Shown here in pieces: positions 1 through 64,000 of a stretch of 64,000 nt of DNA. Under the pieces are notes generated by a model, which made no database searches, had not been told where the DNA came from, and saw nothing but the letters and a program-made list of their open reading frames with translations. Position numbers and translations under genes: made by a program. Every line of letters starts with the position of its first letter. Positions within the stretch are counted from its first letter, which is position 1. Source of the DNA: an uncultured Vicinamibacterales bacterium (lineage in GTDB: Bacteria; Acidobacteriota; Vicinamibacteria; Vicinamibacterales; UBA8438); the NCBI GenBank assembly GCA_958295905.1, contig OY282382.1, positions 1,574,001-1,638,000 of the forward strand, read 5' to 3'.

Positions 1-283
1 CGTCGATCTCGACGGTGACCTCGAGATAGCGGCCGTTCGCGATGTGCCGGACCCGCTCGACCCCCGTGTGCTTCCCGCCCGGCAACAGCGGGGTCTCGGG
101 CGGAGACCACTCGATCTCCCAGTCGCCGAGGAAGTACCGCAGGTCGAACGGCGGCATCATCTCGTCGCCGGTCGTCGGTCCGCCCTGCGTCGCCCCCGGC
201 GGTTGCCGCTGGGCCTGAAGCGGAGAGACCGCAACCCCCGACGTGACGCCGAGCGCCAGGAGAACCGGAAGTACGTGCCTCAT
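1..283 (-). CDS. Secreted hypothetical protein, 5' part only
   Basis: This reading frame starts at the ATG complementary to 281-283 and runs off the left edge of the window, so only about 94 residues are seen. The N-terminus is a typical Sec signal peptide (MRHVLPVLLALGVTSG, then an alanine-rich stretch ending near SPLQAQ). The mature part is a proline/glycine linker followed by FLGDWEIEWSPPETPL and NGRYLEVTVEID. The pattern of a short 'GxW' motif followed by a 'GRYLE' strand resembles the start of DUF1579-like or lipocalin-like secreted proteins; this is a weak resemblance and the function is unknown. No neighbour upstream is visible. Confidence is high that it is a gene, low for family. Confidence 0.7.
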   Translation of the reverse strand, partial: MRHVLPVLLALGVTSGVAVSPLQAQRQPPGATQGGPTTGDEMMPPFDLRYFLGDWEIEWSPPETPLLPGGKHTGVERVRHIANGRYLEVTVEID

Positions 284-344
284 GCGTGAATTCTATCCCG
301 TCTTGCCGGTCATGGGGTGGAGGCCGGGTCTATCGGGGCTTTGG

Positions 345-432
345 CGCCGTGGGGATGCCTCGGGGGCCGGCCACGCCTGATCTTCCAGCGGCGGCGCCCC
401 GTTTCCTGACGCGCACCCGGAGCCGCAGGACC
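345..432 (-). repeat. Interspersed repeat family G, copy 1
   Basis: Read on the minus strand this 88-bp piece matches 4875-4965 and pieces of 34303-34620: a core GGTGCGCGTCAAGAAA-like motif, then a run of GCCGCCGCTGGA, then GGCCGGCCCCCGAGG. It lies directly next to a family A copy (433-591), as copy 2 does at 4717-5095, so A and G appear to have spread together or to be two halves of a longer unit. Not coding as far as can be seen. Confidence 0.65.
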
Positions 433-591
433 ATCCCATGCTCCGCCACCGCCGTGCGCAGGCAGCATCGCGGCGGGTCCTGGGGCTCTGGACGTGCGGA
501 ATCGTGGGTCACCCGCGGCGCCGGTCGGTCGGCAAGACGGTGGCGACCCCTCGAATCGGGGGCTGGCCGTCATGCGCAGTCAGCGTGGGAT
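433..591 (+). repeat. Interspersed repeat family A, copy 1
   Basis: A 159-bp element that recurs at 4717-4874 (inverted), 19863-20176 (interrupted) and 62116-62275. The ends form an inverted repeat: ATCCCACGCT at the left in the better copies (ATCCCATGCT here) and AGCGTGGGAT at the right. Near the right end is a conserved hairpin with CCCCTCGAATCGGGGG at its core, flanked by GACGG and GCCGTC. Length, conserved ends and hairpin suggest a miniature transposable element or a mobile structured RNA; no target duplication is clear. Confidence 0.75.
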
Positions 592-713
592 GCCCCTGCC
601 CGGAGCCGGGGGCCCGGTTGATCGCGCACCGGGGCCGTGGTACAAGTTGGCCGCAGCCGGTCATCTCCGGGATCGGCCGCGGCCGCCCTCGTCACCATCA
701 TGGCACGACCAGG

Positions 714-938
714 ATGCGCTTCCCTTGCCCCCGCGCGGTTCCGGTCCTGCTCGCTTGGCTCGTCCCGGGGGCGGTGGCGCAGGCCGGCCAGGACGCGGCG
801 ATCGAGCCGCGGACCGTCGTGGGGTGCCTGCGGAGCGGCGGCGGGGAGTGGATGCTCGATCGGGCCACCGCGGGCGAGCCGTCCGAACGGGCGTTCACGA
901 GCCGGGACATTACTTCTACCGCCAGATGCGGGAGCTGA
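714..938 (+). CDS. Possible small secreted protein (remnant?)
   Basis: A 74-codon frame from ATG 714. It begins with a plausible signal peptide (MRFPCPRAVPVLLAWLVPGAVAQAG) after which comes TVVGCLRSGGGEWMLDRA. A 'GCL' followed by a short beta-strand pattern is common in small secreted proteins of this kind of genome. After residue 65 the sequence turns into low-complexity residues, and a neighbouring frame continues with HYFYRQMRELIERGG, so the gene may be frameshifted or decayed. No good ribosome-binding site is present. It stands between repeat A (to 591) and the tryptophanase. The call rests on the signal peptide alone. Confidence 0.3.
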   Translation: MRFPCPRAVPVLLAWLVPGAVAQAGQDAAIEPRTVVGCLRSGGGEWMLDRATAGEPSERAFTSRDITSTARCGS

Positions 939-1062
939 TCGAACGCGGCGGCCGGCGGCCCGGGTTTCGCCGCGCGCCGAAGGCCTCGTCGCTCTTCCCC
1001 CGGCGCGCCTCACGTCGCCGGCGTACCGTCCGTGCCCCGGGACCGGGTGACCACGCAGCGGC

Positions 1063-2418
1063 ATGAAGACCGAGATCGAACCGTTCCGCATCAAAATGGT
1101 CGAGCCGATCCGGCTGCCCACGGCCGAGGAGCGCGAGGCGATTCTCCAGCGGGCCGGCCTGAACCTGTTCAAGGTGGCGGCGGCCGACGTCGTGATCGAT
1201 CTGCTGACCGACAGCGGGACCGGCGCGATGAGCGCGGAGCAGTGGGCCGCGATGATGCGCGGCGACGAGAGCTACGCCGGCGCGGAGAGCTTCGAGCGCC
1301 TGCGGGAGGCGGTCCGCGGCGTCACCGGCTTCGACGAGCCGCTGCCGACCCACCAGGGCCGCGCGGGCGAGCGGGTGCTCTTCGAGCTGGTGGGCGGTGC
1401 GGGCGCGGTGATCCCGAACAACGCCCACTTCGACACCACGCGGGCCAACATCGAGCGGACCGGGGCGCGCGCCGTCGACCTCTCGATTCCCGAGGCCGCC
1501 GATCCGACCAGCCGCCATCCGTTCAAGGGCAACATGGACCTCGCCGGGCTCGACGCGCTGCTCGGCGCGGAGGGGGCGCGCGTCCCGCTGGCCCTCTGCA
1601 CCATCACCAGCAACGCCGCCGGCGGCCAGCCGGTCAGCCTGGAGAACCTGCGCGCGGCGCGGGAGGTGTGCCGGCGCCACCGCGTCTCCTTCTTTCTCGA
1701 CGCCTGCCGCTTCGCCGAGAACGCGTGGTTCATCAAGCAGCGCGAGCCGGGCCAGCGCGACCGGCCCGTGCGCGCGATCGCCCGCGACCAGTTCGCGGCG
1801 GCGGACGGGGCGATCATCAGCGCCAAGAAGGACGGCCTGGTCAACATCGGCGGCCTGCTGCTCGTCCGCGACCCCGACCTGCGGCGCCGGGCCGGCGAGG
1901 TGCTCATCACCACCGAGGGTTACCTCACCTACGGGGGGCTGGCGGGACGCGACCTCGACGCGATGGCGGTGGGTCTGCGCGAGGTGCTCGCTCCGGATTA
2001 TCTGCGCTACCGCATCGGTACCGCCGCCTATGTCGGGGAACGGCTCCTCGCCGCCGGCATCCAGATCGTCGAGCCGCCGGGGGGGCACGCCGTCTACATC
2101 GATGCGCGCCGCTTCTGTCCGCACCTGCCGGCGGATCAGTTTCCGGCCCAGGCGGTCGTCGCCGCGCTCTACCGCCACGCCGGGGTGCGGGCGAGCGAGG
2201 TGGGCTCGGCGATGGCCGGGGCGGGGAGCCGGGCGCCGCTCGAGCTGGTCCGCCTCGCGATACCGCGGCGGGTCTACACCCGGGCCCACCTGGACTACGT
2301 GATCGAGGCGCTCGTCGAGCTCCACGCCCGCCGAGGCGCCATCCGCGGCCTGCGCGTCGTCGAGGCGCCGGCGAGCCTGCCGCACTTCTCGGCGCGCTAC
2401 GCCGAGGTGGACCCGTGA
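1063..2418 (+). CDS. tnaA: Tryptophanase (tryptophan indole-lyase)
   Basis: A 451-residue PLP enzyme of the beta-eliminating lyase family, cytoplasmic, cleaving L-tryptophan to indole, pyruvate and ammonia. It aligns end to end with tryptophanase and tyrosine phenol-lyase from DLLTDSGTGAMS near residue 45 through ITSNAAGGQPVSL (about 185), the PLP lysine in SAKKDGLVNIGG (about 255), to the C-terminal LPHFSARY. Two positions favour tryptophanase: HFDTTRA, where phenol-lyases have Thr in place of Asp, and the His in LPHFSAR, where phenol-lyases have Phe. No tryptophan permease or TnaC-like leader is next to it, so it stands alone, convergent with the glycosyltransferase downstream. Tyrosine phenol-lyase is the alternative and is less likely. 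Confidence 0.85.
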   Translation: MKTEIEPFRIKMVEPIRLPTAEEREAILQRAGLNLFKVAAADVVIDLLTDSGTGAMSAEQWAAMMRGDESYAGAESFERLREAVRGVTGFDEPLPTHQGRAGERVLFELVGGAGAVIPNNAHFDTTRANIERTGARAVDLSIPEAADPTSRHPFKGNMDLAGLDALLGAEGARVPLALCTITSNAAGGQPVSLENLRAAREVCRRHRVSFFLDACRFAENAWFIKQREPGQRDRPVRAIARDQFAAADGAIISAKKDGLVNIGGLLLVRDPDLRRRAGEVLITTEGYLTYGGLAGRDLDAMAVGLREVLAPDYLRYRIGTAAYVGERLLAAGIQIVEPPGGHAVYIDARRFCPHLPADQFPAQAVVAALYRHAGVRASEVGSAMAGAGSRAPLELVRLAIPRRVYTRAHLDYVIEALVELHARRGAIRGLRVVEAPASLPHFSARYAEVDP

Positions 2419-2480
2419 GGAAGCCCGGCCGGGTCCGACAGCGTCGTCTTGCGGCGCCGCCCGCCGCCTGATCAACCCGG

Positions 2481-2580
2481 CAGCCCGTGGCGAAAGTCCC
2501 GGAAATCGTCGCCTGCGGCTCCGATGGCCGCCCAACCGACCCTTGATGAATCCGCGCCGTTCTACGGCGCAGACTCCTGG
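2481..2580 (-). repeat. Solo IS end fused to a family C repeat
   Basis: Bases 2481-2500 match the terminal inverted repeat of the insertion sequence at 43306-44762 (CAGCCCGTGGCGAAAGTC). It is joined directly to a family C repeat (2498-2580, minus orientation) that starts, on the minus strand, with GGAGTCTGCGCCGTAGAAC and ends with GATTTCCGGG. Family C folds into two hairpins (see 30910-31075). The repeat lies at the convergent ends of tnaA and the glycosyltransferase, and the latter's last codons and stop lie inside it. Confidence 0.75.
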
Positions 2581-3875
2581 CTCTCTCCCGGCAGGACCGG
2601 CCCCCGCGGCGCGCGCTCGACCACCTCGGCGGCCGGCGGCAGGCGCCGCTGGCGGCGCCCGAGCCAGCCCGGCATCGGCTCCAGCGTGCGCCCGGCCGCG
2701 GCCGGGTCCTCCTGCTCGAGCTGGCGCAGCAGTTCCAGGTACTTCCGATCGATCTCCGGCCACACGTAGTGCCGGTTGAAGTACCGGCGGCCGTTGGCGC
2801 CGAGGCCGGCGCGCAGCCGGGGGTTGTTCTCCAGCAGCCGCAGGGTCTCGGCGAACTCCGGGTAGTTCGTGTAGTAGAGGCCGGCGTTGCTCCGGACCAC
2901 TTGGCCGCGGAGCACGTCGCAGGCGCCGTTGACCAGCACCGGCAGCCCCATCGCCCAGGCCTCAAGCGTCACCATCGACAGGCTCTCGTACGGCGACGGC
3001 ATGATCAGCAGGTGGGCGGCGGCCAGGGCGTCGTACTTTTCCTGGTCGGACACGAAGCCCAGGCGCCGGATGCGCGGGTCGTCCGGCACCGGCATCCGCG
3101 TCGACCCGGCGAGAACCAGATCGAGTCCACCCCCGGTGGCCGCATATCCCCGGAAGTGGCTGAACAGGTCGGCGCACCCCTTGTTCGGGTCGATACGGCC
3201 GACGTACAGGGCGAAGGGGGCGGTGATGCCGGTCTGCGCCCGGAAGCGCGTTGCGCTGGCCTGGTCGGGCACCTCCGAACCGACGCCCACCACGACGCCC
3301 GGCACCGCCTGGTTCCCCGAGACGTGTTGAATCAGCGCCCGCTCCTCGAACGAGTTGTACAGGATGCCGCGCACACCGCGGAACACCGGACCGAAGAGGG
3401 ACAGCCCGATCGCAGGGTCGCGCTCGGCCGTCGGCGCCAGCAGGGCGCGTCGCGCGACGGCCCGGACGCCGTGGTAGGCGTGGTAGTACCGGTAGCTGAA
3501 GAAGAGACAGTAGTCGTACGAGTCCTCGGGCCGAACCAGGTGGGAGAGCAGGGCGGGGCTGGTCGGGCCTTGGCTCGACAGCCACCGCAGCTCGTCGGCG
3601 AGAGAGTGCGGCTGCTCGAACACCCGGCGGGACCGGAGGCCGAACTCGTACGGGTCGCGCTCGCGGGCGACGGGGAACCGGCGCACCGGCAGGCCGTTGA
3701 TCGTTTCGGCGCCCGCCGGGTACTCGTTCCGCCAAGTGACGTAGTCGCGGGCGCAGGTGGTCAGGACCTCGACGTCGGCGTGCCGAGCCAGCCGCTCGGC
3801 GATGTAGCGCGCGTGCAGTTCGGCGCCGCCGTTGATCTCGAGCCCGTAGCGTTGGACGACGATCGCCAGCTTCAT
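2562..3875 (-). CDS. Glycosyltransferase family 4 (GT4)
   Basis: A 437-residue retaining GT-B glycosyltransferase. The N-terminal Rossmann domain opens with MKLAIVVQRYGLEINGGAE, a GT4 acceptor-domain start (compare the 'GGAE' turn). The C-terminal donor-binding domain contains ALYVGRIDPNKG (about 235), then MPSPYESLSMVTLEAWAMGLPV (about 305-327), the E-x7-E region that binds the nucleotide sugar. No membrane segments, so probably a cytoplasmic or peripheral enzyme of polysaccharide or glycolipid assembly; donor and acceptor cannot be told. Its start overlaps the stop of the upstream coiled-coil gene (ATGA, 3872-3875), so the two are translationally coupled. The last residues (GESQESAP) are encoded by a family C repeat that also supplies the stop codon. 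Confidence 0.85.
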   Translation of the reverse strand: MKLAIVVQRYGLEINGGAELHARYIAERLARHADVEVLTTCARDYVTWRNEYPAGAETINGLPVRRFPVARERDPYEFGLRSRRVFEQPHSLADELRWLSSQGPTSPALLSHLVRPEDSYDYCLFFSYRYYHAYHGVRAVARRALLAPTAERDPAIGLSLFGPVFRGVRGILYNSFEERALIQHVSGNQAVPGVVVGVGSEVPDQASATRFRAQTGITAPFALYVGRIDPNKGCADLFSHFRGYAATGGGLDLVLAGSTRMPVPDDPRIRRLGFVSDQEKYDALAAAHLLIMPSPYESLSMVTLEAWAMGLPVLVNGACDVLRGQVVRSNAGLYYTNYPEFAETLRLLENNPRLRAGLGANGRRYFNRHYVWPEIDRKYLELLRQLEQEDPAAAGRTLEPMPGWLGRRQRRLPPAAEVVERAPRGPVLPGESQESAP

Positions 3876-4543
3876 CGGTTCGGCGGGGGAGTCTCGACGA
3901 TCGGCGGCGGGGAGGGGGGGGCGTCGCCTGCCGGCTTTTCCGGCTGCCGGTCACCGTTCGGCGACGCCGCGGGCTCGCCGGCCCCGGCCTGCTCGAGTGC
4001 GCCCAGCCGCTGGGACATCGATTCCACGAGCCTCCGCTGGTTCTTCATCTCGCTGGAGAGCCTCTGCATCTCGGCCGTCAGATCCTGCACGGCCCGGCGG
4101 CTCAGGACGTCCTGCTTCTCATGGGCCGCCAACCGCCGCGCCACCTCGCGGTCGAAGGCGGTCTGCTGCGCGTTCAGACGGGCCTGGGTGGAGAGCGCAT
4201 CGACCATCGGATCGATGTTGAAGACGAACTTCAGCAGCGGGCGGAGCAGCCTGCGGCTGCCGTACAGGACCCGTCCGACGCCGCCGCGCGACGACCAGTA
4301 GATGCTGTGGCCGTGGAAGTCGAACCACTCCGACGGCGGGAGCGCCGCCGCCCTCGGGTCCGCGGCGGCTGCCGACTCCATGCGGCGCCGGGTTGCTCGG
4401 TTCCCGGCCGGCTCCGCGTCGGTCGCAGCCTCATCCGCGGCCCGCGCCGACTCGGCGCGGCGCCGCAATTCAATGCGGGCGCGGATCTGCTCCATGATCC
4501 GCTCCACGTCGATATCGTCGGGCTGCGCAGGGAGCTCGGACAT
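3872..4543 (-). CDS. Hypothetical coiled-coil protein of a polysaccharide gene pair
   Basis: A frame of 223 residues from ATG 4543 (MSELPAQPDDIDVERIMEQI). A longer frame reaches 4690 but its extra N-terminus is low-complexity Arg/Gly/Pro, so I chose 4543. The 'DVERIMEQIRARIELRR' start is the kind of N-terminal helix seen in proteins from glycosyltransferase and methyltransferase clusters. Residues 80-125 are aromatic-rich (WFDFHGHSIYWSS), then a long coiled coil (about 125-190) with heptads of Leu/Met, then a Pro-rich tail. No catalytic motif. Coupled to the GT4 enzyme by a 4-bp overlap, so a partner or length-control factor is plausible, not shown. Confidence 0.65.
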   Translation of the reverse strand: MSELPAQPDDIDVERIMEQIRARIELRRRAESARAADEAATDAEPAGNRATRRRMESAAAADPRAAALPPSEWFDFHGHSIYWSSRGGVGRVLYGSRRLLRPLLKFVFNIDPMVDALSTQARLNAQQTAFDREVARRLAAHEKQDVLSRRAVQDLTAEMQRLSSEMKNQRRLVESMSQRLGALEQAGAGEPAASPNGDRQPEKPAGDAPPSPPPIVETPPPNR

Positions 4544-4716
4544 CCACCACCCCAAGGGGCGCGCCGCGGGTCGCCGAGCCGTGGGGCGACCGACGACCCG
4601 CGCACGGCCGGGGCGGTCATCACCATCGGGCGGTCGACCCGCGCCTTCGCGGGGCCCGCGTACCGTACCCACGCCGCCCGCGCTTGTCAATCACCGAACG
4701 GGTCCGGGGCAGGAGC

Positions 4717-4874
4717 ATCCCACGCTGACTGCGCGTGACGGCCCGCCCTCGATTCGAGGGGTCGCCACCGTCTTGCCGACCGGCCGCCGCCGCGTGAGAC
4801 CCACGATTCCGCACATTCGGAGCGCAGGACCCGCCACGATGCTGCCTGCGCACGGCGGTTGCGGAGCGTGGGAT
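4717..4874 (-). repeat. Interspersed repeat family A, copy 2
   Basis: The mirror image of copy 1: ATCCCACGCT at 4717-4726 and AGCGTGGGAT at 4865-4874 form a perfect 10-bp inverted pair. 158 bp long, with the conserved hairpin core near 4752-4767. Followed at once by a family G segment. Confidence 0.8.
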
Positions 4875-5095
4875 GGTCCTGGGTCCGGGTGCACGTCAAG
4901 AAAGTGAGGCGCCGCCGCTTGGAGTTATCCGGCGTGGCCGGCCCCCGAGGAGGCATTCCCATGACCCCCAAAGAGTCCGTTCGGGGGGTCTCGATGCCGA
5001 GAACGGCGCGGAAATCGCCAACCTGACAGTGCCGGGGACAGTCACTTCGCAAACCGTCATGATCGGGGACGCCGATCGTCCCAAACGCCACGAAA
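4875..5095 (+). repeat. Interspersed repeat family G, copy 2 (longest)
   Basis: About 220 bp. From left to right: a GGTGCACGTCAAGAAAGTG motif, GGCCGGCCCCCGAGG, a segment containing GATGCCGAGAACGG and GGAAATCGCCAACCTGAC, and finally AACCGTCATGATCGGGGACG. The same blocks recur in order at 34303-34497. The last block also occurs, inverted, inside family B elements at 22858-22880 and 36338-36362, so the families share modules. Minus-strand frames across this stretch are not gene-like. Confidence 0.65.
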
Positions 5096-5472
5096 TCTGA
5101 CGTGCGCCCCCGGGTCCGGCGACTCGGGAGCTGGACGAGATGGCGGCCCCGCGGCGTTCGGGAGACGTCAGGGGAGCGGTGATCAGCGCCGCCGAGAGCG
5201 GGTTGCGTTGATCATGCCGGCGGGTCGGCAGGCTTGCGTGGGGTTCCTCGAGTCGGTGTCTCCCGCGCGGGGCGGGTCGGGTTGGGCGGGTCGCGGGTTC
5301 GGGCGGTCGGACGTGGCCGACGGGCGGTTGCGGTCGCGGCGCCGACGCCCCCGGCGGCAACCCCGCCGTCCCGCCCACGCACGTCCAGCCCGCCGCCGGT
5401 AGCTGGTCGCGCGGGGCGACGTCGTCGGAGCTTCGGTTACGATACGGGGCGCCCATGGCAGGGAGGCACGGC
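5096..5472. other. Intergenic, no gene seen
   Basis: About 375 bp of very GC-rich sequence with short Arg/Pro-rich frames only. I see no domain, RNA or repeat copy here. It must hold the promoter of the dehydrogenase at 5473, but no convincing -35/-10 pair is visible. Confidence 0.5.
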
Positions 5473-6232
5473 ATGGACTTCACCGGCAAGGCGGTATTGG
5501 TGACGGGGGCGTCGCAGGGGATCGGACGTGCGATAGCCCGCCAGTTCGCCGGCCGCGGCGCCCGGGTGGCCGTCCACTGCCACCGGAACCGGGCCGCGGC
5601 GGAGCAGACGCGGGCGGGGTTGCCGGGGGGGCCGCACCGGATCGTAGAGGCCGACGTCGGCGACCCGGACGCGGTCGCGCGGATGGTCGATTCGGTCGCG
5701 GCGGACCTGGGCCGGATCGACGTGCTGGTCAACAACGCCGGCGTCTACGAGGCCCATCCGATCGCGGAGGTGTCCTACCGCGCGTGGCAGGCCGGCTGGC
5801 GGCGGACGCTGGAGACGAACCTGGTGGGGGCGGCCAATGCCGCTTACTGCGCGGCGCGGCGCATGATCCGGCAGGGGGGCGGGCGCATCGTCAACGTCTC
5901 GTCGCGCGGCGCGTTCCGGGGCGAGCCGGACGCCCCCGCGTACGGGGCGAGCAAGGCGGGGATGAATGCGATGAGCCAGTCGCTGGCGAAGGCGTTGGCC
6001 CCGCACCGTGTCTTCGTGGGGGGTGGTCGCGCCGGGGTTCGTCACCACCGAACGGACCGCCCCCTTTCTCGACGGGCCGGACGGAGACGCGGTTCGCGGA
6101 CAGAACCCTCTGGGGCGCGTCGCGACCCCCGACGAGGTGGCGTACGCGGTCGTCTTTCTCGCATCGGAGGGGGCCGAGTTCACGACGGGGACGATCATCG
6201 ACGTCAACGGCGCGTCGTATCTGCGATCGTGA
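5473..6232 (+). pseudogene. SDR family oxidoreductase with a 1-base frameshift
   Basis: A short-chain dehydrogenase/reductase of about 253 residues read in two frames. Start ATG 5473 is preceded by GGGAGG at 5461-5466. The first frame has the nucleotide-binding [10 protein letters not shown], then DVLVNNAG, then the catalytic SSRG and YGASKAG. After LAPHRVFVG a run of six G (6018-6023) shifts the frame; five G would continue as [15 protein letters not shown] and on to [14 protein letters not shown] with the stop at 6230-6232. Both halves are otherwise intact and the fold is complete, so this is either a recent frameshift or a base-calling error in the homopolymer. The family reduces or oxidises a carbonyl/hydroxyl with NAD(P)H; the substrate cannot be told. 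The first frame also runs on to 7659 over the pfk gene, which is meaningless. Confidence 0.8.
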
Positions 6233-6354
6233 GCCGGGAACGGCGGCCGGGCGGACAGGGTCGGGGCGGCTGCTCGTTCTGCGGTTCGGTCAGTCCGCGG
6301 CGGCACTCCGGGCCGCCCCGATCGACGGCGGCGGGGCCTTGCGCCAAGGGCGGT

Positions 6355-7542
6355 TCAGGCCGGGCGCAGGGACGCCGCGGGGCCGGGGGGGAGGACCGGT
6401 TCGTCCTCCATGCTGCGCAGCGACTTGACCACGGGCGACGTGTTCGGCGGATACTCGCCGAAGCTGACCCCCAGCGCCCGCGCCGCGACGACCCCCGCGC
6501 TGTCCGCCGAGACGCGCGAAACCCGATGCACCGCGTCCTGAATCGGCACGCTCTTCACCGCCGGCGGGTCGTAGGCCACCATCTTCCCGAACTGCCGCTC
6601 GAAGACGAGACGGACGGCATGGGCGCCGAACTGGGTGGCGAGGGTGCGGTCGAAATTGGTCGGGGGGCCGCCGCGTTGCAGATGCCCCAGAATGACGACC
6701 CGCGTCTCTCGCTTCAGCCGGGCTTCCAGCTCCCGCGCGACGATCTGGCCGATGCCGCCCAGCCGGACCTGCTGCCCCGGTACGGGGTCCTCGCGGGTCA
6801 CGAGGCCTCCGCCCGGCAGCTCGGCCCCCTCGGCCACCGCGACGAGCGAGAACCGCTTGCCGTGGGTGTCCCGCTCCAGAATCTTCTGGCAGACGTTCTC
6901 CCAGGTCCACGGGATCTCGGGAATCAGGATGACCGACGCGGCGCCGGCGATGCCCGCGTGCAGCGCGATCCACCCGGTGTGGCGCCCCATCACCTCGAGC
7001 ACCATGATGCGGTCGTGGCTCGCCGCGGTGGTGTGGAGGCGGTCCATCGCGTCGGTGGCGCAGGCGACCGCGCTGTCGAAACCGAACGTGAAGGCGGTCG
7101 CCGAGAGATCGTTGTCGATGGACTTGGGCACGCCCACGACGGGGATCCCGTGCTCGTGGAACTGCTGGGCGACGGCGAGGGACCCGTCGCCGCCGATGCA
7201 GATCAGTCCCTTGAGGTCGAGCTGGCGCAGGGTGCGCTCGACCTCGGGGAGCAGCTCGGGGTCGAGTTCCTGCCGATCGTCAATCCCCACCCGGGCCGAG
7301 AACCGGCCCTGGTTGGTGGATCCCAGGATGGTGCCGCCCCGGTTGATGATCCCCGACGTGTTCCGGGTGTCGAGCGGCACGTAGGTCACCGGGTCGACCA
7401 GCCCTTCGAAGCCCCGGCGAAAGCCGACGACGTCGGACCCGAGCCGCGCGGCGGACTTCACGGCGCCCCGGATGACCGCGTTCAACCCCGGGCAGTCGCC
7501 GCCCGCGGTCAGGATTCCGATCCGGCGTGTCGCAGTCGGCAT
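6355..7542 (-). CDS. pfkA: 6-phosphofructokinase
   Basis: A 395-residue cytoplasmic phosphofructokinase, committing fructose 6-phosphate to glycolysis. Family signatures are in order: [12 protein letters not shown] near residue 10, the GGDGS phosphate-donor loop near 115, the catalytic PKSIDNDL near 137, EVMGRHTGW, and [10 protein letters not shown]. The donor loop has Gly where pyrophosphate enzymes have Asp (GGDD), which points to ATP. The residue before the SIDND motif is Lys, as in pyrophosphate-dependent enzymes and the longer 'mixed' ATP enzymes; the short E. coli type has Gly. The length (395 against about 320) also fits the longer group. Downstream of, and in the same direction as, the aldo/keto reductase with 70 bp between. 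Confidence 0.9.
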
Positions 7543-7612
7543 GGCATCTTCCCCGGTTTGCAGGCGGGCGCGGACCGGCGCCGCGTGGGGCCGGCCCCGG
7601 TCCCGGACGGCG

Positions 7613-8599
7613 TTACGAATGCCCGAGCACCGCGTGCGGGGTGTACCGCTCCTCGATGAACCCGCACTCGTCCTCGTCCAACGTGATGGCGAGAGCGCCG
7701 ACGAGCTGATCGAGCTGTTCCGGCCGGGACGTCCCCACGATGGGCGCGGTCACCCCCGGTTGCCGGACCAGCCAGGCGAGGGCGACCTGGGCCGGGGTGG
7801 CGCCGCGCCGCGCGGCCAGCGTCCGGACGCGTTCCACGATCTCGAAGTCGGCCGGCGCGAAGTACAGCTTGCGTGCGAAGTCGTCGCTCCGGGCCCGGCT
7901 CGACGGTCCCGAGCCCTCCGGCTCCGGGGTGCGGTTGCCGGCGAGAAACCCGCGGGCGAGGGGGCTCCAGGGAATGACGCCGACGCCCTCGGCCCGGCAG
8001 AGCGGCAGCATCTCCCGCTCTTCCTCGCGGTAGACGAGGTTGTAGTGGTTCTGCATGGTCACGAACCGCGCCCACCCCATCCGGTCCGCGGCATGCAGCG
8101 CCCGCGCGAACTGCCAGGCGTACATGCTCGACGCCCCGAGATAGCGTACCCGGCCGGATCGGACGATGTCGTTCAGCGCGTCGAGGGTCTCCTCGAGCGG
8201 CGTGTCGGGATCGAAGCGGTGGATCTGATAGAGGTCCACATGGTCCATGCCGAGCCGCCGGAGCGAACCGTCGATGGCGTCGAACAGGTGCTTCCGCGAC
8301 AGGCCCCGGTCGTTGGGGCCGTCGCCCATCGGAAAGTACGCCTTGGTGGCGACGACGACCTGATCGCGGCGGGCCATGTCGCGGACGGCGCGGCCGAGGA
8401 TCTCCTCGCTCGCCCCGCGGGAGTACATGTCCGCGGTGTCGAAGAAGTTGATCCCGTGGTCGAGGGCCTGCCGGACGAACTGCCGGCCGGTCTCCTCGGG
8501 CAGGACCCAGTCCCGCCAGCTCGGCGAGCCGTAGGTCATCATGCCGAGGCACAGGCGGGAGACTTTCAGGCCGGTCCGTCCGAGCGGCACGTAGTCCAT
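7613..8599 (-). CDS. Aldo/keto reductase
   Basis: A 328-residue NADPH-dependent (alpha/beta)8 oxidoreductase. The catalytic tetrad can be read: Asp and Tyr in FFDTADMYS (about 52-58), Lys in VVATKAYF (about 86), His in LYQIHRFD (about 128). The cofactor-binding end is [16 protein letters not shown]. The closest described groups are the AKR11/YajO and Tas-type reductases acting on small aldehydes and ketones; the substrate is unknown. Starts at ATG 8599 and precedes pfkA on the same strand. Confidence 0.88.
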
Positions 8600-8698
8600 G
8601 GCGATCCTGGCGCCCCCGGCCGGACGCCGGCGGGCGCCACCTCCCGCGGGGCCGGAAACAGCAGTCCCGCCGCGGCGCGGACCGGCCGCGGCGCGGCA

Positions 8699-8742
8699 GC
8701 CCGGAAATCGCCGCCTTGCGGCTCCGCCTTCCGTTCAACCAA
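8699..8742 (-). repeat. Family C repeat fragment
   Basis: The inner end of a family C repeat (minus orientation): CCCGGAAATCGCCGCC, GCGGCTCCG, and TTCAACCAACC, without the GGAGTCTGCGCCG half. It is followed directly by the hairpin at 8748-8780. Confidence 0.55.
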
Positions 8743-8747
8743 CCATA

Positions 8748-8780
8748 CCGGGGGTCCGCGCCTTCCGCGCGGACCCCCGG
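8748..8780 (-). terminator. Hairpin, likely terminator of the SEC-C gene
   Basis: A near-perfect 14-bp stem (CCGGGGGTCCGCG against its complement) with a 4-5 nt loop, beginning 7 bp past the stop of the 8787-9038 gene. There is no strong T run after it on either strand, so termination is inferred from position and stem strength. Confidence 0.55.
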
Positions 8781-8786
8781 CAGAAT

Positions 8787-9038
8787 CTAGTGACAGTGTC
8801 CGTGGTCCATCGACCAGACCTGTCCGGGCGGGCAGATGCCGGTCGCGACCTGGGTGGCGGAGGAGAAGCTGAAGACGAGCGCGGCCAACACCGCGGCCGC
8901 GATGCCCGCGATGGCGAGCCACGCGGCCGGGCTCAACCGGCTCTCCTTGCGCTCACAGCACTGCTTGTACTTCTTGCCGCTGCCACACGGACAGGACTTG
9001 TTCCGGCCGACCCTGGAAACACGTGCCATCGTAGGCAT
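8787..9038 (-). CDS. Mini membrane protein with SEC-C zinc motif
   Basis: Eighty-three residues. The N-terminal third holds a complete SEC-C motif, CPCGSGKKYKQCC, the zinc-binding tail usually found at the C-terminus of SecA and of many unrelated proteins. Then comes one hydrophobic helix (about 38-58, AAWLAIAGIAAAVLAALVF) and a short tail rich in Cys/His (ICPPGQVWSMDHGHCH). So it appears to be a one-span protein with the zinc knuckle on the positive (cytoplasmic) side and a possible second metal site outside. An internal ATG at 9029 gives MARVSRVGRNK and may be the true start. The function is not known. Confidence 0.7.
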   Translation of the reverse strand: MPTMARVSRVGRNKSCPCGSGKKYKQCCERKESRLSPAAWLAIAGIAAAVLAALVFSFSSATQVATGICPPGQVWSMDHGHCH

Positions 9039-9381
9039 CCTCGCCGCGGCGCCGGCGGCGCGTGGCCGGAGGTGACCACGGCGCCTGGCCGGCGCAACGC
9101 GGGGCTGTCGCTACCGAAGCGGAGTTCGCAGGGCCGGCCTCAACGCCCGCGGCGCTCTGCCGGCCCCCGACCGCAGAGGCGGGGACGAGTATACCAACCC
9201 CGCCGCGGGTGCGCACCGCTTCCGCGGCGGACGATCACCGCCGAGGGCGACACCCTGAACGCGGCGGCGGCGCCGCCGCGGGTGCGCACCGCTTCCGCGG
9301 CAGACGATCAGGATTACCAGCAGCAGCTTGCCGATGTGGGACCCCCGGGCCCGGAAATCGTCGCCTGCGGCTCCGAGACGA
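9039..9381. repeat. Patchwork of short duplications
   Basis: No gene. Two copies of a segment of about 36 bp (CCGCGGGTGCGCACCGCTTC core, 9203-9237 and 9274-9310) lie about 72 bp apart. A copy of the last 37 bp of the quinone oxidoreductase gene (CAGCTTGCCGATGTGGG core) is at about 9303-9341, with the real end at 9377-9413. A 30-bp family C fragment (9352-9381) separates them. Confidence 0.65.
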
Positions 9382-10359
9382 TCAGGGTATCAGCAGCAAC
9401 TTGCCGATGTGGGTGCTGGACTCCATGAGCCGATGCGCCTCGCCGGCTTGCGACAGCGGAAACCGGCGGTGCACGACGGGACGCACCCGCCCGGCCTCGA
9501 TGAGCGGCCACACCCGCTCGCGGACCGCCGTCGCCACCGCGCCCTTCTCCTCGACGCTGCGGGCCCGGAGCGTCGAGCCGGTGACCGTCAGCCGGCGGGT
9601 CATGAGCGTCGCCAGGTTGATCTCGGCCGTCCCCCCGCTCATCAGCGCGATGATGACCAGGCGCCCCTCGGGCGTCAGGACGTCGAGATTGCGCTGCAGG
9701 TACTGCTGCCCGACCATGTCGAGAACGACATCGACGCCCCGCCCGCCGGTCGCCGCGCGCACCGCCTCGACGAAGTCGGTCTCCCGGTAGTTCACGGCGG
9801 TCTCGGCCCCGAGCGCGGTGCAGGCGGCGCACTTTTCCGCCGACCCCGCGGTGACCAGGACCCGGGACCCGAACGCGGCCGCGAGCTGGATCGCCATGGT
9901 GCCGATGCCGCTCGAGCCTCCGTGCACCAGCAGCGTCTCGCCCGGCCGCAGGGCCGCGCGATCGAAGACGTTGGTCCAGACCGTCATGGCCACTTCGGGC
10001 AACGCCGCGGCGTCCACGATATCGATGCCCGCCGGCACCGGAAGGCACTGCGGCGCGGGCGCCGCGCAGTACTCGGCGTAGCCCCCGCCCGCGAGCAGCG
10101 CGCAGACCGAATCGCCGACGGCCCGGCCGGCCACCGCGTCGCCGACCGCGGCCACGGTGCCCGATACCTCCAGCCCCAGCACGTCCGAGGCGCCGGGAGG
10201 CGGCGGGTAGCGCCCGCGGCGCTGCATGGTGTCGGCCCGGTTCACCCCGGCCGCCGCCACCCGGACGAGCACCTCGTTCGCCCCGATCCCCGGGACCTCG
10301 CGGTCGCCCAGGACCAGCACCTCCGGCCCGCCCGGCTCCGTCATCTCGATGGTCTGCAT
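9382..10359 (-). CDS. NAD(P)H quinone oxidoreductase, PIG3 type
   Basis: A zinc-free medium-chain dehydrogenase of the quinone oxidoreductase group (325 residues from ATG 10359; an upstream ATG at 10380 adds MTEGPSR). The start MQTIEMTEPGGPEVL is the usual start of this family, and GAGGGG-like purines lie before it. It has the GroES-like domain with AAGVNRADTMQRRGRYP (family signature) and the Rossmann domain with LLVHGGSSGIGTMAIQLA. The zinc ligands of alcohol dehydrogenases are absent. It would reduce quinones with one electron pair from NADPH. Monocistronic; a short copy of its 3' end lies downstream. Confidence 0.88.
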   Translation of the reverse strand: MQTIEMTEPGGPEVLVLGDREVPGIGANEVLVRVAAAGVNRADTMQRRGRYPPPPGASDVLGLEVSGTVAAVGDAVAGRAVGDSVCALLAGGGYAEYCAAPAPQCLPVPAGIDIVDAAALPEVAMTVWTNVFDRAALRPGETLLVHGGSSGIGTMAIQLAAAFGSRVLVTAGSAEKCAACTALGAETAVNYRETDFVEAVRAATGGRGVDVVLDMVGQQYLQRNLDVLTPEGRLVIIALMSGGTAEINLATLMTRRLTVTGSTLRARSVEEKGAVATAVRERVWPLIEAGRVRPVVHRRFPLSQAGEAHRLMESSTHIGKLLLIP

Positions 10360-10517
10360 CCGGCTCGGCCCCTCGGTCATGTCGCTGCCGCGCCCTGACG
10401 CGGAATCGGTCGCGGAGCAGTCCCCGCGTTGCCCCGACCGCGCCCCCGAAACTCCCCGGGGATTATAATTGCGGCGGGCCGCGGCCCGGACGGCCGCCCG
10501 GCGCCGGCCGAACGCCT

Positions 10518-10970
10518 ATGGATATCAAGGTCAAGAGAATCAAGCTCTGGCGCACGGAGGTGTCCCGCCGGTCCGGCGCCCTGGCGGCCGCGCTTGAACC
10601 GCTGGCCCAGCACGGGGCGGACCTGAAGGTGATACGGGTCCGGGCCGCCGCCGGCCGGGCGAAGCGGAACATCGTCGAGATCTATGCCGGCGAGGGACAG
10701 CGGACGGCGATGGTGGCCCGGGCCGCCGGGTTCAGCCAGACGCCGGCCACCGCGGTGCTGCTGCAGGGAGACAACCGGCCGGGGTTCGCCTACGAGGTCG
10801 CGAACGCGGTGGCGTGGGCGGGCATCGGCGTTCAGGACTACGAGGCGGGGGTGGTCGATCGCCGGTTCTCGTCGACCCTCACGTTCGACAGCGAGTCGGA
10901 CGCCGGCAAGGCGGTGTCGATCATCCGGAAGGTCATCCGCGGATCGGACGGGAAGGCCGCCGAAGGGTAG
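10518..10970 (+). CDS. ACT-like domain protein ahead of the dap genes
   Basis: A 150-residue cytoplasmic protein beginning MDIKVKRIKLWRTEV. The pattern of about 70 residues repeated twice (LWRTEV...LKVIRVRAAAGRAKRNIVEIY, then GFAYEVANAVAWAGIGVQDYEAG) fits a pair of ACT-type beta-alpha-beta-beta-alpha-beta modules, which bind amino acids. It is the first gene of an apparent operon with dapB 4 bp downstream, so a role in sensing lysine or an intermediate is a fair inference. No enzymatic motif is seen. Confidence 0.7.
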   Translation: MDIKVKRIKLWRTEVSRRSGALAAALEPLAQHGADLKVIRVRAAAGRAKRNIVEIYAGEGQRTAMVARAAGFSQTPATAVLLQGDNRPGFAYEVANAVAWAGIGVQDYEAGVVDRRFSSTLTFDSESDAGKAVSIIRKVIRGSDGKAAEG

Positions 10971-10974
10971 ACGC

Positions 10975-11670
10975 ATGCGGCTGCTGCTGATCGGGTACGG
11001 CCGGATGGGCAGGCTCGTCGACGAGTTGAGCGCATCGTACGGGTGCAGGGTGGCGGGTCGGCTCGACGTCGACAACAACGCCGGTGGCAGCGGCATCACC
11101 GCCGACGCGGTGGAGGGCGTGGACGTCGCCATCGATTTCTCGATTCCCGGCGCGGTGGCCGAGAATCTGCCGCGTCTCGCGAATCACGGCGTGAATCTGG
11201 TGGTCGGCACCACGGGCTGGGGGGCGCACGAGGCGGAGATGCGGCGGATCGCCGCCGACGCCGGGGTCGGCGTCGTCGCCGCCGCGAACTTCTCGCTCGG
11301 GGTCAATCTGTTCCTGGCGTTGACGGAACGGGCGGCCGAGCTGTTCGCGGCCCGGCCGGAGTTCGGGGCCTATGTCCACGAGCTCCACCACGCGGCCAAG
11401 ATCGACGCCCCGTCCGGCACCGCGCTGGCCCTGCGGGACGCCATGACCCGCCGGGGATATGCGAGCCGGATCGACATGGCGTCGAGTCGCGCCGGCTCGG
11501 CGCCGGGCACGCATACGGTGGCGTTCGACGGCCCGGTCGAGTCGATCGCGCTGACCCACGCCACCCGGGATCGCAGCACGTTCGCCCGGGGGGCCCTCGA
11601 AGCCGCCCGCTGGGTGCAGGGCCGGCAGGGCTGGTTCTCGATGCGCGACGTGTTGGGACTGCAGGCATGA
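10975..11670 (+). CDS. dapB: 4-hydroxy-tetrahydrodipicolinate reductase
   Basis: 231 residues. It reduces 4-hydroxy-tetrahydrodipicolinate to tetrahydrodipicolinate in the diaminopimelate/lysine pathway. The N-terminal nucleotide site is shortened, MRLLLIGYGRMGRLV, as in the compact DapB forms. The dinucleotide fold is followed by DFSIPGAVAENL, VVGTTGW, the substrate site ELHHAAKIDAPSGTA (catalytic His and Lys, then the SGTA binding loop) near residues 135-148. Stop and the dapA start overlap as ATGA at 11667-11670, so dapB and dapA are translationally coupled. Confidence 0.92.
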   Translation: MRLLLIGYGRMGRLVDELSASYGCRVAGRLDVDNNAGGSGITADAVEGVDVAIDFSIPGAVAENLPRLANHGVNLVVGTTGWGAHEAEMRRIAADAGVGVVAAANFSLGVNLFLALTERAAELFAARPEFGAYVHELHHAAKIDAPSGTALALRDAMTRRGYASRIDMASSRAGSAPGTHTVAFDGPVESIALTHATRDRSTFARGALEAARWVQGRQGWFSMRDVLGLQA

Positions 11671-12593
11671 GACGCGACTGGTCCGGCTGCGGCACGGCGC
11701 TGGTGACGCCGTTCACGGCGGGCGGCGCCGTCGACGAGCCCCGCGTCCGTGCGCTGGCCGCCCGGCAGATCGAGGGCGGCGTCCACTTCCTCGTGCCGTG
11801 CGGCACGACCGGCGAGAGCCCGACCCTCTCGGCCGGCGAGCACCGGCGGGTGGTCGAGCTGGTGGTGGATACCGCGTCCGGCCGGGTGCCGGTGCTCGCC
11901 GGCGCGGGCGGCTACGACACCCGCGCGGTCATCGGGCAGGCGCAGGAGATGCAGCGCGCCGGGGCGGACGGGATCCTGTCGGTGACGCCGTACTACAACC
12001 GGCCGACTCCCGAAGGGTTGTATCGGCACTATCGGGCGATCGCCGACAGCGTCGCGCTGCCGATCGTCGTCTACAACGTGCCGGGAAGGACCGGGTGCAA
12101 CGTCGACCCCGCCACCCTGTGCCGTCTCGCGGAGCTCCCGAACGTCGTCGGCGTGAAGGAGGCCTCGGCCGACATGGGACAGATGTGCGAGATCTGCCGC
12201 GCCGTCCCCGACGGGTTCAACGTGCTGTCGGGCGACGACCTGTTCACGGTGCCCTTGATGGCGGTGGGGGGCGCCGGGGTCGTCTCGGTGGCGTCGAACG
12301 AGGTCCCGGGCGAGATGGCCCAGCTCGTGTCGGCGGCGCGGGCGGGCGACTTCGCGGCGGCCCGCCGGCTCCACACCCGGCTTCTCCCGCTGATGCGGAT
12401 CAACTTCATCGAAACCAACCCCATCCCCGTCAAGGCGGCGATGGCGCATCTCGGGCTGCTCGATCTGCACTACCGGCTGCCGATGGCGCCCCCGCGACCG
12501 GCCTCGCTCGAGAAGATCGTGCGGATGCTCGAAAAGCTGGGAGTCGGCGGTGAATCCCCGCGCGGCGCCGCGGCCGGCGGGGCGCCCGCGTGA
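11667..12593 (+). CDS. dapA: 4-hydroxy-tetrahydrodipicolinate synthase
   Basis: A 308-residue class I aldolase of the DapA family that condenses pyruvate with aspartate semialdehyde. It starts RDWSGCGTALVTPF, with the GTTGESPTL pocket near 45, the catalytic Tyr in VTPYYNRPTPEG near 133, YNVPGRTG, and the Schiff-base lysine in VVGVKEAS near 162. It overlaps dapB by 4 bp. The C-terminus has an Ala/Gly-rich extension of about 15 residues (SPRGAAAGGAPA) beyond the usual end. The order ACT-dapB-dapA-dapD makes its role secure. Confidence 0.94.
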   Translation: MRRDWSGCGTALVTPFTAGGAVDEPRVRALAARQIEGGVHFLVPCGTTGESPTLSAGEHRRVVELVVDTASGRVPVLAGAGGYDTRAVIGQAQEMQRAGADGILSVTPYYNRPTPEGLYRHYRAIADSVALPIVVYNVPGRTGCNVDPATLCRLAELPNVVGVKEASADMGQMCEICRAVPDGFNVLSGDDLFTVPLMAVGGAGVVSVASNEVPGEMAQLVSAARAGDFAAARRLHTRLLPLMRINFIETNPIPVKAAMAHLGLLDLHYRLPMAPPRPASLEKIVRMLEKLGVGGESPRGAAAGGAPA

Positions 12594-12629
12594 GACGGCG
12601 CGGCCGGCGGGCCGATTCGGAGGCAGGCA

Positions 12630-12702
12630 ATCCGGGCGCAACGCGGTCCGCGCGGGATTCGCATCGCCGGTCGAATGCCGCCGTGCCTTCGCCGCGGGCT
12701 CC
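12630..12702 (+). repeat. Family B remnant between dapA and dapD
   Basis: GCATCGCCGGTCGAATGC at about 12659-12676 followed by CTTCGCCGCGGGCT matches the right end of the family B element at 22698-22961 (GCATCGCCGGTCGAATGC, then CTTTCGCCGCAGGCGGCTG). The left end is missing. It splits the dap operon by 178 bp. Confidence 0.55.
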
Positions 12703-12771
12703 CCACCGTCGGGCCCACCGGCCCGAACCTGCGCTGAGCGGCCCCGGGACCGCATACGGAGACCATCGACA

Positions 12772-13629
12772 GTGAACACGGATACTGATTCGCTCCAGGC
12801 GGCCGTCGAACGACTGCATGCGGCCGGCGCCGGCGCCGACCGGGACGAGGCGCGGGCGGTGTTCGCGACCCTGCGGGCGGAGCTGTCCGCCGGCCGGGTC
12901 CGGGCGGCCACCCCGGACCCCGGCGTCCCCGCCGGCTGGCGCGTGCACGCCTGGGTCAAGCAGGGCATCCTCGTAGGCTTTCGCTGCGGTGACATCGCCG
13001 CGTTCCCCGGGTCCGACCCCGATGTCCCGTTCCTCGACAAGGACACCCTGCCCGTCAAGCGGCTCGACGCGTCGTCGCGGGTCCGGCTGGTGCCCGGCGG
13101 ATCGTCCATCCGCGACGGGGCGTTCGTGGGGGCCGGGGTCATCTGCATGCCGCCGATGTTCATCAACATCGGGGCCCACGTCGGGGCCGGGACCCTCGTC
13201 GATTCGCATGCCCTCGTGGGGTCGTGCGCCCAGGTCGGCGAGCGGGTGCACGTGAGCGCCGCCGCCCAGATCGGCGGCGTCCTTGAGCCGGTCGGGGCCA
13301 TGCCCGTCATCATCGAGGACGACGTGTTGGTGGGCGGCAGCACCGGCATCTACGAAGGGACGGTCGTGAAATCGCGCGCGGTCATCGGGGCGGGCACCGT
13401 CCTGACCGGATCGACCCCGGTCTACGACCTCCCGCGCCGCCGGGTCATCCGCCCCGCCGCCGGCGTCCCGGTGGTCATCCCCGAGGCCGCGGTCGTCGTG
13501 CCGGGCAGCCGCTCGGTCACCGCCGAGGCCGGCCGCGGGTGGGGCCTCGCCCTCGCGACACCGGTCATCGTCAAGTACCGCGACGAGAAGACCGACGCCG
13601 GCGCCGAGCTCGAGGCCTGGCTGCGGTAG
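12772..13629 (+). CDS. dapD: Tetrahydrodipicolinate N-succinyltransferase
   Basis: 285 residues from GTG 12772, chosen because GGAGA at 12758-12762 sits at the right distance and because the N-terminus then matches the family. It makes N-succinyl-2-amino-6-ketopimelate from tetrahydrodipicolinate and succinyl-CoA. It is a left-handed beta-helix trimer: hexapeptide repeats run from about residue 115 (GAFVGAGVICMPPMFINIGAHVG) to 215, and VGSCAQVG, IEDDVLVGGSTGIYEG and RAVIGAGTVLTG are visible. Its presence says this organism uses the succinylase branch of diaminopimelate synthesis, which needs dapC and dapE; a likely dapE is at 16079. Confidence 0.93.
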   Translation: MNTDTDSLQAAVERLHAAGAGADRDEARAVFATLRAELSAGRVRAATPDPGVPAGWRVHAWVKQGILVGFRCGDIAAFPGSDPDVPFLDKDTLPVKRLDASSRVRLVPGGSSIRDGAFVGAGVICMPPMFINIGAHVGAGTLVDSHALVGSCAQVGERVHVSAAAQIGGVLEPVGAMPVIIEDDVLVGGSTGIYEGTVVKSRAVIGAGTVLTGSTPVYDLPRRRVIRPAAGVPVVIPEAAVVVPGSRSVTAEAGRGWGLALATPVIVKYRDEKTDAGAELEAWLR

Positions 13630-13776
13630 GCGGGCGGGTTCCGGGGGCGGACCCGCCTCACGCGAACCGTGGCGCCGGGCGCGCGCCGGCGCCCCACCCG
13701 ATGAACAGCTTCCACGGATTTCGTTTATGATCGAAATTTATTGCCGGTTGCGCTGTTCTTCGTCCGTATCCGAACA

Positions 13777-15006
13777 ATGGAGCTTCTGCGCCGGCAATAC
13801 CTCGACCGCCTCCGGCAGTTCCTGAACGCCCCCGCAATCACCGCGGTGACCGGCATCCGGCGGGCCGGCAAGAGCGTCCTGCTGCGGCAGTTCGCGGCCT
13901 CGCTGCGCGACGAACGGCAGGTGGTCTACGTCGACAAGGAGTCGTTCGCGTTCGAATCGCTGCGGACGGCGCGCGATCTGATCGACCACGTGGAGTCCAC
14001 CACGCGACGGGACGAGCCGCGGGTGGTGATCGTCGACGAGGTGCAGCAGATCGCCGACTGGGAACGCGCGGTCGCCTCGCTGAACGGCGAAGACCGCACC
14101 GAGGTCGTCGTTTCCGGCTCCAACGCGACGCTGCTGTCGGCCGAGCTCGCGACGCTGATCGCCGGCCGCTACGTGACACTCCAGGTCTTTCCGCTGACGT
14201 TGGCCGAGTTCGGCGATCTGTACCGGCAGCGTCCCGGCGCGGCGGCCGACGACGCCGAGCTGTTCCGGCTCTACCTGCGCGTCGGCGGTCTGCCCGGACT
14301 GCTCCACACCGACCTGAGCGACCCGGTGGTCGACCAGATGCTGACCGACGCGGTCAGCACCATCGCCATCCGGGACGTGATCCGGCGTCACCGCATCCGC
14401 GACGTGGCCCTGTTCGAGGCGATCACGCGGTTTGCGGTCGACAGCGTCGGCAGTCTGGTGTCCGCGAAGCGCATCGCCGACTTCCTGAAGAGCCGGCGGA
14501 GAGCGACGGCGGTCGATACGGTGCTCAACTATCTCGCGCACCTGGGCGACGCGTTCCTGCTGACGCCGGTTCCACGCTTCGATCTGCAGGGCCGAAAGCT
14601 GTTGCAGGTGAACCAGAAGCACTACCTGGGCGACATCGGTCTTCGCAACGGCATCATCGGCTACCGCGAGAGCGACGTCGGCGGCATCCTGGAGAACCTC
14701 GTCTTCCTGGAGCTGCGCCGCCGCGGCTACACGGTGACGGTCGGGGTTGCGGGATCGCGGGAGATCGACTTCGTCGCGGAACGGCGGTCCGGGCGCCGCT
14801 ACGTGCAGGTCGCCTACCTGCTCGAATCGCCCGCCGCCATCGAGCGCGAGCTCGCGGCCTTCGCCGCGGTCCGCGACGGCTACCCCCGCGTGCTGCTCTC
14901 CCTCGACCGGCACCAGCCCGCCGACCTTCAGGGGGTGCGGCACCAGTCCTTGACCGGGTTTCTGCGGGGCGCTTCACTCGGCGCCGCGGCGAGCGGCGAG
15001 CACTGA
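13777..15006 (+). CDS. ATP-binding protein, AAA_14 plus DUF4143
   Basis: 409 residues from ATG 13777 (a TTG at 13741 would add 12). An N-terminal P-loop domain with Walker A GIRRAGKS (about 30) and Walker B VVIVDEVQQ (about 87), then SGSNATLLSAE (sensor-like) and a GRYVTLQVFPLTLAEF stretch typical of AAA_14. The C-terminal half is a DUF4143 domain with a restriction-endonuclease-like core (LENLVFLELRRRGY, then EIDFVAE and YVQVAYLL). These proteins are widespread and mobile; their role is not established. It interrupts the dap region and is not likely to be part of it. No ribosome-binding site is seen at either start. Confidence 0.82.
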   Translation: MELLRRQYLDRLRQFLNAPAITAVTGIRRAGKSVLLRQFAASLRDERQVVYVDKESFAFESLRTARDLIDHVESTTRRDEPRVVIVDEVQQIADWERAVASLNGEDRTEVVVSGSNATLLSAELATLIAGRYVTLQVFPLTLAEFGDLYRQRPGAAADDAELFRLYLRVGGLPGLLHTDLSDPVVDQMLTDAVSTIAIRDVIRRHRIRDVALFEAITRFAVDSVGSLVSAKRIADFLKSRRRATAVDTVLNYLAHLGDAFLLTPVPRFDLQGRKLLQVNQKHYLGDIGLRNGIIGYRESDVGGILENLVFLELRRRGYTVTVGVAGSREIDFVAERRSGRRYVQVAYLLESPAAIERELAAFAAVRDGYPRVLLSLDRHQPADLQGVRHQSLTGFLRGASLGAAASGEH

Positions 15007-15425
15007 TGGCGCGCCGGCCGGCGGCTGGCGAGGCGCACTCCCCGACAGTGGGCCGGCGTGTCCGACGGTCCCGGGGGTGCTGTTGACGTGCTGTAGCGGT
15101 TGACGTACGGTTGCTTTGAGGATCTGGAGCGGGCCACGGGCGCCGCCGCGACGGGTGCCGCGGCCGATCCGGAGGAGATGGCCGAGCGGACGGCCGGGGG
15201 GAATCGGCGCGACGAAGGCGGGCTCGACGCCTCGTCCCGGGCCTCGATCGCCCACCGCCGGCGTGCCTCGGCCGGTGCGTGATCGTCGGTGTAGACGAGG
15301 CGCCCCGTCTCGCCGTCGACGGGCTCGACCGCCACGCCGGTGGCGGGCATGGCCGGCGCGGGGGACGGCGGGGGTGGTCGTCGTGGTGGTCGCGAGCCGC
15401 TCCGGGGTGGCCGTCGCGGGACGGG
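15007..15425. other. Intergenic, no confident gene
   Basis: About 420 bp. A minus-strand frame from 15350 starts MPATGVAVEPVDGETGRLVYTDDH and could be a relic of a small antitoxin-like protein in front of nothing recognisable; it soon becomes Ser/Ala-rich. I see no RNA or clear repeat. Confidence 0.4.
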
Positions 15426-16025
15426 TCAGCTTGGTGGCCGCCCGGGCGGAATGATCCGGTCGGTTCCCAGGGTCAGATCGGGAAGCGCGGCGGGCGACAG
15501 ACACGTTCCGCGCGCGTGGCGGCGCGTGACGCGGTATCCGTCGGGGGCCGGCTCGGAGCAGGCTTCGATCCGGTCATGCTCCAGATCCACGAGCCACACT
15601 TCGCGGATGCCGGCCCTGGCGTAGGAAGGGATCTTGGTGCGGCGGTCGTAGTCGATGGACGAATCAGCCACCACCACCAGCAGCAGTACGTCGGCGGGTT
15701 CCGGGTGGCTGAAGGCGTAGTCGTCGTCTTTCTCGACCAGCAGCATCAGGTCGGGCTGCAGCTCGGAACGGCCGGAGACGGCCAGCGGATTCCGCACCCG
15801 CACCAGCGCGCGGCCTGCGAGTCGGCCGGAGGCGAAGAACGCGCGGTTGAGTCGATCGACGCATGCCGCATGACGGCTTCCAATCGGCGACATCACGATG
15901 ACCTCGCCTTCCAGAAGCTCGACACGGTCGTCTTGGGTGAGGATCCCGGCCCTCCCCATGGCGTGGTAGTCCGCCCGGGTGAAGCTCCTTCGTGGGACGG
16001 ATGTTGGCGCCGGCACCGCGGCCAT
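15426..16025 (-). CDS. Uma2 family endonuclease-like protein
   Basis: 199 residues of the Uma2 (DUF820) family, which has a PD-(D/E)XK nuclease-like fold. Visible family features are the opening RSFTRADYHAMGRAGIL with a following DDRVELLEGEVIVMSP, RNPLAVSGRSELQPDLML (acidic residue of the core at about 92), and YARAGIREVWLVDLE. The last beta-strand ends with YRVTRRHARG. Uma2 genes are abundant in Cyanobacteria, Acidobacteria and Chloroflexi and their function is not known; some are near transposons. It is divergent from the M20 peptidase with 53 bp between starts. Confidence 0.85.
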   Translation of the reverse strand: MAAVPAPTSVPRRSFTRADYHAMGRAGILTQDDRVELLEGEVIVMSPIGSRHAACVDRLNRAFFASGRLAGRALVRVRNPLAVSGRSELQPDLMLLVEKDDDYAFSHPEPADVLLLVVVADSSIDYDRRTKIPSYARAGIREVWLVDLEHDRIEACSEPAPDGYRVTRRHARGTCLSPAALPDLTLGTDRIIPPGRPPS

Positions 16026-16078
16026 GCGCGCATCGTAACGCGGGCCCGGTCATCGGGAAGGCGGCACGGAGCAGATGG

Positions 16079-17125
16079 ATGACATCTCATAGCGGCGCCG
16101 GCGCGGCGCCCCCCTTCGACGTGGTCGATCTGGCCCGGTCGCTCATCGACATCGACTCGACGACGGGGGGGGAAGGCCCCGTCGCCCGGTGGCTGGCGGG
16201 GTGGCTGCGGGACCGCGGGTACGACATTGAGGAGCAGCCGGTCGAGGGCGACAGGATCAACCTCTACGTCGCCCTGGGGCCGCCGGACGTGGTGCTGTCG
16301 ACCCATCTCGACTGCGTGCCGCCCTACTTTCCAAGCCGCGAGGAGGACGGCCGGCTCTACGGGCGCGGCGCCTGCGACGCGAAGGGCATCGCGGCGGCGC
16401 AGGTCGGCGCCCTCGAACGGCTGCGCGCGGCCGGCGAGACCCGGGTCGGCGTACTGTTCGTGGTCGGCGAGGAACGCGGCAGCCACGGCGCCCACGCCGC
16501 GAACCGGACCCCCCGCGGCTCGCGCTATCTCCTCAACGGCGAGCCGACCGACAGCCGTCTCGGCATCGCGACCCGCGGCGTCTGCCGGGTGCGGCTGTCC
16601 GCCCGCGGCCGGACCGCCCACTCTTCGCACCCCGAGGAGGGCGTGTCGGCGATCGAGAAGCTGGTCGATGCTCTGGTGGCGCTCCGCACGCTGCCGCTGC
16701 CGTCGAGCCCGGCCCTCGGCGACACGAGCTACACGGTGACCCTGCTCGACGGCGGGATCGCCCCGAACGTCGTGCCGCCCACGGCGAGCGCGGAGGTCAA
16801 CTTCCGCACCGTGGGCCCCGCCGGGGAGGTGCGCTCGGCCCTCGAACCGCTGAAGCGCCGGGTCGATCTGGAGGATGTGGCCGAGGTGCCGCCGGTGGAG
16901 CTGGTCACCGTGCCCGGCTTCGATACAGCGGTTTTCCGGTTCACCACCGACATCCCGTTCCTCTCCGCCTGGGGCCGGCCGCTGCTCTTCGGTCCCGGCT
17001 CGGTGCGGCTGGCGCACACCGCCGACGAGTACGTCGAGGTGGACGAGCTGCGGGCCGCCGTCGATCATTACGCCCGCATCGCGACGAGCCTGCTGGAGCG
17101 CGTCGAGGCGGAAGCGCACGCGTGA
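16079..17125 (+). CDS. dapE: M20 peptidase, probable succinyl-diaminopimelate desuccinylase
   Basis: 348 residues from ATG 16079, picked over an earlier in-frame start because GGAG lies 7 bases upstream and the extra N-terminus is not family-like. A di-zinc M20 hydrolase: first metal His and Asp in STHLDCVPP (about 78), bridging Asp in GRGACDAKG (about 106), the catalytic Glu pair in GEERGSHG (about 137), and the last metal His in LAHTADEYVEV (about 320). LLNGEPTDSRLG is the DapE/ArgE substrate-loop signature. The dimerisation domain spans roughly 160-265. DapE is favoured over ArgE because dapD is only 2.4 kb upstream on the same strand; ArgE or a general aminoacylase remains possible. Confidence 0.75.
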   Translation: MTSHSGAGAAPPFDVVDLARSLIDIDSTTGGEGPVARWLAGWLRDRGYDIEEQPVEGDRINLYVALGPPDVVLSTHLDCVPPYFPSREEDGRLYGRGACDAKGIAAAQVGALERLRAAGETRVGVLFVVGEERGSHGAHAANRTPRGSRYLLNGEPTDSRLGIATRGVCRVRLSARGRTAHSSHPEEGVSAIEKLVDALVALRTLPLPSSPALGDTSYTVTLLDGGIAPNVVPPTASAEVNFRTVGPAGEVRSALEPLKRRVDLEDVAEVPPVELVTVPGFDTAVFRFTTDIPFLSAWGRPLLFGPGSVRLAHTADEYVEVDELRAAVDHYARIATSLLERVEAEAHA

Positions 17126-17129
17126 CGGA

Positions 17130-18269
17130 TCAGGGCTGCCCGGCCTGTTCGAGCCGTACCCGCGTCAGGTCGATGCGCTGGAGCGGGGTCTCCCCGTCGA
17201 CCGGCGTCGCCTCGATGCGATCGACCGCGTCGATGCCGTCGACGACCCGCCCGAACACGGTGTAGACCCCGTCGAGCGCGCCGGCGCGGGCGGTCACGAT
17301 GAAGAACGACGTGTCCGCGCTCGCCGCGTCGTCCCCGCGCGCCATCGACACGATGCCCTTCACGTGCGGGGTGTCGCTGAACTCGGGCTCGAGGGTGGCG
17401 ATCAGGCTCCGCTGCTCCTCGGTCAGGGGCGTGCTGCGGCTGGGCACGAAGCCGGTCTGGATGACGAATCCGCGGGCGATGCGGTGGAACGCCATGCCGT
17501 CGTAGACCCCCGCCTGGGCCAACCGCAGGAAGTTGCGGACGTGTCCGGGAGCGCGGTCCGGGAACATCTCCAGTGTAATCGGGCCCGCGCGGGTCTCCAG
17601 CACCGCTCGGTACGCCGCCAGCTCGTCGGCGGTCTCGGTCGTGAACGGGGGCGGCGGGGGCGGCCGCCAGTCGCGGATGGACACCGACACGATCTCGACC
17701 CGCTCGGCCGCCTTGCCCTGGGCGTCGACCGGGGTCTCGGAGATGCGGGTCACCACCGGCAGCCCTTCCGACACCCGTCCCCAGACGGTGTGGTGGCCGT
17801 CGAGGCCGGGCTGGGCCACGACGCAGATCAGGAACTGGAGCCCCTCGCTGGCGGGATTGCCCGGCACCCCCACCGCGGACACCGTGCCCGGGGTGTGCCG
17901 CTCGTCGTTCGGCTCGGACGCCACCAGGCCCAGGCCGCCCCGGCCGTACTCGCCGCGGCGGGCGGGGTCCGCGCTGAACGGGTCCCCGCCCTGGATGATG
18001 CCGCGCGCGACCATCGCGTGGAAGGCGGTGCCGTCGTAGGTCCCCTCGTTCACCGATTGCAGGAACAGCCCCACATGGTTGGGGGCGGCCTCGGGCAACA
18101 GATCGATGACGAACGTCCCCGCCGTCGTCTCGACCACCGCCTGCTTGTCCCGCATCTCGTCGAGGCTCAGCGGCGTTACGAACATCTCTTGCGCCGGCTG
18201 CGCCGTGCCGGCGCCGGCCCGCAGCCCCGCCAGCACGAGCAGCCCCACCGCCAGGATTGGTCGTCTCAC
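17130..18269 (-). CDS. Secreted double-domain cyclophilin (peptidyl-prolyl isomerase)
   Basis: 379 residues from GTG 18269, preceded by a purine run (GGGGGGGAAGGG). A signal peptide (RRPILAVGLLVLAGLRAGAG) leads to two cyclophilin domains, about 40-195 and 210-375. Domain 1 has FVIDLLPEAAPNHV, YDGTAFHAMV and the product loop TPGTVSAVGVPGNPASEGLQF. Domain 2 has ITLEMFPDRAPGHVRNF, YDGMAFHRIARGF and KGIVSMARGDDAASADTSFF. Domain 2 keeps the FHR of the active site; domain 1 has FHA in its place, so domain 1 may be less active. Periplasmic proline isomerisation and folding is the family role. A proline run (RPPPPPPF) links the domains. The gene converges on the M20 peptidase with only 4 bp between the stops. 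Confidence 0.9.
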   Translation of the reverse strand: MRRPILAVGLLVLAGLRAGAGTAQPAQEMFVTPLSLDEMRDKQAVVETTAGTFVIDLLPEAAPNHVGLFLQSVNEGTYDGTAFHAMVARGIIQGGDPFSADPARRGEYGRGGLGLVASEPNDERHTPGTVSAVGVPGNPASEGLQFLICVVAQPGLDGHHTVWGRVSEGLPVVTRISETPVDAQGKAAERVEIVSVSIRDWRPPPPPPFTTETADELAAYRAVLETRAGPITLEMFPDRAPGHVRNFLRLAQAGVYDGMAFHRIARGFVIQTGFVPSRSTPLTEEQRSLIATLEPEFSDTPHVKGIVSMARGDDAASADTSFFIVTARAGALDGVYTVFGRVVDGIDAVDRIEATPVDGETPLQRIDLTRVRLEQAGQP

Positions 18270-18307
18270 GGTCCCTTCCCCCCCCGGTAGCACGGATTGC
18301 ATCCGCC

Positions 18308-18388
18308 GGGAGTTTGCGCCGTGGAACGGAGCGGACTCCCGACAGGGTTCGTCGGCGGCAATCGAAGCCGCAGGCGACGGTTTCCGGG
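18308..18388 (+). repeat. Family C repeat, copy upstream of the cyclophilin
   Basis: GGGAGTTTGCGCCGTGGAAC at the left, GGCGGCAATCGAAGCCGC in the middle, and GGTTTCCGGG at the right. It differs from the consensus at scattered positions, so it is an older copy. Confidence 0.65.
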
Positions 18389-18532
18389 CCAAGGGCTTGC
18401 GCCGTCGGTCCACCCGCACCCGGACGTCGCGACGAACGGGAATTATGCACGAACGCGCCGATTCGGTAACAGTCCGTGCAGTCCGTGGCGGAAGTTGTGC
18501 ATCCGACCGGGACCGTATTCGGCCTGACCAAG

Positions 18533-18685
18533 GATCGGCGCAAGAATAAACTCCCGGTTTCGCTGCATCGGTTTCGTGGCGCAGTTTCACTGCGGCCGCA
18601 TCCTTGCCGCGCATCTGTCGCACTCGGCGTCGATCCCAGTACGGCGTGATTGCGGCCTCTGAAGGAAGTTGTTCTTGCGCGGACC
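18533..18685 (+). mobile_element. Miniature element F, copy 1 (153 bp)
   Basis: Begins GATCGGCGCAAGAA and ends TTCTTGCGCGGACC, inverted ends of about 14 bp. It is flanked by the direct repeat CCAAG at 18528-18532 and 18686-18690, a 5-bp target duplication. The interior is about 85-90 percent identical to copy 2 (59901-60053), which has exactly the same length. It has no coding capacity. Presumed to be moved in trans by a transposase not present in this window. Confidence 0.85.
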
Positions 18686-18872
18686 CCAAGAACGTGTCGA
18701 ACAGCGGTCGAACCGAGCGGTCGCCGTCGTCAGGGCGTCGACATGCCTGACGACGCACCGGCCCGTCCGGCGCAAGGGTGCGAGCCCGGCGCCGCGGTTC
18801 GCAAGACCCGCCCGCCGGCCTCGGCGAAGCGCGGTTGCCGCTGGTGTGGCGGGCGCCGGCGCCACCACGCGC

Positions 18873-18901
18873 TTGACATAGTTCTCACATCGCAATGATG
18901 T
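18873..18901 (+). promoter_or_regulatory. Candidate promoter of the SRPBCC gene
   Basis: A perfect TTGACA at 18873-18878, a 17-bp spacer, then TGATGT at 18896-18901. The -35 is consensus and rare in this GC-rich DNA; the -10 is a weak match. It lies about 49 bp upstream of the start at 18950. Confidence 0.4.
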
Positions 18902-18949
18902 TCTGAATCGGACGAGCCCGTGTGATAGGGTGGCGGACCGGTGCCGGAC

Positions 18950-19381
18950 ATGGCTGACATCCTGCAGGATTTTCCGGTCGTCGCGCCCCTGGAACGGGTT
19001 TTCGCGGCTGTCGCGACGCCGGCGGGCCTCGACGCGTGGTGGACCGAGCGGTCCGCCGGCCGCCCCGCCGAGGCCGCCGAATACGCGCTGGGCTTCGGAC
19101 CGGGCGTCCGGTGGCGGGCCCGCGTGACCCGGTGCGCGCCCCCCAACGAGTTCGAGCTGGAGCTGACCAGCGCGGTGGATGACTGGTCCGGCACACGCGT
19201 CGGGTTCCTGCTCGCCGGCCGCGCCGGCGGTACGCACGTGCGGTTCCATCACACCGGTTGGCCCGAGGCGAACGAGCACTACCGGGTCTCGTGCCACTGC
19301 TGGGCGCTGTATCTCCGGCTGCTGCGCCGCCATCTGGAGCACGGCGAGACCGTGGCGTACGCGGACCGGCTCGACGCCTGA
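18950..19381 (+). CDS. SRPBCC (AHSA1-like) domain protein
   Basis: 143 residues, a single START/AHSA1-type hydrophobic-pocket domain: an N-terminal strand VVAPLERVFAAVATPAGLDAWW (the 'DAWWT' turn is typical), then a set of beta strands (YALGFGPGVRWRARVT, FELELTSAV), GTHVRFHHTGWP, and a long C-terminal helix SCHCWALYLRLLRRHLEHGE. Such proteins are often partners of ArsR-type regulators; no regulator is next to it. The following VOC protein is 31 bp downstream on the same strand, so the two are probably co-transcribed. The ligand is unknown. Confidence 0.8.
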   Translation: MADILQDFPVVAPLERVFAAVATPAGLDAWWTERSAGRPAEAAEYALGFGPGVRWRARVTRCAPPNEFELELTSAVDDWSGTRVGFLLAGRAGGTHVRFHHTGWPEANEHYRVSCHCWALYLRLLRRHLEHGETVAYADRLDA

Positions 19382-19412
19382 CGCCTCCGCCCGTGCGGGA
19401 GTCGCGCACGAC

Positions 19413-19769
19413 ATGATCGACAGGGTCACGATTGCGGTCGGATCGATGGAAGCGATGGTGACGTTCTATGCCGCGGCGCTCGGGATCGAGCTCACACCCA
19501 GAGAGATGTTCGAGCGCACCCTGTTCATGGGGCGCTTCGGCGACGTCGAGTTGCTGCTCTGCCCGCGGGACCTCGCCGGCGTGGACGCCGCGGTGAACAC
19601 GATTCAGTTGCGGTTTCTCGTCGGGGACGTGGCGGCGGCGTTCGCGCGGGGTGTCGATGCCGGCGGCGTGCCGCTCAACGCGCCGACGCTTCTGGAGGGC
19701 GCCATGCACGCGGCGTTGCGGGATCCGGACGGAAACTCGCTCGAGCTGCGAGAACGCGCGCCCGCATGA
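19413..19769 (+). CDS. VOC/glyoxalase superfamily protein
   Basis: 118 residues, one glyoxalase/bleomycin-resistance fold with two beta-alpha-beta3 modules: VTIAVGSMEAMVTFYAAALGI at the N-terminus and FLVGDVAAAFARGVDAGG, then DPDGNSLELRER at the C-terminus. The terminal Glu of the metal site is kept, but the N-terminal metal His usually found before V at 'HV' is absent (RVTIAV), so metal catalysis is doubtful and a binding role is as likely. Follows the SRPBCC gene. Confidence 0.78.
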   Translation: MIDRVTIAVGSMEAMVTFYAAALGIELTPREMFERTLFMGRFGDVELLLCPRDLAGVDAAVNTIQLRFLVGDVAAAFARGVDAGGVPLNAPTLLEGAMHAALRDPDGNSLELRERAPA

Positions 19770-19862
19770 TTCGGCAGTCGGCCGCCCGTCGATGACGCCA
19801 TGACGCTCCCGATCGTCCAGCTTCGCGGCGGCGTCAGGTACGGCTTCCAGTAGTGCAGGATT

Positions 19863-20176
19863 ATCCCACGCTCCGCCACCGCCGTGCGCAGGCAGCATCG
19901 TGGCGGATCCTGGCAGCCGGTGGCGAAAGTCCCCGCTGCATTCGAGCGGCGATGCATCCCGCCTGACTGCGTTGTTCGTCGGTTACATATACCCAATAGG
20001 CGCCCTCCTCCACGCCTTGTCAGGCGGGCGCCCCGCCGCTCTCGGTGCGACGCGGGATTTCACCACGGGCTGCTGGGGCTCCGGACGTGCGGGTCTCACG
20101 CGGCGCCGGCCGGTCGGCAAGACGGTGGCGACCCCTCGAATCGGGGGCGAGCCGTCGAGCGCAGTCAGCGTGGGAG
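19863..20176 (+). repeat. Family A repeat copy 3, split by a family B element
   Basis: Left part 19863-19913 starts ATCCCACGCT, and the right part 20077-20176 ends AGCGTGGGA. They are separated by a 159-bp family B element. Removing it and one CTGG restores a copy colinear with 433-591. The conserved hairpin lies at about 20130-20155. Confidence 0.85.
19914..20072 (+). mobile_element. Family B miniature element inside repeat A
   Basis: Left end CAGCCGGTGGCGAAAGTCC, right end GATTTCACCACGGGCTG; these are the ends of the insertion sequence at 43306-44762. The 4-bp direct repeat CTGG occurs at 19910-19913 and 20073-20076. It is 159 bp, shorter than the other B copies (about 260 bp), with an internal deletion. 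Non-coding. Confidence 0.88.
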
Positions 20177-20300
20177 GCCTCTGCCGGTAGTGCGGTCGGG
20201 GATGTCGCCACCCGCTTCACCTGCGGCCGGGGCGCCGTGCAGGCCGATGGCGAGCACGGCTGCGATCATCACGGCGACGACTGATCTTCTTGTTCTCGGT
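20177..20300 (-). pseudogene. Possible secreted-protein start cut by repeat A
   Basis: On the minus strand a frame starting near 20253 (ATG) or further up at a GTG reads VMIAAVLAIGLHGAPAAGEAGG, a convincing signal peptide with an Ala-x-Ala-like cleavage site, then DIPDRTTGRGLPR and a stop within the end of repeat A (20174-20176). The mature part is only about 20 residues. I read it as the 5' end of a gene truncated by the repeat, downstream of the gene at 20314. Weakly supported. Confidence 0.3.
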
Positions 20301-20313
20301 ATCCTCGACTCCT

Positions 20314-20679
20314 TCACCAAGCCAGTCTGTACCCGATCGACGCACCGTCGCGGTCGGGAGCGCCGAACACCACCGATTGCCTTGCCCGCCCCGATCTCCA
20401 CAGATCGAGCGAGACGCCTGCAGCCGCCGAAGCGGCTGCCCCCCAGATATAGGCCCCCCGGCGCGCTGGATCGCAGCCGGGGACCTCGCAGGGCTGCTTG
20501 TGCGTCTCCCCCAAGATTGTCAGGGCCAGGCTGGCGCCGTACAGCGAGAACACCGCCCACCATGTCGCGTCTCCGTCGCGCGACACGGCTTCGGTGTCGT
20601 TCTCGGCCACCTCGTGGGCGGCCGCCGGACTCGCGAGCGCCAGGATCAACGCCGCGACCACCGGACCTGCTCGGATCAT
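20314..20679 (-). CDS. Secreted or membrane hypothetical protein
   Basis: 121 residues from ATG 20679, preceded by a very good ribosome-binding site (GAGGAGGAAC, 5-6 bases from the ATG on the minus strand). An N-terminal signal peptide (IRAGPVVAALILALASPAAA) is cut before HEVAENDTE. A second hydrophobic stretch WWAVFSLYGASLALTILG (about 40-58) and a weaker one at IWGAAASAAAGVSLDLW suggest a small integral protein; two Cys (PCEVPGC) lie between them. I do not recognise the family. It stands alone among repeats. Confidence 0.65.
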   Translation of the reverse strand: MIRAGPVVAALILALASPAAAHEVAENDTEAVSRDGDATWWAVFSLYGASLALTILGETHKQPCEVPGCDPARRGAYIWGAAASAAAGVSLDLWRSGRARQSVVFGAPDRDGASIGYRLAW

Positions 20680-20844
20680 GAGTTCCTCCTCATCTGAATA
20701 CTGGCTACGTGAACGCGGAGCCTACCAAACGCGGGTGCCCTGCCTACTTGATGCAAGTCAAGACAATCACGGTTGAGTACGTTGCAGGGCCATCCCACGC
20801 TAGCCGAAGGGGCCGACAGCGCGGGCCCCGACCCAATCGCGCCC

Positions 20845-21157
20845 GCTTTACGAGGAGCTTGGCCGCGGTCAAGGACTTCCGGCGCGCCCCGGGCCGCAAG
20901 CACACCGTGGCCTCGGTGCTCGCCGTCTACATCTGGCGCGACTCGCGAACATCCGCGGCCCGGTCGCCGCCGCCGAGTACGCGCAGCAACTCAGTCAGGC
21001 GGAACCGAGGGTCGTCGGCGCCTGGAAGTCTCCCCGGACCGGCCGACACGTGCCGGTTTCCAAGTCCACCCTGCACCGGGTGACCGCCTCGGCCGACTCC
21101 GAACAGATCGAGGCGGTGCTGCGGCGCTTTACGATGCTCCCTGCGGCGCAGATTCCA
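20845..21157 (+). pseudogene. ISAs1-type transposase remnant
   Basis: Only the N-terminal part of a transposase is left, in two frames. The first frame reads SLAAVKDFRRAPGRKHTVASVL, the 'DPR...RG.RH.L..IL' opening of ISAs1/H-repeat transposases. Near 20935 the frame shifts and continues as AAAEYAQQLSQAEPRVVGAW and RTGRHVPVSKSTLHRVTASA, the next conserved block. The DDE domain is absent. The right end runs straight into the family E element at 21158. An old, inactivated insertion. Confidence 0.6.
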
Positions 21158-21270
21158 AGGAGTCTGCGCCGCAGGAAATTATGACCACCATATGTTGCGC
21201 AAACCCCGGCTATTGACCGCTATATATTGTGCCAGATCGGACCCAAGACCGTGCTGTGGCGCAAACTCCT
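21158..21270 (+). mobile_element. Family E miniature element, copy 1
   Basis: 113 bp, from AGGAGTCTGCGCCGCAGG to GCGCAAACTCCT: imperfect inverted ends of about 14 bp. The interior is unusually AT-rich (GACCGCTATATATTGTGCC). Close copies are at 32193-32302 and 53286-53398, and a divergent one is at 44765-44878. Non-coding. Confidence 0.75.
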
Positions 21271-21315
21271 AGGTCGGGATGGCAGATTCGGGCCACCTCG
21301 AATACGATCGATCGG

Positions 21316-22125
21316 ATGTCACTGTTGCGCGAAACGGAGAGCGTGGCACCCTCGCGGAAGGGGCGCTTTGCGCTGATTGGCCTGCTGGCGATCGCCGCCG
21401 GCGCCGGCTACCACCTGTGGACGTCGCCTCCCGACTGGTTGCCGTCGTTCGGGGAAGGAGCCCCCGGCACCGCCGCGGGTGATCCTCCGGCGCCGCGGGC
21501 CGCGCGGGCGCCGGCACCCGCACCGGAACCGGCGCCCGAGCCCGAACCGGCGCCGGCCCTTGAACCGGCGCCCGAGCCCGAACCGGTGCCGGAACCGGCC
21601 GCACCCCCGCCGGCGCCGCGGCTCGAGCCGCTGCTGCGGGTGTCGAGCGACGTGCCCGGGGCGTCGGTGTTCCTGGACCGGCGGTTCCTGGGGACGACGC
21701 CGTTCGAGGCGGTCGAGCTCGAGCCGGGGTCCCACCGGCTCAACGTGTCGGCGGAGGGATACGACGGTTTCGCCCGGGACGTCGAGATCGGCGACGACCC
21801 GATCTCGATCGAGGTGAGATTCCGGGACGTCCGGCTGGACGCCCGGGTCGAGGTCGTCCACCGGCATCGATTCGGATCGTGCAGCGGGCTCCTGCGCGCC
21901 GACCTCGCGGGTATCCACTACGAGACCGACGACGACGACGCGTTCTCGATCCCGTTCGCCGAGGTCGAGCGGCACGCCGTCGACTATCTGGAACACACGC
22001 TGACCGTGAAGCGGCGCGGCGGGCGCACCTGGAACTTCACCGACGAGGAGGAGACGGCCGACGCCCTCTTCGTCTTCCACCGCGACGTCGAGCAGGCCCG
22101 CGACCGGCTGGCCGACGCGCAATGA
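21316..22125 (+). CDS. PEGA domain membrane protein
   Basis: 269 residues from ATG 21316 (an in-frame start at 21229 lies inside family E and is rejected). One N-terminal membrane helix (FALIGLLAIAAGAGYHLW), a Pro/Ala/Glu repeat linker of about 60 residues (PEPAPEPEPAP units), and a PEGA domain (about 135-195: SSDVPGASVFLDRRFLG, GSHRLNVSAEGYDG). The C-terminal 80 residues form a beta-rich domain, GLLRADLAGIHYETDDDDAF, that looks PH-like. The Pro-Glu linker would span the cell wall or periplasm. The stop overlaps the start of the next gene as ATGA, so the two are coupled. Confidence 0.82.
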   Translation: MSLLRETESVAPSRKGRFALIGLLAIAAGAGYHLWTSPPDWLPSFGEGAPGTAAGDPPAPRAARAPAPAPEPAPEPEPAPALEPAPEPEPVPEPAAPPPAPRLEPLLRVSSDVPGASVFLDRRFLGTTPFEAVELEPGSHRLNVSAEGYDGFARDVEIGDDPISIEVRFRDVRLDARVEVVHRHRFGSCSGLLRADLAGIHYETDDDDAFSIPFAEVERHAVDYLEHTLTVKRRGGRTWNFTDEEETADALFVFHRDVEQARDRLADAQ

Positions 22126-22688
22126 CCACCCGGTGCCCCTGGGCCGGTCCCGACCCGCTCTATCGGGAGTATCACGATACCGAGTGGGGCGTTCCGGTCC
22201 ACGACGACCGCCACTTCTTCGAGATGCTGATCCTGGAGGGGGCCCAGGCCGGTCTCGCCTGGATCACGATCCTGCGCAAGCGGCAGGGCTATCGGGACGC
22301 GTTCGACGGGTTCGACCCGGCGGTGGTGGCCCGCTACGACGACCGGCGGTTGGAGGCGCTCGTCGAGAACCCCGCCATCATTCGCAACCGGCTCAAGATC
22401 GAGTCGGCCGTCGGCAACGCCCGCGCCTTTCTCGGGATACAGGACGAGCACGGCAGCTTCGACCGCTACGTCTGGCAGTTCATGGACGGACGCCCGCGGC
22501 AGAACCGGTGGCGCAGCCTGGAGGAGGTCCCCGCCGAGACGTCCGAGTCGCGGACGATGAGCCGGGACCTGAAACGCAGGGGGTTCCGCTTCGTCGGCCC
22601 CACCATCTGCTACGCGTTCATGCAGGCGACGGGCTTGGTGAACGACCACCTCGTCGACTGCTCTCGCCACGCGGCGCTGGCGCGATAG
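22122..22688 (+). CDS. tag: DNA-3-methyladenine glycosylase I
   Basis: 188 residues. It removes 3-methyladenine from alkylated DNA, in base-excision repair. The family's zinc 'snap' is complete: Cys in TTRCPWAG and His in REYHDTEWG at the N-terminus, His and Cys in NDHLVDCSRH at the C-terminus. FEMLILEGAQAGLAW and GPTICYAFMQATGLVNDH are the signature blocks, with the base-recognising Glu in LEGAQAG. It overlaps the PEGA gene by 4 bp, an unexpected coupling between envelope and repair genes. Confidence 0.93.
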   Translation: MTTRCPWAGPDPLYREYHDTEWGVPVHDDRHFFEMLILEGAQAGLAWITILRKRQGYRDAFDGFDPAVVARYDDRRLEALVENPAIIRNRLKIESAVGNARAFLGIQDEHGSFDRYVWQFMDGRPRQNRWRSLEEVPAETSESRTMSRDLKRRGFRFVGPTICYAFMQATGLVNDHLVDCSRHAALAR

Positions 22689-22697
22689 CTCCCCGGG

Positions 22698-22961
22698 CAG
22701 CCCATGGCGCAACCCGGCGTCGCACCGAGATCGGCGGGGGCGCCAGCGGGCTGAAGAGCGCCCGCGGCAAAGAACGCCCGCCCGTGCCTGGCAAGGCGTG
22801 GAGTGCGCCTATTGCTGCGAAACATGTCCCGACGTTCGCGGGCGTGGAGTGACCGGCGTCCCGATCATGACGGTTTGGGCATAGGCAACCGCCGAACAAC
22901 GCAGTCAGGCGGGATGCATCGCCGGTCGAATGCAGTCGGGGCCTTTCGCCGCAGGCGGCTG
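22698..22961 (+). mobile_element. Family B miniature element (264 bp)
   Basis: Left end CAGCCCATGGCGCAACCC, right end CTTTCGCCGCAGGCGGCTG. The interior shares GGCGCCAGCGGGCTGAAGAG, GCGTCCCGATCATGACGG and GCATCGCCGGTCGAATGC with the copy at 36185-36443. No clear target duplication (CGGG against GACC), so it is older or rearranged. A jumble of family C pieces follows to 23060. Confidence 0.8.
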
Positions 22962-22967
22962 GACCAG

Positions 22968-23060
22968 GAGTTTGGCCGGGCTTGGAGGGGCGGCCAGCGG
23001 AAGGTTGGGCGACGCTTTCCGGGGGCCGGGAGTTCGCGCCGTAGAAACGGTGCCGACTCC
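22968..23060. repeat. Rearranged family C pieces
   Basis: GGTTGGGCGACGCTTTCCGG (about 23003-23022), a C right end, precedes GGGAGTTCGCGCCGTAGAA (about 23027-23045), a C left end, so the two halves are in swapped order, as at a junction of two tandem copies. Confidence 0.55.
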
Positions 23061-23104
23061 GGGGCGGGGTTGGTTGGGGCGGCGTCGCCGCGCGCGGCGC
23101 CGGG

Positions 23105-23992
23105 CTACCGCGACACCACCAGCAGCACGGCGACGACCACGACGGTCGAGCACCCCAGTGACCACGCGGACAGCGCCTCGTCGGCCAGGATGTAGCCCAG
23201 CACCAGCGCGATGACCGGGTTCACGTAGGCGTAGGTGGCGGCCTTGGCCGGTACCGTCGCCTTCAGCAGCCAGAGGTAGCACCCGTAGGCCACCGACCCG
23301 AAGACCGCGACGTAGGCCCAGGCCCCGAAGGCGGCCGGGGACACCGCGCCCCAGTCCAGACCCCGCAGCTCGCCGGTGACCGCCGACAGCGCCAGCAGGA
23401 CCACGCCCCCGCCGAGCATCTGCATGCCGGACGACAGCGCCTGCGACCGCGGCTGCGGGACGTGGCGCGAGCAGACCGAGCCCGCCGCCCACAGCAGGCT
23501 GGCCGCGACGACGGCGCCGGCCCCGATGGGGTCGAGGACGCGCGCGTCCGCCGCCTCGGCCGGGTTGACGAGCAGCGCGACCCCCGCGAACCCCAGCACG
23601 AGCCCGAGAATCACGCGGCCGGGCGGGCGTTCGCCGCCGGGCCGCCACCAGTCGGCGAGCGCCACCCAGAACGGCACCATCGAGACGAGGAGGGCGCCGA
23701 GGCCGGACGGCACGCGCTGCAGCGCCCAACTGACCCCCCCGTTCCCGCCCGCCGCCATCAGCAGCCCGACGAGGCCGGTCATCACCCAGTCGCGGCCGGT
23801 CGGCCTCGCCGCTCCCCGGTATCCGGCCCAGGCCGCGAACACGAGTCCAGCCGCGAGAAAACGTACGGCGGCCATCAGGAACGGTGGAATCTCGGCCACC
23901 CCCCAGCGGATGGCCAGATAGGTCGAGCCCCAGATGACGTAGACGGCGGCGAACGCGGCGACGAGGGCGACGGGGGAGGGGCGGGCGGTCAC
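23105..23992 (-). CDS. EamA family (drug/metabolite) transporter
   Basis: 295 residues in two EamA repeats of five membrane helices each. The first helix, VALVAAFAAVYVIWGSTYLAIRWGV, carries the 'WGSTYLAIR' signature of the YedA/RhaT-like subgroup. The second repeat begins near LDPIGAGAVVAASLLWAAGSV and ends ALSAWSLGCSTVVVVAVLL. These proteins export metabolites or amino acids by proton exchange; the substrate is unknown. The start GTG (23990-23992) lies within a 39-bp direct repeat (23988-24026). Confidence 0.88.
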   Translation of the reverse strand: MTARPSPVALVAAFAAVYVIWGSTYLAIRWGVAEIPPFLMAAVRFLAAGLVFAAWAGYRGAARPTGRDWVMTGLVGLLMAAGGNGGVSWALQRVPSGLGALLVSMVPFWVALADWWRPGGERPPGRVILGLVLGFAGVALLVNPAEAADARVLDPIGAGAVVAASLLWAAGSVCSRHVPQPRSQALSSGMQMLGGGVVLLALSAVTGELRGLDWGAVSPAAFGAWAYVAVFGSVAYGCYLWLLKATVPAKAATYAYVNPVIALVLGYILADEALSAWSLGCSTVVVVAVLLVVSR

Positions 23993-24099
23993 GACGGACT
24001 ACCCGACGTTGACGACGGCGCGGGTGTCATGTTCTTGTGGATTCCGAACGACGCGCTGAAGTCACGACGGACTACCCGACGTTGACGACGGCGCGGGTG
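23988..24099. repeat. 39-bp perfect direct repeat
   Basis: The same 39 bp (GTCACGACGGACTACCCGAC and the next 19 bp) occurs at 23988-24026 and 24061-24099, with a period of 73 bp. The second copy is the 3' end of the GNAT gene and the first overlaps the start codon of the EamA gene. Looks like a short tandem duplication. Confidence 0.85.
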
Positions 24100-24665
24100 C
24101 TGCGGTGCCGGTCGACGACCTCTCGGCCGAGCCGCTTGCTGAGATACACCTTCGATTCCCCGGGGTCGTCGGGGTCGGCCTCGAGCTTGATGACGTCGAA
24201 CTCCAGGTGGTCGAGGGTGCTGCGCATGGTGTAGTAGCGGTTCTTGGTCTTCACGACGACCTCGTCGAACCCGTTGTCCAGGGCCCAGGACTCCTGCTGC
24301 TCGGTCAGCGCGCGGAAGAACCCCCGGCCCCGCCAGTCGCGGCGGGTGCCGCCGATCCAACTGTAGAGGATCTTGCGATCGTCGAAGCGGACGCAGTCGG
24401 CCAGCCGGGTCACGAGGTCGGCGAGCTTGGCGTCGGTTTCGTGACGGCCGATCTCGTGCGACACCTTGAACGCCACCGGCACCACCGTGTCGGGGGCGTC
24501 GGGCAGCGCCGCCTCCGCCATGACGATCTGGTGGTCGCGGCTGCTCAGTCTGGCCACGACCTCGGACGAGGTCTTGCGGCGCGGGAACTCGCCGAAGAAC
24601 TCCTCGATATACTGAATCTCCAACGCGCCCTGCTGCAGCCCGTACTGTCTGATGTGATACTCCAT
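24072..24665 (-). CDS. GNAT family acetyltransferase-like protein
   Basis: 197 residues from ATG 24665 (MEYHIRQYGLQQ). The acetyl-CoA loop of GNAT enzymes is visible as RRDWRGRGFFRALTEQQESW (about 122-141), followed by the beta strand VVVKTKNRYYTMRSTLDHLEF. The N-terminal half, PDTVVPVAFKVSHEIGRHE, provides the substrate side. The acceptor is unknown; small-molecule or protein N-acetylation are both open. It faces away from the Fpg gene with 51 bp between starts. Confidence 0.72.
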   Translation of the reverse strand: MEYHIRQYGLQQGALEIQYIEEFFGEFPRRKTSSEVVARLSSRDHQIVMAEAALPDAPDTVVPVAFKVSHEIGRHETDAKLADLVTRLADCVRFDDRKILYSWIGGTRRDWRGRGFFRALTEQQESWALDNGFDEVVVKTKNRYYTMRSTLDHLEFDVIKLEADPDDPGESKVYLSKRLGREVVDRHRSTRAVVNVG

Positions 24666-24716
24666 CGGCGGCGGCCCGTGATCATACACCCCGCGGGCCG
24701 CGGCTCCGCGCCACCG

Positions 24717-25646
24717 ATGCCCGAGCTGCCTGACGTCACCGTGTACGTGGAGCATCTGCGGACCCGTATCGTCGGCGAGCCGCTGCGCCGGGTCCGGCTC
24801 GGCAGCCCGTTCGTGCTGCGCTCGGTGACCCCGCCGCTCGGCGCGGCCGAATCTCTGCCGGTGCGGTCGGTCGACCGGCTCGGCAAGCGGATCGTGATCA
24901 CGCTCGACGGCGGCCTGTCGCTGGTCATCCATCTGATGATCGCGGGCCGCCTGCGGTGGCGGCCAAGCCCCGGCGTCCGCATCCCGAGCCGCCGGGGCTT
25001 GGCCGCGTTCGACTTTCCGGGCGGCACCCTGCTCTTCACCGAGGAGGGCGGCACGAAGCGCGCATCGCTCCACGTGGCCGGCGGCGCTGCGGCGCTGCGG
25101 CGGCACGACCCCGGCGGGCTGGAGGTGCTCGAGGCGGACGCCGCGGCCTTCCGCGCGTCGCTCGTCCGCGAGAACCACACGGTCAAGCGGGCCCTGACCG
25201 ACCCGCGGCTGTTCTCGGGCATCGGCAACGCCTACTCCGACGAGATCCTGCACGCGGCCGGGCTGTCGCCCCTGAAGTGGACCACGCGGCTCAGCGGCGC
25301 GGAGATCGACCGGCTGTTCCAGTCGGCGCGGGCGACCCTCGCCGACTGGACGGAACGGTTGAGACGGGAGACCGGCAACCGATTTCCCGAGAAGGTCACC
25401 GCCTTCCACGGGGGCATGGCGGTGCACGGCCGCTACGGCCGGCCCTGTCCAACGTGCGGTTCGCCTGTCCAGCGCATCCTGTATGCCAGCAACGAGGCGA
25501 ACTATTGCCCGCGGTGCCAGACCGGCGGCCGTCTGCTCGCCGACCGGTCGCTGTCGCGGCTGCTCGGGAAGGACTGGCCCCGCTCGCTCGACGAGCTCGA
25601 CGACCTGACCGCTTCCCGGCGCCTGCCCGACCCGGGCGCCGCATGA
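24717..25646 (+). CDS. Fpg/Nei family DNA glycosylase
   Basis: 309 residues from ATG 24717. It excises oxidised bases and cleaves the abasic site. N-terminal catalytic Pro and Glu are present as MPELPDVTVY, and RIVITLDGGLSLVIHLMIAGR holds the conserved catalytic Lys just before it (LGKR). ENHTVKRALTDPRLFSGIGNAYSDEIL is the helix-two-turn-helix signature. The C-terminal zinc finger is CPTC...YCPRCQTGG. The last residues after the finger, GGRLLADRSLSRLLGKDW, extend about 35 residues beyond the usual end of Fpg. The spacing of the signature suggests a subgroup near MutM; 8-oxoguanine activity is not assured. Confidence 0.87.
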   Translation: MPELPDVTVYVEHLRTRIVGEPLRRVRLGSPFVLRSVTPPLGAAESLPVRSVDRLGKRIVITLDGGLSLVIHLMIAGRLRWRPSPGVRIPSRRGLAAFDFPGGTLLFTEEGGTKRASLHVAGGAAALRRHDPGGLEVLEADAAAFRASLVRENHTVKRALTDPRLFSGIGNAYSDEILHAAGLSPLKWTTRLSGAEIDRLFQSARATLADWTERLRRETGNRFPEKVTAFHGGMAVHGRYGRPCPTCGSPVQRILYASNEANYCPRCQTGGRLLADRSLSRLLGKDWPRSLDELDDLTASRRLPDPGAA

Positions 25647-25686
25647 GCCGGCCGCGCGGCCGATCGTTCCCCCTGGCTTCCCCCAA

Positions 25687-29388
<3,702 letters not shown>

Positions 29389-29429
29389 TCCGTTTCCGGC
29401 CGACGGCCCGCGGATGGACGGCGGGGCAT

Positions 29430-29846
29430 TCACGGCGCCGCCAGTCGGACGTTCGGGAAGTACGTCCTGATTCTGGACGTGTCCGCCGTCGCCAGCGTCC
29501 AGCCCATGATCTGCGCATGCGCGCCGATGAAGAAGTCGGGCAGCGGTGTTCGCGGGGAGTCCTTGCCGGATTGCCGCATCCTTCCCTCGCGGTAACGCCG
29601 ATACGCCGCCGCGCAGGCGTCCGCGGCGGCGGCCGGGACGTCGAGAATCTCGATGCCCCAGCCGCGGATGCGATCCGCCGCAGTCGCGGGGTCCGCCTCG
29701 CCGACGCAGATTTCGGCGAGACAGACGGCGTTGATGGACGCCCCCTCGGTCGAAGCGGCCTCGGCGATGATCCGCCGCGCCCAGTCGTGATGCCGGGAGC
29801 CGCGCGCTGAGGCGTAGATCAGCACGTTGGTGTCGAGGAGCGTCAT
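29430..29846 (-). CDS. vapC: PIN domain toxin (VapC-like)
   Basis: 138 residues. A PIN ribonuclease domain with its acidic metal site: Asp in [10 protein letters not shown] (5), Glu in [10 protein letters not shown] (about 45), and Asp pair in [14 protein letters not shown] and LATADTSRI (about 105 and 122). Toxins of this type cut RNA, often initiator tRNA or 23S rRNA. Its start overlaps the antitoxin stop by 4 bp (29843-29846). metH follows 41 bp downstream in the same direction. Confidence 0.85.
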
Positions 29847-30076
29847 GGTTCACGCGTGATCCGCCGCAGTTGCTCCCACGACAGCGTCGGGCTCAGAGGA
29901 GACCGGGACATGGTCTCCAGACACGCCTCGCGGCTCATTCCGGGCGCGGCGGCCGGCCGATGCAGGCGAACGAGCACGTAGCGCTCGTCCCCGCGGCGCT
30001 GCACGTCGAAGACATCTCCGGGCTTGGCGCCGGGGATGACGACGCGCCTCTTGGCGTCCGCCCTCACTGCGGCCAT
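29843..30076 (-). CDS. vapB: AbrB-like antitoxin of the VapC at 29430
   Basis: 77 residues from ATG 30076 (an earlier in-frame ATG at 30187 adds low-complexity sequence and is not favoured). The swapped-hairpin DNA-binding fold of AbrB/SpoVT/MazE is suggested by [22 protein letters not shown] and [10 protein letters not shown]. The C-terminal tail, [21 protein letters not shown], would wrap and block the toxin. Like other such antitoxins it should repress its own promoter in the 177-bp gap to 30254. Confidence 0.75.
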
Positions 30077-30231
30077 GGTGGGATTGTCCCACCCTCCAGG
30101 CTCCGGGTCAATCCGCATCCCGCCCTGCGCGGGTGCGGCGGCCTTCGCCGCGCGATCAGGACGCCACGGGACGTGAGACGCAGCCATCGACGGACTTCCC
30201 GCCGATCTCGAGGCCGTCTGAGCTCGTCGAC

Positions 30232-30258
30232 AGTATGGTAGTGTTGCCGCAGTATGGT
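30232..30258. promoter_or_regulatory. Short direct repeat in front of the second TA module
   Basis: CAGTATGGT occurs at 30232-30240 and again at 30250-30258, the second copy covering the ATG of the antitoxin. Spacing of 18 bp is suited to a ribbon-helix-helix operator and the sequence is AT-rich for this genome. Function inferred. Confidence 0.35.
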
Positions 30259-30547
30259 CAAGGTCACCTATTCCCTCGACGATGCGACCGTGCGCCGGAT
30301 TCGCCGCGCTGCCGAGCGTCTCGGGAAGCCGCAGAGCCTGGTCGTCCGGGAGGCCGTCGCCGAGTACGACGCGCGAACCGACCGGCTGAGCGAGGCCGAG
30401 CGGCTGCGGATGCTCGAGGTGCTCGACCGCCTGAGCGACGAGCCGGTCACGCGCCCGCGGGAGAGCGTCGCAGCCGAGATTCGGGAGATACGCCTGTCTC
30501 GCCGCGAGTCATCGCTGCGCCGCTCGGTCCATGACGATCCATCTTGA
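30254..30547 (+). CDS. Ribbon-helix-helix antitoxin
   Basis: 97 residues. The first 45 form a CopG-type ribbon-helix-helix: strand VKVTYSLDDATVRRI, helix RRAAERLGKPQSLVVREAVAEY. The rest is a charged helical tail with MLEVLDRLSDEPVTRP that would hold the toxin. It overlaps the PIN gene by 17 bp. It is divergent from the AbrB-type antitoxin. Confidence 0.8.
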   Translation: MVKVTYSLDDATVRRIRRAAERLGKPQSLVVREAVAEYDARTDRLSEAERLRMLEVLDRLSDEPVTRPRESVAAEIREIRLSRRESSLRRSVHDDPS

Positions 30548-30908
30548 CACGTCGGCCCTGGTGGGGGCGCTGGCCGGGCCGCGCGACGCGTTCGGCCGGA
30601 TGCGCAACCTGATCGAAGGGGGGCATCGGGTGCGCCTCTCGACGATCGTGCTGTACGAATGGTTGCGAGGGCCGCGGACCCTCACCGAGCTCCGCGTGCA
30701 GCAGGAGCTCTTTCCGCGTGAGCAGGCTGTGCCTTTCGATGCCGACGCGGCGGCGCGGGCCGCTGCGCTGTACGCGCGATTGCCCCGTCCGCGCGGACGC
30801 GAGGTCGATCTGGCGATCGCCGCGTGCGCCCTCGCCGGCGATGCATCGCTCTGGACGCTGAACCCCGACGACTTCCACGACGTGCCCGGCCTGAAGCTGG
30901 CGCATTGA
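30531..30908 (+). CDS. PIN domain toxin (second module)
   Basis: 125 residues with PIN metal residues: Asp in IHLDTSALVGALAG (5), Glu in VLYEWLRGPR (about 45), Asp in REVDLAIAACALAGD (about 93), and NPDDF near the end. It is unlike the VapC at 29430 in sequence. Overlaps its RHH antitoxin. A tandem pair of family C repeats starts 2 bp after its stop. Confidence 0.83.
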   Translation: MTIHLDTSALVGALAGPRDAFGRMRNLIEGGHRVRLSTIVLYEWLRGPRTLTELRVQQELFPREQAVPFDADAAARAAALYARLPRPRGREVDLAIAACALAGDASLWTLNPDDFHDVPGLKLAH

Positions 30909-30909
30909 T

Positions 30910-31075
30910 AGGAGTCTGCGGCGTAGAACGGCGCGGATTCCTGGAGGGTTGGTTGGGCGGTGAGCGGAGCCGCAGGCGACGCTCTCCGGGGCAGGAGTTT
31001 TGCGGCGTAGAACGGCGCGGACTCCTGGAGGGTTGGTTGGGCGGTGAGCGGAGCCGCAGGCGACGCTCTCCGGGC
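30910..31075 (+). repeat. Two tandem family C repeats
   Basis: Near-identical copies at 30910-30990 and 30992-31075. Each starts with an imperfect palindrome: GGAGTCTGCGGCGTAGAAC (TTTTG in the second), then GGCGCGGATTCC; in the consensus, GCGCCGT-AGA-ACGGCGC is a 7-bp stem within a 14-bp imperfect one. A second hairpin follows around GGTTGGTTGGGCGG and GAGCCGC. Each ends in GACGCTCTCCGGG. Non-coding; may fold at the 3' end of the PIN-toxin transcript. Confidence 0.8.
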
Positions 31076-31164
31076 TAGACCGGGGTGGCGGATCCGGACC
31101 GACGACCTCCTGTCGCCGCCCCCTCCGGTTTGTGTGAGCCGGAGATAGGTTGTAAGCTCGCCTC

Positions 31165-32067
31165 ATGGTTGCACGAACCGCGTCGGCGTTGACTTTCGCA
31201 GCCCTCTTCGGCGTGGCGGCGGCCGCCGCGCAGCAGAGTGACGTCCCCGTCTTCCGTGCAGGCACCGAACTGGTCGACCTCTACGTCACGGCGACGGACC
31301 GGAACGGACGCCTCGTGCCCGATCTGCTCCAGGAGGACTTCGTCATCGTCGACGAAGGGCAGGTACAAGAAATCGTGCTCTTCGAGAACGAAGTGCGGCC
31401 GATCACCGTCGTCATCATGTTGGACACGAGCGCCAGCATGACCCCGAGCCTCGACCTGCTCATGGCCGGCGCCGAGCAGTTCATCATCCGGATGCTCCCG
31501 GACGACCGGGCCAGGGTCGGCGCGTTCAACGACAAGATCCAGATCCTGCCGGAGGAGTTCATCGGCGACCGCGACGCGCTGATTCGCGACCTCGACCGCC
31601 TGCAGTTCGGCAATCCGACCCGGCTGTACGACGCGATCGGCGCGAGCATCGAAGCTTTGAGCGGCCTCGACGGCCGCAAGGTGGTGCTCGTGTTCACCGA
31701 CGGCGAGGACACCCAGAACGAGATCGGCTGGCGCGACGTGCTGGAGATGGCCCAGGTCGAAGAGGTGATGATCTACACCATCGGGCTCGAGAGCGACTAC
31801 TTCAACGGCGTGCGGCGGGTTCGCAGCCGGCCCGACCGCCGCCTCCGGACGTTCGCGGAAGAGACCGGCGGCGGGTACTTCGAGCTGGAGGACACCGACG
31901 ATCTGGGTCCGACGTTCACGCGGGTCGCCCAGGAGCTGCACAGCCAGTACGTCCTCGCATTCGTGCCGCCGACCCGCGACGGAGAGGTGCACGAAATCGA
32001 CGTCCGGGTGACGCGGCGCGGCACGACCGCGCGCGCCCGCCGGAGCTATATCGCGCCGGGTTCCTAG
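31165..32067 (+). CDS. Secreted VWFA-related (acidobacterial) protein
   Basis: 300 residues. A signal peptide (MVARTASALTFAALFGVAAAAAQ), then a short beta-domain (DVPVFRAGTELVDLYVTATD, 'LVPDLLQEDFVIVDEG'), which is the characteristic lead-in of the acidobacterial VWFA-related family. The von Willebrand A domain follows: MIDAS as VIMLDTSASMTPSL (DxSxS), a Thr near GNPTRLYDAI and Asp in VLVFTDGEDTQNE, all present. It ends in a beta segment EIDVRVTRRGTTARARRSY. It is secreted or periplasmic, adhesion or protein-interaction role, not established. The stop TAG sits in a CTAG where a family E element begins. Confidence 0.9.
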   Translation: MVARTASALTFAALFGVAAAAAQQSDVPVFRAGTELVDLYVTATDRNGRLVPDLLQEDFVIVDEGQVQEIVLFENEVRPITVVIMLDTSASMTPSLDLLMAGAEQFIIRMLPDDRARVGAFNDKIQILPEEFIGDRDALIRDLDRLQFGNPTRLYDAIGASIEALSGLDGRKVVLVFTDGEDTQNEIGWRDVLEMAQVEEVMIYTIGLESDYFNGVRRVRSRPDRRLRTFAEETGGGYFELEDTDDLGPTFTRVAQELHSQYVLAFVPPTRDGEVHEIDVRVTRRGTTARARRSYIAPGS

Positions 32068-32302
32068 TGGCCCGTCACGCCATAAGTTTCGGATAGACGG
32101 ACTTGGGTCGAACGACGTATTTCTCCTGCATAGGACTCTGCGGTTCGAGGTGAGTGCCCCGGCGACCCTGTTTTTAGTCGTGGCGATGCATTAGGAGTCT
32201 GCGCCGCAGGAAATTATGACCATATATTGCGTAAGCTCAGGCGACTGACCGCTATATATTGTGCCAGATTGGACCCAAAACTGTTCTACGGCGCAGACTC
32301 CT
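32068..32302 (+). mobile_element. Family E element, long form, copy 2
   Basis: Two parts. The first (32068-32192) starts TGGCCCGTCACGCCATAAG directly after the stop codon of the VWA gene and contains GGACTTGGGTCGAACGACG. The second is the 110-bp core 32193-32302 with inverted ends AGGAGTCTGCGCCG and CGGCGCAGACTCCT. The same two-part arrangement is at 53157-53398, also right after a TAG stop. AT-rich relative to its surroundings; non-coding. Confidence 0.75.
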
Positions 32303-32380
32303 AGCCGGTTCCGATGCCGGGACCCGTTCCGCGATATCGGTTGCGGCTTCGACCGGTTCTCGCCGCCCCTGCCCGCACGC

Positions 32381-32947
32381 ATGTACTCACCCCGTATCGA
32401 GTCGGCCATCACCACGATGCTCGAGGCGCACGGCCTCGGACGCCGCAAGGCGGGACGCGGGTTCGAGGCGACGCATGTGCTCTCGGTCGGTCTGATCGTG
32501 CAGGAGTTCGGGTTCGACGAGGACACCGTCATCGCCGCCATCCTGCACGACACGCTCGAGGACACGCCTCTCCATCCGGACGTCATCGGCCGTCGTTTCG
32601 GAGCCCACGTGCTGTCGGTCGTGCAGGACGTTACCGAGTCGCCCCGGACCCGGCCGTGGCGGGCGCGGAAAGAGGCGTACATCGAGCATCTGCGGGCCAG
32701 CCCCCGCGACGCCGCCCGCGCCGTGGCTGCGGCCGACAAGATCCACAACCTGATCAGCCTGATCGCCGGGATCGAGACCCGCGGCCCCGCCTTCATCGAC
32801 GCCTTCACGACCGGCATCGACGAGATGATCTGGTACCAGCAGCGCGTGTACCGGATGCTCTGCGACACTTGGTCGCATTCGATCCTGGAAGAGCACCGGC
32901 GGCGGCTCGACCGCTTTCTTGCGGTTGCCCGCGGGCCGGTGCGCTAG
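32381..32947 (+). CDS. HD domain hydrolase, SpoT/MESH1-like
   Basis: 188 residues from ATG 32381. A single HD domain without synthetase or regulatory domains. The motifs of (p)ppGpp hydrolases are in order: His in EATHVLSVGLIV, HDTLEDT (the HD and the ED pair of SpoT and MESH1), and AADKIHNLISL (the Asp and Asn of SpoT 'ADRLHN'). This makes a small alarmone hydrolase likely. A nucleotide phosphohydrolase of other specificity is the alternative. A longer frame beginning in family E is rejected. No start-proximal Shine-Dalgarno is clear. Confidence 0.75.
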   Translation: MYSPRIESAITTMLEAHGLGRRKAGRGFEATHVLSVGLIVQEFGFDEDTVIAAILHDTLEDTPLHPDVIGRRFGAHVLSVVQDVTESPRTRPWRARKEAYIEHLRASPRDAARAVAAADKIHNLISLIAGIETRGPAFIDAFTTGIDEMIWYQQRVYRMLCDTWSHSILEEHRRRLDRFLAVARGPVR

Positions 32948-32949
32948 CG

Positions 32950-33019
32950 CTAGCTGGCGCAGCCTTGCGGTCGCGTTGGGAGTTTTGCTGGCGCGAAACT
33001 TCTACGGCGCAACTCCCCG
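32950..33019. repeat. Repeat relic sharing the family C/E end
   Basis: CTTGCGGTCGCGTTGGGAG, then TTGCTGGCGCGAAACTTC and TACGGCGCAACTCC. The last piece is the common end of families C and E. The same GCGGTCGCGTTGGGAGTT block occurs at 48853-48870 and, as GCGGTCGCGTTGGAAGTT, at 53414-53431. Confidence 0.6.
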
Positions 33020-34036
33020 CTACAGCAGGAATCCGTTCCGGAGGGGGTCGGCGTCGTCGATCAGGAAGGTGTGCTCGCCGGTGATCCACGCCGAGCCCTC
33101 GATCTCCGGGACGATCGCCTCGAATTCGCCGACCGTCGTGCGGCGCAGCAGGCGCCCGCGGAACAGGGTGCCGGCGAGGCTCTCGTGCATGAACGTGTGT
33201 TGGGGGTCGAGGAGCCCCATCGCATCGAGCACTGCCATGACCGCCGCGGTGCCCGTCCCGCAGGGGGAGCGGTCCACCTGCCGGTCGGCGAAGATGGTGA
33301 CGTTCCGCAGATCCGCGTCGCCGTGCTCCGCCATCCCCGTGAAGATGGTCCCGTAGATCCCCTCGAGACCGACGTTCACGGGGTGGGCCACCGGCAAGGC
33401 GCGTTCGACGGCCCGGGCAATGTCCATGCCGGTTCGGCGCAGCGCCTCGAGCGATTCGCGCCGCAACGGAATCCCGACCGCCTCGCTGTCCACGATGGCG
33501 TAGAAGGCGCCGCCGAAGGCTACATCCACGGCGACCATTCGGTCCCCGGCCCGAATCGGCAGTCCGGCCCGGTAGACGAACGACGGCACGTTCTCGAACG
33601 CGACCGCGGACACGCGGGCCGGGCCCCCGCGGGTCGAGGCGGTCCGATCCGCGCGGGCGCGCACGAGACCGGCCGGCGACTCTAGCACGATCACCGGGGG
33701 CGGGCCGGGCACGCTGATGAGCCCGCGCTCGAGGGCGATCGTGCACACGGCGACCACCCCGTGCCCGCACATCGTGCTGTACCCCGCGTTGTGCATGAAC
33801 AGCACTCCGGCGTGCGCCGCCTCGCTGCACGGTTCGGTCAGCACCGCTCCGTACATGCCGGCGTGCCCGCGCGGTTCGTGCATCAGCGCGGTGCGGAGCC
33901 AGTCGCAGTGCCGGCGGACCCAGGCGCGCTTGTCGAGCATCGACGCCCCGCCCGGCGCCGGGAATCCCGCGGTCACCAGCCGCAACGGTTCGCCTGCGGC
34001 ATGGGCGTCGATCGTGCGGATCTGGTGGATCGCCAT
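33020..34036 (-). CDS. Proline racemase family protein (likely 4-hydroxyproline epimerase)
   Basis: 338 residues, two-Cys racemase fold. It starts HQIRTIDAHAAGEPLRLVTAGFP, the family opening. Both catalytic Cys are present: in STMCGHGVVA (about 90) and in DRSPCGTGTAAV (about 247). The second is Thr in the dehydratases of the family, so the enzyme is more likely an epimerase (trans-4-hydroxy-L-proline to cis-4-hydroxy-D-proline) or a proline racemase than trans-3-hydroxyproline dehydratase. No hydroxyproline catabolic genes are next to it. It is cytoplasmic. tRNA-Glu lies upstream on the same strand, 50 bp away. Confidence 0.85.
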   Translation of the reverse strand: MAIHQIRTIDAHAAGEPLRLVTAGFPAPGGASMLDKRAWVRRHCDWLRTALMHEPRGHAGMYGAVLTEPCSEAAHAGVLFMHNAGYSTMCGHGVVAVCTIALERGLISVPGPPPVIVLESPAGLVRARADRTASTRGGPARVSAVAFENVPSFVYRAGLPIRAGDRMVAVDVAFGGAFYAIVDSEAVGIPLRRESLEALRRTGMDIARAVERALPVAHPVNVGLEGIYGTIFTGMAEHGDADLRNVTIFADRQVDRSPCGTGTAAVMAVLDAMGLLDPQHTFMHESLAGTLFRGRLLRRTTVGEFEAIVPEIEGSAWITGEHTFLIDDADPLRNGFLL

Positions 34037-34086
34037 GCCGCGCCAACCGTGCCCACGGAACGGCGGGTTCAGGTCGAACGGTGGAT

Positions 34087-34161
34087 TGGTAGCGGTACGG
34101 GGATTCGAACCCCGGTCCCGTGGCTGAGAACCACGTATCCTAACCCCTAGACGATACCGCC
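34087..34161 (-). tRNA. tRNA-Glu (CTC)
   Basis: Read on the minus strand from 34161. Acceptor stem GGCGGTA pairs with TACCGCT (one G.U at the first pair), anticodon arm CGTGG-TTCTCAG-CCACG gives anticodon CTC, and the T arm is CCGGGG-TTCGAAT-CCCCG. The discriminator A and CCA end are encoded (34087-34090). Total 75 nt with CCA. Confidence 0.95.
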
Positions 34162-34209
34162 ACAGACCCGGAAGGCGCCTCGGGAACGTGCGGAATTATC
34201 CTACCAACC

Positions 34210-34625
34210 CGCATCCCGGCTGGTCAAACGTCCTCGTCAGGGCGGGTGCGCGTCAACAAGCCCGGCCGGCTTGCCGACAGGTCCATCGGCCGGTCGGTCA
34301 AACGTCCTCGTCAGGGCGGGTGCGCGTCAACAAAGTGAGACGCCGCCGCCGGCGTATCCGGCATGGCCGGCCCCCGCGGCATCCCCTGGCTGGGCGCCAA
34401 GCTCCAAGCGCCCGTTCGGGAGGACCTCGATGCCGAGAACGGCCCGGAAATCGCCAACCTGACCGTGCCGGGGGCAGTCATTTCACAAGCCTGACGTGCA
34501 CTCCGTCCGGGCGGGTGCGCGTCGAGAAAGTGAGACGCCGCCGCTGGAGATAATCCGGCGCGGCCGGCCCCGAGGCGCCCCATCGCGCCGAAGCCCGAAG
34601 GCTCGTTCGGAGGGCACCCCCGTCA
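34210..34625 (+). repeat. Cluster of family G repeats
   Basis: A 38-bp direct repeat with GGTCAAACGTCCTCGTCAGG at its start lies at 34223-34260 and 34295-34332. Family G segments follow at about 34303-34497 (with GATGCCGAGAACGG, then GGAAATCGCCAACCTGACC) and about 34503-34620. Fills the 620 bp between tRNA-Glu and the M23 peptidase. No gene is seen. Confidence 0.7.
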
Positions 34626-34778
34626 TCGCCGGGATGCGGGGAACCGTACTGAAGACCCCGGGCTCTTGCCCAGGGTCCCCGGTGATCGCCGGAATCGGCG
34701 GCGGCGGCTCGGACTTCCCGTTTCCGTCCAACCGCGCCCGCAGGGGTTCGCGCCGGCCGCCACGCGGGGCTCCTGCCC

Positions 34779-34784
34779 TATAAT
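34779..34784 (+). promoter_or_regulatory. TATAAT box overlapping the M23 start codon
   Basis: A perfect TATAAT whose last two bases are the first two of the proposed ATG (34783). If it is a true -10, transcription would begin near 34791 and translation would have to use a codon further in, such as the GTG at 34795. Confidence 0.35.
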
Positions 34785-36174
34785 GGATGCGGTCGTGATT
34801 CGCCTCATTCCTGCGCTCGTCCTTCTTGCCGTGGCCGCCTTGGGCGCGGGCTTGTACGTGGGAGCGGGCCGCGGTCCCGGGCCGGTCATCGAGATTCACG
34901 AACCCGCCCGCTTCATCGGGCGGCAGGTGCAGTTCGAGGCGACGATCGACGCGGGTGACGCCGATCTGATCGCGGTCACCGCGGCCATCGAGCAGAACGC
35001 GGTCACGGTCCCGATCTTCTCCCTGTCGACGCCCGACAACTCCCGGATCGCCCAGGAAACGGATACCCGGATCCGGATCAGCCGCAGCCTCACGCGGGAC
35101 GCCTATCGGGAACTGACGGAAGGTTCGGCGTCGATCTCGGTGCAGGCGACCCACGCGCGGCTGTTCGGCCTGCGGGAACGCAGCGCCACCGCCCGGCACG
35201 ACGTCGAGGCGCGGTTCACCGCGCCCCGGCTGTCCGTCGCGTCGTCGTTCCATTACGTGAATCACGGCGGGGCCGAGCTGGTGGTCTATCGCGTGAACCC
35301 GCCCGACGTCGAGTCCGGGGTTCGGGTCGGGGACCATTTCTACCGCGGCTACCCCGCGTCCGCGGCCGGGGTGGACACATCGGACGCCGCCCTGCGGGTG
35401 GCGTTGTTCGCGTTGCTGCATGGTCAAGAGCTCGATACGCCGATTCGCCTGTACGCCCGGGACGGAGCCGGCAATGAAACGGAAGCGAACTTCGACCACC
35501 GGGTGTTCCCGCGCCGGTTTCGACGTTCGCGGCTCAGCATCAGTGACCGTTTTCTCGCCCGGGTGGTGCCGGCCATCATCGCGCGGAGCGACGCGTTCTC
35601 CTCCATCCCCCTGCCCCCCGATGCCGGTCTGTTGGAGCAGTATCTCGCCATCAACGGCCAGCTCCGGCGTCTGAACGGCGAGCGCATCCGGGAGTTGGCG
35701 GCGGAGACGGCCGGCGAACGGCTCTGGTCGGAACCGTTCCGGCAGCTCGCCAACTCGCAGGTGGAGTCCGGCTTCGGCGACCACCGCACCTACGTGTACG
35801 ACGGCCGGGAGGTGGACCAGCAGGTGCATCTTGGGTTCGACCTGTCCGTGACCGCCAACGTGCCGATTCTCGCCGCCAACGCGGGCCGGGTGGTGTGGGC
35901 GGACTACCTGGGCATCTTCGGAAACTGCGTGATCGTCGACCACGGCCTGGGGCTGCAGTCGCTCTACGCCCATCTGGTGTCCATCGGCGTGCGGACCGGG
36001 GACGCCGTCGCCATCAACGACCCGCTCGGGCGCAGCGGCATGACCGGGCTCGCCGGCGGCGACCATCTCCACTTCACCATGCTCCTGAACGGGGAACCGA
36101 TCTCCGCGGTCGAATGGTGGGATCCGCACTGGATCGAGGACCGGGTGACCCGCAAGCTGCGCGCCGCGTTCTGA
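34783..36174 (+). CDS. Secreted or anchored M23 peptidase
   Basis: 463 residues. An N-terminal hydrophobic segment (VIRLIPALVLLAVAALGAGLYV) is a signal anchor, then two or more beta-sandwich regions (about 30-300) and a C-terminal M23 (LytM) domain. That domain has VHLGFDLSVTANVPI (first zinc His and Asp), GRVVWADYLGIFGNCVIVDHG, LQSLYAHLVS (HLxS) and DHLHFTMLLNG (HxH), so all zinc ligands are there. It cuts peptide cross-links of peptidoglycan or regulates amidases. Inserted N-terminal domains are longer than in most. GTG 34795 may be the real start if transcription is from the box at 34779. Confidence 0.87.
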   Translation: MDAVVIRLIPALVLLAVAALGAGLYVGAGRGPGPVIEIHEPARFIGRQVQFEATIDAGDADLIAVTAAIEQNAVTVPIFSLSTPDNSRIAQETDTRIRISRSLTRDAYRELTEGSASISVQATHARLFGLRERSATARHDVEARFTAPRLSVASSFHYVNHGGAELVVYRVNPPDVESGVRVGDHFYRGYPASAAGVDTSDAALRVALFALLHGQELDTPIRLYARDGAGNETEANFDHRVFPRRFRRSRLSISDRFLARVVPAIIARSDAFSSIPLPPDAGLLEQYLAINGQLRRLNGERIRELAAETAGERLWSEPFRQLANSQVESGFGDHRTYVYDGREVDQQVHLGFDLSVTANVPILAANAGRVVWADYLGIFGNCVIVDHGLGLQSLYAHLVSIGVRTGDAVAINDPLGRSGMTGLAGGDHLHFTMLLNGEPISAVEWWDPHWIEDRVTRKLRAAF

Positions 36175-36184
36175 CCGCACCTGA

Positions 36185-36443
36185 CAGCCCGTGCCGAAAC
36201 CCGCGCCGCCCCGAGAGCGGCGGGGGCGCCGACGGGCTGAAGAGCGCCCGCGGGCCAAGAACGCCCGTGCCCGACAAGGCGTGAGGAGGGCGCCTGTTGG
36301 TGTAAACAGGTCCCGACGTTCCGTGGCGTCGGGGTGATCGGCGTCCCCGATCATGACGGTTTGGGCATCGGTAAACGACGACCAACGCCGTCAGGCGGGA
36401 GGCATCGCCGCTCGAACGCGGCGGGGACTTTCGCCACGGGCCG
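36185..36443 (+). mobile_element. Family B miniature element (259 bp)
   Basis: Ends CAGCCCGTGCCGAAAC and GACTTTCGCCACGGGCCG match the IS ends. Flanked by CTGA at 36181-36184 and 36444-36447, a 4-bp target duplication. Begins 10 bp after the M23 stop. Carries the shared blocks GATCATGACGGTTTGGGC and CAGGCGGGAGGCATCGCC. A further solo end (GCGGTTTCACCACGGCT) lies at about 36477-36495. Confidence 0.87.
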
Positions 36444-36550
36444 CTGAGCCCAGGACGGGCGGCTAGGCGGCAAGGCCCCGTTGCGCGGTTTCACCACGGC
36501 TCCCGGGCGATGCCGCCGGAATCCGCTTCGGTTTACGGCAATCGGTCACG

Positions 36551-36556
36551 TATGAT
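36551..36556 (+). promoter_or_regulatory. Candidate -10 of the cupredoxin gene
   Basis: TATGAT followed by an A-rich stretch (AAAAGATAAG), an AT-rich island in GC-rich DNA. A weak -35 (TTCGGT) lies 18 bp upstream. The start codon at 36707 is 150 bp away, so the leader would be long. Confidence 0.35.
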
Positions 36557-36706
36557 AAAAGATAAGCGCTTCGGAGGTGCCGGGCGCGCCGGTGCGGAGC
36601 GCCTCGACACCGAGCACTCTTCCCAGTTGTTTCCCGGATCGGGCGCATGCGGAGCGACCCGCTTCAATTCGCAAATCACACACCAGGGTTCGCAGGAGTC
36701 AAGGCA

Positions 36707-37468
36707 ATGCAATATCGAAATCTGTGGTCGGTTCTGTCCATTCTCGCCGTCGCCGCCGCGGCGGCATGCGGGGGCGGTGGCGAAGAACCGGCGGCCGTTG
36801 CGGAACCGGCGGCGCCGGTCTTCGATCCGGCGACGGCGGGCAACGTCTCCGGCATGGTGATGGTGGACGGTGAGCTCCCCGCACCGGAAGAGCTCATGAT
36901 GAACTCGGATCCGAACTGCGCGATGGTCGCGACCAACACGATGTCGGTGAACTACGTCGGCAGCGACGGTCATCTCGGCAACGTCTTCGTGTACGTGAAG
37001 GAAGGCTTGGGAGACATGACCTTCCCGGCCTCGGGCGACGTCGTGACCCTGAATCAGGAGGGATGCCGGTACATCCCGCACGTCTTGGGCATTCAGGTCG
37101 GCCAGACCCTCAACATCATCAACAGCGATGCGACGCTGCACAACATCCATGCGATTCCCGCGATGAACGACGAGTTCAACATGGGGCAGCCGATTCAGGG
37201 CATGGAGTTCGAGCGGACGTTCGACACGGCCGAGGTGATGGTGCCGTTCCGCTGCGACGTCCACGGCTGGATGAACGCCTACATCGGGGTCCTGGAGCAT
37301 CCGTTCTTCGCCGTCACAGGCGTGGACGGCATGTTCGACATCAGCGCGCTGCCCCCGGGCGACTACGTCATCGAGGCCTGGCACGAGGAGCTCGGCACCC
37401 AGACCCAGAACGTGACCGTCGCCACCGGCGAGACCGCCGAAGTGTCGTTCACCTTCTCCGTTTCCTAG
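36707..37468 (+). CDS. Cupredoxin-like lipoprotein
   Basis: 253 residues from ATG 36707. A lipoprotein signal (LWSVLSILAVAAAAACGGGG, lipobox AAAC) is followed by an Ala/Glu linker and then a beta-domain with a blue-copper-like set of ligands: His in ATLHNIHAIPA, Cys and His in PFRCDVHGWMNAYIGV, with Met two residues on. The C-terminal 65 residues are a carboxypeptidase-regulatory-like sandwich (VDGMFDISALPPGDYVIEAWHEELG). A membrane-anchored periplasmic copper or electron-transfer protein is a reasonable reading. ctaB follows 133 bp downstream, which supports a link to haem-copper respiration. The stop TAG is in CTAG, directly followed by the GAGTCTGC end shared by families C and E. Confidence 0.8.
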   Translation: MQYRNLWSVLSILAVAAAAACGGGGEEPAAVAEPAAPVFDPATAGNVSGMVMVDGELPAPEELMMNSDPNCAMVATNTMSVNYVGSDGHLGNVFVYVKEGLGDMTFPASGDVVTLNQEGCRYIPHVLGIQVGQTLNIINSDATLHNIHAIPAMNDEFNMGQPIQGMEFERTFDTAEVMVPFRCDVHGWMNAYIGVLEHPFFAVTGVDGMFDISALPPGDYVIEAWHEELGTQTQNVTVATGETAEVSFTFSVS

Positions 37469-37601
37469 GAGTCTGCACGGCGCTCCGGATCGAGAGGTTC
37501 GGATTTTCCCGTTCGACCGGCCGGACGCCGTCTCCTGACGGGCGTCCGGCGCGGTCGGGGGGGGTGTCTCCCGTGCGCCCGCCACCGACGAGAGCGATCG
37601 C

Positions 37602-38498
37602 ATGATGCGCGGGAGGCAGACGGCGGGCACACACGCCGCCGCCGCATCGGGCAACCGCTTCGCGGACCTGGTCACCCTCACCAAGCCACGGCTGAACTCG
37701 CTGGTCGTCGTGACGACCGGGGTCGGCTATCTCGCCGCGCGCGCCGGCATGGACCTGCCGGTGCTCGCCCACACCACGATCGGCGCCGCCCTGGTGGCGG
37801 GAGGGGCCGCCGCCCTCAATCAGATCGCCGAGCGCGACCTGGACGAGCGGATGCCCCGGACCCTGGATCGCCCGGTGGCGGCGGGGCGGCTGCGACCGGG
37901 GGAAGCGGCGGTGTTCGCGGTCCTGCTGGCCCTGGCCGGTCTCGTGCAGATCGCGGCGGGGGCCAATGTCCTGGCCGCGGCCCTCGCTCTGGCCACCCTG
38001 GTCAGCTATGCCGCGGTCTACACGCCGCTGAAGCGCACCACCCATTGGGCGGTTCTCGTCGGGGCGGTTCCGGGGGCGCTGCCCGTGGTCATCGGCTGGG
38101 CGGCGGCGAGGCCCGTCTCGCCCGCGGCGTGGTCGCTGTTCGCTCTGGTCTTCGTCTGGCAGCTTCCGCACTTCCTCGCGCTGGCCTGGATGTATCGCGA
38201 GGACTTCGAGCGGGCCGGCCTGCCGCTGCTCGCGGTCGTCGATGCCACCGGCCGCCGAACCGCACGGCATCTGATCGTCTACAGCGCCCTGCTCGTGCCC
38301 GTCAGCCTCGCTCCCGCCTGGCTGGGGGTGGCGGGAAGCGGATACGCCGTGGGCGCCGGTCTGCTGGGGGGGGGCTTGCTCGCCATCGCGTGCCGGTTCG
38401 CCCGCCGCCGGTCGTCGGAACGGGCTCGGGTGCTGTTCCGGGCCACCCTCGTCTATCTTCCGCTCGTCTGGATACTGTTGCTGGCCGACCCGGCATGA
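37602..38498 (+). CDS. ctaB: Protohaem IX farnesyltransferase (haem O synthase)
   Basis: 298 residues, a UbiA-fold prenyltransferase with about nine membrane helices. It attaches a farnesyl group to haem B for haem-copper oxidases. The first Asp-rich motif is NQIAERDLDERMPRTLDRPV (about 78-97), and the second region is AVVYTPLKRTTHWAVLVGAVPGA-like with YTPLKRTTHW clearly visible; WQLPHFLALAWMYREDFERAG carries the conserved DF. It begins TLTKPRLNSLVVVTTGVGYL. Two ATGs are adjacent (37602, 37605). The DUF420 gene follows 44 bp downstream. Confidence 0.93.
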   Translation: MMRGRQTAGTHAAAASGNRFADLVTLTKPRLNSLVVVTTGVGYLAARAGMDLPVLAHTTIGAALVAGGAAALNQIAERDLDERMPRTLDRPVAAGRLRPGEAAVFAVLLALAGLVQIAAGANVLAAALALATLVSYAAVYTPLKRTTHWAVLVGAVPGALPVVIGWAAARPVSPAAWSLFALVFVWQLPHFLALAWMYREDFERAGLPLLAVVDATGRRTARHLIVYSALLVPVSLAPAWLGVAGSGYAVGAGLLGGGLLAIACRFARRRSSERARVLFRATLVYLPLVWILLLADPA

Positions 38499-38542
38499 AG
38501 CGGCGGCGTCCCCGCATCCGGGCGCTCCGGGCGTGAGAACCC

Positions 38543-38959
38543 ATGTTCGAGGTCACCCAACTTCCGGCCGTCAACGCCACCTTGAACGGCATGGCGGCCA
38601 CGCTGCTCGCGGCGGGCTACGTGTGCATCCGGCGGGGCCGCGTCGACCTCCACCGCCGCTGCATGCTCGCCGCATTCGCGACGTCTGCGCTGTTTCTGGT
38701 CTCGTATCTCGCGTATCACGCGCAGGCGGGGTCGCGGCCGTTCACCGGGGAGGGTCCGGTTCGCGTCGTGTACTTCACGGTCCTCATCTCCCACATCGTC
38801 CTCGCCGCCGCCATCCTGCCCCTGGCGATCGTCACCCTGCGCCGCGGTCTGCGCCGGGACGACGCCCGGCACGCCGCCCTCGCCCGGTGGACCCTGCCCA
38901 TCTGGCTGTACGTATCGGTGACCGGCGTCGTGGTGTACTGGATGCTCTATCGCCTCTAA
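38543..38959 (+). CDS. DUF420 membrane protein
   Basis: 138 residues, four hydrophobic helices (about 12-32, 44-62, 80-103, 117-136). The family signatures RGRVDLHRRCMLAAFATSALF and FLVSYLAYHAQAG, ending in VSVTGVVVYWMLYRL, are present, with conserved His in LHRRCM and YLAYH. DUF420 proteins (CtaM/YozB-like) are assembly factors of haem-copper oxidases in Firmicutes; the position behind ctaB agrees. It faces the serine hydrolase gene tail to tail. Confidence 0.85.
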   Translation: MFEVTQLPAVNATLNGMAATLLAAGYVCIRRGRVDLHRRCMLAAFATSALFLVSYLAYHAQAGSRPFTGEGPVRVVYFTVLISHIVLAAAILPLAIVTLRRGLRRDDARHAALARWTLPIWLYVSVTGVVVYWMLYRL

Positions 38960-39013
38960 CCTGGTCTGCCGGCGGCTGCGGTCCGCTCCCGCCGATGCCC
39001 CGTCGCATCGGCG

Positions 39014-41362
39014 CTACTCGTAGAGCAGATAGGGTGCGGACAACCGCCGCCACCCGGCGGCGCCGTCGTCCCACCCGGCGGCGATCTCCCAGGTGGGGTC
39101 GCCGGCGCGGAGGCGGGCCGGCATTGCCGGCGATCCGAACCGCCGCGCCACCGCATCGAGATCGAACACGTCCCCGTGCAGGCGGTGGAGGGCCGCCGCC
39201 ACTTCGAGCCCGACGTGCACGGGGCGCAACGCGTCGCGGTCGGTGACGATGAAGAACACCCCGTGGCAGCGCTGCCCGGCGAATCGGCTGCGGTCGGGGG
39301 TGAAGGAGACCGGATAGGCCCGCAGGCCGCGCAGGCCCGCGCGGTTGAGCTCGCGGGCGAGGGCCGGGCCGTCGATCCACGGGGCGCCGATCTGCTCGAA
39401 CGGGCTGTCGGTGCCGCGTCCGACCGACAGGTTGGCGCCCTCGATGGCGCCGATGCCCGGATAGAGCAGCGCCTGGTGAAGATTGCGGAGGCTCGGCGAC
39501 GGGGCCACCCACGCGAGCCCGGTCTCGTCGAACCAGCGCGCCCGCGTCCAGCCCCGCATCGGCACCACCTCCAGCGCCGCCCCGATCTCCCGCTCCCCGT
39601 TGAACAGCCGCGCCAGTTCGCCCAGCGTCAACCCGTGCCGCACCGGCGCCGGAAAATAGTCGGTGAACCCCGGCGCCGCCGCGTCGAGCCGCGGTCCCCC
39701 GACCGCGCCGCCGATGGGATTGGGCCGGTCGAGCACCACCACCCGCAGTCCGTGGCGCGCCGCCGCTTCGAGCACGTAGGCCACGGTGGTGGCATAGGTA
39801 TGGAACCGGGCCCCGGCGTCCTGCAGATCGACCACGATGGTGTCGAGGCCCCGCAGCATCGCGTCCGTGGGGCGGCGCGTGCCGCCGGAGAGGGGATGCA
39901 CCGGCAGCCCGGTGCGCGCATCCCGGCTCGACGGCGCCGGCCCGTCCGGCCCGCCGCGGAGGCCGCGCTCCGGACTGAACAGCGCCGCCAGCTCGACCCC
40001 GGACGCCCCGGCGAGCAGGTCGATCGTCGTTGCGCCGTCCATCGCCCGGCCGGTCCGGTTCGTGAGCAGTCCCACCCGCTCGCCGGCAAGCCGCCGGAAG
40101 CCCTCCTCACGCAGCACGTCGACCCCGGTCCATACCGCCGCCGCGCCCGCCGGCGCCCGGGGATCGAGGAGGGCCGAGGCGACCACCGTCGCGACTTGAC
40201 CGCGCAGCGCCGTCACGTTGCCGCCGCCCGAGGGATGCACGCGGCTCGACAGGAAGATGACGAAGGTCTCCGACGCCGGGTCGAGCCACAGCGAGGTCCC
40301 GGTGAAGCCGGTATGGCCGTAGGACCCGATCGGGAACAGGTCGCCGCGGTTCGACGAGTACCGCGAATCGATGTCCCAACCGAGCCCGCGCCGATCCGCC
40401 AGATGCGGCGGGGTGGACACTCGGGTCATGCGGGCCACGCTGAGCGGCGCCAGCACGCGGACGCCGTCGTGCGCGCCGCGGCCGAGCAGCATCGAGCAGA
40501 ACCGCGCGAGGTCGCGGGCGGTGCTGAACAGCCCGGCGTGACCGGCCACACCGCCCATGCGCCGTGCGGTCGGGTCGTGCACCCGCCCCCGCAGCATGGT
40601 CGCGCCGGGACCGCCGCAGGGCCACGCCAGGGGCGCGCACGGCTCGGTCGGCGCGATCCGGGGCGCGAGCGCCGCCGGGGGATTGAAGGCGGTGTCGGTC
40701 ATCGACAAGGGCCGGAAGATGCGCTCCTCCGCGAACCGGTCGAGGGGTTGGCCGCCGACCCGCCGGACGACCTCGGCCAGCAGCATGAAGTTCAGATCGC
40801 TGTAGATGAACCGCTCGCCGGGCGCGGCCGCCGGCGGCAGGGCGATCGTGCGGGCAATCGCGGTCTCGGCGCCCTCGAAGACCTGCTCGAGCGGCAGATC
40901 GGGAGCCAGGCCGGAGGTGTGCGTCAGCAGGTGAGCGATGGTGACCGCCTGCCGCCCCTGACCGGCGAACCCCGGGATGAAGTCGGCGACGCGGTCGCGC
41001 AGCCGGAGGCGTCCCTCCTCGATCAGCATCATGACGCTGGTCGTCGTCGCGACGACCTTGGTCAGGGACGCCAGGTCGAACACCGTGTCGACGGTCATCG
41101 GCTCGGGAGCCTCCGCCGCCAACGATCGCGCCCCGAAGGCCCGCTCGTACACGACCTCGCCGCGATGCCCCACGGCGACCACCGCGCCGGGGAGATGCCC
41201 GTCGCGCACGGCCTGCTCGATCAGGGCGTCGATGCGTGCGAGCCGGCTCGGGTCGACGGCGGCCGACGCCGTCGCCGCGTGGCAGGCGAGCCACAGGCAT
41301 GCCGCCGCGAACGTGCGCATGCGCCCGCGAACCGCGGTCAGGACGAAGGAATGGTTGGGCAC
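39014..41362 (-). CDS. Fused serine hydrolase and NamZ-like (DUF1343) protein
   Basis: 782 residues from GTG 41362 (an ATG at 41320 would give a shorter signal peptide). After the signal sequence (MRTFAAACLWLACHAATASA) come two enzymes. Residues about 35-400: a class C beta-lactamase-type serine hydrolase with Ser/Lys in FDLASLTKVVATT, Tyr in FIYSDLNFML, and HTG in GSYGHTGFTGTS. Residues about 410-782: DUF1343, with GVDVLREEGFRRLAGERVG, LLTNRTG, FSPERGLRG, VDLQDAGARFHTYATT, VLDRPNPIGG and EGANLSVGRGTDSPFEQIG. DUF1343 includes the exo-N-acetylmuramidase NamZ, and the serine hydrolase AmiE is its operon partner in Bacillus subtilis. So muropeptide breakdown in the periplasm is likely, here in a single chain. 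Confidence 0.87.
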   Translation of the reverse strand: MPNHSFVLTAVRGRMRTFAAACLWLACHAATASAAVDPSRLARIDALIEQAVRDGHLPGAVVAVGHRGEVVYERAFGARSLAAEAPEPMTVDTVFDLASLTKVVATTTSVMMLIEEGRLRLRDRVADFIPGFAGQGRQAVTIAHLLTHTSGLAPDLPLEQVFEGAETAIARTIALPPAAAPGERFIYSDLNFMLLAEVVRRVGGQPLDRFAEERIFRPLSMTDTAFNPPAALAPRIAPTEPCAPLAWPCGGPGATMLRGRVHDPTARRMGGVAGHAGLFSTARDLARFCSMLLGRGAHDGVRVLAPLSVARMTRVSTPPHLADRRGLGWDIDSRYSSNRGDLFPIGSYGHTGFTGTSLWLDPASETFVIFLSSRVHPSGGGNVTALRGQVATVVASALLDPRAPAGAAAVWTGVDVLREEGFRRLAGERVGLLTNRTGRAMDGATTIDLLAGASGVELAALFSPERGLRGGPDGPAPSSRDARTGLPVHPLSGGTRRPTDAMLRGLDTIVVDLQDAGARFHTYATTVAYVLEAAARHGLRVVVLDRPNPIGGAVGGPRLDAAAPGFTDYFPAPVRHGLTLGELARLFNGEREIGAALEVVPMRGWTRARWFDETGLAWVAPSPSLRNLHQALLYPGIGAIEGANLSVGRGTDSPFEQIGAPWIDGPALARELNRAGLRGLRAYPVSFTPDRSRFAGQRCHGVFFIVTDRDALRPVHVGLEVAAALHRLHGDVFDLDAVARRFGSPAMPARLRAGDPTWEIAAGWDDGAAGWRRLSAPYLLYE

Positions 41363-41370
41363 GAATATGG

Positions 41371-41378
41371 ATTATACT
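41371..41378. promoter_or_regulatory. Overlapping divergent -10 boxes
   Basis: On the minus strand TATAAT occupies 41371-41376, 8 nt ahead of GTG 41362, so the fused hydrolase mRNA would be leaderless. On the plus strand TATACT occupies 41373-41378, about 42 nt ahead of ATG 41421. The two boxes share four base pairs and cannot be used at once. Confidence 0.5.
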
Positions 41379-41420
41379 GAGGGGCCTGTCGCGGGAACGG
41401 GATGCCCGGGGAGCCTTTAC

Positions 41421-42068
41421 ATGACCGTTGATCGACAGTCGTTCTCGTCGCGCCTCATGCTCGTCGTCCTTCTGATGGGGGGCATGGCCTCGACCGCGGC
41501 GGCGCAGGGAGGCGTGCGCGGCGTCGTCAGGGACCGCGAGGGGACGGGGATCGTCGGGGCGCGGGTGATCGCCGAGAGCCTGGAGACTTCGCAGGCCCGC
41601 ACGACGACGACGAACCGTTCCGGCCGCTTCGCCTTCATCGGTCTCGCGGGCGGCGACTGGCTGTTCCTGATCCAGGCCGACGGCTTCCGGGAGGAGCAGG
41701 GCTACTCCGTCGTGCGGCGTTCCGGCCAGCCGGTCCGGTTGGACTTCACCCTGGATTACGATCCGTTCAACCCGGTCGCGCCCAGCGTCGGGGTGCTGGC
41801 CGGGCTGAGGGGGACCGATATTCTCTCCCGTCTGCAGGCCGCCGAACGTCTGTTCGACGCGGGCAACTACGACGGCGCCATCGACGCCTACCGCGCCATC
41901 CTGAGTCTGGCTCCGGCCCTGACCAGCGTGAATCTGCCGATCGGTCACGCCCTTCGGGCGAAGCGGGAACCCGAGGAGGCGCTTGCCGCGTATCGGAGCG
42001 CGTTGTCGGCCGATCCGAGGAATCCGGAAGTGCTGGCCGCCATCAGCGCGCTCGACGGGGGACAGTAG
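41421..42068 (+). CDS. Secreted carboxypeptidase-regulatory-like/TPR protein (paralogue 1)
   Basis: 215 residues from ATG 41421, preceded by GGGGAG. A signal peptide (LMLVVLLMGGMASTAAAQ), a carboxypeptidase-regulatory-like beta-sandwich (GGVRGVVRDREGTGIVGARV, TNRSGRFAFIGLAGGDWLFL; about 28-105) and a short pair of TPR-like helices (AAERLFDAGNYDGAIDAYRAIL, AKREPEEALAAYRSALSADP) at the C-terminus. It is the smaller sister of the next gene; together they look like exported binding proteins. Function unknown. Confidence 0.8.
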   Translation: MTVDRQSFSSRLMLVVLLMGGMASTAAAQGGVRGVVRDREGTGIVGARVIAESLETSQARTTTTNRSGRFAFIGLAGGDWLFLIQADGFREEQGYSVVRRSGQPVRLDFTLDYDPFNPVAPSVGVLAGLRGTDILSRLQAAERLFDAGNYDGAIDAYRAILSLAPALTSVNLPIGHALRAKREPEEALAAYRSALSADPRNPEVLAAISALDGGQ

Positions 42069-42131
42069 ACATCTGTCGCCGACGGTTCGTTTATACTGGC
42101 GGAGGCAGGGGCCTGCATCTTCCTGCAGGCC

Positions 42132-42212
42132 GGGAGTCCGCGCTGTGGAGCGGTGCGGATTCCTGGAGGGTTGGTTGGGCGGCAATCGGAGCCGCCGGCG
42201 ACGATTTCCGGG
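42132..42212 (+). repeat. Family C repeat between TPR paralogues
   Basis: GGGAGTCCGCGCTGTGGAGC at the left, GGAGGGTTGGTTGGGCGGC in the middle, GACGATTTCCGGG at the right. It is full length, and its first palindrome is partly degraded. Confidence 0.7.
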
Positions 42213-42327
42213 CTGGGTCCAGCCGTCATCGGTGCTTCCGCCGCCCATCCAACCGTCAGGTAGCGGTTTCTGCCGTGGATCATGCGAGGGTGTCGCGGGA
42301 ATCACGCGCCGGAGTCAGGAGTGTTAG

Positions 42328-43305
42328 ATGCGGAAAAAGACCTTTTCGTTGTTCGCCGTCATCGCAGGCATGGCCCTGCAGGTTTCCACGGTCCTCGCCC
42401 AGGGCGGTATTCAGTCCGGCCGGGTCACCGACAGCGAGACCGGTGATCCGATCGCCGGCGCCACCGTCATCCTCAGCGGCCACGTCCCGATGGGAAGAAC
42501 CGAACCGGGCGACCCCCGCGAGGAGCGAACCAACGACAACGGCGAGTACACGCTGCTCGGTCTGCCGAGCGGACAGTGGAACCTGACCGTCGAGGCGGAG
42601 GGCTATCAGTCGCAGCCGGGCGTCGTGACCGTCAGGTTCGGCCGCAACACGCCGGTCAACCTCAGGTTGGACGCCATTCCCCATCCCCTGATGGCCGAGC
42701 TGGATCCGGCGCTGCTCGACGGGATGAATCGAGCGGAGCGGAACGCCTATCTCGACGGGATCCAGGCCGAGCTGGACGCCGTGGCTGCCGCGCGTGGCAA
42801 CGAGGACTGGGAGGCGGCCCTCAGCGGGTCCCGCCTGCTGGTGGAGCGCTTTCCGACGATATCGCAACTCCACATGGACATCGGCGAGGCGCTGACGCGC
42901 CTCCAGCGTTACGACGAGGCCATCGAGGCCTACGAGGCCCTCGTCGCGGCGGCCCCGGAGCTGCGTTCGCAGGTGGACACGACCATCGCCCGTCTGCGGG
43001 CGCAAATGGGTGACGCCTCGGCCGTCGATGCCCTGATCGCCAGTGGCGACGCGGCCCGCGAGGACTACTACAACCAGGGCGAGTCCGCGTTCGCGCGAGG
43101 CGAGACCGATGCCGCCGCCGAGTGGTACGAGAGAGCGGCGGCGGCCGATCCGTCCTGGATCCTGCCGGTGTTCAAGCTGGGGCTGGTTGCGCTGAACCAG
43201 GGTGACATCGAAGGCGCCAAGACCCACTTCGCGCGGGCGGTCGAGCTGGATCCGAACTCGTCCGAGGGGGCGCAGGCCCAGGCCGTCCTGAGCCAACTGC
43301 CCTAG
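42328..43305 (+). CDS. Secreted carboxypeptidase-regulatory-like/TPR protein (paralogue 2)
   Basis: 325 residues. A signal peptide (KTFSLFAVIAGMALQVSTVLAQ), a carboxypeptidase-regulatory-like domain (IQSGRVTDSETGDPIAGATV, TNDNGEYTLLGLPSGQWNL; about 27-115), then a helical array of at least four TPR motifs (about 145-325: YDEAIEAYEALVAAAPELR, ARGETDAAAEWYERAAAADP, GDIEGAKTHFARAVELDPN). It shares its architecture with the gene at 41421. Its stop codon TAG is the CTAG target duplicated by the insertion sequence beginning at 43306, so the gene is intact but the element starts at its very end. Confidence 0.83.
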   Translation: MRKKTFSLFAVIAGMALQVSTVLAQGGIQSGRVTDSETGDPIAGATVILSGHVPMGRTEPGDPREERTNDNGEYTLLGLPSGQWNLTVEAEGYQSQPGVVTVRFGRNTPVNLRLDAIPHPLMAELDPALLDGMNRAERNAYLDGIQAELDAVAAARGNEDWEAALSGSRLLVERFPTISQLHMDIGEALTRLQRYDEAIEAYEALVAAAPELRSQVDTTIARLRAQMGDASAVDALIASGDAAREDYYNQGESAFARGETDAAAEWYERAAAADPSWILPVFKLGLVALNQGDIEGAKTHFARAVELDPNSSEGAQAQAVLSQLP

Positions 43306-44762
43306 CAGCCCGTGGTGAAAGTCGGCGTCCAGGGATCGACAGGGCGGCCCCCATGTACTACACTGGCGGGCATGGCAATGGGCACGGTGCGCGACGACGG
43401 GTCGCAGCAGTCGATGTGGGTCGCGACGGCGGATCTGTCGCAGAGTGCGGGGCATCCGTTCTACGAGCGACTGAACCGGATTCTGGAGGCGGCAGGGTTC
43501 GACGCGTTCGTCGAAGGCCTGTGCGCGCCGTTCTACGCGGTGATGGGCCGGCCGAGTCTGGCTCCCGGACGGTACTTCCGATTGCTGCTCATCGGGTACT
43601 TCGAAGGGCTGGACTCGGAGCGGGGCATCGCGTGGCGCGCGGAGGATTCGCTGAGCATGCGGGCGTTTCTGCGTTTGGCGGCGCCGGCGGCGCCCCCGGA
43701 CCATTCGACGATTTCGCGGACGCGTCGGCTGTTCCCGGTGGAGACCCATCAGGCGGTGTTCACTTGGGTGCTGGAGCAGTTGGCGGGGGCGGGCTTGGTT
43801 GCGGGGAAGACGTTGGGCGTCGATGCGACGACGCTGGAGGCGAACGCGGCGATGCGGAGCATCGTTCGGCGTGACACGGGCGAGGATTACACGGCGTTCC
43901 TGACCCGTTTGGCGAAAGCTTCCGGCATCGAGACGCCGACGGCGGAGGAGTTGGCGCGTTTTGACCGGAAGCGGAAGAAGAAGACGTCGAACAAGGATTG
44001 GACCCACCCCCACGACCCGGACGCGAAGGTCGCGAAGATGAAGGACGGCAGCACCCACCTGGCCCACAAGGTGGAGCATGCGGTGGATCTGGAGACGGGT
44101 GCGGTGGTGGGTGTGACGATCCAGGGGGCGGACAAGGGGGATACGGCGACGATGGCCGAGACCCTCGTGACGGCGACGGAGCAGGTGGAGACGGTGTTGC
44201 CGGAGGCGGCGGGGGTTTCGGAGGTGGTTGCGGACAAGGGCTACCACAGCAACGAGACGATGGTGGATTTGGCGGCGGTGGAGGTTCGGAGCTACATTGC
44301 GGAGCCGGACCGGGGCCGGCGGAGCTGGAAGAACGCGCCGGAGGCTCGGGACGCGGTGTATGGGAACCGGCGCCGGATCCGGGGCAAGCGGGGCCGGCGT
44401 TTGCTGCGGCGTCGTGGCGAGCTGGTGGAGCGTCCGTTTGCGCACCTGTTTGAGACCGGCGGGATGCGCCGGGTGCACCTTCGGGGGCATTCGAACATCC
44501 TGAAGCGCCTGCTGGTGCACGTCGCGGGCCTCAACCTCGGGCTGCTTCTGCGTCAGGCGATCGGCGCCGGCACGCCCCGCGGCCTGCGGGGCGGGGTGGT
44601 ATCCGCCGTCTGCGGGCTGATTGGGCGGTTTGTGGGCCTGTGGAGCGGTCTGGAGCGGCTCTTGACGCGATTCCGGCCCAATTCGGCGCGGGTCGCCGCG
44701 CTATCGAGCCACCGGCCCCTTCAGCCAGCCATCTGAACACCGGGGACTTCTACCTCGGGCTG
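43306..44762 (+). mobile_element. Complete DDE insertion sequence, 1457 bp
   Basis: Left end CAGCCCGTGGTGAAAGTC, right end GACTTCTACCTCGGGCTG; the inverted ends agree at 15 of 18 positions. The 4-bp direct repeat CTAG is at 43302-43305 and 44763-44766. One intact transposase gene fills it. Looks recent: the ends, target duplication and reading frame are all intact. Family B elements at 19914, 22698 and 36185 share its ends. Confidence 0.92.
43372..44736 (+). CDS. DDE transposase, IS1182/IS5-like
   Basis: 454 residues from ATG 43372 (an earlier frame start at 43312 reads through the IS end). N-terminal DUF772-type domain: RYFRLLLIGYFEGLDSERG and LAPAAPPDHSTISRTRR-like segment with DHSTISRTR clearly visible. 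The DDE catalytic domain has Asp in KTLGVDATTLEANAA (about 150), Asp in EVVADKGYHSNETM (about 290), and Glu in GELVERPFAHLFETGG (about 365). The insert KRKKKTSNKDWTHPHDPDAK is typical of the IS1182-type subgroup. Intact and probably active. Confidence 0.92.
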   Translation: MAMGTVRDDGSQQSMWVATADLSQSAGHPFYERLNRILEAAGFDAFVEGLCAPFYAVMGRPSLAPGRYFRLLLIGYFEGLDSERGIAWRAEDSLSMRAFLRLAAPAAPPDHSTISRTRRLFPVETHQAVFTWVLEQLAGAGLVAGKTLGVDATTLEANAAMRSIVRRDTGEDYTAFLTRLAKASGIETPTAEELARFDRKRKKKTSNKDWTHPHDPDAKVAKMKDGSTHLAHKVEHAVDLETGAVVGVTIQGADKGDTATMAETLVTATEQVETVLPEAAGVSEVVADKGYHSNETMVDLAAVEVRSYIAEPDRGRRSWKNAPEARDAVYGNRRRIRGKRGRRLLRRRGELVERPFAHLFETGGMRRVHLRGHSNILKRLLVHVAGLNLGLLLRQAIGAGTPRGLRGGVVSAVCGLIGRFVGLWSGLERLLTRFRPNSARVAALSSHRPLQPAI

Positions 44763-44764
44763 CT

Positions 44765-44878
44765 AGGAGTCTGCGCCGCAAGGAAAATAAGCCCCCACAT
44801 ATAGTGGAGTTTAAGATCTACGACTACTATTTACGGGGGGGCTAATCGTGCCAAAATCGTTCTACGGCGCAGACTCCT
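44765..44878 (+). mobile_element. Family E miniature element, divergent interior
   Basis: The ends AGGAGTCTGCGCCGCA and ACGGCGCAGACTCCT match the other E copies and form a long inverted repeat. The interior differs: AGCCCCCACATATAGT pairs with ACTATTTACGGGGGGGCT to make one long hairpin. CTAG occurs on both sides (44763-44766 and 44877-44880). It abuts the right end of the insertion sequence. Confidence 0.78.
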
Positions 44879-45157
44879 AGCTCCCTAGCGGGTCGCGGGA
44901 CGCAGCGCCGGCCGAAGGCGGGGCTCTTGCCAAGTTCCTCATCGGCCGCCGCCCGCCGCTTGGCTGCGTTTCGCGGTCCGCCGGGCGCACGTCACCCGGC
45001 GGGCCGATCCTTTGGCTCGCCTTCACCTGCCGCCTCTGGTCACGCCCATGCGCGCCCCGAACGATCCGACCGGAATCAGGGACGCCGTTCCAGGCCGGGC
45101 CGTGTCGGGGCCGGCCTTCTCCGGCCCGTTCGCTGTCGTTGACGGGACGAAACCGTG

Positions 45158-47473
45158 ATGCACACTATCCGCTCGGTTGCGGTACTGGGCGCCGGCACGA
45201 TGGGTGCCCAGATCGCGGCCCAGGTCGCCAATGCGGGATGGCCGGTGCTGCTGCTCGATCTCGATGCGGACACCGCGGCCCGGGGACTGAAGCACGCCGC
45301 CGCTCTCAAGCCGGACCCCTTCTTCACCCGGGACGTCCGGCCGCGCATCCGGCTCGGGGGGTTCGACACCGACCTGCCGGCCATCGCCGGGTGCGACTGG
45401 ATCGTGGAAGCCGTCGTCGAGCGGCTCGACGCCAAGCGGGCGCTGCTCGAACGGGTCGAGGCCTGCCGCCGGACCGACGCCATCGTCAGCTCGAACACCT
45501 CCGGCATTCCGATAGCGGCCATCGCCGAGGGGCGCAGCCCCGCGTTCCGCCGGCGCTGGCTCGGGACCCATTTCTTCAATCCCCCCCGCTACCTGCGTCT
45601 CGTCGAGGTCATCCCCACCCCCGACACCGACGCCGCGGCCGTCGCCGAGGTCTCGTCGTTCGTCAACCGGCAGCTCGGGAGAGGGGTGGTCGTCGCGCGC
45701 GACGCGCCCGGCTTCATCGGCAACCGCATCGGCCTGCACGGGGTCGCGTCCGCGCTCGTCCAGCTCGCGGACGGGGGCTACACCATCGAAGAGATCGATG
45801 CGATGACCGGGCCCGCCATCGGGCGGCCGAAGAGCGCGACGTTCCGCACCATGGACATCGCCGGCGTCGACATCCTCGCCCACGTCGCCGGCGACCTCGT
45901 CGCCCGGCTCGACCCCGAGGAACGGCAGGCGTTCGAGCTGCCGCCGCTCGTCGGCGACCTCGTCCGGCGCGGCTGGCTCGGGGAGAAGGCGGGCCGGGGG
46001 TTCTACCGCAAGGAGCGCGGCGCCGGGGGCAGCACCATCCTGACCCTCGACCCGGCCACGATGGAGTACCGGCCGCGGCGACCGCCGAAGCTGGGCGCCC
46101 TCGAGACGGCCCGGGCCATCGAGGACCCCGCCGAGCGCATCCGCACCCTCTTTCTCGCCCGCGACCGCGTCGGCGGGTTCCTGCGGGCGACCCTCGGGCG
46201 CACGCTGCTGTACAGCGCGGAGGTTGCGGCGGAGGTCGCTCATTCGCCGGACGACGTCGACCGCGCCCTGCGGTGGGGGTTCGGCTGGGCGCTCGGCCCC
46301 TTCGAGCTGCTCGACGCCATCGGCGTCGACGTGGTGCTGGATGCCTGTGCTCCGGCCGGGGGGACCGACCTTTCTCCCGCCGCCCGCGGGTGGGCGGGGC
46401 TCGCCCCGCGGCCGGCGGCTCCGGATCGACCGCGGCGGGTCCGTACCGCGCCCCTGCCGCCGGCCGCGCCGGACCTTCAGATTCTGACCGTCGCGGGGCG
46501 GCGGGGCGGGATCGTCAAGCGGAACCCCGGGGCGAGTCTGGTCGACGTCGGCGACGGGGTGCTCGCGGTCGAGTTCCATTCGAAGCTCAACACCATCGGC
46601 GGCGACACCGTGCAGATGCTGGCGGCTGGAGTGACCGAGGCGTCCGAACGGTTCGCGGGGCTTGTGGTCGGCAACGACGCCGTCGATTTCTGCGCCGGCG
46701 CCAACCTCATGCTGGTGCTGCTGGAGGCGCAGGAAGGCAACTGGGACGAGATCGACCTGATGGTCCGCAGCTTCCAGAACGCGGTCATCGGGCTGCGGTA
46801 CTCGCCGGTGCCGGTGGTCGTCGCGCCGGCCGGCCTCGCCCTCGGCGGCGGCTGCGAGATCGTGCTCCACGGCGACCGCGTGCAGGCCGCGGCCGAGACC
46901 TACATGGGGCAGGCGGAGGTCGGGGTCGGACTGATCCCGGCCGGGTGCGGCACGAAGGAGCTCACGGTCCGCGCCATCGACGCTACGATGCCGGGGACCG
47001 ACCCGCTCCCCGGCCTGCGCCGGGCGTTCGAGACGATCGGGTTCGGCAAGGTGTCGACGAGCGCCGCCCACGCCCGCCAGCTTGGGCTGATGCGCGACGT
47101 CGACGGGGTCACGATGGACCGGGAGCGGCTGATGGACGACGCGAAGGCGGTGGCGCTCGGGCGGGTCCGCGCGGGCTACCGCGCCCCGGAGCCGCGCACC
47201 GCGATTCCCGTCGGGGGCGGGGAGGCCCGCGCCGCGCTGGAGCTGGGCATTCACCTGGCGTGGCGCGGCGGCGCGATCAGCGATCACGATGCCCGCATCG
47301 GCCGGGCGCTGGCGCGCATCATGACCGGAGGAGATCTGCCCCACGCCACCACGGTGACCGAGCAGCACCTGCTGGACCTCGAGCGCGAGGCGTTCCTCGG
47401 CCTGTGCGGCGAGCCGAAGACCCTGGATCGCATTCGCCATATGCTGAGGACCGGCAAACCGCTCAGAAACTGA
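45158..47473 (+). CDS. fadN: 3-hydroxyacyl-CoA dehydrogenase/enoyl-CoA hydratase
   Basis: 771 residues. A trifunctional-type beta-oxidation protein in the FadN order: the NAD-dependent dehydrogenase comes first (VAVLGAGTMGAQIAAQVAN; SSNTSGIPIAAIAEG; WLGTHFFNPPRYLRLVEVIP with the catalytic His; a second C-terminal dehydrogenase domain about 340-400), and the enoyl-CoA hydratase fold comes last (VDFCAGANLMLVLLEA; ALGGGCEIVLHGD; about 470-700). FadB/FadJ proteins have the reverse order. It hydrates enoyl-CoA and oxidises 3-hydroxyacyl-CoA. Start ATG 45158 or the adjoining GTG 45155. First gene of the fadN-fadA-fadE cluster, with 57 bp to fadA. Confidence 0.9.
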   Translation: MHTIRSVAVLGAGTMGAQIAAQVANAGWPVLLLDLDADTAARGLKHAAALKPDPFFTRDVRPRIRLGGFDTDLPAIAGCDWIVEAVVERLDAKRALLERVEACRRTDAIVSSNTSGIPIAAIAEGRSPAFRRRWLGTHFFNPPRYLRLVEVIPTPDTDAAAVAEVSSFVNRQLGRGVVVARDAPGFIGNRIGLHGVASALVQLADGGYTIEEIDAMTGPAIGRPKSATFRTMDIAGVDILAHVAGDLVARLDPEERQAFELPPLVGDLVRRGWLGEKAGRGFYRKERGAGGSTILTLDPATMEYRPRRPPKLGALETARAIEDPAERIRTLFLARDRVGGFLRATLGRTLLYSAEVAAEVAHSPDDVDRALRWGFGWALGPFELLDAIGVDVVLDACAPAGGTDLSPAARGWAGLAPRPAAPDRPRRVRTAPLPPAAPDLQILTVAGRRGGIVKRNPGASLVDVGDGVLAVEFHSKLNTIGGDTVQMLAAGVTEASERFAGLVVGNDAVDFCAGANLMLVLLEAQEGNWDEIDLMVRSFQNAVIGLRYSPVPVVVAPAGLALGGGCEIVLHGDRVQAAAETYMGQAEVGVGLIPAGCGTKELTVRAIDATMPGTDPLPGLRRAFETIGFGKVSTSAAHARQLGLMRDVDGVTMDRERLMDDAKAVALGRVRAGYRAPEPRTAIPVGGGEARAALELGIHLAWRGGAISDHDARIGRALARIMTGGDLPHATTVTEQHLLDLEREAFLGLCGEPKTLDRIRHMLRTGKPLRN

Positions 47474-47530
47474 GGGAGACCGGTTGTCGTCTCATCCCAT
47501 GAGGCGCGGGGGCGCGCGAAGGAGATGCCC

Positions 47531-48718
47531 GTGACTGATGCAGTGATCGTGTCGGCGGTTCGCACCCCGGTCGGAAAGGCGCCCCGGGGCGCTCTGCGCA
47601 CCACGCGGCCGGACGAGCTGGGGGCGACGGTCATCGCCGAGGCGCTGAAGCGGGCTCCCGGCATCGAGCCGGGCGAGGTCGAGGACGTCATTCTCGGCTG
47701 CGCCATGCCGGAGGGCGAGCAGGGCATGAACGTCGCCCGCATCGCGAGCCTCCGCGCCGGGGTCCCGATCGAAGCGTCGGCGATTACCGTCAACCGGTTC
47801 TGCTCGTCCGGACTGCAGGCGATCGCCTACGGGGCGGAGCGGATCATGGTGGGCGGGGCCGACACCGTCGTCGCCGGCGGCACCGAGTCGATGAGCCTCA
47901 TCCCGATGGGCGGGCACAAGGTCGCGCCGAACCCGACCCTGATGAAGGACTATCCGGACGTCTATCTCTCGACCGGGCTGGTCGCCGAGAATCACGCCCG
48001 CGAGGCCCGGGTCTCGCGCGACGAGCAGGATGCGTTCGCCCTGCGCAGCCACCGGCTCGCGGTGGCCGCGCTCGACGCCGGACGGTTCGAGGAAGAGACC
48101 GTGCCGATCGAGGTGCGCGTGGCCGAGCCGGCGAACGGGAACGGCGGGGCGCCCGCGGTGCGGACCACCGCGTTCACCGCCGACGAAGGGCCGCGCCGCG
48201 ATACGTCGCTGGAGGTCCTCGGCGGCCTGCGCCCGGCGTTCCACGTCAAGGGATCGGTGACCGCCGGCAACTCGTCGCAGATGAGCGACGGGGCCGCCGC
48301 CGTCGTGATCACCTCGCGCGAGCGGGCCGAGCGGGCCGGGCTCGAGCCGCTCGCCCGGTTCGTGGCCTACGCCACCGCCGGCGTCGAGCCGGAACGGTTC
48401 GGGGTCGGCCCGGTGCCCGCGATCCGGAAGGCGCTGGCGCGGGCCGGCCTCACCCTCGACGACATCGACCTCGTCGAGCTGAACGAGGCGTTCGCGGCCC
48501 AGGTGTTGGCGTGTCTGCGCGAGCTGCCGATCGACCCGGACAAGCTGAACGTCAACGGCGGGGCGATAGCCCTCGGTCATCCGCTGGGCTGCACCGGCGC
48601 CAAGCTGACGGCGTCGCTCCTCCACGAGCTGAAGCGGCGTCAGGGCCGCTACGGCCTCGTCACCATGTGCGTCGGCGGCGGCATGGGGGCCGCCGGCATC
48701 TTCGAACGCGTGGCGTAG
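47531..48718 (+). CDS. fadA: Acetyl-CoA C-acyltransferase (thiolase)
   Basis: 395 residues from GTG 47531, chosen over ATG 47525 because AAGGAG (47519-47524) would touch that ATG but stands 6-7 bases from the GTG. The thiolase triad is complete: nucleophilic Cys in [12 protein letters not shown] (about 91), His in [15 protein letters not shown] (about 351), Cys in [12 protein letters not shown] (about 381). It cleaves 3-ketoacyl-CoA to acetyl-CoA and shortened acyl-CoA. It sits between fadN and fadE on the same strand. Confidence 0.92.
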
Positions 48719-48920
48719 GAGACCGGCGTCGGGGGGCGCGGCGCAGATTCGCGGGGGCGGGCCGGGCCGCCGGCCGCCGCCAAGGCGGTGGCGGAGCGGG
48801 CAGGCGGCGCTTGCCGGGCCGACCCGTCCGCCCCGGCGGCGGCGCGGGGTGCGGTCGCGTTGGGAGTTCGCCGGCGCGAAAACGCCTGCGGGCGGTCGCC
48901 GCACCGCCAGGAGGGTTCCG

Positions 48921-50705
48921 ATGACGACAATCGAGAGCACCGCTTCCCGCATCACCGGCGGCGCGTGGCTGCTGGAAGAGACCGTGCCCGGCTCGGTGTT
49001 CACCCCCGAGCGCCTGAGCGACGAGCACCGGCTGATCGACCAGACCGCGGCCGAGTTCGTCGACAACGAGATCGCGCCGAACCACGACCGGCTCGAGACC
49101 AAGGACTGGGATCTGGCCCGGCGCCTGGTCGAGCGCGCGGGCGCCCTCGGGCTGCTCGGGACCGACGTGCCCGAGGCCTACGGCGGCCTTGCCCTCGACA
49201 AGGCGTCGACCGTCGTCGTCGGCACCCGCATCGGCCACAGCGGGTCGTTCGGGTCGACGTTCGGGGCCCACACCGGCCTCGCCGTCCTGCCGCTGCACTG
49301 CTTCGGCACCCCCGCCCAGAAGGAGAAGTATCTGGGCCGGCTGGTCAGCGGCGAGTGGGTCGGCGCCTACTGCCTGAGCGAGTCGGGCTCGGGGTCGGAT
49401 GCGCTCGGGGCCAAGGCGCGGGCGGTCCGGCGGGCCGACGGCGGCTTCGCGCTGACCGGCGAGAAGATGTGGATCACCAACGGGGGGTTCGCGGACCTCT
49501 ACATCGTCTTCGCCAAGGTCGACGGCGAGCAGTTCACCGCGTTCCTGGTGGAGCGTTCCTGGCCCGGCGTGTCCAGCGGCAAGGAAGAGCACAAGATGGG
49601 CCTGCACGGCTCGTCCACCACCCCGGTGATCCTGCAGGACGTTCGAGTGCCCGCCGGCAACGTGCTGGGCGAGGTCGGCCAGGGGCACAAGGTGGCGTTC
49701 AACACGTTGAACTACGGGCGCTTCAAGCTTGCGGTGGCCGCCGCCGGCGGCGCTCATCTCGCCATCGGCGAAGCGACGCGGTACGCCGCCGAACGGCGCC
49801 AGTTCGGGGTCCCGATTGCGAGCTTCGGGGCCATCCGGCACAAGCTGGGGGAGATGGCGTCGCGGGCCTTCGCCGTCGACAGCATGATCTACCGCACCAC
49901 CGGGGTCCTCGACGCGGCCCTGGAGGGGCATGACCCGGCCGACGCCGGCCCGCTGCGCGACACGCTGGAAGAGCTGGCGGTGGAGTCTTCGATCGTGAAG
50001 GTCGCGGGCAGCGAGATGCTGCACTACGTCCTCGACGAGAACGTGCAGATCCACGGCGGGAACGGCTTCGTCAAGGACTATCCGGCCGAGCGCCACTACC
50101 GCGACTCGCGGGTGAACCGTATCTTCGAGGGGACCAACGAGATCAACCGCCTGCTGATTCCCGGCACCCTGATCCGCCGCGCCGTCAAGGGGGGCGGTCT
50201 GCCCCTGGTCGCCGCCGCCAAGGGCCTTCAGGACGAGCTGATGAGCCCGCCGACGCTGTCGGCGCCCTCCGACGCGCCCCTCGGCGGGCAGGCCGCGGCG
50301 GTGTCGGCGTTCAAGAAGACCGCGGTGATGGTGCTCGGCCTCGCCATGCAGCGCTACGGGAAGAAGCTGACCGACGAGCAGGAAGTGCTGTCGTCGGCCG
50401 CAGACATCCTCATCGACACCTTCACGGCCGAGAGCGCGGTCCTCCGGGCGCTGCAGGCGGGCGGCGACGCGCCCCGCACCGCCGCCCTGCAGGCCGACGC
50501 CGCCTGCGTGCAGGTCGACGGCGCGGCCGGACGCATCGACGCCGCCGCCCGCACCGCGCTGGCCGCGATGGCCGAGGGCGACACGCTGCGCATGCAGCTC
50601 GCGGGCCTGCGGCGGCTGCTCAGGATCACGCCGGTCAACACCGTCGCGATGCGGCGCCGGCTTGCGGACGCCCTCGTGGAAAGGGCAGGATATATATTTG
50701 CATGA
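48921..50705 (+). CDS. fadE: Acyl-CoA dehydrogenase
   Basis: 594 residues from ATG 48921 with AGGAGGG upstream. The FAD-dependent first step of beta-oxidation. Acyl-CoA dehydrogenase core (about 20-410): YCLSESGSGSDALGAKA, ITNGGFADLYIVFAKV, NYGRFKLAVAAAGGAHLAIG, QIHGGNGFVKDYPAERHYRDS and the RIFEGTNEINRLLIPG block with its catalytic Glu. A C-terminal domain of about 175 residues follows, as in FadE of Bacillus (594 residues there as well) and very-long-chain enzymes. Its position after fadA completes a fadN-A-E operon. Confidence 0.92.
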   Translation: MTTIESTASRITGGAWLLEETVPGSVFTPERLSDEHRLIDQTAAEFVDNEIAPNHDRLETKDWDLARRLVERAGALGLLGTDVPEAYGGLALDKASTVVVGTRIGHSGSFGSTFGAHTGLAVLPLHCFGTPAQKEKYLGRLVSGEWVGAYCLSESGSGSDALGAKARAVRRADGGFALTGEKMWITNGGFADLYIVFAKVDGEQFTAFLVERSWPGVSSGKEEHKMGLHGSSTTPVILQDVRVPAGNVLGEVGQGHKVAFNTLNYGRFKLAVAAAGGAHLAIGEATRYAAERRQFGVPIASFGAIRHKLGEMASRAFAVDSMIYRTTGVLDAALEGHDPADAGPLRDTLEELAVESSIVKVAGSEMLHYVLDENVQIHGGNGFVKDYPAERHYRDSRVNRIFEGTNEINRLLIPGTLIRRAVKGGGLPLVAAAKGLQDELMSPPTLSAPSDAPLGGQAAAVSAFKKTAVMVLGLAMQRYGKKLTDEQEVLSSAADILIDTFTAESAVLRALQAGGDAPRTAALQADAACVQVDGAAGRIDAAARTALAAMAEGDTLRMQLAGLRRLLRITPVNTVAMRRRLADALVERAGYIFA

Positions 50706-50715
50706 CGGTGCTGGC

Positions 50716-51393
50716 ATGATGGCAAGAGACACTCTGCGCGCCGCGCTCGCCTGGGTTTCGCTCGCGGTCCTGGCGGCGTGCTCCGCGCCGCCGCCCGACG
50801 AATCCCTCTGGCTTGGCCGGCTCGAGGAGGATCGCGGGATCAAGGACCGGTTCTTTCGAGAGGCGCCGGACTCGCCGATCCTCATCGAGCGGCGCGGGGC
50901 GCTGCTGCCGCTCCACTACTACGATCCGGATCCGGTCTACCGGGTTCCCGCCGCCTTGGAGGTGGCGCCCGAGCAACCGATCTACGAGATCCCGACGTCG
51001 ACGGGGGTCATCCGCCCGATGCAGCGGGTCGGGGTGCTCGAGTTCGCACTCAATGGCGAGCCGATGCGCCTGTCCGCGCTGGCCGAGGCCCCGGTCCGGT
51101 CGATCGAGGCGCTGTTCATTATGTTCAAGGACCCGACCAACGAGACGGAGACCTACGCCGGCGGCCGTTACCTGGACCTGCCCCGCACCGCCAGCGGGCT
51201 GTACGACCTCGACTTCAACCGCGCCTACAACCCGTACTGCTACTACAACGAGGACTACGACTGCCCTTATCCGCCGCGCGAGAACTGGCTGACGGCGCCG
51301 GTGTTGGCCGGCGAACGCCTCGCGCCGGGCTACACCGGTTTCGGCATCGGCGTGATTCCGCCGCCGCCCGAGGACGAGGTCTCCACCCCTTGA
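50716..51393 (+). CDS. DUF1684 lipoprotein
   Basis: 225 residues from ATG 50716. Lipoprotein signal (LAWVSLAVLAACSAPPP, lipobox LAAC). The DUF1684 signature is near the C-terminus: GGRYLDLPRTASGLYDLDF then NRAYNPYCYYNEDY and CPYPPRENWL. Only 10 bp behind fadE, so it is probably in the same transcript. The role of DUF1684 is unknown. Two Cys (PYCYY and DCPYP) may be paired. Confidence 0.83.
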   Translation: MMARDTLRAALAWVSLAVLAACSAPPPDESLWLGRLEEDRGIKDRFFREAPDSPILIERRGALLPLHYYDPDPVYRVPAALEVAPEQPIYEIPTSTGVIRPMQRVGVLEFALNGEPMRLSALAEAPVRSIEALFIMFKDPTNETETYAGGRYLDLPRTASGLYDLDFNRAYNPYCYYNEDYDCPYPPRENWLTAPVLAGERLAPGYTGFGIGVIPPPPEDEVSTP

Positions 51394-52109
51394 CGGCCCG
51401 CGGCGAAGGCTCCGCGACGCTGGCCGGCGTCATCTTCGACTTCGACGGGGTGCTCGCGGACAGCGAGCCGCTGCACCTGCGCGCCTACCAGGAGGTGCTC
51501 GCGCAGCGCGGCATGACCTTGGCGGCGTCCGACTACTACGACCGCTACCTCGGATTCGACGACGACGGTGTCTTCCGCACCGTGTCGCGTGATCAGGGGC
51601 GGGAGCTGGACGAGGAGACGCTGGCCGCCTTGATCCGGGTCAAGGGCGAGCGGTTCGATGCGCTGGCCGGACAGGGTGAGGGGCTGTTTCCGGGCGCCGC
51701 CGCCTGCATCCGGCGGGTCGCGGTCGAGGCGCCGATCGCCATCGCGTCCGGCGCCCTCGCCCCGGAGATCGACACGGTGCTCGCCGCCGCCGATCTGCGC
51801 CGCCACTTTCGGGCCATCGTCGCGTCCGGCGATACGCCGCGTTCGAAACCGGCCCCGGACCCGTATCTGCGGGCGCGGGAGCTGTTGCGCCCGCACGTCG
51901 ACGCGGCCGGTCTGGATCCCGGCGGCGGCTTCGTCGCCGTCGAGGACTCGATGTGGGGCATCGAGTCGGCGCTCGCCGCCGGACTGCGGTGCGTGGGGGT
52001 CGCGCAGACCTACGCGGCCAGCCGCCTCGGGACCGCCCACCTTGTCGTCCCGACCATCGCGGACGTCACTCCCGCGACGCTGCGCGCGGCCTGCCGCGGG
52101 CGCATCTGA
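51390..52109 (+). CDS. HAD family phosphatase (beta-phosphoglucomutase-like)
   Basis: 239 residues from TTG 51390, whose last two bases start the stop of the DUF1684 gene (TTGA); no ATG or GTG lies between there and the first motif. HAD motifs: I GVIFDFDGVLADSEPLH, II IAIASGALAP, III TPRSKPAPDPYLRA, IV FVAVEDSMWGIESA. The cap is the small helical (C1) type as in beta-phosphoglucomutase and phosphoglycolate phosphatase. The substrate is unknown. Translational coupling with the preceding gene is likely. Confidence 0.87.
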   Translation: MTARGEGSATLAGVIFDFDGVLADSEPLHLRAYQEVLAQRGMTLAASDYYDRYLGFDDDGVFRTVSRDQGRELDEETLAALIRVKGERFDALAGQGEGLFPGAAACIRRVAVEAPIAIASGALAPEIDTVLAAADLRRHFRAIVASGDTPRSKPAPDPYLRARELLRPHVDAAGLDPGGGFVAVEDSMWGIESALAAGLRCVGVAQTYAASRLGTAHLVVPTIADVTPATLRAACRGRI

Positions 52110-52277
52110 TCGCCCGGCGGGCTCCGGTCGGTTCTTGAACCGGACCCACCGCAGGGGGGAGAATGGCTGGCAGGGTCGCCGGCCGGGATGCGGTCGAGGC
52201 TCCGCACCGGCCCCCGGGCCGGATCCCGCTGGGCCCGCTCGCCTGCGGGGATACGAGCCCCGCGAACAGACGCCGCC

Positions 52278-53156
52278 ATGAACGTACTACCAACCGACGT
52301 GGTGCAGCGGTTTACCGACGCCGCGGCGAGTCCCGACCCGGACTTGGCCGCGCCGGCCCTGCTCATCGCGCGCCTCGGCTATCCCCGTCTGGACCCCGCC
52401 CCCTACCTGGCGCGCCTGGAGGCGATGGGCGACGTCGCGGCGCACCGCTTGGCCGCAACCGAGCGGACCGGCCGCCGGCCGATCGACGCCCTCAACAAGT
52501 TCCTCTTCGATGATCAGGGCTTCTCGGGAAACACCGGCGACTACAACGACCCGAGAAACAGCTTTCTGAACCAGGTCCTCGACCGCCGCACCGGCATTCC
52601 GATCACCCTGGCGGTGGTCTACATCGAAGTGGCGCGCCGCGCCGGCATCCGGGTGGACGGCGTGAACTTTCCCGGCCACTTTCTCCTCCGGTTCCCGTGC
52701 GGACCCGAGGAGGACCACCGCAGCGCGGTCTTCGTCGACCCGTTCCACGGTGGTTCCATCCTGTCGGAAGCGGACTGCCGTTCACTGCTGCGGCGGCATG
52801 CCGGCGACAGCGTCGACTTCGGTCCAGGACTCCTCGCACCGGCCACCAAGCAGCAGATTCTCGTGCGGATGCTCGGGAACCTGAAGCGCCTGTACGTGCG
52901 CATGCGCTCCTTCCCCCAGGGCCTGGCGATCACCGACCTCCTGCTGGCGATCAACCCCTCCGCCCTCCACGAGCTGCGCGACCGCGGGCTGCTGTCGTAT
53001 CACGTCAACGACTACGCCGCCGCCGTGCGCGATCTGGAAGCGTACCTGCGGTACTCGTCGCACGGCAAGGACGAGAGCGACGAGAACCGTGAGGAACGCA
53101 ACGAAATCTGGGGTCACGTGAAGGCGTTGCGCCGGCGGATGGCGAACCTGAACTAG
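52278..53156 (+). CDS. SirB1-like transglutaminase-core protein with TPR tail
   Basis: 292 residues from ATG 52278. A transglutaminase-like 2 (SirB1/DUF1347) domain: FLFDDQGFSGNTGDYNDPRN, NSFLNQVLDRRTGIPITLAV and VYIEVARRAGIRVDGVNFPG, then GHFLLRF and FVDPFHGG. The catalytic Cys of true transglutaminases is replaced by Ser (SFLNQ), as in SirB1. The C-terminal 100 residues form TPR-like helices (AITDLLLAINPSALHELRDRG, VRDLEAYLRYSS). Cytoplasmic; the function is not established. The TAG stop is part of CTAG, and a long family E element starts right after it. Confidence 0.82.
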   Translation: MNVLPTDVVQRFTDAAASPDPDLAAPALLIARLGYPRLDPAPYLARLEAMGDVAAHRLAATERTGRRPIDALNKFLFDDQGFSGNTGDYNDPRNSFLNQVLDRRTGIPITLAVVYIEVARRAGIRVDGVNFPGHFLLRFPCGPEEDHRSAVFVDPFHGGSILSEADCRSLLRRHAGDSVDFGPGLLAPATKQQILVRMLGNLKRLYVRMRSFPQGLAITDLLLAINPSALHELRDRGLLSYHVNDYAAAVRDLEAYLRYSSHGKDESDENREERNEIWGHVKALRRRMANLN

Positions 53157-53398
53157 TGGTTCGTCACGTCATAATTTTTAGATGGACGGACTTGAGCCGA
53201 ACGATGTATTTCCTCTGCGCATGGGAACTCTTTCGGTCCGAAGCGAATTTCTCGGAGACCCCATTTTTAATCATGGCAATGCGCTGGGAGTCTGCGCCGC
53301 AGGAAATTAGGACCACCATATGTTGCGCAAGCGCCGGCGATTGACCGCTACATATTGTGTCAAATCGGACCCAAAACCGATCTGGGGCGCAGACGCCT
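53157..53398 (+). mobile_element. Family E element, long form, copy 3
   Basis: Starts TGGTTCGTCACGTCATAA directly after the stop codon at 53154-53156. The first part has GGACGGACTTGAGCCGAACG and the second is a core at 53286-53398 with ends GGGAGTCTGCGCCGCAGG and GGGCGCAGACGCCT. Same two-part structure as 32068-32302. AT-rich, non-coding. Confidence 0.75.
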
Positions 53399-53400
53399 AA

Positions 53401-53515
53401 CCTAGCGCGACCTTGCGGTCGCGTTGGAAGTTCGCTGGCGCGAAACTTGGTTGGGCGGCAAGCGGAGCCGCCGCCGGCGATTTCCGGGCTGGAGGCGACG
53501 ATTTCCGGGCTCGGG
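53401..53515. repeat. Repeat debris of families C and relatives
   Basis: GCGGTCGCGTTGGAAGTT, then TTGGTTGGGCGGCAAGCGGA, then two copies of GGCGA(CGA)TTTCCGGGCT (about 53477-53492 and 53498-53515). The second looks like a slipped duplication of the C right end. Confidence 0.6.
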
Positions 53516-53518
53516 CCG

Positions 53519-54355
53519 TTACGGTATCTCTATGGGCAGATCCTCTCGATCGCCCCACTCCTTCCATGACCCGAGGTAGTTCCGCACCCGCGGATAGCCC
53601 AGGAGCCGCAGAGCGAGGTAGCCGTGCGCGGCCCGGTAGCCGCCCTGGCAGTAGCTGATCACTTCCTTGTCGGGCGTCACCCCGGCCCCTTCGTACAGCG
53701 CCCGCAGCTCGGCCGCCGGCTTGAACGCGCCGTCGTCGCCCAGGTTGCGGGTCCATTCGACGTGGACCGCCCCCGGCACCGCGCCGCCCCGCTTGGCGCG
53801 GACCGTCGCGCCGCAGTACTCGCCGTCGGTGCGCGTGTCCAGGACCGCCAGGTCGGGCGTCCCCAGCCGGTCGCGCAGGTGCCTCCAGGTCGACAGCCGG
53901 TCGTCCGACCGCCCGACCATCCAGCCGCTGGCCTTCGGGGCCGCCGCCTCGCGGGTCACCGCGCGCCCCCCGCGCTCCCACGCGCCGAACCCGCCGTCGA
54001 GCTGCCTCGGGTCGGGATGGCCGAAGTATTCGAGGAACCAGAACGCGCGGGCCGCGCGCATGCCCGACCTCTCGTCGTAGACGACCACCGTGCGTTCGGG
54101 ATCGACGCCCCGCGACGAGAGCAGGTGGCCGATCATCCAGAGGAACGCGGCGAGCGGCGCGGGGTCGGTATCGGTCAGGCTGATCCCGAAGAGATCGAGG
54201 TGCACCGCGCCGGGAATGTGCCCCACCGCGAACGCCTCGGCCTGCCGCAGGTCGAGCACCACCGGCGCGTCGGTCTCCCGGGCCAGCCGCTCGTCCAGCT
54301 CGGCCGGGGCAATCAGCAGTTGCGGATTGGCGTAGCCCTTCGGGTTGTCGTTCAT
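53519..54355 (-). CDS. Thiosulfate/3-mercaptopyruvate sulfurtransferase
   Basis: 278 residues of two rhodanese domains. The N-terminal inactive one has VVLDLRQAEAFAVGHIPGAVH. The C-terminal active one has VLDTRTDGEYCGATV, GAVPGAVHVEW and the active-site Cys loop VISYCQGGYRAAHGYLAL. The CQGGYRA loop does not decide between thiosulfate and mercaptopyruvate as donor. Cytoplasmic. MBL gene 40 bp upstream on the same strand, and the two may be one transcript. Confidence 0.9.
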   Translation of the reverse strand: MNDNPKGYANPQLLIAPAELDERLARETDAPVVLDLRQAEAFAVGHIPGAVHLDLFGISLTDTDPAPLAAFLWMIGHLLSSRGVDPERTVVVYDERSGMRAARAFWFLEYFGHPDPRQLDGGFGAWERGGRAVTREAAAPKASGWMVGRSDDRLSTWRHLRDRLGTPDLAVLDTRTDGEYCGATVRAKRGGAVPGAVHVEWTRNLGDDGAFKPAAELRALYEGAGVTPDKEVISYCQGGYRAAHGYLALRLLGYPRVRNYLGSWKEWGDREDLPIEIP

Positions 54356-54395
54356 GCGCCGTCCTCCGGTTGTCCGTGCGGGATGACGGCGGACA

Positions 54396-55220
54396 TCAGG
54401 CGAGCTCCCATTCCCCGCCGTCCGAACGTGCCCGTCCTTCTTCCCGCAGCTTGATGAGGTGCGCGGCCACGCTCTCCCGCGCCATTGCCGTCAGGGCCGC
54501 GGGGAGCCCGTCGTAGAGGCGGTCGACGATGGCCTCGGGCCGCCGGGTCCCCGCCCGCAACGCTGCGACGATCTGGTCTTCGCGGCGTTGCCGGTGTTCG
54601 AGGTACGACCGGAGCACCGCCTGCGGGTCGTCGATGGGCCCGCCGTGGGCGGGCAGCATGCGGGCGGGGGCCAACGCCTGCACGCGCCGGAGCGACGCCA
54701 GATACTGCGACAGGCTGCCGCCGCGCGAGGCGGGGATGACGACGGTCGAACCGGGCACGACGAGATCGGCGGAGAATAGCGTACCGCCCGCCTCGTCGAA
54801 GAAGCAGAGGTGATCGGGGGCGTGGCCCGGGGTGTGGACGGCGCGCACCGCCCCGTCCCCGGCGGGAATCAGCTCGTCGTCGGCGATCGGCGCCCACGCC
54901 ACCGCATGCGCCCGGTCCCTTTCCGGCCAGGGCATCTTCCGGAACGCGGCATCCGGCCAGCGGGCGGCGATGGGCTCGCTGCCGTCGGCGTGGTCGGGGT
55001 GCGCATGGGTGACGAGGACTTGGGCCAGCCCGTCGGTTCCGAGCGCCTGCGCCAGGGCCGACAGGTGCCCGGCCTCGCCGGTCGCGGCGTCCAGCAGCAC
55101 CGGTTCCCGCCCCGACAGCAGATAGGTGTTGTTGCCGGCGCCGGTCATCGGGCCGGGGTTGAAGCCGGGAATGCGGGTGATTTGCACGATGTCGATCAGC
55201 GCCGCGGCGTGATGCGCCAC
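54396..55220 (-). CDS. MBL-fold hydrolase, LACTB2-like
   Basis: 274 residues from GTG 55220; longer frames extend into Arg/Gly-rich sequence and are not credible. The dinuclear-zinc motif is VLVTHAHPDHADGSE (HxHxDH), then AVHTPGHAPDHLCFFDE, LFSADLVV, and MLPAHGGP. A winged-helix-like C-terminus (VDRLYDGLPAALTAMARESV, HLIKLREEGRA) is the LACTB2/RNase-like extension. The human homologue is an RNA endonuclease; bacterial members are mostly uncharacterised. Followed by the sulfurtransferase. Confidence 0.85.
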   Translation of the reverse strand: MAHHAAALIDIVQITRIPGFNPGPMTGAGNNTYLLSGREPVLLDAATGEAGHLSALAQALGTDGLAQVLVTHAHPDHADGSEPIAARWPDAAFRKMPWPERDRAHAVAWAPIADDELIPAGDGAVRAVHTPGHAPDHLCFFDEAGGTLFSADLVVPGSTVVIPASRGGSLSQYLASLRRVQALAPARMLPAHGGPIDDPQAVLRSYLEHRQRREDQIVAALRAGTRRPEAIVDRLYDGLPAALTAMARESVAAHLIKLREEGRARSDGGEWELA

Positions 55221-55593
55221 GCGGCGGCAGAGTCCGGGGGGCCAAGCCGGGGGCGGCCGGCGGCTCCCGCCCGGGCAGCGTCCTGCGCGAGCCGCCCGCC
55301 CCCGCCATTCTACATCTCCCGCCCGCGCCGAACCGGCAGTCCCGGCGACCTGCGCCGGCCTGCCGTTCTCCGTGATCTCCATGTGTCGAGGGCGCGATTC
55401 GGGGCATAATGAGGGAGCGCTCCTGAGCGCGCTGGGTGGCGGCCGACGGCGAACCGCCGTGCGGCCGGCGGTGCGGAGCGCCACGTTCGTGGACGGCTTC
55501 CCGGTTCTGAATCCGCGTTCCCGATGATGGCGGACGCCGGGCGGCAGCGAATCCGGACGCTCGGCAAGGCGGCTCGTCACCCTTGGACGGTGG
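55221..55593. other. Intergenic ahead of the TIGR04255 cassette
   Basis: About 370 bp; base composition falls from about 72 to about 60 percent GC toward the right side. No gene or repeat copy is recognised. GGCATAATGAGG at about 55404-55415 contains a -10-like CATAAT but no matching -35. Confidence 0.4.
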
Positions 55594-56433
55594 ATGTCCG
55601 CACGAGCGGGAGAACTGACATTGGCGTTTGCGCCAATTGGTGAACGACACGCGATTGCCGAGGTGGTCTTCGCTCTTCAGGTCTCCCCTGCGATTACCGG
55701 CGACGACCGAAGGAACCTGGAGAACGCACGCGGACAGTGGGAAGGGTTCCTGCCCGGGATCGCAGAATCGACAATGTTGGCGGTTGGCGTGTCGAATCCC
55801 GGTGAACAGCCACCGCCGCCGCCGGTGCCGCCCCTTGATTTCGTCCGCCACAAGTCTGATGGCGGCCTTGATTGGCGCCTGCACATCCTGGACGGGAACA
55901 TCGTAGTCAACTGCCTGACGTATACACGGTGGCCGCACATCTGGAAACAGGCCAGGGGATTGTTCGCCGCAGTCTCGGGGGTCCTGCCGGAGACCACACT
56001 GGTCGAGTCCGTGTATCTCCAGTACATCAACATTTTTTCCTGGAGCGGAACGACGGAAAATTACGACTCACGAGCGCTTCTCGACGAACAGAGCCCCTCT
56101 GTGCCGGCCAGTGTTCTCGATCGTGGTCCCCACTGGCATCTGCATCAGGGCTGGTTCAGCCCGCTGACCGCACCGCTTGCCGGGCGTATTCTCGAGCGTA
56201 TGCATATTGACGCCTTCGACGACCCAACCGGCCGACATGTCGTCAAGTTCGAGAATCTTCACCGGTTCGACTTCGATCGAGACGGCGGCGTTCCATTCCT
56301 CAGGGAAGCGTTCTCGACCGCAACGACGGCGATGGACGCCAGCTTCGATCACCTGCACGGTCGCGCCAGGAAGTCGCTCGGCGCCTACCTGACCCCTGAC
56401 ATCCAAAGGAGCATCAATCTGCATGCTACGTGA
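55594..56433 (+). CDS. TIGR04255 family protein
   Basis: 279 residues. It opens TLAFAPIGERHAIAEVVFAL, a typical start for the sporadically distributed TIGR04255 family, and ends with FDHLHGRARKSLGAYLTPDI, its C-terminal helix. The middle has alternating beta strands (LDWRLHILDGNIVVNCLTYT, VESVYLQYINIF) and RHVVKFENLHRFDF. No catalytic residues are known for the family. Base composition is lower in GC than its neighbours (about 57-62 percent in sampled lines, against about 72). It overlaps the next gene by 11 bp, and the three genes to 57560 form one unit. Confidence 0.75.
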   Translation: MSARAGELTLAFAPIGERHAIAEVVFALQVSPAITGDDRRNLENARGQWEGFLPGIAESTMLAVGVSNPGEQPPPPPVPPLDFVRHKSDGGLDWRLHILDGNIVVNCLTYTRWPHIWKQARGLFAAVSGVLPETTLVESVYLQYINIFSWSGTTENYDSRALLDEQSPSVPASVLDRGPHWHLHQGWFSPLTAPLAGRILERMHIDAFDDPTGRHVVKFENLHRFDFDRDGGVPFLREAFSTATTAMDASFDHLHGRARKSLGAYLTPDIQRSINLHAT

Positions 56434-57043
56434 GTCTGCAGCCAGTGAGCGAACTGCTGCTCCAGTCCCTCCAGGAGTCATGGCGGCGACTCTCGTTTCC
56501 GTGTTGACGACAGCTTCGCTCTGGTCCGCAACGGTTCTCGACGGGACGAATCCGGTCAAGGCGCTCACCAACGATCCGGTAGCAGCCCCGACGGTATCCG
56601 ACAGGCTTTCATCGGCGCTGTCGTATCCCGAGACAACGGGGTCGGAGAAGCTGCCGGCGGCCGCCGGCCGCATCACACGGTTGACCGAAGCGTCTCCTGA
56701 TCGCAAGGAGCCGCTCAGAGAGAGGATCCGCTCCATCATGATGGAGACGGACGACCCTCGGGACGGAATACGGCCGTCCCCGGACGCCATCAACGAGGCG
56801 CTTCGATTCGTGGATCTGCTTCCGGCGGACTCACCGGTGCCTCACGTCTCGGTCGCCGACGATGGCGAAGTCAACTTCTTTCGGCGCGGGCACGGACTGT
56901 TCATCGACATCGGCTTCTTCGGCGATGGTCAGATTCACTACTACGCCCGTGTGGACGCCCTGGGAATCGACGTGACCGGATCGGAACCGTTCAGCGGCCG
57001 CTCTCTGCCGCGCGATCTCGTTATCCCCATTACGACGGACTGA
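56423..57043 (+). CDS. Cassette protein 2, hypothetical
   Basis: 206 residues. An N-terminal hydrophobic stretch (VMAATLVSVLTTASLWSATVL, about 19-39) may be a signal or a membrane helix. Residues 80-130 are charged helical (REPLRERIRSIMMETDDPRD, PDAINEALRFVDLLPADSPV). The C-terminal 75 residues have VSVADDGEVNFFRRGHGLFI and DIGFFGDGQIHYYARVD, a beta pattern common in small partner proteins of TIGR04255 loci. I do not recognise a family. It starts inside the end of the TIGR04255 gene and its stop is 1 bp from the start of the next. Confidence 0.65.
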   Translation: MLRESAASERTAAPVPPGVMAATLVSVLTTASLWSATVLDGTNPVKALTNDPVAAPTVSDRLSSALSYPETTGSEKLPAAAGRITRLTEASPDRKEPLRERIRSIMMETDDPRDGIRPSPDAINEALRFVDLLPADSPVPHVSVADDGEVNFFRRGHGLFIDIGFFGDGQIHYYARVDALGIDVTGSEPFSGRSLPRDLVIPITTD

Positions 57044-57044
57044 G

Positions 57045-57560
57045 ATGGTCAACGGCCGATCAGCCGGCGGACGCGAGTGTCCGGAAGAGATGACTGCCCA
57101 GTCGGTGAACGGTCCAGGACTTGTGCTCGACGAGGAAGAGTTGGGGCGTTTTCTCTACCGGGACGATCACCTGACGGCGGACGGTCATCTGGTGCCCGCG
57201 GCGTTGCCTACCAGTGACCTGCTCGATCCGCAACGAGCATGTCTCTCCGTGGGGCGGCTCGGTCACCTGACGGCCCACGGCATCTGCCGCTTGGTTGCAG
57301 AGCGTGAACAGAAGACGCCGGCCAACCGGTTCGGTGGTTGTGGCGTCGCCGTGACCGCGGACGTGAGAAACCTGCGCACGCCCGATGGCCGGCGTGAACT
57401 GTGCGTCGTGGATGACGCCGCGGATGGATTCAACGCTCACGCCCTGGTGCGGCTGGCGAATCCCGGCGCGTACCGCAGGGGATCTGTCAAACGGCTGCGG
57501 GGACGGTTGCTCGACCTTTTCAGCTTTCGTCCGGCGCGCGCGTTGCTCGGACCTCGGTAG
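57045..57560 (+). CDS. Cassette protein 3, hypothetical
   Basis: 171 residues from ATG 57045 (ATG 57090 with GGAAGAG in front is an alternative). Features: EELGRFLYRDDHLTADGHLV, LSVGRLGHLTAHGICRLVAE and CGVAVTADVRNLRTPDGRRE, then CVVDDAADGFNAHALVRLAN. The repeated 'D-x-HLT-A-(D/H)-G' pattern (DDHLTADGH and LGHLTAHGI) is notable, with several His and Asp that could bind metal. No family recognised. The last gene of the cassette; thyX-like gene starts 5 bp after it. Confidence 0.62.
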   Translation: MVNGRSAGGRECPEEMTAQSVNGPGLVLDEEELGRFLYRDDHLTADGHLVPAALPTSDLLDPQRACLSVGRLGHLTAHGICRLVAEREQKTPANRFGGCGVAVTADVRNLRTPDGRRELCVVDDAADGFNAHALVRLANPGAYRRGSVKRLRGRLLDLFSFRPARALLGPR

Positions 57561-57565
57561 CGCCA

Positions 57566-59215
57566 ATGACGGGCGTGTCCGATGCCCACGGCGCGGCCGA
57601 GCGGTTCACGGCGGACGAGCGGCGCGCCCTCTCCCCCTACTTCACGAACCTCGACGACGGCGTCTTCGCCTTGCGGAACCTGCCCGAAGTGGTGAAGGGG
57701 GCGCTGTTCGCCCGCTACTCGCGCTCGGCGAAGCCGCTGCGGCGGCTGTTCCTCGACGAGTTTCTCGACGCGGTGGCGGGGGGGCGGGCCCCGGACGCGG
57801 CGGTCGGGGTCGAGCGGGCGGACCGCCTCTACGAGCGGGTGTTCGGAGACTACGGCGACGACTCGGTGGCCCAGCTCGGCGCGGCGCACATCGCGTGCGA
57901 GGGGGCGTCGAACCTGCTGACCAAGGTGATCGAGCGCGGCCGCCTGGCCGCGTACATCGAGCAGTCGACCCGCTACGTGCCGTACACGGACCGGCCCGGC
58001 GGCCGCTGGAAATACTTGGTTCCCCGGGAGCTCGACGGGCTTCCCCTGCGCGGGCGGTACGTCTCGACCCTGGACGACGCGTTCGAAACCTATCGCCGGT
58101 GGCTCGAGCCGGCCCAGGCCCATTTCCGGCGCCGGTATCCCAACACCGCGGGAGACTCGGAGGGCGTGTACCGTGCGGTGATCCGGGCGAAGGCGCTCGA
58201 TACGCTGCGCGGGCTGCTGCCCGCCGCCACCCGGTCCAACGTGGGCATCTTCGCGTCGGGCCAGGCGTTCGAGGCCCTGCTGCTGCGGATGCGGGCCCAC
58301 CCGCTGGCGGAGGCGCGCGCGTGCGCGGACCGGATGCTCGTCGAGCTGAGAAAGCTGATACCGGCCTTTCTGACCCGGGTCGATCGGGAGGACCGCGGCG
58401 TGCGGTGGAGCCGCTACCTCGCCGACACGCGGCGGGGGACCGGCGCGGCGGCCGAGCGGCTCCTGCGCGGGACGGCTCCGGCGCCGCAGCCCGAGGTGGC
58501 CCTCACCGACTTCGATCCGGACGGTGAGGTCAAGGTGGTCGCGGCGGCGCTGTACGAGTCGTCCCGTCTGCCCGAGAGCCAACTGCTGGAGACGGCGCGC
58601 GGCATGAGCGACGGCGACCGGGCGGCGGTCATCCGCGCCTACGCCGGCGATCGCGCCAACCGCCGGCATCGGCCCGGGCGCGCGTTCGAGCGGACCGGCT
58701 ATTGCTTCGACGTGCTGTCGGACTACGGCGCGTTCCGCGACCTGCAACGCCACCGGCTCCTGACCGTGGAGTGGCAGGAGCTCACGGCGGACCACGGGTA
58801 CGCGGAGCCGGCCGCCCTCGAGGGCATCGGGGCGGGGGAGGACTGGCGCCGGGTGATGGAGCGCACCGGCGAGCTCCACGCGGCGATGGTCCGCGGGACG
58901 TCGCCTGCGGCGGCCCAGTACGCGGTGCCGATGGCCTACCGCATCCGCTACCGGATGCAGATGAACGCCCGCGAGGCGATGCACGTGATCGAGCTGAGGA
59001 CGGCGCCGCAGGGCCACGCCGCGTACCGGCGCGTCTGCCAGGCGATGCACCGGTTGATCGCCGACGAGGCCGGTCACCGGGCGATCGCCGAGGCGATGCG
59101 GTTCGCCGACCATTCGACGGTGGAGCTGGAGCGGTTGGGGGGGGAACGGGCGGGCGCGCGGCGGCGCTCGGAGCGGCGGCGGGGCGATCAGTCGTCGGAC
59201 TTGGCGGCCCAGTAG
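57566..59215 (+). CDS. Tandem ThyX-like (flavin thymidylate synthase family) protein
   Basis: 549 residues with two ThyX-type halves. Half 1 (about 15-255) has GDDSVAQLGAAHIACEGASN, AYIEQSTRYVPYTDRPGG and RSNVGIFASGQAFEALLLRM. Half 2 (about 300-520) has GYCFDVLSDYGAFRDLQRHR, LLTVEWQELT and AAQYAVPMAYRIRYRMQMNA, then EAMHVIELRTAPQGH. The ThyX motif RHRx7S is only partly kept: half 2 has RHR but Glu, not Ser, eight positions on; half 1 has RSN in its place. So thymidylate synthesis (dUMP to dTMP with FAD) is not certain. Its 3' end overlaps the deformylase gene on the other strand by 28 bp. Confidence 0.78.
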   Translation: MTGVSDAHGAAERFTADERRALSPYFTNLDDGVFALRNLPEVVKGALFARYSRSAKPLRRLFLDEFLDAVAGGRAPDAAVGVERADRLYERVFGDYGDDSVAQLGAAHIACEGASNLLTKVIERGRLAAYIEQSTRYVPYTDRPGGRWKYLVPRELDGLPLRGRYVSTLDDAFETYRRWLEPAQAHFRRRYPNTAGDSEGVYRAVIRAKALDTLRGLLPAATRSNVGIFASGQAFEALLLRMRAHPLAEARACADRMLVELRKLIPAFLTRVDREDRGVRWSRYLADTRRGTGAAAERLLRGTAPAPQPEVALTDFDPDGEVKVVAAALYESSRLPESQLLETARGMSDGDRAAVIRAYAGDRANRRHRPGRAFERTGYCFDVLSDYGAFRDLQRHRLLTVEWQELTADHGYAEPAALEGIGAGEDWRRVMERTGELHAAMVRGTSPAAAQYAVPMAYRIRYRMQMNAREAMHVIELRTAPQGHAAYRRVCQAMHRLIADEAGHRAIAEAMRFADHSTVELERLGGERAGARRRSERRRGDQSSDLAAQ

Positions 59216-59715
59216 CGGCCGTACTCCTCGAGGAACGTGATGCTCTCGAACGAGGCCATCCGGTCGAAGAAGAGCACGCCGTCGAGGTGATCGGTCTCGT
59301 GCTGGATGACCCGGGCGGGAAACCCGTCCGCGGTCAGGGCCAGCGGCCGCCCGCGGCGGTCGAGTGCGCGCAACCGGATTTTGGCCGCTCGCGGGACCCG
59401 TCCGCGGATGTCGGGGATGCTCAGGCAGCCTTCCCAGTCCTCTTCCACCCCCGAGCCGATGGGGGTAACCTCGGGGTTGATGACGACCACCGGCGGCATC
59501 CCGCCGTCGGCGTCGTCGACGCCGGCGACGAAGAGGCGGATGCTCTCGTGCACCTGGGGGCCGGCGAGACCGATGCCCCGGCTGTCGTGCATGGTTTCGA
59601 ACATGTCGTCGATGAGCCGTTGGATTCTCGGGGCGCCGATCTCGCCCGGGTCGAGCGGCTGCGCCCGTTTCCGGAGGACGGGGTGGCCCATGCGCGCGAC
59701 TTTCAGGATGGCCAT
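59188..59715 (-). CDS. def: Peptide deformylase
   Basis: 175 residues. It removes the N-formyl group from new proteins. The three metal-site motifs are complete: GIGLAGPQV (about 48), EGCLSIPDIRG (Cys ligand, about 96), QHETDHLDGVLF (two His and catalytic Glu, about 138). It begins MAILKVARMGHPVLRKRA. Overlaps the thyX-like gene end to end by 28 bp. No fmt gene beside it. Confidence 0.94.
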   Translation of the reverse strand: MAILKVARMGHPVLRKRAQPLDPGEIGAPRIQRLIDDMFETMHDSRGIGLAGPQVHESIRLFVAGVDDADGGMPPVVVINPEVTPIGSGVEEDWEGCLSIPDIRGRVPRAAKIRLRALDRRGRPLALTADGFPARVIQHETDHLDGVLFFDRMASFESITFLEEYGRYWAAKSDD

Positions 59716-59767
59716 GCGCCGCGATTATACGGCAGCGCCGGCGCCGGCCATCCCGCGCCGCCGGCGA

Positions 59768-59810
59768 GGTGGGTTGGCCGGCGATGGGAGCCGGAAGAGA
59801 CGATTTCCGG
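59768..59810 (+). repeat. Family C right-end fragment
   Basis: GGGTTGGCCGGCGATGGGAG, then GAGACGATTTCCGGG. A decayed right half of a family C repeat in front of the full copy. Confidence 0.55.
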
Positions 59811-59813
59811 GCC

Positions 59814-60078
59814 GGGAAGTCTGCGCCGTAGAACGGTGCCGCCTTCCCCTGGAAGCGCCGTCTCCCTGGAGGGTTGGTTGGGAGGCCATCGGAGCCTGAG
59901 GATCGGCGCAAGAATAAACTCCCGGTTTTGCTGCATCGGTTTCGTGGCGCAGTTTCACTTCGACCGCATCCATGCCGCGTAGCTGCCGCATTCGGCGTCG
60001 ATCCCATGACGGCGTGATTGCGGCCTCTGAAGGAAGTTGTTCTTGCGCGGATCCTGAGGCGACGATTTCCGGGCTGGA
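59814..60078 (+). repeat. Family C repeat split by miniature element F
   Basis: Left part 59814-59900 (GGGAAGTCTGCGCCGTAGAA, then CTGGAGGGTTGGTTGGGAGG, ending GGAGCCTGAG) and right part 60059-60078 (GCGACGATTTCCGGG). Removing element F and one CTGAG rejoins GGAGCCTGAGGCGACGATTT, the normal C sequence. Confidence 0.8.
59901..60053 (+). mobile_element. Miniature element F, copy 2 (153 bp)
   Basis: GATCGGCGCAAGAA to TTCTTGCGCGGATC: 14-bp inverted ends with one mismatch. Flanked by CTGAG at 59896-59900 and 60054-60058. Same length as copy 1 at 18533-18685. Inserted in a family C repeat, so F moved after C had spread. Confidence 0.9.
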
Positions 60079-60084
60079 AACGCC

Positions 60085-60615
60085 ATGCACCTCGACCCCA
60101 TCGCCTACCGCTTCTGTCACGCGTGCGGAGATCGGCTGGTCCCCAAGCGGCTCAAGCCGGGTGACCCGGAGCGCCTCGTCTGCTCCGGGTGCGGCGGCGT
60201 CCTCTATCTGGACCCGAAGGTCGCCACCGGCGCGATCATCGCCCTGCAGGACCGCCGGATCGTGCTGGTGCGGCGGGCGATCGAGCCGGGCTACGGGCGC
60301 TGGGTCTTCCCCGGCGGCTACGTCGACCGGGGCGAGGTGGTCGGCGCCGCCGCCATTCGCGAGGCCCGCGAGGAGTCGGGGCTCGAAATCCGCCTGGAGG
60401 GCCTCGTCAGCATCTACTCGTACCCCGAGCGGCCGCCGGTCATCATCGTGTACGCGGCGACCGCGATCGGCGGAGAGCTGCAGCACGACGAGGAGAGCCT
60501 GGAGATCGGCGCCTTCAGCGAGGCGGAGATTCCCTGGGACGAACTGGCCTTCCGCAGCACCCATGAGGCGCTGCGCGACTACTACGCCGGCGTGCTGCAC
60601 CGCCACTGCCGCTGA
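60085..60615 (+). CDS. Nudix hydrolase with N-terminal zinc ribbon
   Basis: 176 residues. A zinc ribbon (FCHACGDRLV, CSGCGGVLY; residues 11-41) precedes a Nudix domain. The Nudix box is GGYVDRGEVVGAAAIREARE followed by ESGLE, with all acidic residues. This arrangement recalls the NudC-type NADH pyrophosphatases and the ADP-ribose enzymes, but the SQPWPFPQS motif of NudC is not there. Substrate unknown; a nucleoside diphosphate linked to X. ATG 60085 is 6 bp past the family C repeat. Confidence 0.88.
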   Translation: MHLDPIAYRFCHACGDRLVPKRLKPGDPERLVCSGCGGVLYLDPKVATGAIIALQDRRIVLVRRAIEPGYGRWVFPGGYVDRGEVVGAAAIREAREESGLEIRLEGLVSIYSYPERPPVIIVYAATAIGGELQHDEESLEIGAFSEAEIPWDELAFRSTHEALRDYYAGVLHRHCR

Positions 60616-60680
60616 CGCCGGCGGGCGGCCCGGCGGCGCCGGCGCGTTGCGCCGCCGCCGCCGCTGACGCGGGCCGCGCC

Positions 60681-61865
60681 TCAGGCGGGACGGCGGGCGG
60701 CGGCGGGCGGGAACCGCAGGTCGTGGCGTTCGGCGTTGGCGGCCGCATCCTCCACCAACGCCTCCACCGGCAGCGCCGTCTCCGCTTCGTCGACCTGCCG
60801 GGCGGTGGCCCGGGTGGCCGGATGCTTCGGCGTGAACAGGGTGCAGCAGTCCTCGTCGGGAATGATCGACACTTCGTAGGTGCGGAGCCGCCGCGCCTCG
60901 TGGATGATCTCGTCCTTGTCCATGCCCACGAGGGGCCGCAGCACCGGCAGGGCCGCCGCCGCGTCGATGACCGCCAGGTTGTCCAGCGTCTGGGAGGCGA
61001 CCTGGCCGACCGCCTCGCCGGTGACGAGCGCGGCCGAGCCGCTGACCCGTGCGATCCGCTCGGCGATGCGGAGCATGAGCCGCCGGTAGACGACCACCCG
61101 CAGCGGGGGCGGCACCGCCAGCACCACCCGGCGCTGAATCCCGCCGAAGGCCACCACGTACAGCCGCGACTCGAGCTGATAGCGGGTCAGCAGGGCGGCG
61201 ATCTCCGCCACCTTGTCCTGGGAGGTGCGGGACAGGATGGGATAGCTGTGGAAGTGGATGAAGCGGACCCGGCAGCCGCGCTTGATCATGCGCCAAGCGG
61301 CCACCGGCGAGTCGATGCCCCCCGACAGCAGACAGGCGACCCGGCCGCTGACCCCGCTGGGCAGTCCGCCGGCCCCCGGCTCCTTGCGCAGGCAGCAGAA
61401 CGCCCGGTCGCCGAGCACCTCCACCCGGACCGTCAGGGCCGGCTGTTCGAGGTCGACCCGCCAACCCTTGGCCGCCTTGATCCGCCCTCCCAGGTCCCGC
61501 TCGATCTGTGGAGACGTCAAGGGAAACCGCTTGTCGGCGCGCCGCGCCGTCACCCGGAAGCTGTTCGCCTCCACCCCCGCAAGCTCGCCGAGCACGGTCT
61601 CGGTGATGGCGTCGAAGTCGCAGGCCGCGGGCGCCGCCCGCAGGAAGTTGGCGATGCCCGGCAGGCGGGAGAGGCGCTCGCGCACCTGCGGCCAGTCGTC
61701 GTGGGAGGCGTGCTGCAGCTCGATGCGGCCCATCAGGGCGCGGACCTTCACGCCGTCGAGGCCGGCCATCGCGGCGCGGATGTTGGCGAGCAGCCGCTCG
61801 ACGAACCAGGGACGGTTGCGTCCCTTGAGGGCGATTTCCTGGTAGTGAACGATGACCGATGGCAT
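60681..61865 (-). CDS. thiI: tRNA 4-thiouridine synthase
   Basis: 394 residues. It adds sulfur to uridine 8 of tRNA and may act in thiazole synthesis. N-terminal ferredoxin-like and THUMP domains (about 1-165: VIVHYQEIALKGRNRPWFVE; FRVTARRADKRFPLTSPQIE), then the PP-loop ATP pyrophosphatase (CLLSGGIDSPVAAWRMIKRG at about 178; VTGEAVGQVASQTLDNL near 285; DEDCCTLFTPKHPAT near 345). The C-terminal rhodanese domain of E. coli ThiI is absent, as in Bacillus and archaea; the sulfurtransferase at 53519 could serve, by inference only. The start is at ATG 61865. Confidence 0.92.
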   Translation of the reverse strand: MPSVIVHYQEIALKGRNRPWFVERLLANIRAAMAGLDGVKVRALMGRIELQHASHDDWPQVRERLSRLPGIANFLRAAPAACDFDAITETVLGELAGVEANSFRVTARRADKRFPLTSPQIERDLGGRIKAAKGWRVDLEQPALTVRVEVLGDRAFCCLRKEPGAGGLPSGVSGRVACLLSGGIDSPVAAWRMIKRGCRVRFIHFHSYPILSRTSQDKVAEIAALLTRYQLESRLYVVAFGGIQRRVVLAVPPPLRVVVYRRLMLRIAERIARVSGSAALVTGEAVGQVASQTLDNLAVIDAAAALPVLRPLVGMDKDEIIHEARRLRTYEVSIIPDEDCCTLFTPKHPATRATARQVDEAETALPVEALVEDAAANAERHDLRFPPAAARRPA

Positions 61866-61998
61866 GCGTGAGTCCGAACTGTCCGCGGACGGCGCATCCT
61901 GCGCTCCGCGATGAACCGGGCCGCGGCGGGCGAAGGCGACGCCGTCGTGCCGGAGCGGGTCCGGCGCCGCGGTGGCGGTGAGCGGATACGTTTCTGTC

Positions 61999-62004
61999 TA
62001 TAAT
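61999..62004 (+). promoter_or_regulatory. Candidate -10 box upstream of repeat A and idi
   Basis: A perfect TATAAT in a short AT-rich stretch (ACGTTTCTGTCTATAATTCGG). No good -35 is seen 17 bp upstream. If used, the transcript would carry family A repeat copy 4 in a leader of about 360 nt before idi. Confidence 0.45.
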
Positions 62005-62115
62005 TCGGGATTGGTTGCCGGGTCGCGGCGGAAGACGTTGCAGCTTGCCGGAGAGGCCGAATCGGCCAGGTACCATACCGTACCTTGTCTCCGCGTATTG
62101 GGCCGCGGCAGGACC

Positions 62116-62275
62116 ATCCCCCACGCTCCGCCACCGCCGTGCGCAGGCGGAATCGTGGCGGGTCCTGGGACTCCGGACGTGCGGAATCGTGGGTTCCCGC
62201 GGCGCCGGCCGGTCGGCAAGACGGTGGCGCCCCCTCGAATCGGGGGCGAACCGTCACGCGCAGTCAGCGTGGGAT
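62116..62275 (+). repeat. Interspersed repeat family A, copy 4
   Basis: 160 bp from ATCCCCCACGCTCC to AGCGTGGGAT. The hairpin core CCCCTCGAATCGGGGG is at about 62231-62246, flanked by GACGG and CCGTC. It is 92 bp upstream of the idi start and on the same strand as copy 1. Confidence 0.78.
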
Positions 62276-62367
62276 GCCCCTGGGGCCGCGGGCATCGACG
62301 CCGCGCGCGATCGGTTCACGGATGCCGGCGCCTCCGCGCCCGGCGCTGGTTCGAGGTCCGAAGAGAC

Positions 62368-62913
62368 GTGCGCGATTCCGACCCGCTTTTGATTGCCGTT
62401 GACGAGCGCGACCGGGAAACGGGTGTCGTCAGGAAGATGACGGCTCATCGGAGGGGGATCCTGCACCGCGCGTTCTCAATCTTCGTCTTCGATGAGGCCG
62501 GCCGGCTGCTGTTGCAGAGGCGCGCGGGCGGCAAGTACCACTCGGGCGGTCTCTGGTCCAACACCTGCTGCAGCCACCCGCGGGCCGGAGAATCTCTGAT
62601 CGAGGCCGCCCACCGCCGGCTGCGCGAGGAAATGGGTTTCAACTGTCCGCTCCGGGCCGTGTTCGGCTTCGTCTACCGCGCGACATTGGACAGCGGGCTC
62701 GTGGAGCACGAGTTCGATCACGTTGTCGTTGGACGGTTCCAGGGGGTTCCCGCCCCCGACGCGCGCGAGGTGGGCGGGTGGAAGTGGGAGCGCGTGCCGG
62801 CGATCCAATCACAGCTTGCCGACGACCCGCGGGCGTTCACCGCGTGGTTCAAGCCGGCGCTCGACGGACTTCTGGCCCGCGGTCTTCCGCCGCGGGCGCA
62901 CCCAAGACGATGA
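62368..62913 (+). CDS. idi: Isopentenyl-diphosphate delta-isomerase, type I
   Basis: 181 residues from GTG 62368; the longer open frame to 61972 reads through repeat A and is rejected. It interconverts isopentenyl and dimethylallyl diphosphate. Nudix-like type I fold: LLIAVDERDRETGVVRKMTA at the start, the catalytic Cys in WSNTCCSHPRAGESL (about 69), a metal-binding Glu in AAHRRLREEMGFNC, EHEFDHVVVGRF, and VGGWKWERV. Squalene/phytoene synthase follows 154 bp downstream on the same strand. Confidence 0.9.
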   Translation: MRDSDPLLIAVDERDRETGVVRKMTAHRRGILHRAFSIFVFDEAGRLLLQRRAGGKYHSGGLWSNTCCSHPRAGESLIEAAHRRLREEMGFNCPLRAVFGFVYRATLDSGLVEHEFDHVVVGRFQGVPAPDAREVGGWKWERVPAIQSQLADDPRAFTAWFKPALDGLLARGLPPRAHPRR

Positions 62914-63067
62914 ACATCGCGCGTCGCCCCCGGGAACTATCGGGCGCGTCCGTCGGGTCCGATAAGCGGGATGTGCGTTCGTGCGACGGGTGGCGGCTCG
63001 GCCTTCGCGCGGTCTGACCACCGACCGGGGGAGCCGCCCGCGGAAGGCGCCGGCGACCGAGGGCCCT

Positions 63068-64000
63068 GTGGAGAGACAGGCGGACCGCGACCTCGCTTAT
63101 CAGACGGAAGTCCTCCGAGGGGTGTCGCGCACGTTCGCCCTGACGATTCCGCAGCTTCCCGACGCGCTGCGCGACGTTGTCGGCAACGCGTACCTGCTGT
63201 GCCGGATCACCGACAGCATCGAGGACGAGCCGCGGCTGACTCCGCCGCAGAAACGTCGGTTCGCGAGGCGTTTCGTCGATGTGGTCGAGGGCCGGGAGGA
63301 TGCGCGCGACTTCGGGCGCGAGCTCGGCGCATTGCTGTCGTCGTCCACCACCGCCAGCGAGCAGGATCTCGTTGTCAACACCCCGACCGTCATTCGCATC
63401 ACCAGGGGCTTTCGCGACAGCCAGGGGCGCGCCCTCGCCCGCTGTGTCCGCATCATGGCGGAGGGCATGTCGGAGTTTCAGCAGCTCGACACCTCCGGGG
63501 GGCTGCGGGACCGGCGGGCGCTGGATCGGTACTGTTACGTGGTCGCAGGCGTGGTCGGCGAGATGCTGACCGAGCTTTTCTGCGACTACTCGAGCGAGAT
63601 CGGGGAACGGCGCGACGAACTCCTCCCGCTGGCGGTCTCATTCGGACAGGGCCTTCAGATGACGAACATTCTGAAGGACGTCTGGGAGGATCTGCGCCGC
63701 GGGGCGTGCTGGTTGCCGCGCGACGTCTTCCTGAGAGCGGGCTTCGACCTGCGGGCGCTGCCGGCGGGACGGGACGACCCCGCGTTTGGCCGAGGAGTGG
63801 TCGAGCTCGTGGGGATCGCCCGCGCGCATCTGGTGGATGCGTTGCGGTTCATTCAGCTCATTCCGGCGCGCGAGACCGGCATCCGCCGCCACTGCGTTTG
63901 GGCCCTCGGCATGGCGGTGCTGACGCTGCGGCGCATTCACGCGACACCGAATTTCAGGAGCGGGCAGGAGGTGAAGATCCCGCGGAGCAGCGTCCGCGCC
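63068..64000 (+). CDS. Squalene/phytoene synthase family protein, 3' end outside window
   Basis: Starts at GTG 63068 and is still open at the right edge (311 codons seen). A head-to-head prenyl synthase, alpha-helical: [20 protein letters not shown] at the start (compare squalene synthases), first Asp-rich motif [11 protein letters not shown] (about 50), [17 protein letters not shown] (about 160), and second Asp-rich motif [16 protein letters not shown] (about 205) followed by ACWLPRDVF. Squalene synthase (hopanoid or sterol precursors) is favoured by the opening; phytoene synthase is possible. With idi it forms an isoprenoid pair. Confidence 0.88.

What the first reader, a model, noticed from the sequence alone, without database searches (positions are those of the whole stretch)
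55594..57560. Lower-GC three-gene cassette led by a TIGR04255 protein
Seen: three tightly packed genes (11-bp overlap, then a 1-bp gap) whose base composition is visibly lower than that of both neighbours. Gene 1 looks like the TIGR04255 family, known only as sporadically distributed and without a function. Gene 2 has an N-terminal hydrophobic segment and a C-terminal DGEVNFF-type beta domain. Gene 3 has a repeated HLTA(D/H)G pattern. Sporadic spread, tight coupling and foreign composition are the marks of a mobile functional module such as a defence, toxin or stress system. This is the best candidate here for an undescribed system. The functional idea is inference.
Basis: partly seen in the sequence, partly recalled or inferred. 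Interest (0 to 1): 0.75.

Follow-up and report, generated by a model that had tools for sequence, protein, structure and literature searches.

The report
Three-gene TIGR04255 toxin-antitoxin-like cassette
A compact, patchily inherited set of three bacterial genes looks like a self-poisoning safety switch of a new make, in which a protein family of unknown function (TIGR04255) is teamed with a likely antidote and a likely toxin; relatives swap in different toxins, which makes the function of TIGR04255 testable.

Summary
Gene 1 is TIGR04255 (48.9 bits, cut-off 30). GC at third codon positions is 0.70-0.72, against 0.87-0.94 in neighbours. Congeners keep the flanking genes with 484-566 bp where the window has about 2.4 kb. 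One congener retains an 89-bp relic of gene 3 there, so the cassette was lost by relatives rather than freshly gained.

The trio is a real unit. Same-order orthologues occur in another Acidobacteria genome and, across phyla, in Pseudomonadales. Distant homologues of genes 2 and 3 follow TIGR04255 in 17 of 45 readable loci. In most others the third gene is a CD-motif protein behind an HTH gene (17), or PIN, MazF/PemK, HEPN-like or HicA-like (9; several weak). So TIGR04255 is the constant partner of exchangeable toxin-like pairs.

Gene 2's C-terminal domain links, through intermediates, to PADLOC's untested defence candidate PDC-M32A. Gene 3 has invariant R35, S68 and H132; its confident model best resembles ADP-ribosyltransferase folds, but weakly (Z 4.5 or less, no sequence support).

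Best reading: a tripartite toxin-antitoxin-like module, probably abortive defence. Toxicity, neutralisation and phage protection are untested. The hydrophobic segment and HLTA(D/H)G repeat are not conserved.

The parts
55594..56433 (+). Gene 1 (A): TIGR04255-family protein; likely true start TTG 55621 (GGAGA just upstream; matches the start of the orthologue in L041)
   Evidence: TIGR04255 48.9 bits; hhalign of its orthologue group to other TIGR04255 proteins, prob 97.7, E 2.5e-12, 231 columns; AF2 pLDDT 90.8, pTM 0.87
56423..57043 (+). Gene 2 (B): variable N-terminal tail plus conserved C-terminal beta domain; putative antitoxin/adapter
   Evidence: hhalign to type Ia B proteins prob 96.7, E 3.5e-10; type Ia to Ib E 2.3e-10; type Ib to PDC-M32A C-terminus E 9e-14
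56774..57022 (+). Conserved domain of gene 2 (about residues 118-200, VPHVSVADDGEVNFF...GFFGDG)
   Evidence: alignments A2, A7
57045..57560 (+). Gene 3 (C): putative toxin/effector with an ADP-ribosyltransferase-like fold
   Evidence: hhalign to type Ia C proteins prob 95.6, E 1.2e-8; AF2 pLDDT 91.2, pTM 0.85; VIA-align top matches Z 4.5-3.0
57147..57149 (+). Codon of invariant Arg35 of gene 3
   Evidence: invariant in 24 aligned C proteins
57246..57248 (+). Codon of invariant Ser68 of gene 3
57438..57440 (+). Codon of invariant His132 of gene 3
55200..57559 (.). Stretch without counterpart in congeners G167 and G168 (replaced there by 566 and 484 bp; in G168 the counterpart of about 57389-57476 survives as a relic of gene 3)
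   Evidence: blastn synteny break 55199-57560; relic

Best explanation
The cassette is a tripartite toxin-antitoxin-like module. Gene 3 is the toxin or effector, probably an enzyme with an ADP-ribosyltransferase-like fold that would act on NAD+ or on a nucleic-acid or protein target. Gene 2 is its partner antitoxin or adapter: the C-terminal domain would bind gene 3's product and the N-terminal tail would bind gene 1's product. Gene 1 (TIGR04255) is the shared third component that senses a threat or stabilises gene 2's product. When gene 1's or gene 2's product is titrated, altered or degraded, for example during phage infection, gene 3's product is released and stops growth. Shown here: gene order, homology, co-occurrence, exchange of third genes and patchy inheritance. 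Inferred: toxicity, neutralisation, binding and trigger.
For: Conserved three-gene unit: orthologues at 36-52% identity with the same 11-bp A/B overlap in an Acidobacteria MAG (L089/L041) and a Pseudomonadales MAG (L090), plus a decayed copy in another (L092). Homology of each gene to the wider type is significant (E 2.5e-12, 3.5e-10, 1.2e-8). Among 45 TIGR04255 loci with readable downstream DNA the next two genes are a B-C pair in 17, a CD-motif protein usually behind an HTH/tail protein in 17, and toxin-like in 9: PIN E 1.7e-11 and 7e-8, PemK/MazF E 5.8e-19 and 0.006, HEPN 0.02-0.05 (three), HicA 0.04 plus one relative. The L113 third gene also matches Kid/MazF structures, E 8.8e-12. Gene 2-type proteins linked to TIGR04255 have longer N-terminal tails than those without it (conserved motif at median residue 107 against 80, p = 0.002). 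The top six structural matches of gene 3 include tRNA 2'-phosphotransferase, pertussis S1, MbcT, SdeA and heat-labile enterotoxin A, which have ADP-ribosyltransferase folds by established knowledge.
Against: No experiment. ART similarity is weak (Z 4.5 or less; Foldseek nothing significant) and profile comparison with RES and tRNA 2'-phosphotransferase families gives nothing. The third invariant residue is His, where many ADP-ribosyltransferases have Glu. Gene 2-like proteins also occur alone (L039, L040, L053) and the PDC-M32-type pair occurs without TIGR04255 (L058/L179), so gene 1 is not always required. The HEPN and HicA matches are below curated cut-offs. The tail-length test uses few proteins, uncertain start codons, and a regex that clearly misplaced one motif (L115).
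Confidence: 0.45

Rival explanations
1. It is a phage-defence system of the PDC-M32 kind in which genes 2 and 3 form the constant sensor-effector pair and gene 1 is one of several interchangeable recognition proteins; there is no toxin-antitoxin pair in the strict sense.
For: The type Ib gene 2 relative matches PDC-M32A C-terminus E 9e-14; PDC-M32A carries a different N-terminal domain; B-C pairs occur with no TIGR04255 (G023) and B'C'-type pairs follow other first genes (L043, L047, L055, L143, L144, L145).
Against: PDC-M32 itself has no experimental support that I found. TIGR04255 also pairs with MazF and PIN toxins, which suggests TA logic. The C to PDC-M32B link is weak (E 0.024).
Confidence: 0.25
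2. It is a regulatory or stress module, not defence: gene 1, with a duplicated alpha/beta fold arranged like TATA-binding protein, binds nucleic acid or a ligand and controls the pair.
For: VIA-align matches of gene 1 to many TBP chains, Z 6.1-7.1; HTH middle genes in many TIGR04255 loci (PF01381 E 1.1e-5).
Against: Z under 8 may be only a common arrangement (note). Sporadic presence (39 of 396 genomes) and toxin neighbours are unusual for a housekeeping regulator.
Confidence: 0.12
3. The three genes are decaying foreign remnants without present function.
For: Lower GC3 than the host; congeners lost them; one Pseudomonadales copy is broken (L092).
Against: All three frames are intact with kept overlaps; invariant residues are retained; intact orthologous trios exist in three genomes of two phyla, the window included.
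Confidence: 0.08

Closest known systems
PDC-M32 (phage defence candidate M32, PADLOC-DB)
   Same: Gene 2's domain belongs, through intermediates, with the C-terminal domain of PDC-M32A; the following small gene is in the place of PDC-M32B
   Different: Three genes rather than two; gene 1 is TIGR04255 instead of the different N-terminal domain of PDC-M32A; gene 3 is not recognised by the PDC-M32B model
Toxin-antitoxin-chaperone (TAC) modules with SecB-like chaperone (PMC5105189, PMC6377645)
   Same: Three-gene operon, a constant third component combined with different TA families, and an extension on the antitoxin-position protein as the possible docking element
   Different: The constant component is TIGR04255, not detected as SecB; the extension is N-terminal, while ChAD is C-terminal; no chaperone function shown
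ADP-ribosyltransferase-fold TA toxins (RES/MbcT, DarT)
   Same: Fold-level resemblance of gene 3 and an invariant Arg and Ser
   Different: No sequence-profile link to RES or tRNA 2'-phosphotransferase families; third invariant residue is His
TIGR04255 (sporadTIGR04255, NCBIfam)
   Same: Gene 1 is a member
   Different: Divergent subgroup that the family model partly misses: it did not report the L041 orthologue (G020) at E 0.001

Membership tests
TIGR04255 | Score above NCBI's curated cut-off (30 bits) | tested here: met
   48.9 bits, E 7.5e-13; profile-profile prob 97.7 over 231 columns
PDC-M32 | Gene 2 matches the PDC-M32A model | tested here: not met
   No hit for window gene 2; linked only through type Ia and Ib relatives
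PDC-M32 | Gene 3 matches the PDC-M32B model | tested here: not met
   No hit in the window; L020 relative E 0.024; L058 C to type Ib C E 0.003, prob 9.5
PDC-M32 | Protection against phage | not testable with these tools
   PDC-M32 itself is only a candidate (PMC12429752)
Type II toxin-antitoxin | Small, closely packed co-oriented genes, partner gene before toxin gene | tested here: met
   11-bp overlap and 1-bp gap; same order in relatives
Type II toxin-antitoxin | Gene 3 toxic, neutralised by partner | not testable with these tools
   Needs an expression assay
Type II toxin-antitoxin | Recognised toxin family | tested here: inconclusive
   No Pfam/NCBIfam/PADLOC hit for gene 3; other TIGR04255 loci have PIN and PemK
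TAC (SecB-type) | Third component is a SecB homologue | tested here: inconclusive
   Gene 1 has no Pfam hit up to E 1; the fold comparison cannot exclude a distant relation
ADP-ribosyltransferase superfamily | ART fold | tested here: inconclusive
   Five of the six best VIA-align rows are ART-fold proteins by established knowledge, Z 4.5-3.0, but Foldseek is not significant
ADP-ribosyltransferase superfamily | Sequence profile relation to RES or PTS_2-RNA | tested here: not met
   hhalign prob 0.2 and 0.1

The most novel reading that the evidence does not exclude
TIGR04255 is a promiscuous third component that defines a new class of tripartite toxin-antitoxin/abortive-infection modules. It docks on N-terminal tails of antitoxin-position proteins of unrelated families (partners of MazF-, PIN- and HicA-like toxins, HTH proteins and the beta-domain type of this window) and so controls many toxins, including a new ART-fold toxin family with an R-S-H set, represented by gene 3 of this window.
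Probability: 0.33. Interest if true: 0.78.

Novelty: new variant of a known kind. Interest (0 to 1): 0.58.

Why it matters
A protein family named only for its scattered spread gets a concrete, testable role: the constant partner of exchangeable toxin-like gene pairs. If right, it gives a second, unrelated solution to the 'one control protein, many toxins' logic known from SecB-type TAC modules. It would also explain what the PDC-M32 defence candidate is and add a toxin family with no recognised domain. One co-expression experiment in E. coli would decide most of it.

Tried and rejected
PHROGs, PADLOC, Pfam and NCBIfam for genes 2 and 3: nothing. Plasmids (genes 1 and 2) and viral contigs (gene 1; two relatives): no matches, so carriage by phage or plasmid is unsupported in these sets. 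Membrane anchor in gene 2: rejected, hydrophobicity not conserved. HLTA(D/H)G repeat: rejected, not kept in orthologues. Fresh insertion into an empty site: rejected, because G168 carries a relic of gene 3. Defence island: flanks of 12 loci with B-C pairs (104 proteins) include type I R-M, SoFic and AbiEi proteins, but the control window also gives 1 of 48 and per-protein counts are not available, so inconclusive. Sequence link of gene 3 to RES and tRNA 2'-phosphotransferase: none; RES and KptA thus remain only fold analogies. A' (first gene of L043-type cassettes) as a TIGR04255 relative: not supported (prob 0.3). C' as a C relative: only the shared R/S/H pattern, profile comparison weak (prob 0.5-2), so primes are kept out of the counts except L119, which has TIGR04255. 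SecB was not among the rows shown for gene 1, which does not exclude it. Foldseek of gene 3 against viral models: nothing significant. PDB sequence search for the middle genes of L113, L102 and L110: nothing convincing, so their being antitoxins rests on position and by-eye resemblance only.

Full report
Observation. The three ORFs are present as described, with an 11-bp overlap and a 1-bp gap. Their third-position GC is 0.70-0.72, while correctly framed neighbouring genes have 0.87-0.94 (gene names there are my reading of the translations, except the Pfam-confirmed Thy1 gene). The dip in overall GC is largely confined to the cassette. Gene 1 passes the TIGR04255 cut-off; genes 2 and 3 match no Pfam, NCBIfam, PADLOC or PHROGs family. 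TIGR04255 occurs once in this genome, in 20 of 193 genomes of the class and in 39 of 396 of the phylum.

What follows TIGR04255 elsewhere. I read the downstream ORFs of 50 loci (HMM classification, where most sequences were also in the training sets; counts are by hand from these outputs). Five are cut off or unreadable. Of 45 readable loci, 17 have a B gene with the motif seen in window gene 2 (P.PxVxVxxDGExxLxW) and then a C gene (12 in the first set, 5 in the second, counting L106 and L119, which are less certain). In 17 the third gene has a TQTCDIV-like motif, usually behind a tail-HTH protein (L005 is counted on its HTH gene alone). In 9 it is toxin-like: PIN (L102, L117; in L117 it is the second gene), PemK/MazF (L113 strong, L109 weak), HEPN-like (L024, L096, L098, weak), HicA-like (L110 weak, and L111, grouped with it by eye only). 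Two are unclear. An eighteenth B-C case, L142, came from the C search.

Homology of the window genes to this type. A profile of B proteins built without the window finds gene 2 at E 1e-5 among 15,000 shuffles, and the C profile finds gene 3 at E 0.003. With close orthologues added, profile-profile comparison gives prob 97.7 / E 2.5e-12 (A), 96.7 / 3.5e-10 (B) and 95.6 / 1.2e-8 (C), while mismatched pairs such as C against B give prob 0.3 or less. Type Ia and Ib B proteins are related (E 2.3e-10), and a type Ib B matches the C-terminal third of PDC-M32A (E 9e-14). PDC-M32A's N-terminal part is a different domain, seen here as a separate gene before a small gene that looks PIN-like by eye. The only open-access paper found that names PDC-M32 lists it as a hypothetical system in Sinorhizobium prophages.

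Closest relatives and history. A scan of 84,980 species genomes for the window subtype of gene 2 found five loci. Two carry an intact A-B-C trio: an Acidobacteria MAG (SB0661_bin_8; identities 36/52/38%) and a Pseudomonadales MAG (42/50/43%). A second Pseudomonadales MAG has a broken trio and two Acidobacteria have gene 2 alone. The first shares the class of the window genome (G020), so the window comes from the Acidobacteria. Spread across phyla plus low GC3 points to horizontal transfer. In congeners G167 and G168 the same neighbours flank 566 and 484 bp. In G168, about 94 bp before the Thy1-like gene, 89 bp at 73% identity encode VVDDGRDGLDTHAVVRSASP, a relic of gene 3 in register with the window. 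Hence the genus ancestor probably had the cassette and relatives lost it.

Structures. Gene 3 was predicted at pLDDT 91.2 / pTM 0.85 and gene 1 at 90.8 / 0.87. Foldseek against the PDB gave nothing significant for either. VIA-align on the Foldseek list gave, for gene 3, tRNA 2'-phosphotransferase (Z 4.5, 95 residues, 4.9 A), pertussis S1 (4.4), 2aua (4.1), MbcT (3.3), SdeA (3.1) and heat-labile enterotoxin A (3.0), then McsB chains near 2. Five of these six are ADP-ribosyltransferase-fold proteins by established knowledge; 2aua is of unknown function. R35 lies in the first strand, as the catalytic Arg does in that superfamily, and S68 and H132 are the other invariant residues in 24 aligned C proteins; whether the three lie together in space was not measured. 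Because Z is low and profile comparison with RES and PTS_2-RNA families is empty, I treat ART fold as a lead, not as membership. Gene 1 shows two successive alpha/beta units and matches TBP chains at Z 6.1-7.1, below the level that means more than a common arrangement.

Mechanism. Toxin-like third genes of unrelated families behind one constant first gene, tight overlaps, and middle genes with a variable N-terminal tail before different partner domains suggest TA logic with TIGR04255 as the shared control component. B proteins linked to TIGR04255 place their conserved motif later (median residue 107, n = 18) than B proteins without it (80, n = 7; p = 0.002), consistent with a tail that TIGR04255 binds. 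This resembles TAC modules, where a SecB-like chaperone serves HigBA, HicAB or MqsRA pairs (PMC5105189), but no relation to SecB was found. Which of genes 1 and 2 neutralises gene 3, and what triggers it, is inference.

Limits. MAG contigs, ORF-based gene calls and hand counts; start codons uncertain; defence-island enrichment not established; no toxicity, binding or phage data.

Noticed in passing
L145 (own genome, contig C1 about 3373034-3373438): The same genome has a second, different three-gene cassette: a short non-TIGR04255 first protein (AEFHNPSILNPDFL motif), a B'-like protein and a C'-like protein (HLSRYCKP...LSVNWLEYF...SHAGI). Similar cassettes in L043, L047, L055 and L143.
   Followed up: partly
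L005-L008, L094, L097, L099, L100, L103, L114: A second large TIGR04255 cassette type: tail plus HTH protein (SGLTWEQLGQLFGVSRRSVHFWASG) followed by an undescribed protein with a TQTCDIV / SHDCDL motif; no Pfam match for the latter in L008.
   Followed up: partly
L146:707-1507: A truncated type I methyltransferase-like (HsdM-like) frame runs directly into a B'-like domain and is followed by a C'-like ORF.
   Followed up: no
L092:5132-8436: Decayed copy of the window-type cassette in a Pseudomonadales MAG: gene 1 frame-shifted, gene 3 separated from gene 2 by other sequence.
   Followed up: partly
window, one of 48 genes outside the cassette: One window protein matches PADLOC candidate PDC-S01 at E 1.6e-127; it is none of the ten proteins tested and was not pinned down.
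   Followed up: partly
class of the window genome: RES-domain genes are common in this class (70 of 149 genomes, one in the window's own genome).
   Followed up: no
window:55594-55623: The ORF start of gene 1 is probably 27 bp too early: TTG at 55621 has a GGAGA ribosome site and aligns with the ATG start of the orthologue in L041.
   Followed up: yes
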